A stretch of 21,412 nt of DNA from a virus. The translations under genes were made by a program, and so were the position numbers. The DNA lies in IMG/VR virus record IMGVR_UViG_3300012354_000077, positions 1 to 21,412 of that record; one strand, 5' to 3'. This document shows positions 1-21,412 of the stretch, one piece after another (position 1 is the first letter of the stretch; each line of letters starts with the position of its first letter). The notes beneath the pieces were generated by a model. That model had not been told where the DNA came from. It made no database searches and was given only the letters and a program-made list of their open reading frames with translations.

Positions 1-1
1 A

Positions 2-457
2 GACCTCGACTATTCGCACTGGGACCGCAATGGCCGCCAGCTTAGGGACGTACCGGGTCGGCCATTGCACGACGGGAACCTCATCGACATCCGGAGTGCG
101 TCGGTGGATACCTCGCCCTGGGACGCCGCCCGGGCAATGCACAACGCGGCGACGAGCGACAACCCAGCATCCTTCTACAACGGTATCTGTGCCGGGAAGC
201 GCGACGGTGATCCCAGTACCGCTAGCGCTCATGCACTTCCGCACCACTACCATCCGGGCGACGCTCCAAACAAGGCTGGGGTCGCCAATGCCCTGTCCCG
301 GCTGGAAACCACTCAGGGCCTCACCAACACCAGCGCGGCCAGGTCGCATCTCCAGGGCCACATGAAGGCCATCAATCCGGACTACGAGCCAGCGAGCGGC
401 AGGGCGGATGACGTTACAGACGAGGATCTCCAGAAGTTCCTGGAGTCTCTGAGGTAA
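2..457 (+). CDS. Probable capsid maturation protease, C-terminal part (5' end outside window)
   Basis: The frame is open from the first bases and ends at TAA 455-457, so at least 151 residues of a longer protein are present. No catalytic core is visible. The end of the protein carries the pattern ALPHHYHPGD...NKAGVANALSRL...AARSHLQGHM. I recognise this pattern from the C-terminal ends of actinophage prohead proteases and related head proteins. The position directly upstream of a small GCH-motif gene and the major capsid gene agrees with the usual protease-capsid order. Internal starts such as TTG 65 are not needed, because the reading upstream of it (DLDYSHWDRNG) is continuous. It could also be another head protein, such as the end of a portal or a minor head protein. 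The family call therefore rests on the C-terminal motif and on gene order. Confidence 0.55.
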   Translation, partial: DLDYSHWDRNGRQLRDVPGRPLHDGNLIDIRSASVDTSPWDAARAMHNAATSDNPASFYNGICAGKRDGDPSTASAHALPHHYHPGDAPNKAGVANALSRLETTQGLTNTSAARSHLQGHMKAINPDYEPASGRADDVTDEDLQKFLESLR

Positions 458-459
458 TC

Positions 460-699
460 ATGCCGTACATCGTTGCGAAGGGACACGGGTGCCCAGCGAG
501 TAAGCCGTGGGCTGTTCTCAGCAATCCCGGGACGAATAGCGAGCATCGTCTCGGCTGTCACGAAACGAAAGAGGAGGCTATTCTCCATCTGGCAGCGGTG
601 AGCGAGAATGCGCCAGCCGATAAGTACGACATCGACCTAACCGACGAAGAGATCACCCAATTCAGCAATTCAGCCAGGCTTGAGAGGAGAGCCGAATGA
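460..699 (+). CDS. Small head-region protein with PWAVL...GCH motif
   Basis: A 79-residue protein starts at ATG two bases after the previous stop, with GAGG just upstream, and overlaps the capsid gene by ATGA. It begins MPYIVAKGHGCPASKPWAVL and continues with LGCHETKEEAILHLAAV. This layout (a short sheet with PWAV, then GCH, then an amphipathic helix) occurs in actinophages near, or fused to, capsid maturation proteases. The last third is acidic (DIDLTDEEITQF). No enzymatic residues are recognised. Its tight coupling to the protease remnant and the capsid gene suggests a role in capsid assembly or protease control, but that is inference. The function is unknown. Confidence 0.75.
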   Translation: MPYIVAKGHGCPASKPWAVLSNPGTNSEHRLGCHETKEEAILHLAAVSENAPADKYDIDLTDEEITQFSNSARLERRAE

Positions 700-2123
700 G
701 TACAGTGACGATTCCTACCAGGCCTGAGGAGCTGGAGGAATTTCTTGGGGACGTGAACAATGTCCGGGCGATGATGAAGGAGCCTGGCAAGTTCAAGGAA
801 TTCATCAAGGCATACGCAGAGATGACCGTCCAGAAGGATGACGACATCAAGCAGCAGATCAAGGAGCAGGTCCAGATCGGCCTGGCCGATTTCATGCGCG
901 AGAATGGCATGGGTGGCAGTCGGCTGAACTTCTCTAACTCGCATCTTGAGTCATACACCAAGTTCGACGCCAGGACTGTCAGCCATGGAAAGGGTGCCGC
1001 GTACAACGCTAACTCGTTCGGTGCCCGGCTGGAGCACGAGCTAAAGAACGCGAGCGGTGGGGACGGCTCGTGCCTGTGGGAAAGCACTAGCGAGTTCTTC
1101 CAGGGGATCTGGCCCCGGTTCGAGACCCTAAAGAATTCCCAGGTACTCGGTAGGAAGCGTACCGAGACCCTCCGGATCCAGAACTCGTTCGGAAGCGAGG
1201 TTCCGGCCGACGGTGGGTTTCTTATTCCGGAGGTCCTTAGGTCGCAGATTCTCCAGGTGGCTCTAGAGGATGCTGTCGTTCGGCCGCGAGCCCAGGTCAT
1301 TCCGATGGACAGCCTGCGGGTGCCGATCCCAATGATCGACTCGACGTCCAACGTGTCGTCGGTGTTTGGCGGCGTGGTCTGTTACTGGACAGAGGAAGCG
1401 GCACAGCTGGTTGAGTCGCAGGCCTCATTCGGCCGTGTCGTGCTCGACGCGAAGAAGCTTACCGGGTACGCGGAAGTGCCGAATGAGCTCCTGGCTGACG
1501 CTCCGGCGTTCGGCTCGTTCTTCGACACCATCTTCCCGCGCGCGATTGCCTGGTTCGAGGATATCGCCTTCATGACGGGGACTGGCGTCGGTGAGCCGCT
1601 TGGGTTCGTCAACTGCCCGGCAAGCGTCGCTGCTGCGGCCGAGACCGGACAGGCGAGCGGCACGATCGTCTGGGAGAACGTCATTAAGATGTACTCCCGG
1701 ATGCTGCCGACCGCGCTGGGACGGGCGGTGTGGATCGCGAGTATCGATACCTTCCCGGAACTGGCAACGATGGCGCTCAGCGTCGGTACGGGTGGTGGCC
1801 CGGTGTGGATGGGGAACTACACCAATCCGGGTACTGCGACTCCGCCTGTCTCTATTCTCGGACGGCCGGTGTTCTTCACGGAGAAGACTCCAGTTCTCGG
1901 GACGACTGGCGACCTCTCGTTTGTCGACATGGGCTACTACCTCATTGGTGACCGGCAGCTCATGCAGTCGATGTCTAGCGAGCACTACAAGTTCCAGAAC
2001 GACAAGACCGCGTTCCGGGTCATCGAGCGGCTGGACGGCCGTCCGTGGATCCAGTCTGCGATTACTCCGCGAAACAACAGCTCGAACACCCTTTCCCCGT
2101 TCGTCCAGCTGGCAACTCGCTAG
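696..2123 (+). CDS. Major capsid protein, HK97 fold
   Basis: A 475-residue protein starts at ATG 696 behind GAGAGGAGA and overlaps the previous stop. Residues 1 to about 75 are charged and helical (EELEEFLGDVNN, DDDIKQQIKEQV), like the scaffold-like delta region of HK97-type capsid proteins. The shell domain begins near residue 165 with FGSEVPADGGFLIPEVLRSQ. It continues with the expected E-loop and P-domain features: TEEAAQLVESQASFG, LTGYAEVPNELLADA, and a late region MGYYLIGDRQ...DKTAFRVIERLDGRP. That final pattern (F-R-x-x-E-R-x-D-G-R) is typical of the phage_capsid family. The protein forms the icosahedral shell. The upstream protease would remove the N-terminal part, but the cut site cannot be placed from sequence alone. 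Confidence 0.95.
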   Translation: MSTVTIPTRPEELEEFLGDVNNVRAMMKEPGKFKEFIKAYAEMTVQKDDDIKQQIKEQVQIGLADFMRENGMGGSRLNFSNSHLESYTKFDARTVSHGKGAAYNANSFGARLEHELKNASGGDGSCLWESTSEFFQGIWPRFETLKNSQVLGRKRTETLRIQNSFGSEVPADGGFLIPEVLRSQILQVALEDAVVRPRAQVIPMDSLRVPIPMIDSTSNVSSVFGGVVCYWTEEAAQLVESQASFGRVVLDAKKLTGYAEVPNELLADAPAFGSFFDTIFPRAIAWFEDIAFMTGTGVGEPLGFVNCPASVAAAAETGQASGTIVWENVIKMYSRMLPTALGRAVWIASIDTFPELATMALSVGTGGGPVWMGNYTNPGTATPPVSILGRPVFFTEKTPVLGTTGDLSFVDMGYYLIGDRQLMQSMSSEHYKFQNDKTAFRVIERLDGRPWIQSAITPRNNSSNTLSPFVQLATR

Positions 2124-2166
2124 CAGTATTCTGGGCAGTAACGCCCCCAGAGGATAGGAGAAGACA

Positions 2167-2607
2167 ATGGCCGGAATGGATGGCCTGGGACGGCTCTTCA
2201 ATGTCGTTCCGATCGCAGCCGGAGCAGGCCTAAAGCTCAAGGACTGCTCGGCAGTCACGTTCGTGTGTACCGGTGCTGATACGTTCTCGCTCACCATCGC
2301 GACGTCGTTTGCCGGAACGTACCGTGCAGGCAGTTTCTTCACGCCTGCCTGGGCTCCGATCACCCGTCTCTACAAGTCCACGAGCACCGGTGGCACGGCA
2401 GCGTGGACAAGGACCAATATCACAGCAGCGGATAACACCGGAGCGCAGACCAACGTGACGGCGTTCACTCTGTACGGGTCGCAGCTCCCGGATCCGTACA
2501 ACTACGTCAAGTGCTCCGTGGGCGCCTCGGGTCTCGTTGCGGCGATCTTCCATGACCTGACTGTCCAGCGCAAGCCGGAGAACCTCGCCATCCTGAGTGC
2601 GGCCTAG
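2167..2607 (+). CDS. Beta-rich head protein, possible capsid decoration or head fibre
   Basis: A 146-residue protein starts at ATG 2167 after GGATAGGAGAAG. No catalytic motif is seen. The sequence alternates short hydrophobic strands with Ser/Thr/Gly turns (AVTFVCTGADTFSLTIATSF). It ends in a strand pair, FTLYGSQLPDPYNYVKCSVG and AIFHDLTVQRKPENLAI, which looks like a small beta-sandwich. The gene is separated from the capsid gene by 43 bases and precedes two more beta-rich proteins. Genes in this position are often decoration proteins, head fibres or vertex proteins. That role is inferred from position and composition, not from a recognised family. Confidence 0.7.
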   Translation: MAGMDGLGRLFNVVPIAAGAGLKLKDCSAVTFVCTGADTFSLTIATSFAGTYRAGSFFTPAWAPITRLYKSTSTGGTAAWTRTNITAADNTGAQTNVTAFTLYGSQLPDPYNYVKCSVGASGLVAAIFHDLTVQRKPENLAILSAA

Positions 2608-2615
2608 GAGGAGCC

Positions 2616-3110
2616 ATGAGCTCGACCGCTAAGGGCTTCGCCGTCCGGGACGTCACCGTTCCGCACGGCTGGCAGCCTTTTGGGCAGGCGAACTACAACG
2701 TTGGGAAGGTCCTGCCGGCAACCGCGACAGGAAACCTGTTCGTGGTTACCGGCGCTATCCAGGCGAGTCTTGTCGGCGTCGTATCGGTCGTCGGCTCGGC
2801 TTCGTCTGTCAAGATCTCGCTCGGCTACACCGGGAACAGCTCAGGCCTTGCGTCTCCGCTTGCGGCAGGCGTTACGACCCAGGCTGTTGGCAGCATCTTC
2901 AAGCTGCCGCGCGTCCTGGGGAATGCTCTGCCGGCACCGGTCACGGGCACTGGCTCGGCTGCGAGCTGCTCGGCATTCGTGGTCTCGAATACGACGATCA
3001 CGATCACGACCGACGCGACGAACACCATGGCGATCACCTGGATCCTGATGTGGGCTCCGGTCGCTCCAGCCGGGCAGCCTGTCTCCGGTGTTACCGTGAC
3101 CAATAGCTAG
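2616..3110 (+). CDS. Beta-rich virion protein, paralogue of the next gene
   Basis: A 164-residue protein starts at ATG 2616 behind AGGAGGAGCC. It is rich in Ala, Val, Thr and Ser with no long helices. A strand-turn pattern, LPATATGNLFVVTGAIQASL, is followed by SLGYTGNSSG and a late pair ITITTDATNTMAITWILMWAPV. The order of these elements matches the following gene, where LPAAATASIFTIGGG... and LQLTTTGTAVTGTWEWYLVY... fall in equivalent places. This suggests duplication and divergence. Together with 2167-2607 it forms a three-gene set behind the capsid gene. A role as capsid decoration or exposed fibre is likely, but no named family is recognised. Confidence 0.7.
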   Translation: MSSTAKGFAVRDVTVPHGWQPFGQANYNVGKVLPATATGNLFVVTGAIQASLVGVVSVVGSASSVKISLGYTGNSSGLASPLAAGVTTQAVGSIFKLPRVLGNALPAPVTGTGSAASCSAFVVSNTTITITTDATNTMAITWILMWAPVAPAGQPVSGVTVTNS

Positions 3111-3125
3111 GACAGCGAGACAGTA

Positions 3126-3563
3126 ATGTCTATTCTCTACCAGAACCGGGTAAAGCGGGTAGCTGCGCTACTGCCTGCAGCCGCAACCGCATCCATCTTC
3201 ACGATCGGCGGCGGCCCGGTTCTGGTAGAGGCATTCTTTGGCCTCGTGGTCGCTGCGACGCCGGCTACTGCCAATGCGCTCACTGTCAGGAACACCCCGA
3301 CGTCGGGTACACCACTTAACCTGAGTACGTCGGTGTCGGTCGCAAGCCTTGAGGCAGGCAGCCATGTCTCGCTCACCGACGCGGCCGGAGGAGCCCTGAT
3401 TGTCGGGAACGCGGGCACAGCGCCGCGTCCGCTCCATCCGGGATTCGTCCTGAATCCCGGTGCGCTCCAGCTCACTACGACCGGCACGGCTGTGACAGGG
3501 ACCTGGGAATGGTATCTCGTCTATATGCCGTTCGTCGGCGCCGCGTTCGTCGTGGCTGCCTAG
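3126..3563 (+). CDS. Beta-rich virion protein, paralogue of the previous gene
   Basis: A 145-residue protein starts at ATG 3126, 15 bases after the previous stop. The ribosome site is weaker than its neighbours' (GACAGCGAGACAGTA), so translation may be partly coupled. The N-terminal VKRVAALLPAAATASIFTIG looks like a first strand, not a signal peptide, because it sits in the same alignment as the neighbour's LPATATGNLFVVTG. The C-terminal TGTWEWYLVYMPF matches the neighbour's AITWILMWAPV. The central part is Thr/Ser/Pro rich. No catalytic residues are seen. Probable head surface protein; the function is not established from sequence. Confidence 0.7.
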   Translation: MSILYQNRVKRVAALLPAAATASIFTIGGGPVLVEAFFGLVVAATPATANALTVRNTPTSGTPLNLSTSVSVASLEAGSHVSLTDAAGGALIVGNAGTAPRPLHPGFVLNPGALQLTTTGTAVTGTWEWYLVYMPFVGAAFVVAA

Positions 3564-3572
3564 GAGGAGACG

Positions 3573-3701
3573 ATGCCAAAGATCAATGCCCAGACCGGAC
3601 CGACTCTGGACTCTACCCAGACGACAGCAGCGCAGAACGACGGAGCCGTGTACGACTCCTCAAGCAAGAAGTGGGACTTTACGAAACGATCCTGGAAGTG
3701 A
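3573..3701 (+). CDS. 42-residue hypothetical protein
   Basis: A very short gene: ATG 3573 sits seven bases after a perfect AGGAGG (3562-3567, overlapping the previous stop TAG) and ends at TGA 3699-3701. The product starts MPKINAQTGPTLDSTQTTAA and ends KKWDFTKRSWK, hydrophilic with a basic aromatic tail. The strong ribosome site and the tight fit between two genes support real translation. No family is recognised. Small proteins of this kind are common between capsid and connector genes in actinophages. Confidence 0.6.
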   Translation: MPKINAQTGPTLDSTQTTAAQNDGAVYDSSSKKWDFTKRSWK

Positions 3702-3706
3702 GACGG

Positions 3707-4039
3707 ATGGCGACTATCACGACCACCGGAGCCTGGGTTCCGACGTTCCCGAATCCGGGGGATCCTCCGAGTGCCGTAGTCGAAGTTGCACCACAGACGT
3801 ACGAGAGCATGCCGTCGTTATGCCACATGCAACTTCTTCTGGATATCACGAGGAGGAACCATCAGCTGGAACCAGCTTCTCGATATCCGAAAGCAGGCCC
3901 GAGAAGAATGGCGGGACACTCCCGGAAACGGAATCGTTCCTCCCGTTGCCTGTCCCCGGTGTGGAGAGCCTCTCGTCGACGCCCCCGTCGACGTCGGAGG
4001 CCTCTTCTGCCGAAACGACGGATGGCGGTATCCGCGTGA
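3707..4039 (+). CDS. Hypothetical protein; 3' part overlaps the zinc-ribbon gene
   Basis: The frame starts at ATG 3707, five bases after the previous stop, with only a weak GA-rich site (GAGACGG). Its first 50 or so residues look like a protein: MATITTTGAWVPTFPNPGDP, then AVVEVAPQTYESMPSL and MQLLLDITRRNH. From about position 3860 the frame turns into an arginine-rich stretch (RRRPRRRRRP) that is the shadow of the zinc-ribbon gene in another frame. The true product may therefore end earlier in relatives, or a small frameshift may be present here. The N-terminal half is plausible. The last 60 residues are doubtful. Confidence 0.45.
   Translation: MATITTTGAWVPTFPNPGDPPSAVVEVAPQTYESMPSLCHMQLLLDITRRNHQLEPASRYPKAGPRRMAGHSRKRNRSSRCLSPVWRASRRRPRRRRRPLLPKRRMAVSA
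3851..3856 (+). promoter_or_regulatory. Ribosome binding site that fixes an ATC start
   Basis: A perfect AGGAGG is followed by four bases (AACC) and then ATC AGC TGG, the first codons of the zinc-ribbon protein. No ATG or GTG exists in that frame between its opening (after TAG 3777-3779) and this point. The site therefore argues for initiation at ATC 3861, or for an ATG that has been changed or misread. Confidence 0.6.
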
Positions 4040-4094
4040 CTTCATCGCGCCTGCTGAGCCAGCAGAGCTCTTCGGAGGCAGGCACACCGACTGA
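3861..4094 (+). CDS. Small zinc-ribbon protein, apparent ATC start
   Basis: A 77-residue product if translation begins at ATC 3861, four bases behind AGGAGG. The start reads (I)SWNQLLDIRKQAREEWRD, very close to the usual MSW-x-x-LLDI opening of a small actinophage protein found between capsid and connector genes. It is followed by PPVACPRCGEPLVD and GLFCRNDGWRYP. The CxxC plus a third Cys suggests a small zinc ribbon with an incomplete fourth ligand, as in many members of that group. The frame has no ATG. The only other conventional start is TTG 3786, which would add 25 basic residues that do not look like the family. The function is unknown; the position suggests a head-tail joining or assembly role. 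Confidence 0.65.
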   Translation: MSWNQLLDIRKQAREEWRDTPGNGIVPPVACPRCGEPLVDAPVDVGGLFCRNDGWRYPRDFIAPAEPAELFGGRHTD

Positions 4095-4208
4095 TTCCAA
4101 AAGGAGCAGGCGAAAGAATTCCTAGCGCCGGAGGATTCCTGGTGCCAGGTACATAACTGAATACTCATCCCTTCCCTCAGGGAACGGTCAAGAAAGCAAG
4201 GACACAGG
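4095..4208 (+). other. 114-base gap without a recognised gene
   Basis: This is the longest non-coding gap in the phage part. It holds a short inverted repeat, TTCCC-TCA-GGGAA (4172-4184), with a five-base stem and no T-run, so it is weak as a terminator. An AAGGAGCAGG near 4100 and a CGGAGGATTC near 4130 look like ribosome sites but lead to no reading frame longer than a few codons. No convincing promoter was seen. It may be the decayed remains of a small gene. Confidence 0.4.
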
Positions 4209-5495
4209 ATGGCAGTGATCTACCGGCCGTGCTACTGCACGCGTGAGGAAGTACGTCGCGCCACGGAGCTAAAGCAGGCGGCGTACGCGAACGACCGGAT
4301 TGATCGTGCCGTCCTGGCTGCCACCGAGTCAGTCGAGGGCCTGGCGCAGCGGAGGTTCTACCCGGAAGATGCGACCCGAAAGTTTGACTGGCCTAACTAC
4401 CAGCTTGCTCCGCCCTGGAAGCTTTACCTAGATCAGCATGAGCTCGCGGCACAGCCGACCCTTGTCCAGACAGGCTCTCTCGTTACTATTCCCTCGACGC
4501 AGTACATCCTGCACCCCATCAATGAGGGACCTCCCTATACTCGTCTTGAGCTTAAGCAGGATTCTTCGGCTGTTTTCGGTTACAGCCAGACACCTCAGCT
4601 TGATATTGCGATTACCGGGACGTTCGGCTACTGGGCCAGGACGCGTCCCGCTGGCACCCTCGTGTCTGGTATAACGAGTAGCCAGACGACGATAACGGTC
4701 AGTAGTGGCGCGCTCAGTGGCGTCGGAGACGTGCTAATCTGCGGAACCGAGCGGATGGTCGTGACGGACGCCCGGTATGTCGATACGGCAATCTCGTACT
4801 CTGGTCTTTCCTCGGCGAGTGCCTCGGACAGGACGGTTGCTGTTCCGGACGGCTCCCTGTTCGGGATCAGCGAGGTTCTGCGGGTAGATTCCGAGTGGAT
4901 CCTGGTCGAGGACGTTCTCGGCAACGTTCTTACCGTGCGGCGTGGCTGGGACGGCTCTCAGCTGGCCGCTCACGCGAATTCGACGCTGTGGGCTAGACGG
5001 CTCCTCTCGGTCCTTCGCGGCCAGCTAGGGACCATCTCCGCCACGCATAGCGGCGGTGATGCGCTGTCGGTCTCCGAGGTACCCGGGCTAATCCGGGAAC
5101 TTGCTATTGCCGAGGCATCGGTCTTCCTCGCGCAGGAGCGCGGCGGGTATGCCAGCGGCCGTGGGCCGAGCGCTGGGCCGGGTCTTGCGGATCTGCGAAC
5201 GCACGTCGAGTCTTCCAGGTTTGTCCGTCATGTCCGGAGCCGGGTGGTCTTATGGACAATGTGTCTGGTCCGCTGTTTGATGGCAGGGCGAGCCGTGTTG
5301 TTGCTGCTTTCTGCGAGGATGTCGAGAGGAGGCTCTCGGAGGAGGCAGCGGCGCAGATCCGGATGTTCCTGCCGACCCAGTATAAGTATCTCGGAGCGTC
5401 CGGAGGGAATCCGCAGGACAACCCGGCTCCGGTCAATGCTGGCTTCTACGAAAGCCAGATTCACGCCGAGGCATCAGCGGAAGGGCATATCGTAA
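4209..5495 (+). CDS. Head-tail connector (gp6-like) with an embedded beta-domain pair
   Basis: Starts at ATG 4209 behind AAGGACACAGG. Residues 1-60 (CTREEVRRATELKQAAYAND...AVLAATESVEGLAQRRFYP) are a helical segment typical of phage head-tail connector proteins. From about residue 148 a beta insert occurs with two similar halves: TITVSSGALSGVGDVLICG and TVAVPDGSLFGISEVLRVDS, the second ending in LTVRRGWDGSQLAAHA. Helices resume after residue 285 (EVPGLIRELAIAEASVFLAQ). Recognisable protein ends near residue 345 (about 5250). The remaining 80 residues are arginine-rich and overlap the next gene in another frame, so the true end may be earlier than TGA 5493-5495. It would sit at the portal as an adaptor ring. 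Confidence 0.7.
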   Translation: MAVIYRPCYCTREEVRRATELKQAAYANDRIDRAVLAATESVEGLAQRRFYPEDATRKFDWPNYQLAPPWKLYLDQHELAAQPTLVQTGSLVTIPSTQYILHPINEGPPYTRLELKQDSSAVFGYSQTPQLDIAITGTFGYWARTRPAGTLVSGITSSQTTITVSSGALSGVGDVLICGTERMVVTDARYVDTAISYSGLSSASASDRTVAVPDGSLFGISEVLRVDSEWILVEDVLGNVLTVRRGWDGSQLAAHANSTLWARRLLSVLRGQLGTISATHSGGDALSVSEVPGLIRELAIAEASVFLAQERGGYASGRGPSAGPGLADLRTHVESSRFVRHVRSRVVLWTMCLVRCLMAGRAVLLLLSARMSRGGSRRRQRRRSGCSCRPSISISERPEGIRRTTRLRSMLASTKARFTPRHQRKGIS

Positions 5496-5671
5496 CGGAT
5501 TCCGGCGTCATCTATGGCCCCTGGCTGGAAGGCGTATCAGAGAGGAACAGGACGACACGTTTCCGGGGATACGGGGCATTCCGGAAGATCAGCCAGGAAA
5601 TAGACCGACAGTCCGGAGAGATAGCCGGAGCAAGACTTCCACCGCACATAAGAGCCATGAATGGAGCGTGA
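5252..5671 (+). CDS. HK97 gp10-like neck/tail-completion protein
   Basis: A 139-residue protein starting at ATG 5252. It opens with VSGPLFDGRASRVVAAFCED, followed by a helical segment. It then has NAGFYESQIHAEASAEGHIV and VTDSGVIYGPWLEGVSERNR with TRFRGYGAFRK. This YGPWLEG...R-x-TRF-x-GY signature is characteristic of actinophage proteins related to HK97 gp10, which help complete the head-tail joint. The end (GARLPPHIRAMNGA) also fits. No strong Shine-Dalgarno lies before the start (CCGGAGCCGGGTGGTCTT), so translation is probably coupled to the connector gene, with which it overlaps. Confidence 0.8.
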   Translation: MDNVSGPLFDGRASRVVAAFCEDVERRLSEEAAAQIRMFLPTQYKYLGASGGNPQDNPAPVNAGFYESQIHAEASAEGHIVTDSGVIYGPWLEGVSERNRTTRFRGYGAFRKISQEIDRQSGEIAGARLPPHIRAMNGA

Positions 5672-5676
5672 AATAC

Positions 5677-5922
5677 ATGTACAAGTGCGCGCAGTGCGTC
5701 GCCGAGTTCATCCAGTGGGCGAACAGCGAGAGTAAGGACGAGAAGCCGGAAGTAAACGACGCGATTACGCTCGCGCCAGCCTGGCAGATGCAGCAGATCG
5801 GCATGCAGCAGGTCTGGGGCATTGTCGCGCTCCCAACGTGCATGCGGCATCTCGATGTCCAGAAGAGGTCCTCGCTCGACCGTGCCGTCCTTGGCGGCAG
5901 GCTTCTCGGAGGTGTCGCCTGA
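5677..5922 (+). CDS. Small CxxC protein of the connector region
   Basis: An 81-residue protein. ATG 5677 is preferred because GGAG (5663-5666) lies ten bases upstream. GTG 5668 overlaps the previous stop but is only one base from that GGAG. It begins MYKCAQCVAEFIQWANSES and continues with DAITLAPAWQMQQIGMQQVW and GIVALPTCMRHLDVQK. A short Cys pair, then ITLAP-x-WQ, then V-A-LP-x-C is a pattern I associate with small actinophage proteins between gp10-like and tail-terminator genes. The Cys residues could bind a metal. The function is unknown. Confidence 0.7.
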   Translation: MYKCAQCVAEFIQWANSESKDEKPEVNDAITLAPAWQMQQIGMQQVWGIVALPTCMRHLDVQKRSSLDRAVLGGRLLGGVA

Positions 5923-6119
5923 TGGCCACGAGCCAGCAGCGTGCCGAGAAGCCGAGGAAGTTTCTGGATGCCAGTCTCGTGCCGCTCGAGAAAGCCCTAC
6001 TGGCGCGTGCCGATGACCTCACGGAACAGGCCAGCAATGAATTCGATCCGTTCGCTCCTGTAAAGCAGATGCTTGCGGGTGAGTTCCGGATGCTCGCTGG
6101 GGAGCTGCACCACTGGTGA
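5922..6119 (+). CDS. 65-residue hypothetical protein
   Basis: ATG 5922 overlaps the previous TGA (TGATG). Upstream lies CTCGGAGGTGTC, which provides a GGAGGT ribosome site. The product is charged and mostly helical (EKPRKFLDASLVPLEKALLA, PVKQMLAGEFRMLAGELHHW). It ends at TGA 6117-6119, overlapping the GTG start of the tail terminator. No family is recognised. The compact fit and the strong ribosome site support translation. Confidence 0.65.
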   Translation: MATSQQRAEKPRKFLDASLVPLEKALLARADDLTEQASNEFDPFAPVKQMLAGEFRMLAGELHHW

Positions 6120-6595
6120 ACTTCAACGACGAGGCTATCGATGACGTCTTCAGCAAGGTCGTTAGCTACGCGATGCTGACCGGCCGATTTGATTACGTCA
6201 ATCAGCATGAGCCGGTCAGCTCTCCACACCAGGGTGTCCAGTGCTCGGTGTGGATTCAGCGGATTCATCCTATTGCATCGTCCGGACTTAGCTCGACGAG
6301 CGGAGTGGTCCAGCTTAGCGCCCGGATCTACATGAACTTTGTGGCCGAGCCACGCGACGTTATTGATCCAAAGATCACGGCAGCGATATGCGATCTTATG
6401 GGAACGTTGTCTGCCGACTTTGACTTTGGCGGGGAGGCTGGAGTACGAGCAGTTGACCTGCTTGGGATGTCAGGGATCTCCCTCGAGGCCCAGGCTGGCT
6501 ACCTAGAGATCGATCGCCAGATGTTCCGGGTCATGACGCTGACAATTCCTGTCATCATCGACGACATGTTTATCCAGAGGAGTAGCCGTGGTTAA
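6116..6595 (+). CDS. Tail terminator protein
   Basis: A 159-residue protein with GTG start 6116 (GTGA overlap) behind GGGGAGCTG. It reads IDDVFSKVVSYAMLTGRFDY, then VNQHEPVSSPHQGVQCSVWI and QRIHPIASSGLSSTSGVVQL, followed by SARIYMNFVAEPRDVIDPKI and late LLGMSGISLEAQAGYLEID. This combination is the usual signature of actinophage tail terminator (neck) proteins: V-x-THEP-like opening, VWV-x-RI, RIY-x-N, DxIDP, LEAQAGYL. The protein would cap the tail tube and join it to the head. Its place just before the tail-tube genes agrees. Confidence 0.85.
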   Translation: MNFNDEAIDDVFSKVVSYAMLTGRFDYVNQHEPVSSPHQGVQCSVWIQRIHPIASSGLSSTSGVVQLSARIYMNFVAEPRDVIDPKITAAICDLMGTLSADFDFGGEAGVRAVDLLGMSGISLEAQAGYLEIDRQMFRVMTLTIPVIIDDMFIQRSSRG

Positions 6596-7235
6596 GGGAC
6601 CGGTAATGCTTGGGTACGTCTCGGACGGCTGGGGCCGTATTGAGTTCCTCGACTCTATGCTGAATGCCGTGTCTGGTCCAGAGGCCGATCCGGCTATCGG
6701 TGGCGTGATTAGCTCGTCGGCAGGACCTCTCCTGGCGCTTGCCCGAAACCTGCTTGTGAAGCAGTTTCTCGACCACGACCTGGAATGGCTGTGCAGTATC
6801 GATACTGATATCGTGTTCGCGTCGGATGCTGTCGGTCGGCTCCTCGAGTCAGCCGACAGCGTTGAGCGGCCGATCATGAGCGCGCTGTACCACGTATTCC
6901 ACAACGGCCAGAAGATCCCGGCCGTTTACCTGAACACGTCGGAAGGTAGCAAGCTAGATATCCAGCCGGTACGGGACATTCGGGAGGATTGTGTCGTCCG
7001 GGTTTTCAGCGTCGGAGCGGGATGCCTGCTTGTTCATCGTTCCGTGTTCGAGACGATCTACAAGAATGCAGGCGAAGACAACTGCTGGTTCCGCGAGGGG
7101 GTTATGGACAAGCGAGACTTTGGTGAGGACATGTCCTTCTGCATCCGTGCAGCTATCTCTGGCTTTACGGTTCACGTCAACACAGGCGTCCAGGTCGGGC
7201 ATGTCAAGTCGGCGATGCTCGGAAGGGTGAGGTGA
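6588..7235 (+). CDS. Phage glycosyltransferase, GT-A fold with DxD motif
   Basis: A 215-residue protein starting at GTG 6588, eight bases inside the tail terminator gene, behind AGAGGAG. It opens VMLGYVSDGWGRIEFLDSML. After a Ser/Ala stretch with ARNLLVKQFLDHDLEWLCSI comes the acidic metal-binding motif DTD in SIDTDIVFASDAVGRLL. A later segment FGEDMSFCIRAAISGFTVHV followed by VGHVK fits the second acidic/His region of GT2-like enzymes. It likely transfers a sugar from a nucleotide donor to a protein or DNA target in the infected cell. The placement between tail terminator and tail tube suggests a tail protein as acceptor, but that is inference. ATG 6606 is an alternative start that would remove little. 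Confidence 0.8.
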   Translation: MVKGPVMLGYVSDGWGRIEFLDSMLNAVSGPEADPAIGGVISSSAGPLLALARNLLVKQFLDHDLEWLCSIDTDIVFASDAVGRLLESADSVERPIMSALYHVFHNGQKIPAVYLNTSEGSKLDIQPVRDIREDCVVRVFSVGAGCLLVHRSVFETIYKNAGEDNCWFREGVMDKRDFGEDMSFCIRAAISGFTVHVNTGVQVGHVKSAMLGRVR

Positions 7236-7456
7236 TGACAAAGACAACTGCATGGGCGTTCGGAAAGATGCTGGTCGAGGCTGGCGTCATTTCCCGGGAG
7301 CGTCTTAACAATACATGCCGGATCGTTATCGACGCAAACAGCGATGGCGAGCTGTTCATTTACATACAAGAATTCGGGAACAGGGAAGCCCTGGAGAAGC
7401 TGGCTCCGATGCTGAAGGGGATGATACCCGATGCCGAAGCAGACGGGTCTCGGTGA
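7235..7456 (+). CDS. 73-residue hypothetical protein upstream of the tail tube
   Basis: ATG 7235 overlaps the previous stop, with GGAAGG (7221-7226) eight bases upstream. GTG 7232 is a possible start three bases earlier. The protein reads WAFGKMLVEAGVISRERLNN, then CRIVIDA...GELFIYIQEFG and ALEKLAPML. This resembles the short R-V-V-I-D-I plus E-x-x-GD-x-x-L proteins often found just before actinophage tail-tube genes. It overlaps the next gene by 26 bases. No function is known. Confidence 0.65.
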   Translation: MTKTTAWAFGKMLVEAGVISRERLNNTCRIVIDANSDGELFIYIQEFGNREALEKLAPMLKGMIPDAEADGSR

Positions 7457-8384
7457 TAACTTCTATGTCGGCGGATACGATCTGTCAGGAGACGTAGCTT
7501 CCGTTGACCAGATTAGCGCGCCAATGACGCCAATCGACGTCACATCGCTGACTTTTAAGGCTCCACAACGCCTGGGTGGACGGCGGGACGGGAACATTAG
7601 CTTCACGACATTCCTGGATATTAACGTGCCCACGGTGTCGACTCCGGCTGTTCCGGCCAGCGGTACGCCGTATATCAACGCATTCCCCTACCCGGTGCAT
7701 ATTACCATCACCGGTGGCACGATGACCAACGTCGTGATTAATGGCGTCTCGGTCGGCTCGGGCGCGGGCACATATACCCTTCCGGTGAATGGCTCGATTA
7801 CGCTGACATACACCGTAGCTCCAACCTGGAGTTTCTTTGTCTGGGGCACAGAGCACAATGCTCTGGCCAGTATTCCGTCAGCCGATGTTGCCGTTAGCTA
7901 CTTCCAGGGGACAACGATTGGTAATCCGGCCGCGTCGATGGTCTCGAAGCAGACTAACTATGACCCGACTCGCTCGGCCGATGCGAGCATTACCCTGAAG
8001 GTAGACGCCCAGGCGAATAGTTTTGGCGTGGAATGGGGCCGGCAGCTCACGGGTGGGCTCCGGACGGACAACGGCCCGGTGACCGGGCCGTTCTATGACC
8101 ATGGTGTCCCGCCCGGCGCCTGGGGCTGCCAGGCCTATCTCCATCTCGTCGAGCTGGTCGGCACGAATGTCCAGGTCACCATTACGCACTGTGCGACTTC
8201 AGGTGGCTCCTACACAACCCTAATCGACTTTGGCAGCCTGACGGCCATTGGCGACAAGCGGATCGCTACGGCCAATACGGTGACCGTTAACCAGTTCCTC
8301 AAGGTCGTGTCAGCCGGCACGTTCACCCAGGCGGTGTTCGGTGTTAACTTCGTCCGGAATCCGGCGGCGGGAGTTGCATTTTAA
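7431..8384 (+). CDS. Major tail (tube) protein with an inserted Ig-like domain
   Basis: A 317-residue protein starting at ATG 7431 behind GGGGATGATACCCG, a weak site, so probably coupled to the overlapping gene upstream. It opens MPKQTGLGDNFYVGGYDLSG with DVTSLTFKAPQRLGGRRDG. The core continues with YFQGTTIGNPAASMVSKQTN and YDPTRSADASITLKVDAQAN. It then has VEWGRQLTGGLRTD, a pattern I recognise from actinophage tail proteins. Residues 88-138 (ITITGGTMTN...GAGTYTLPVNGSI) form an extra beta-sandwich-like insert that could project from the tail tube. The last part (CATSGGSYTTLIDFGSLTAI) is again beta-rich. Confidence 0.8.
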   Translation: MPKQTGLGDNFYVGGYDLSGDVASVDQISAPMTPIDVTSLTFKAPQRLGGRRDGNISFTTFLDINVPTVSTPAVPASGTPYINAFPYPVHITITGGTMTNVVINGVSVGSGAGTYTLPVNGSITLTYTVAPTWSFFVWGTEHNALASIPSADVAVSYFQGTTIGNPAASMVSKQTNYDPTRSADASITLKVDAQANSFGVEWGRQLTGGLRTDNGPVTGPFYDHGVPPGAWGCQAYLHLVELVGTNVQVTITHCATSGGSYTTLIDFGSLTAIGDKRIATANTVTVNQFLKVVSAGTFTQAVFGVNFVRNPAAGVAF

Positions 8385-8854
8385 TGCCGACGCTAATGCA
8401 GCAGCGACAGTTCGTCTGCCGTCCAGAGCCATACATGGAGCCGCAGGCGTACAAGACGTACTCATACAGCACGCCTGCACGGACACATTTCCGTCCGGCA
8501 AGCTGCGAAGAGTACCTGTGCCAGGATTTTCGGTATGGATTTATGACGACTCTGGATCTGTCGACTGATGTCGGGCAGAGATATGCCGATTTTATCCGGA
8601 AGGACAAGAGCCGGAGTCCGACCGAGATCCGTACGGGGCTGTACGAGGCCAGGTTTGTATTTCCTCCCGGCACTCCGTGCTGGCGCTGGAAGGAACACCG
8701 GATTCCTGTGGAGAAGCCGCCAATTCTTGTCGTCCGGAGAGGAGACTGGCGTGGAAGCCTTGGACTGATTCGGCGACATTCACGGGTGGAATTCTGGGCG
8801 GAAGATTTTGCAGAGCATCAGGACGGTCTAGCAAAGATATTCAACCGAGGATAA
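8384..8854 (+). CDS. Hypothetical protein between two tail-tube-like genes
   Basis: A 156-residue protein whose ATG overlaps the previous stop (TAATG). It contains RPASCEEYLCQDFRYGFMTT, then RTGLYEARFVFPPGTPCWRW and later LVVRRGDWRGSLGLIRRHSR, with the ending DDFAEHQ-like VEFWAEDFAEHQDGLAKIF. This CEEYL...FPPG-x-PC...RGDWRG...DFAEHQ pattern is one I know from actinophage proteins next to tail genes, but it has no assigned function. Several conserved Cys, Trp and Arg residues suggest a compact folded domain. The location implies a tail assembly or tail surface role. Confidence 0.75.
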   Translation: MPTLMQQRQFVCRPEPYMEPQAYKTYSYSTPARTHFRPASCEEYLCQDFRYGFMTTLDLSTDVGQRYADFIRKDKSRSPTEIRTGLYEARFVFPPGTPCWRWKEHRIPVEKPPILVVRRGDWRGSLGLIRRHSRVEFWAEDFAEHQDGLAKIFNRG

Positions 8855-8867
8855 GAAGGAAGGAAGA

Positions 8868-9284
8868 ATGCCAAAGCTAACAGGCCTCTCCGGCACCCTT
8901 AAGGTGACGGACGCCGGAGCTACGTACCGCGACATCGGCGCGGACATTACCAACTACAACTTCTCGACGCCGCGTGGTCTCGAGGACGTCACGGGAATGA
9001 ACAAGTTCGCGAATGAGCGACTGCTGCTTCTGACGGACTTTACCGTCACGTTCAACGGGATCATGGACAACGACGCAAACATGAGCCACTCTGTGTTCTC
9101 GACGGTGACCGGCACGTCGGTCACCCGCTCGGTCTCGATCGCGCCGACGCCCACCACGACCACGCCGATCATCACGGTTAACTGCCTCATCACCGATTAC
9201 CAGATCACCCGCGCGGCGAACGCTGAGCTTACCTGGCAGGTTCCGGCCTCGCTTGCCGACGGCGCTGTGCCGACGTGGGCCTAG
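8868..9284 (+). CDS. Second tail-tube-like protein
   Basis: A 138-residue protein starting at ATG 8868 behind AGAAGGAAGGAAGA. It reads MPKLTGLSGTLKVTDAGATY, then DIGADITNYNFSTPRGLEDV, VTGMNKFANERLLLLTDFTV, and late NCLITDYQITRAANAELTWQ with ASLADGAVPTWA. This layout is characteristic of short tail-tube subunits in actinophages (DVTG-x-x-K-x-A-x-ERL-LL, ELTW-x-x-P...DG-x-x-PTW). It resembles the gene at 7431 in its start and in the DVT...ERL segment, so the two are probably related. The short protein could be the main tube subunit and the longer one a variant or decoration, or the reverse. Sequence alone does not decide. Confidence 0.8.
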   Translation: MPKLTGLSGTLKVTDAGATYRDIGADITNYNFSTPRGLEDVTGMNKFANERLLLLTDFTVTFNGIMDNDANMSHSVFSTVTGTSVTRSVSIAPTPTTTTPIITVNCLITDYQITRAANAELTWQVPASLADGAVPTWA

Positions 9285-9291
9285 GAGAGAT

Positions 9292-9708
9292 ATGGGATAC
9301 CGGCGTGAGCTTAAGCGCTACGTCCTGAAATTCGAGGACGAGGAATTTAGCGGATTCGAATGCGTCTGTGGATCTTTGTCCGTCGATGAGTTTCTCGAGC
9401 TCAATGCCCTGGCAGGCGAGATGATGTCCAGTAATCCGGATGTCGAGGAAGTCGGGCGGCTGTTCAATCTTCTCTCCGAGAAGATTGTGCGCTGGAATCT
9501 CGAGGATGACGAGGGCAAGCCCATTGCGCATGGGCCGGAAGATCTGCGGGCGCAAGATATCGACTTCATTGTAGCTATCTTGATGGCCTGGCTGGATGGA
9601 ATGTCCGTGGTACCCGGCCCTTTGCCGAACGACTCGAGCTCTGGAGGGACTTCCCTGGATGCTATGACAACAGAACTGGCGAATATGTCACGGAGCCGAC
9701 CGAGCTAG
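9292..9708 (+). CDS. Tail assembly chaperone, short (gpG-like) product
   Basis: A 138-residue protein starting at ATG 9292 behind TAGGAGAGAT. The earlier in-frame GTG-type start at 9253 lies inside the tail-tube gene and has no ribosome site. It reads KRYVLKFEDEEFSGFECVCG, then LSVDEFLELNALAGEMMSSN and a helical segment ending VPGPLPNDSSSGG. Acidic N-terminal strands followed by helices and a Pro/Ser tail before a frameshift are typical of tail assembly chaperones that sit just before the tape measure gene. The protein would keep the tape measure soluble during tube polymerisation. Confidence 0.8.
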   Translation: MGYRRELKRYVLKFEDEEFSGFECVCGSLSVDEFLELNALAGEMMSSNPDVEEVGRLFNLLSEKIVRWNLEDDEGKPIAHGPEDLRAQDIDFIVAILMAWLDGMSVVPGPLPNDSSSGGTSLDAMTTELANMSRSRPS

Positions 9709-9860
9709 CCGAGGCAAAGCTTATTCTCGGGCTCTGCGACAGATTTCACTGCATACCGGATGTGGCCCGGGGCATGAGCGCTGATGTCCTGCGGCTCCTA
9801 AAGATCGAGGAACTCGGCGTGTCGCACGAGCAGCCGGAAGGAGGTGAAGAATTTGGCTAA
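9292..9860 (+). CDS. Tail assembly chaperone, long (gpGT-like) product by -1 frameshift
   Basis: The same start as the short form. At CCCTTTG (9618-9624) ribosomes can slip back one base. Reading then continues as AERLELWRDFPGCYDN, RTGEYVTEPTELAEAKLILG and LCDRFHCIPDVARGM, then ends at TAA 9858-9860. The downstream part has no good start codon or ribosome site of its own and reads as protein right up to the tape measure start. By count the fused product is 189 residues. The TGEYV...AEAKLILGLCDRF pattern is typical of the second chaperone domain in actinophages. A ratio of short to long form is a known need in siphovirus tail assembly. Confidence 0.75.
9618..9624 (+). promoter_or_regulatory. 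Slippery heptamer for -1 ribosomal frameshift
   Basis: C CCT TTG fits the X-XXY-YYZ pattern in the frame of the short chaperone. After a one-base slip the codons become CCC and TTT. A small hairpin (AGGG-ACTT-CCCT, 9645-9656) lies about 20 bases downstream but is too short to be convincing as a stimulator. Exact use of the site is inferred from frame continuity on both sides. Confidence 0.65.
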
Positions 9861-12800
9861 TGACGTTGTGATTCACGTCCGGGCGAGGGACGAGGCGACA
9901 GCTCGGTTTAGGAAAGTTGAGGAAGAAGGCCGACAGACCGCTAGAAGGACCAACAACAGCCTGAGTGGCATCGGCAAGGGCATTGGAACGGGTCTTGGTG
10001 GCCTTATCGGGAACATCACGAGCGTTGGTGATGCGCAGGTTGCTGCCTCGGGGAAATCGAATCTCTTTGCCCGGGCTCTCGCTGGAGTTAACCTGGCGAC
10101 CGGAATTCTTGAGCCTGCACTCGCGGGAATAGTTGCGGGTGGAACGGCCATCGGGTCGGTATTCCTGAGTGCTGGGATTGGGCTCGGCATCTATGGAGTG
10201 GTCGCGGGAACGACGATAACAAAGGCAGCGGAGGCCTCTAAGAAAGCGGCGACGGCGAGCGACGCTTATACTGCTGCTGTCGCCGCCGCGAACTTTCGGT
10301 ATAAGCAGCAGATGGAAGTCGCCACGACTAAAGCGCAGCGGCAGGCGGCCGAGAATACCCGGGCATCCGCGCTCCAGTCGGCCCTGACGGCCAAAGTAAA
10401 AGGCACCACGGCTGCCTACCAGGGCCTCACAGCACCGCAGCTTGAAATGGCCGACGCGATCACCCGGACGAAGGACCGATGGGATAAGTTTACTGCGGCC
10501 GCTGCCCCGACGGTTATCCGGCCGATAATGGCTGCCCTGGATCTTATGCCGCGTGGGCTGAAGATTATGCAGCCGTTCCTGGCGCCTGTCAGCAAGGCCC
10601 TGTCTAGTGTGGTCGCGTCGATTAAGGCGGGTATCGCCCCGGGCTCGGCGTTCTCCGGAATTATGGCGGACTTTGCAAAGAGCAGTGGGACGACTCTCGC
10701 CTCGGGCCTGCGGATAGCTGGAAACCTGCTTATGGGCATTCTTGGGATTTTTCACTCCTTTCTGCCGGAAGGAGGGAAGATGATTGCCCTGGCCGAGAAG
10801 GGCAGCGTAAAGTTCCGGGAATGGGGCCTTACTCTCTCGCATCACACCGGGTTCCAGGCTCTGATGACAATGTTCCGGGAAGAGACCCCCAAGGCGATGG
10901 AGATTCTCCGGAATCTTGGAGGAACTCTGCTGAATGTTGGTAAGGCGATGACAGGCCTGTCGGTATTCTCGAATAGCCATATGCTGCTCAACTTGCTACT
11001 ACCGCTGTCCAGTATCCTCAATGAGCTGTCAAGAAACCAGGCACTCGTCCGTATGCTTCTCTATCTCCTTGCGATTCACTCGGCAACGGGCAAGCTTAAG
11101 CCAGCATTTGAATCGGTGTTTGGAGCGAGCGGAATTATCCAGGGCGTACGGAAACTCGTCCCGGAGATCGGCAGGGTCACGAAGTCGATGCTCGGGCTCG
11201 ACGCTGCGATGAACGCGAACGTTGTTGGACTGGTCGTTCTCGCTATCGCCGCGCTGGCAGCCGGAATGGTCTATGCCTGGAAGAAATCGGCTGGCTTCCG
11301 GGATTTCCTCAAGCAGCTAGGTGTCGCTTTTCTTGATGTTGGTATTATTTTTGCCAATGTCGCGAAGTGGATTGTTGGTAGATACCTGAGTATGATCGGT
11401 GTGGTCGTCCACGGGGCGGCGACCGCATTCGGCTGGATCCCTGGCATTGGCAGCAAGCTAAAGACGGCGGATGTCGCATTCCAGGGATTTCAGCGGAATG
11501 TCAGCGGCGCATTCGACGGCATTATCGGAAAGATGGAAGAATGGAAGAAGAAGCTTCAGGATAGCACGCATCAATCTGAAAAGGCTCGGCAGAATATTGT
11601 TGCGGACTTCAGTAAGCAGGCAGACGCAGCCAGGAGCGCGAGTACCGACCTCAAGAAGTACAGCACTAGTATTCGGGACAATGGCGCCTATTCGTCAGAC
11701 GCACAGAAGAAGCGCCAGCAGCTCGTTACCGACATGATCCACGCTGGCGTTAATGCAAAGACGGCCAAGACCGACGTTGACAAGTACACCTGGGCGATCC
11801 AGGTAAACGGCCAGAATTCTAATGCAGCCCGGCAGGCTCGCACGCGCCTGAACGATGATATTGAGACGGCGTTTAAGCGCTCGCGGCAGGGCAAGACGGA
11901 CGTGAACCGTTTCACTGATGCCGTTCTTCATCACAGCCGGAATAGCGACGCGGTACGTGGAGCGCGCCAGCGACTCATCAATGACCTCGTCAACGCTGGC
12001 CTTGACTCTAAGACGGCAAAGAAGCTCGTTGACCAGATGCAGACGTCCATCAACCGGATGCACGGCAAGAAGGTCGATGTTACCGTTCGCGGCCATGGCT
12101 CCGGAGGAGTGAAGATCCTTCCGACTCCCACCGGATTCCCGGGTGCGAAGGACCTGTCGGTATACTTCAAGCCGCTAGCTCGTGGCGGACGACTTCCCGG
12201 ATTTGGTGGCGGAGACCGGCACGCGGCCCTGCTCGAGTCGGGTGAGGCTGTTGTTGATAAGCACCGAACGAGGAAGTTTGCTCCTCTACTTAAGGCGATG
12301 GGTGTGCCGGGCATGGCGGACGGTGGGCTTGTTGGTGCTCCGTCTCTTGTTGGCCGGGCGGCGAGCGCGGATGCCGGAGCGGGCGTAAGACTAGATGTTA
12401 GCTCCTACATAAAGTACCTCAAGAGCCTGATGACCGGAACGGGTGCTGGGGTCCTTGCCTTTGCGGAGTCTTTTCGCAATAGAACTCCGTATGTCTGGGG
12501 TGGCTCTACTCCGGCAGGCTGGGACTGCTCGGGGTTCGTGTCGTATGTATACAATCACTTCAAGCTGCTGAATGGCCGGATGGATGCGGCCGGGCTCCAG
12601 CGCTGGGGACGTCCATCCGGTCCGATTCCAGGTGGTATGGCGTTCTACGGGAACCCAGCGCATCACGTTGGCTTCGTCGTGAATGGCTCGACGCTGCTGT
12701 CTGCACTTGGACGTAAGTGGGGTACGATTCATTCGTCCCTGAAAATGCATGACAATAGCGGATATGGCGTCCCGCCGAGTGGCTTCGGTATGGCCGGCGG

Positions 12801-13404
12801 AGGAGCCGGTGGTCCTATCGGCGGAAGCAAGCTGAAGGAGCTCGCTTATTCGCTGCTCGCCCAGTATGGATGGGCTCGGCAGTGGGCTTCATTCAACGCC
12901 CTAGAGGACTCCGAGGCAGGCTGGCGGATGACAGCTCGCAACCCTTCATCCGGTGCTTATGGCCTGGCTCAGTTCATTAACGGACCGTCCGAGTACTACC
13001 AGTACGGTGGGAATCCAAACACGGGCCTGGGCCAGCTCACAGCCATGATGAACTACATCGGGCAGCGGTACCCGTCGGGGCCAAACCAGGCCTGGGCTTT
13101 CCACTTGCGCAATAACTGGTATGGGGCAGGTGGTCCGGCGAGCGGCTGGGGCATCGCCGGAGAGCACGGCCGGGAGCTCATACGGTTCCCGCATGGCAGC
13201 TACGTCTACCCGCACGGACAGACCGAGCGCATGCTCAAGGGCGCTAGTACTGGTCCTGGTGATATCAGCGTCACGATAGTCATTGAGAACAAGGGTGTGA
13301 TTGGGTCGAGAGCTGAACTGGATAACTGGCTGAGTGACTCCGTTGATAGGCTCGCACGAAACGGACGGCTGACGTACGCAATTCGGAGGAGCGTTAGTGC
13401 CTGA
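9853..13404 (+). CDS. Tape measure protein with NlpC/P60 and lysozyme-like domains
   Basis: A 1183-residue protein. TTG 9853 is chosen because GGAGG (9840-9844) lies eight bases upstream and the product then starts MANDVVIHVRARDEATARF, as in many tape measures. GTG 9844 overlaps that ribosome site. Hydrophobic segments lie near residues 73-125 and 454-478. Residues 598-723 are three 42-residue repeats. A Gly-rich hinge (GRLPGFGGGDRHAALLESGE, about 778) leads to an NlpC/P60-type domain with WDCSGF (Cys892) and HHVGF (His937/938). Residues 1000-1095 form a lysozyme-like domain (NALEDSEAGWR with Glu1021; SSGAYGLAQFI). It sets tail length, and its C-terminal end probably helps cut peptidoglycan at entry. 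Confidence 0.92.
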   Translation: MANDVVIHVRARDEATARFRKVEEEGRQTARRTNNSLSGIGKGIGTGLGGLIGNITSVGDAQVAASGKSNLFARALAGVNLATGILEPALAGIVAGGTAIGSVFLSAGIGLGIYGVVAGTTITKAAEASKKAATASDAYTAAVAAANFRYKQQMEVATTKAQRQAAENTRASALQSALTAKVKGTTAAYQGLTAPQLEMADAITRTKDRWDKFTAAAAPTVIRPIMAALDLMPRGLKIMQPFLAPVSKALSSVVASIKAGIAPGSAFSGIMADFAKSSGTTLASGLRIAGNLLMGILGIFHSFLPEGGKMIALAEKGSVKFREWGLTLSHHTGFQALMTMFREETPKAMEILRNLGGTLLNVGKAMTGLSVFSNSHMLLNLLLPLSSILNELSRNQALVRMLLYLLAIHSATGKLKPAFESVFGASGIIQGVRKLVPEIGRVTKSMLGLDAAMNANVVGLVVLAIAALAAGMVYAWKKSAGFRDFLKQLGVAFLDVGIIFANVAKWIVGRYLSMIGVVVHGAATAFGWIPGIGSKLKTADVAFQGFQRNVSGAFDGIIGKMEEWKKKLQDSTHQSEKARQNIVADFSKQADAARSASTDLKKYSTSIRDNGAYSSDAQKKRQQLVTDMIHAGVNAKTAKTDVDKYTWAIQVNGQNSNAARQARTRLNDDIETAFKRSRQGKTDVNRFTDAVLHHSRNSDAVRGARQRLINDLVNAGLDSKTAKKLVDQMQTSINRMHGKKVDVTVRGHGSGGVKILPTPTGFPGAKDLSVYFKPLARGGRLPGFGGGDRHAALLESGEAVVDKHRTRKFAPLLKAMGVPGMADGGLVGAPSLVGRAASADAGAGVRLDVSSYIKYLKSLMTGTGAGVLAFAESFRNRTPYVWGGSTPAGWDCSGFVSYVYNHFKLLNGRMDAAGLQRWGRPSGPIPGGMAFYGNPAHHVGFVVNGSTLLSALGRKWGTIHSSLKMHDNSGYGVPPSGFGMAGGGAGGPIGGSKLKELAYSLLAQYGWARQWASFNALEDSEAGWRMTARNPSSGAYGLAQFINGPSEYYQYGGNPNTGLGQLTAMMNYIGQRYPSGPNQAWAFHLRNNWYGAGGPASGWGIAGEHGRELIRFPHGSYVYPHGQTERMLKGASTGPGDISVTIVIENKGVIGSRAELDNWLSDSVDRLARNGRLTYAIRRSVSA
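11644..11769 (+). repeat. Tape measure 42-residue repeat, unit 1
   Basis: Residues 598-639 of the tape measure. The unit opens TDLKKYSTSI, has SSDAQKKRQQLVTDM in the middle and ends GVNAKTAK. It is one of three adjacent units of exactly 126 bases each that align without gaps at the protein level (T-D-[LV]-x-[KR]-[YF] start, S-x-[DN]-A then basic helix). Confidence 0.8.
11770..11895 (+). repeat. Tape measure 42-residue repeat, unit 2
   Basis: Residues 640-681. The unit opens TDVDKYTWAI, has NSNAARQARTRLNDD in the middle and ends FKRSRQGK. It is the most diverged of the three at its end (KRSRQGK where the others have NAKTAK and DSKTAK) but keeps the same length. Confidence 0.8.
11896..12021 (+). 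repeat. Tape measure 42-residue repeat, unit 3
   Basis: Residues 682-723. The unit opens TDVNRFTDAV, has NSDAVRGARQRLIND in the middle and ends AGLDSKTAK. It is followed by KLVDQMQTSI, which could be the start of a fourth, broken unit. Units 1 and 3 share the AG[VL][ND][AS]KTAK ending. Confidence 0.8.
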
Positions 13405-14720
13405 TGGCAGTGGATAGCTGGCCGACGATTGTTACCGAGGCTGGTCTCGTCACGACATCGCCGGTGCAGCCTGGTGATGTGCTTATTCTCAATGACGTTT
13501 CCCTCGGAATGCTGGACACCGGAACGCTTGGCGGGGACACTGAATGGTCGGATCTGAGTAACTACATTAGGTCATGCTCGATTACTCATCCAGCCAATAG
13601 GCAGCAGGGGCCACTTTATACATATCCGCCAAGTACAATGGCGGCGAATCTCCGGAACGAAGACGGCCGGTTTGATCCCGATAACCTGGCTGGTCCTTAT
13701 GTTGCTGCGGGAGAGACCGAGCTCACGGCAATGGTGCCTGTGCGCAGTCGTGTACTGTGGGCTGGGACCGAATATCCGCTCTACTATGGATACACGGATT
13801 CCTGGGGTGACGACGGACAGGACTACGGCCCAACGTATGCCGAGGCCGAGCTCACAGCAACAGACGCGCAGAAGATTCTTAATGGCATCAATCTGCCGAC
13901 GATTGGAGCAGTTGGGGCGGGCGAGAAGACAGGTGCAAGGATTTCCAGAATCCTGGATCTTGCTGGCTGGCACACAGGAACGAGATACCGGACAATTGCC
14001 ACCGGAGACAGTACCGTCCAGGCATACGTGGGTGGCGACAATGCCTGGAACTCTATGCAGCTTACGACTGACTCAGAGATCGGTGAGCTGTATATGGGTT
14101 ACTCCGGGGAGGCCGTCTTCCGCAATAGGCAGGCGATTCTGTCGGAGGCAAGATCGAATACTGTCCAGGCCGTCTTTGGTGACTCTCCTGGCACCTCGCA
14201 TTCGGCAGGGATAGAGCTGGACTACGTATCGGTATCGCGAGCGAAAGACGACACAACAATCGCCAATGATGTCCAGGCTACCCGGGAAGGTGGCTCGCTC
14301 CAGCAGGTACAGGATCTCACGTCATATGCGAAGTACAAGTTCTTCCGGACATACTCGCGGAGCGATCTTATTCTCCAGGACGACACGACTTCACTTAACT
14401 GGGCGCGATGGGTTCTCTACATCGCCAAAGACGATGAGAATCGTATGGAGCAGATCATCATCAATCCGCTAAAGGATCCAGATAATCTCTGGCCGCAGGT
14501 CCTCGGACGTAAGCGTGGTGACCGGATCCAGGTCTGGCGCAGGCCTCCCGGAGTAGCGGCCTTCTCCAGGGATTGTTTCATCCGTGGTATCCAGCATCAG
14601 TTCAATGCTGAGCGCTGGCGAACGACATGGACCCTGCAGGACGCAACTCGCTACAGCTCGTTCCTGGTCCTTGACAACGTAACGCTTGGCCAGCTTAACA
14701 GTAATGCCCTGGCCTACTAG
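13404..14720 (+). CDS. Minor tail protein, tail-tip hub
   Basis: A 438-residue protein whose ATG overlaps the tape measure stop (TGATG), preceded by GGAGGAGCG. It contains DTEWSDLSNYIRSCSITHPA, LYTYPPSTMAANLRNEDGRF with DPDNLAGPY, then ATDAQKILNGINLP, ARISRILDLAGW and a late DRIQVWRRPPG and CFIRGIQHQFNAERWRTTWT with LQDATRYSSFLVLD. The VRNEDGRFDPxN, ILDxAGW and W-x-T-x-W-x-LxD patterns are those of actinophage minor tail proteins that form the hub or distal tail below the tape measure. No separate distal tail gene is present, so this protein may do both jobs. Its start is fixed by the overlap. Confidence 0.85.
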   Translation: MAVDSWPTIVTEAGLVTTSPVQPGDVLILNDVSLGMLDTGTLGGDTEWSDLSNYIRSCSITHPANRQQGPLYTYPPSTMAANLRNEDGRFDPDNLAGPYVAAGETELTAMVPVRSRVLWAGTEYPLYYGYTDSWGDDGQDYGPTYAEAELTATDAQKILNGINLPTIGAVGAGEKTGARISRILDLAGWHTGTRYRTIATGDSTVQAYVGGDNAWNSMQLTTDSEIGELYMGYSGEAVFRNRQAILSEARSNTVQAVFGDSPGTSHSAGIELDYVSVSRAKDDTTIANDVQATREGGSLQQVQDLTSYAKYKFFRTYSRSDLILQDDTTSLNWARWVLYIAKDDENRMEQIIINPLKDPDNLWPQVLGRKRGDRIQVWRRPPGVAAFSRDCFIRGIQHQFNAERWRTTWTLQDATRYSSFLVLDNVTLGQLNSNALAY

Positions 14721-14729
14721 GAGGACGCG

Positions 14730-15164
14730 ATGCTTCTGAGCTCAGAGAATGGGCGACCCGATCACGAGCCACCCGTTACCCGAGACGAACTTAAATACTG
14801 GGCATGGGAACGCGCCGAGCACGAGCGAGAGCCATTGCCCACGGTGGGTGAGTACGTCCTGTTCCGGCCGCGCGACTGGCAGGCGCCTGTTCCTGCGGTC
14901 GTTGCCGAGGTCCAGGATATAACTCGGGTGAACGACGGACATGGTGCTTACGGCAGACAGCACGACAAAGAAGACGGACGTGTGGATCCGCATGTGTGGC
15001 GCTGGGACGAAAACCAGCAGAGCTGGGTGCTACGGGATGATCCGTGGCCCTGGGTCATCGTAGAACTAGAGGATGGCCGGCAGCTCAAGAGCAAGGAAGC
15101 GCGAGTCCGTGGCAGCGCTGGGTGGCTGCGGCCGGGCTCGCGCTTTGCTCCGAGGGAGGACTAG
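14730..15164 (+). CDS. Hypothetical protein after the hub gene
   Basis: A 144-residue hydrophilic protein starting at ATG 14730 behind TAGGAGGACGCG. It has WAWERAEHEREPLPTVGEYV near the start, then WQAPVPAVVAEVQDI. It closes with DDPWPWVIVELEDGRQLKSK and EARVRGSAGWLRPGSRF. The PWPWV...ARVRGSAGWL end is a pattern I have seen in actinophage proteins near the minor tail genes, with no function attached. No signal peptide, membrane segment or catalytic motif is visible. It ends overlapping the GTG of the next gene (TAGTG). Confidence 0.75.
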   Translation: MLLSSENGRPDHEPPVTRDELKYWAWERAEHEREPLPTVGEYVLFRPRDWQAPVPAVVAEVQDITRVNDGHGAYGRQHDKEDGRVDPHVWRWDENQQSWVLRDDPWPWVIVELEDGRQLKSKEARVRGSAGWLRPGSRFAPRED

Positions 15165-15667
15165 TGGCGCCTCCAGTCTGGGTATCGGGCCAGGTACTCA
15201 CTGCCTCTGATGTCGATACGTGGTTCGTTCCTCTCGTCGGGTACAAGACCGCAGACCTGTCTAGGGCGAGCACCACCACTCCAACGAATGATCCGGACCT
15301 GATTGTATCGCTGGCTGCGAGCGCGGTGTACAAGATTCAGTTTGCGGCGATGTATGCCTGCGCCTCCACTGGTATCGACCTTAAGTTTGATTTCGGCATT
15401 CCCGCAGGCTCCTCTGGGGAATATGTCCACTGGTACTGGTCGGGGGCTACGACGTTCGCGGGACCAGGGAACTCCGCCGATCCCTGGACTCAGGTACGGG
15501 TGGGATATGCGGCTGCATCAGGAGACATGGGTCTTACTGGCCACGGAATTATTTTTACGGCTGGCACGGCATCCACCTTCGGGTTCCAGTGGTCACAGAA
15601 CGTGTCTAACGCGACATCGATTACTGTGCGAAAAGGAAGTTTCCTCGTTGCCCAGAGGATAGGATAA
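15164..15667 (+). CDS. Beta-rich tail-tip or fibre protein
   Basis: A 167-residue protein with GTG start 15164 behind GAGGGAGGACTA. An in-frame extension upstream to 15044 is a shadow of the previous gene. It begins MAPPVWVSGQVLTASDVDTW with FVPLVGYKTADLSRAS, and ends NATSITVRKGSFLVAQRIG. The GQVLTA-x-DV-x-x-WFVPL opening and the late beta strands are common in small actinophage virion proteins encoded after the hub. It probably forms a jelly-roll-like module at the tail tip or on fibres. The role is inferred. Confidence 0.75.
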   Translation: MAPPVWVSGQVLTASDVDTWFVPLVGYKTADLSRASTTTPTNDPDLIVSLAASAVYKIQFAAMYACASTGIDLKFDFGIPAGSSGEYVHWYWSGATTFAGPGNSADPWTQVRVGYAAASGDMGLTGHGIIFTAGTASTFGFQWSQNVSNATSITVRKGSFLVAQRIG

Positions 15668-15670
15668 CCG

Positions 15671-16051
15671 ATGACCTCACTTGCTGATGTTCGCCGGGGT
15701 GATGTATTCCTTGTCGGCGTTAAGTGTACCGATGCAGACCTGCTGCTGGGTCTTACCGTAGCGCTGTACGGGCCGCACCGGGACAAGATGGCCGATGGGC
15801 AGATAGCTCCAGGCGGACAGATCACCGGAGCGCTCGTCACGACGCCAGATCAGATTCCTGTCCAGCTCGTTACTGGCCTAGTTCCGGTCTCGGTTGGAGA
15901 CATACTGCAGAATGGCGTTTCGGGAGAGACGCTGGTCTGTATGTGGTCTCACATAAACCTCGATGGCTCGGTTCTGTGGTCTTCCGCAGCCAGTCACGCT
16001 GTTGTCTATCCAGTAGCTGGCTGGATAGTCATCGGGCACGTCGATCTTTAG
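15671..16051 (+). CDS. Hypothetical protein
   Basis: A 126-residue protein starting at ATG 15671 behind GAGGATAGGATAACCG. It reads SLADVRRGDVFLVGVKCTDA, DLLLGLTVALYG, then VGDILQNGVSGETLVCMWSH and HAVVYPVAGWIVIGHVDL. Alternating hydrophobic strands and Gly turns suggest a small beta-barrel. No family is recognised. Its position between a fibre-like protein and the membrane proteins leaves both a virion and a lysis role open. Confidence 0.65.
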   Translation: MTSLADVRRGDVFLVGVKCTDADLLLGLTVALYGPHRDKMADGQIAPGGQITGALVTTPDQIPVQLVTGLVPVSVGDILQNGVSGETLVCMWSHINLDGSVLWSSAASHAVVYPVAGWIVIGHVDL

Positions 16052-16058
16052 GAGACTA

Positions 16059-16484
16059 ATGGATTCACTGATAAGCCGAACCGGGCGGCGAGGCGTCTTT
16101 CTTTCGTTCCTGTCGATCCTGGATATCGGATACGGCTATGGTCTAATAACTGGTATCCCAGTTACGAATCTCCTGCTGTCCTGGGATATCTGGGGCTGGA
16201 TCTGGATCGGGTTTGGCATCTTTATCTCGACTGGCATTCTGGCCCGGATGGACCTGTGGCAATACGGTGCGGCGACTCTTCTTAAGACAGCGTGGGGTCT
16301 TGCCAATCTTGATTCCTGGGTCCTCCATGGGGGTCGTGGCTGGGTCGCTGCTATCGTGTGGCTTAGTTTTGCCGCTACGGTGATTGTGATATCCGGCTGG
16401 CCTGAGCCACGAAAGATTACCACGATCTCGGCGCGCGATGTGATTGCCCGGGCAGAAGACGCTAAGAATGGAGAAAGCGGGTGA
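16059..16484 (+). CDS. Multi-spanning membrane protein, holin candidate
   Basis: A 141-residue protein starting at ATG 16059 behind TAGGAGACTA. At least three hydrophobic segments are visible: LSILDIGYGYGLITGIPV, IWGWIWIGFGIFISTGILA and WVAAIVWLSFAATVIVISGW. The C-terminal end (PRKITTISARDVIARAEDAK) is charged and likely cytoplasmic. It lies two genes before the endolysin, where actinophages commonly encode holins or holin-like proteins. That placement and the topology are the basis of the call. The next gene starts inside its stop (GTGA). Confidence 0.6.
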   Translation: MDSLISRTGRRGVFLSFLSILDIGYGYGLITGIPVTNLLLSWDIWGWIWIGFGIFISTGILARMDLWQYGAATLLKTAWGLANLDSWVLHGGRGWVAAIVWLSFAATVIVISGWPEPRKITTISARDVIARAEDAKNGESG

Positions 16485-16789
16485 GCACGACTGGTATCCT
16501 CATCGGCATCATCTCGGTGATCGTGGCTCTCTCTGCATTCTATTTCTCCGCACAATCTGCCCGGGCGACTGCACGCGCCGGGATTCACGCCGTCGACGCC
16601 GACGCCTATAAGCGAGCGTCCGAGATCTACGAGAACACCATCTCCAATCTTCGCTCTGATATCACGAGCCTCCGAGAGGACATCGGGCTCTGTCGTGCCG
16701 AGATCCGGTTGCTCCGTAGTTCCAATGACCGGATGTCGACCGAGCTCAGGCGTCTCGGCAAGACCATAGAAGACAACCATTCGTCCTAG
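16481..16789 (+). CDS. One-helix coiled-coil membrane protein, second holin or spanin-like candidate
   Basis: A 102-residue protein with GTG start 16481 overlapping the previous stop, behind GGAGAAAGCG. One N-terminal membrane segment (GILIGIISVIVALSAFYFSA) is followed by a long helical region with heptad-like spacing: YENTISNLRSDITSLREDIG and RAEIRLLRSSNDRM. This layout fits small actinophage membrane proteins beside the endolysin gene. It may be a holin, an antiholin or a linker protein. Confidence 0.6.
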   Translation: MSTTGILIGIISVIVALSAFYFSAQSARATARAGIHAVDADAYKRASEIYENTISNLRSDITSLREDIGLCRAEIRLLRSSNDRMSTELRRLGKTIEDNHSS

Positions 16790-16798
16790 GAGGACACT

Positions 16799-17794
16799 AT
16801 GCCAATGCCCCGTCCAGGAACGGACTTCGACGAGACCGAGCACCCGGCCGTACCGGAGAGTCATCCCCTGATCGCTGCTTCTGAGGCTGTCGGGACTACG
16901 ACGCTGTGGGGGTTTGACTATGCCTGGGAATCTGACACGCCAGCCCAGCTCGTAAGACTGCTTCAGGCTAATAGTGCTGACTTCGTCGCTCGGTATGTGA
17001 CCGACCCTGGGGGCAAGGGAATGCTCTGGGCCGAGGCACAGGCAATGATCGCTGTCGGGATTATGCTCTTTCCAGTCTGGGAAGTCACCGGTACTGACTT
17101 CGTCAATGGCTACGGAGCTGGACTGGCGGACGGCAAGGCCGCTGCCACTGCGATGCGGCACCTGGGCGCACCGGGCGGCTCGCTACTGTGGTTTGCTATC
17201 GACACCGGCACGACTGACTTCGGGTCTACGAACGCCTACCTGCGCGGCTGCAAGGTCGGCTCAGCTGAGTACATCGCCCAGCTCTATGGCTCCTACGATG
17301 TGGTGGAGGCTGCCGCAGCGGCAGGGCTCGGCAGCTGGCATTGGCAGACTTATGCCTGGTCAGCCGGGAAGCTTAGCTCGCATGCGCTGTTGTATCAGTA
17401 CCAGAATGGCGTAACGATTGGCGGAATCTCGATGGACCGCGATCGGACGCTGAAGGCAGTAAGCGGCCCATGGGCGCACACAGAGACAGTGCTGCCGCTA
17501 CCTGCACCAGAACCCACACCCACACCTATACCCACGCCAATCCAGAGGAGGAAAGGCATGCTAATTTTCGAAGTATCCCGCCAGCTATGTACCGACCAGG
17601 GAGTCAGGTGGCCAGGAGTTTTCCTGCTTTCCGGCCAGGCACTTCATCACATCACGGCAAGCGCTACCGACTCAGCTGGGAAATTCACCAGCAATGTCGT
17701 CGCGTACCTTATGGCTCTAGGCCAGCCTGCGCTCGCTGTCATCACGCCTGCTGAGTTCGAGGCTCTCGGCGGTACCCTCGTCAAGATCGTCTAG
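16799..17794 (+). CDS. Endolysin with Rv2525c-like (DUF1906) glycoside hydrolase domain
   Basis: A 331-residue protein starting at ATG 16799 behind TAGGAGGACACT. Residues 30-230 match the Rv2525c-like glycoside hydrolase-type fold: TTLWGFDYAWESDTPAQLVR, FVARYVTDPGGKGM, LLWFAIDTGTTDFG, SAEYIAQLYGSYDVV, WHWQTYAWSAGKL and YQYQNGVTIGGISMDRDRT. Acidic residues at FDYAW, AIDTG and SMDRD fit the expected active-site face. A Pro/Thr linker (PEPTPTPIPTPI) joins a C-terminal domain of about 78 residues (LIFEVSRQL...PGVFLLSGQALHHI). No signal peptide is seen, so export would depend on the holin candidates. The enzyme likely cuts the peptidoglycan sugar backbone, though the exact bond is not known from sequence. 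Confidence 0.8.
   Translation: MPMPRPGTDFDETEHPAVPESHPLIAASEAVGTTTLWGFDYAWESDTPAQLVRLLQANSADFVARYVTDPGGKGMLWAEAQAMIAVGIMLFPVWEVTGTDFVNGYGAGLADGKAAATAMRHLGAPGGSLLWFAIDTGTTDFGSTNAYLRGCKVGSAEYIAQLYGSYDVVEAAAAAGLGSWHWQTYAWSAGKLSSHALLYQYQNGVTIGGISMDRDRTLKAVSGPWAHTETVLPLPAPEPTPTPIPTPIQRRKGMLIFEVSRQLCTDQGVRWPGVFLLSGQALHHITASATDSAGKFTSNVVAYLMALGQPALAVITPAEFEALGGTLVKIV
17546..17551 (+). promoter_or_regulatory. Internal ribosome site in the endolysin gene
   Basis: AGGAGG sits six bases before an in-frame ATG (17558), exactly between linker and C-terminal domain. Within coding sequence such a perfect site is notable. The codons it occupies encode QRRKG, out of character with the Pro/Thr linker before it, which hints that the bases are kept for initiation. 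Confidence 0.6.
17558..17794 (+). CDS. Possible separate product: endolysin C-terminal domain
   Basis: Translation from ATG 17558 would give a 78-residue protein, MLIFEVSRQLCTDQGVRWPG onward, ending ITPAEFEALGGTLVKIV. Its content fits one small domain (VFLLSGQALHHITASATDSA, FTSNVVAYLMALGQPALAVI). Domains with this beginning (MLIF/MLVF then a G-V-F-L pattern and H-I-T) occur in actinophage lysins and as stand-alone small proteins. Some endolysins are known to use internal starts to produce a free wall-binding domain that joins the full-length enzyme. This case is a prediction from the ribosome site and domain border. Confidence 0.5.
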   Translation: MLIFEVSRQLCTDQGVRWPGVFLLSGQALHHITASATDSAGKFTSNVVAYLMALGQPALAVITPAEFEALGGTLVKIV

Positions 17795-17806
17795 GAGGAA
17801 TGTGCC

Positions 17807-18292
17807 ATGGGAAGGTACCACGTAAAGATCCAGTCCGCAACGGCCGTGGCGGTCGATACCGCTATGCTGTTCCTGATGTGCCCGGCTGGTTCTGGGTACA
17901 ACCTCAAGAGGGTAGATGCCTCTCTCGCCACCGTCGGCTCGGCCTCTGCTCCTCCGGACCAGAACTGTGTCCTGGGTATCGCGCCGGCCACCGCTGGTCC
18001 GACGGGCGCTCCGTCGCTCACTGGCACGGTGACGCTACTCAACCAGAACTATCCGCCCGCACTGGCTATCGCCGCGACGAGCTATGCAACGACGGCCCCG
18101 ACGTTCGGTGCGTCGGCCAGCGATCCATACCAGATCTCCTGCTCGTCTCGGGGTGGCGGCGTCCTGAACTGGGAGCAGCCGGATGAATGGCAGGTGATCA
18201 AGGGGGTAACCCAGGGACTCGTGTTCGTCAACCGTATCAACGCCCTGACAACTCCGCTCGCCTGGATTATCGACGTCGAGTGGGAAGAATAG
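17807..18292 (+). CDS. Beta-sandwich virion protein (fibre or decoration)
   Basis: A 161-residue protein starting at ATG 17807, eight bases after AGGAGG (17793-17798). ATG 17800 is out of frame and too near. It reads GRYHVKIQSATAVAVDTAML, YNLKRVDASLATVGSASAPP with DQNCVLGI, and closes RGGGVLNWEQPDEWQVIKGV, GLVFVNRI and WIIDVEWEE. A layout of P-P-D-Q-N, an R-G-G-G-x-x-W turn and a W-x-x-E-W-E-E end is frequent in uncultured phage beta-sandwich proteins near tail fibres. Binding to a cell surface is plausible but not shown. Confidence 0.7.
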   Translation: MGRYHVKIQSATAVAVDTAMLFLMCPAGSGYNLKRVDASLATVGSASAPPDQNCVLGIAPATAGPTGAPSLTGTVTLLNQNYPPALAIAATSYATTAPTFGASASDPYQISCSSRGGGVLNWEQPDEWQVIKGVTQGLVFVNRINALTTPLAWIIDVEWEE

Positions 18293-18856
18293 ATGGCCAC
18301 GCTCTATCGCTGGCCGGCCGGAGAGCAATCTTCCGTTGCGGGGGCAGCCGTCACTGCTGCTGCCCTGACGGCAGGTACACCCGATCCGCCGCCGGTCATT
18401 CCAGGTAGCGTTCTTCAGGATGGCGCTCATGTCTTCCTGCGCGCTACTATCGAGGTAACAAGCACAAGCGCTACTCCGACGCTCGTAGCCGGATTCTACG
18501 CGGGTGCGGTTGGTGGTGCTATCGGGAGCGCGGCAGTTCTTGCTGTTACCGCCGCACTAGCTATCAACGTGGCTGCCACTGCCTGGGCCCTTCACCTGGC
18601 CTACGACGGGACGATCCGTACCCTGTCAAAGAGCGTCGGAGTCATCAATGGCTTCGGGATCTCGCACTCATGGATCAACGTCGGGATTACCGGAACGCCT
18701 GTCATCGGAATCATGCCGCAGACAGCTGCACTCCGGACTGTCTCGACCCTCAACACGCGAGACGCTATGCAGCTCGACGTGGGCCTTACCCTGTCCAGCG
18801 TTACTGGCGCGCCGAGCGTCGTCGTCACGAACTTCTGGGGCGAGGTTACAGGATAA
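18293..18856 (+). CDS. Beta-rich virion protein (fibre or decoration)
   Basis: A 187-residue protein whose ATG directly follows the previous stop (TAG ATG), with GGGAAGAAT as ribosome site. It contains AGTPDPPPVIPGSVLQDGAH, VFLRATIEVTSTSATPTLVA, GFYAGAVGGAIGSAAVLAVT and WALHLAYDGTIRTLS, then VTNFWGEVTG at the end. Repeated beta strands with Ala/Gly turns and an F-x-G-E close suggest the same class of virion surface protein as other genes in this window. No catalytic motif is visible. It is followed after 13 bases by the GH5 gene. Confidence 0.7.
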   Translation: MATLYRWPAGEQSSVAGAAVTAAALTAGTPDPPPVIPGSVLQDGAHVFLRATIEVTSTSATPTLVAGFYAGAVGGAIGSAAVLAVTAALAINVAATAWALHLAYDGTIRTLSKSVGVINGFGISHSWINVGITGTPVIGIMPQTAALRTVSTLNTRDAMQLDVGLTLSSVTGAPSVVVTNFWGEVTG

Positions 18857-20594
18857 CAAGGAGACAGACATGAAAAGGTTCATCGCTCTCGCTGGGGCAG
18901 TCGTGAGCATACTCGCCGGATTGCTAACTGCGAACGTCCCGTCGGCGCAGGCTACTGCTGCGCCTAGCATCAGCGTCTCGGGCGGAAGGTTCGTCGATGG
19001 CTCGGGCGCCGCAATCCAGTTGCACGGAGTGAACCGGTCCGGAGCTGAATACGCCTGCGCAGAAGGCTGGGGCATCTTCGACGGCGAGACCGACACCGAT
19101 GCCGCTGTGGCCGCCATGCTGGCCTGGAACATCAACGCGGTGCGAATCCCGCTCAATGAAGATTGCTGGCTCGGAATCAACGGTGTTGCTGCGGCGTATT
19201 CCGGCCGGAATTACCAGAATGCGATAATCAGTTATATTAACCGGCTGAACGCGGCCGGGATTGTCGCCATTCCTAATCTGCATTTCTCCGCGCCAGGCAC
19301 GACCTTGGCTACGGACCAGATGCCGATGGCCGACGCGGACCACGCCCCGGCGTTCTGGACCAGTGCGGCCCAGGCATTCAACAACCAGCCGACCAGTCTG
19401 GGTCAGGATGACCCGGTCACTCAGCCGCACTCGATCGTGTTCGACCTGTTTAACGAGCCGTCCCCTCCTGGAGGGGACAGCAACGCAAACTGGCAGTGTA
19501 TCATGCAGGGCAGCGGCACATGCGGCGGAAGCTCGTATGCTGTTGCCAGCATGCAGTCTATGCTCGATGCTGTCCGGGCTACCGGAGCCATCCAGCCGGT
19601 CCTGACGGCCGGGCCGGATTACGCGGGAGACCTGGACAAGTGGCTGGCCAACCCGGTTGCTGACTCGCTGAATCAGGTCGCCGCATCAGTACACATCTAC
19701 GGATTGCCACTTGATTCGCCGTTGCGGACGACGTACAGCACGGAGATCCCCCCGGTAGCGGCGCAGGTGCCAGTGGTCGTGGGCGAATTCGGCGACACGA
19801 ACTGCACGGACGGATTCACCACCCCGTTCCTGGACTGGGCCTGGCCCGGTAACACGAACGGGACGAACGTGTCCACGATCGCGTGGGCCTTCAACACTGC
19901 CAGCTGCGCGAACGACCCGTCGCTGATCAGTGGAAGCTACACGAACCCGACGCCGACTGCCTACGGGATCGGCGTGAAGAACAAGTACCTGCTGCTGCCC
20001 GTGTTCGGTAGCGGCGCCAGCCAGGCCCCGGCCGTCACAACCGGTGCGGCGACCGGGATCACGAGTTCCGGCGCGACGCTGAACGGAACGGTCAACCCGG
20101 AGGGCCAGGCGTCTACCTACCAGTTCGAGTACGGCACGACGACCGGGTACGGGTCGGTGTCCCCGGCCACCCCGGGCAGCGCAGGCTCCGGGTCGAGCCC
20201 GGTGCCGGAATCGGCGGCGCTGTCCGGCCTGGCCGCGAGCACGACCTACCATTACCGGCTGAATGCCACCAACGCTACCGGGACGACCCATGGGTCAGAC
20301 CAGCAGTTTACCACCGCAGCGTCCGGCGGCGGCGTCTGCCCGGTCAGCGAGGACGCCAGCATGCCCCCGGTAAGGCACAGCGGGTACGGCGTCGCCTCGG
20401 TCACCACGGCCAGCTTCTCGCCTCCGGCCGCCTCCCTGCTGGAAGTCGAGGTGAACGCGCTCCAGGCCAGCATTGGGTCCGGTCTCACCGTGACGGTGAC
20501 CGACTCGGCCGGTGACACGTTCACCGCCGGGCCGCACCTGTACGGGACGGCCGCACCGAACTCGGTCTGGCTCTTCCAGTCGTACCTGCCCGCC

Positions 20595-20618
20595 GGGCAC
20601 ACCGGCCTGACGGTCGTT

Positions 20619-20625
<7 letters not shown>
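20595..20625. other. Junction between the GH5 gene and antisense iolD
   Basis: To the left, the + strand reads as a secreted beta domain up to HTGLTVVLD (ends 20624). To the right, the - strand reads as IolD up to TTVIYVK (ends 20619). Both genes are cut here and neither has its own end. The true border lies within about 30 bases and cannot be fixed, because the shared bases read acceptably in both genes (VKNDRQAGVP on the - strand). Confidence 0.75.

Positions 20626-21412
<787 letters not shown>

Follow-up and report, generated by a model that had tools for sequence, protein, structure and literature searches.

The window analysed here, a linear IMG/VR virus record of 21.4 kb from a soil bacteriophage, raises the question of why a phage should carry a gene for an apparently secreted glycoside hydrolase directly behind its fibre-like genes. 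We consider, with about even confidence, that this gene is an exchangeable operon cassette encoding a secreted beta-glycanase, which would clear surface polysaccharide around the infected cell and so aid release or re-adsorption. The gene follows a run of phage genes, of which these matter most (numbers with L denote the loci compared with the window):

9844 to 13404, plus strand: tape measure gene, first gene of the tail directon (phrog_13339, E 1.2e-13).
13404 to 14720, plus strand: tail gene (phrog_5313).
16799 to 17794, plus strand: endolysin-like gene with an Rv2525c glycoside hydrolase-like domain (PF08924, E 1.6e-16; phrog_13480).
17807 to 18292, plus strand: small phage gene, 80-87% identical to its homologues in L085 and L086.
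18293 to 18856, plus strand: fibre-like gene, with homologues in L086 (49%), L085 (34%) and L119 (family HMM, E 6e-15).
18859 to 18864, plus strand: Shine-Dalgarno-like AGGAGA, 5 nt ahead of the GH5 start.

From 9844 through the GH5 gene, every gene is on the plus strand and the intergenic gaps measure about -4 to 14 bp. The GH5 gene shares this single run with the tape measure and tail genes, as expected of a depolymerase encoded with tail genes, and the endolysin-like gene is located three genes upstream of it. The 13-base gap after the fibre-like gene and the phage-type ribosome site, both pointed out in a preliminary description of this DNA, hold up: the start lies 13 bp past the end of gene 18293, and AGGAGA with its 5-nt spacer reproduces the motif and spacing of the major capsid gene. 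No promoter or terminator pattern was found above chance between 16700 and 20700. In its capsid protein, the phage shares 45% identity with Streptomyces phage Dagobah, and the host is therefore likely to be an actinobacterium. Elsewhere in the structural region (6588-7235), a glycosyltransferase-like protein was recognized by eye from an IDTDIVF motif; a similar protein is encoded at L102 8148-8840.

The GH5 reading frame itself, and the sequence that follows it, comprise the following parts:

18870 to 18956, plus strand: putative signal peptide, residues 1-29 (charge, hydropathy and A-x-A rules; homologous leader in L005).
18993 to 19901, plus strand: GH5 catalytic domain (PF00150; AlphaFold2 model with pLDDT 87.7 matching solved GH5 endoglucanases).
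19455 to 19457, plus strand: codon of Glu196, predicted acid/base (invariant column, 26 aligned sequences).
19785 to 19787, plus strand: codon of Glu306, predicted nucleophile (invariant column, 26 aligned sequences).
20022 to 20321, plus strand: Fn3-like domain, 67% (amino acids) and 70% (DNA) identical to the Fn3 in the L002 tail protein.
20334 to 20618, plus strand: start of a beta-rich module, here called SLL, truncated by the contig junction and matching a module of L108.
20595 to 21412, minus strand: iolD-like (TPP enzyme) fragment (PF02775, E 2.8e-29; 74% to Thermogemmatispora).

At the level of sequence, the gene product is confirmed as a GH5-family enzyme with an intact active site, its activity being predicted. 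The PF00150 match (E 2.5e-18, 67 bits against a cut-off of 23.5) covers residues 42-344 of the protein and positions 1-271 of the 272 in the profile. In an alignment of 26 sequences (A1), which begins at residue 30 of the window protein, Glu196 and Glu306 correspond to E167 and E277 and are both invariant, as are R63, H109, N166, H246, Y248 and W310 in A1 numbering; thus the two catalytic glutamates and the Arg, His, Asn, His, Tyr and Trp by which GH5 is recognized are all conserved throughout. Structure prediction, which the preliminary description had proposed, returned a confident barrel (AlphaFold2, pLDDT 87.7, pTM 0.91), and solved GH5 structures match this model at Z about 32, as expected of a (beta/alpha)8 barrel. 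CjCel5C (8bn7), the metagenomic Cel5A (4hty) and SdGluc5_26A (5a8o) are alike in fold and active-site frame (Z 31-32), with the window protein about 22-23% identical to them over aligned residues; an identity of about 23% is too low, and the substrate therefore cannot be transferred from these endoglucanases. PF00150 is the sole domain match of the protein, in which no peptidoglycan-cutting (endolysin) domain was found. Since no homologue of it was found among 50,697 sequenced phages, the comparison rests on metagenomic viral contigs.

The N-terminal residues 1-29 look like a classical Sec leader. Two positive charges, a hydrophobic core and A-x-A sites are present in the segment MKRFIALAGAVVSILAGLLTANVPSAQATA, the mean hydropathy of its core (2.67) was the highest among the 11 window proteins tested, and a bacterial relative, L005, carries a homologous leader. 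The Fn3-like module is recognizable through its relatives, given that the window protein itself obtains no Pfam call for fn3: it is close to the Fn3 of L002, and the relative in L103 reaches fn3 (PF00041). Catalytic family, both glutamates, signal peptide and Fn3-like module were all claims of the preliminary description, and all of them stand. Beyond the Fn3, the SLL sequence is 44% identical to the L108 module over 63 aa (E 4e-12); its structure model is poor (pLDDT 55). Neither Fn3 nor SLL was found at E 1e-3 in 80 bacterial GH5 loci.

Position 20624, which had been taken for the end of the gene, is no biological gene end, because the contig switches at about 20595-20620 into the reverse-strand iolD fragment and this join cuts the gene; the true C-terminus of the GH5 protein is absent from the contig. 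Homology to iolD stops at 20595 and the fragment lacks both ends, and the phage frame reads as SLL-module sequence until about 20618. As some 25 bases at the junction (20595-20620) are compatible with both the SLL and the iolD sides, which is what a false join predicts, the fragment is probably a foreign sequence joined by assembly (a chimera), not phage. The GH5 gene is consequently flanked by viral genes upstream only, with iolD downstream. The match to Thermogemmatispora came from a search of five genomes, and for this reason the fragment was dropped as a clue to the name of the host. Within the GH5 ORF, GC3 equals that of the phage genes until two thirds of the way through the GH5 domain and climbs from about 0.75 to 0.90 near 19,700, the reading frame staying open across the shift. 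The 3' part (19700-20618) may therefore stem from a different recent source, and the GH5-Fn3-SLL arrangement might be a mosaic that arose recently.

The occupant of the equivalent place differs among related phages. Homologues of genes 17807 and 18293 are present in L085 and L086, and GH5 is absent from both; in L086, the gene after the 18293 homologue begins with a beta-rich module akin to the module at the C-terminus of L104 (32%, E 1e-9), and the following gene of L085 has, by eye, a similar beta-rich start. In L119, a leader-bearing GH12-like gene begins 1 bp past the 18293 homologue and precedes another beta-rich gene, a layout also seen in L118, where the 18293 match is weak (E 0.001). 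In L117, tail gene 13404 (46-51%) and gene 15179 both have homologues, after which come a leader-bearing GH12-like gene and then an endolysin homologue, the tail-gene homologue being two genes upstream of the GH12-like gene. Viral contigs had given no matches when scanned with 18293 by itself or with the tail protein of 13404 (L117 later yielded the tail homologue), and no homologue of 17807 was found among the 50,697 sequenced phages. Because some related phages have leader-bearing GH12-like proteins in equivalent positions and others lack an enzyme there, the place appears exchangeable. Relatives that never carry the gene had been named beforehand as an outcome that would speak against a phage role; this applies to GH5 itself in L085 and L086, whereas L117, L118 and L119 carry other leader-bearing glycanase-like genes in positions of this kind.

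The label GH12-like goes back to a single weak Pfam match (E 0.0014, below the cut-off) and there is no solved relative, so that GH12 membership is not claimed for the family of L103, L104 and L117-L121. Its leader-bearing members (L103 5752-7815, L104 6164-7942, L117-L121) lie in phage structural or lysis neighbourhoods and, judged by eye, most of them have an Asp at the position that Pfam suggests for the GH12 nucleophile.

A scan of viral contigs for the Fn3 revealed further combinations of the same modules. In L002 (IMG/VR contig 3300012206_000001, a soil phage) and L106, a GH26 domain (PF02156), the same Fn3 and a tail protein share one leaderless ORF. In L103, a leader-GH12-like-Fn3-Fn3-SLL protein is encoded with a head decoration gene on one side and the major capsid gene on the other; L104 has a protein of this type behind its tape measure and distal tail genes, and L108 and L109 have a leader-SLL-Fn3 protein ending in a domain that is lysozyme-like by eye, directly behind terminase. 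The ORF in L002 (8987-14944, about 2000 aa) contains GH26, Fn3 and beta-rich modules together with a tail protein that has a homologue at L086 4081-7824; that in L108 (3544-5376) comes right after the large terminase gene, and Pfam left its last, lysozyme-like domain unnamed. No homologues of the L095 GH5, of L104, of L108 or of the L002 GH26-Fn3 region were found among the 50,697 sequenced phages.

GH5 itself was detected at 14 loci in the scan of viral contigs, and five or more other viral contigs have it near or inside structural genes. In the five of the 14 loci whose neighbourhoods were checked (L089, L092, L094, L095, L096), GH5 is leader-bearing and 2 bp past a minor head gene (phrog_115) in L096, leaderless and one gene behind the major capsid gene in L092, 3.8 kb behind a phrog_371 capsid gene in L089, leaderless and less than 10 kb from tail and portal genes in L094, and part of a 1342-aa ORF in L095. 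In L090, a 407-kb viral contig, GH5 is flanked by two similar large genes (6636-13969; MAEVAIQDFR... and MEVVIDDYRQ...). A quick GH5 tree groups the window with Chloroflexota and Streptosporangiaceae sequences (L005, L006) with support 100 and scatters the viral rows among the bacterial ones, with 5 label changes of which at least 3 are forced; as its viral branches are long, it was used solely for this grouping and this scatter, which fits the acquisition of viral GH5 genes on several occasions.

The cassette reading is favored because an intact GH5 active site, an endoglucanase-like barrel and a leader come together in a tightly packed same-strand run with the ribosome-site type of the phage and no clear terminator, because leader-bearing GH12-like genes in L119, L117 and L103 and a leader-bearing GH5 in L096 occur in comparable surroundings, and because a plausible target exists. 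Indeed, Streptomyces possesses a cellulose-like glycan outside peptidoglycan, which protects against lysozyme (PMC9040799). The GH5 protein would be made late, together with the tail and lysis proteins, and exported through Sec, which would place it outside the infected cell; the combination of an export signal, a glycanase and this operon position points to such a release. There, the Fn3 and SLL modules might anchor the enzyme to polysaccharide or to released virions, and the GH5 barrel would cleave a beta-linked glycan of the host surface or matrix, the cellulose-like glycan being a candidate. The coat outside peptidoglycan would thereby be thinned, progeny might exit and reach new cells more easily, and an endoglucanase acting from outside would complement an endolysin acting from inside. 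Of the two roles suggested in the preliminary description, movement through a polysaccharide layer is thus the one favored by the operon position and by the different glycanases in equivalent places of related phages; its reading of the gene as a secreted GH5 fused to Fn3 and lying behind fibre-like genes is also supported.

We propose more tentatively that an exchangeable place in tail-lysis or head operons, occupied by secreted beta-glycanases that strip host glycans (GH5, GH12-like, or GH26 if tail-fused), is common to phages of filamentous soil bacteria. If so, a cellulose-like or similar surface glycan of the host would form, next to peptidoglycan, a second barrier that phages have to open enzymatically on leaving and entering, and many "carbon-cycling AMGs" of soil viruses would be coat-removal enzymes. 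Glycoside hydrolases of soil viruses have been read as agents of plant-carbon turnover (PMC6786970), and a role on the host coat would change this reading.

The GH5 protein might instead be a virion-associated depolymerase, held on the tail by Fn3 and SLL and cutting polysaccharide at adsorption, which we regard as rather unlikely although several loci speak for it. Tail-spike and fibre polysaccharide depolymerases are glycan-cutting and encoded with tail genes, and are usually leaderless virion proteins; what they usually lack, and the window protein has, is an export signal. The window gene comes after fibre-like genes, GH26 and the same Fn3 lie in one ORF with a tail protein (L002), GH5 lies inside the large L095 ORF, and leaderless GH5 genes are found close behind a capsid gene (L092) and near tail and portal genes (L094). 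The glycanase domains of L002 and L095, in large ORFs of tail or virion type, fit a virion role equally well. However, a classical Sec leader would remove the protein from the cytoplasm, where tails are assembled. The earlier statement that the enzyme is not a virion part is therefore sustained in part: the leader favors export, and the Fn3-linked GH26-tail fusion and the L095 ORF speak for a virion role. It is also possible that Fn3 and SLL attach the enzyme to virions once these have been released, which would bring the secreted and the tail-fused forms together.

A role as an auxiliary metabolic gene, in which the infected host would secrete the enzyme, digest plant or microbial polysaccharide and feed on it during infection, seems improbable. 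The closest catalytic domains are those of secreted bacterial GH5 enzymes, and endomannanase activity has been demonstrated for a viral GH5 (PMC6786970), but a feeding benefit would come too late from a gene in the tail-lysis run, the place recurs in related phages while the type of enzyme changes, and the 80 bacterial GH5 loci yielded neither Fn3 nor SLL; past enzyme homology, nothing positive supports this second option of the preliminary description. It is very unlikely that part or all of the GH5 gene is bacterial and was joined near 18,860 or within the ORF, as the almost certainly false join to iolD at the contig end, the GC3 shift and the GH5-less L085 and L086 might suggest, given a phage-like GC3 until two thirds into the GH5 domain, a 13-bp gap and ribosome site that suit the gene run, Fn3 and SLL partners in phage genes, and the leader-bearing glycanases that L119, L118 and L096 independently place right after fibre-like or head genes.

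Among known systems, the GH5 endomannanase of a Stordalen Mire soil virus, shown to be active on mannan, bears out the earlier remark that GH5 genes occur in soil viruses. It is likewise a GH5 on a soil viral contig, compared here by description and not by sequence; it has been interpreted as a plant-carbon AMG, and the text considered mentions no signal peptide, Fn3 or exchangeable tail-lysis place (PMC6786970). L005 (Chloroflexota MAG) and L006 (Streptosporangiaceae MAG) encode secreted GH5 enzymes that share leader and catalytic domain with the window protein (50-59% identity), but Fn3 and SLL were not found in them, nor a phage operon in the parts examined. The L002 protein is like the window protein a clan GH-A type glycanase of a soil phage with the same Fn3, and differs in being GH26 rather than GH5, leaderless and fused to a tail protein. 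A comparable layout is seen in ORF22 of the actinobacterial Thermobifida phage P1312, with a predicted signal peptide, an enzyme domain and a carbohydrate-binding module; unlike in the window, the enzyme domain is of metallophosphatase type, and prevention of superinfection has been proposed as its role (PMC4569894). Viral GH5 enzymes and a phage protein with the order signal peptide-enzyme-CBM are therefore already known. As far as the literature searched shows, what is new is that the place recurs in tail-lysis or head operons, that glycanase types are swapped there, and that the same Fn3 links secreted and tail-fused forms of glycanase.
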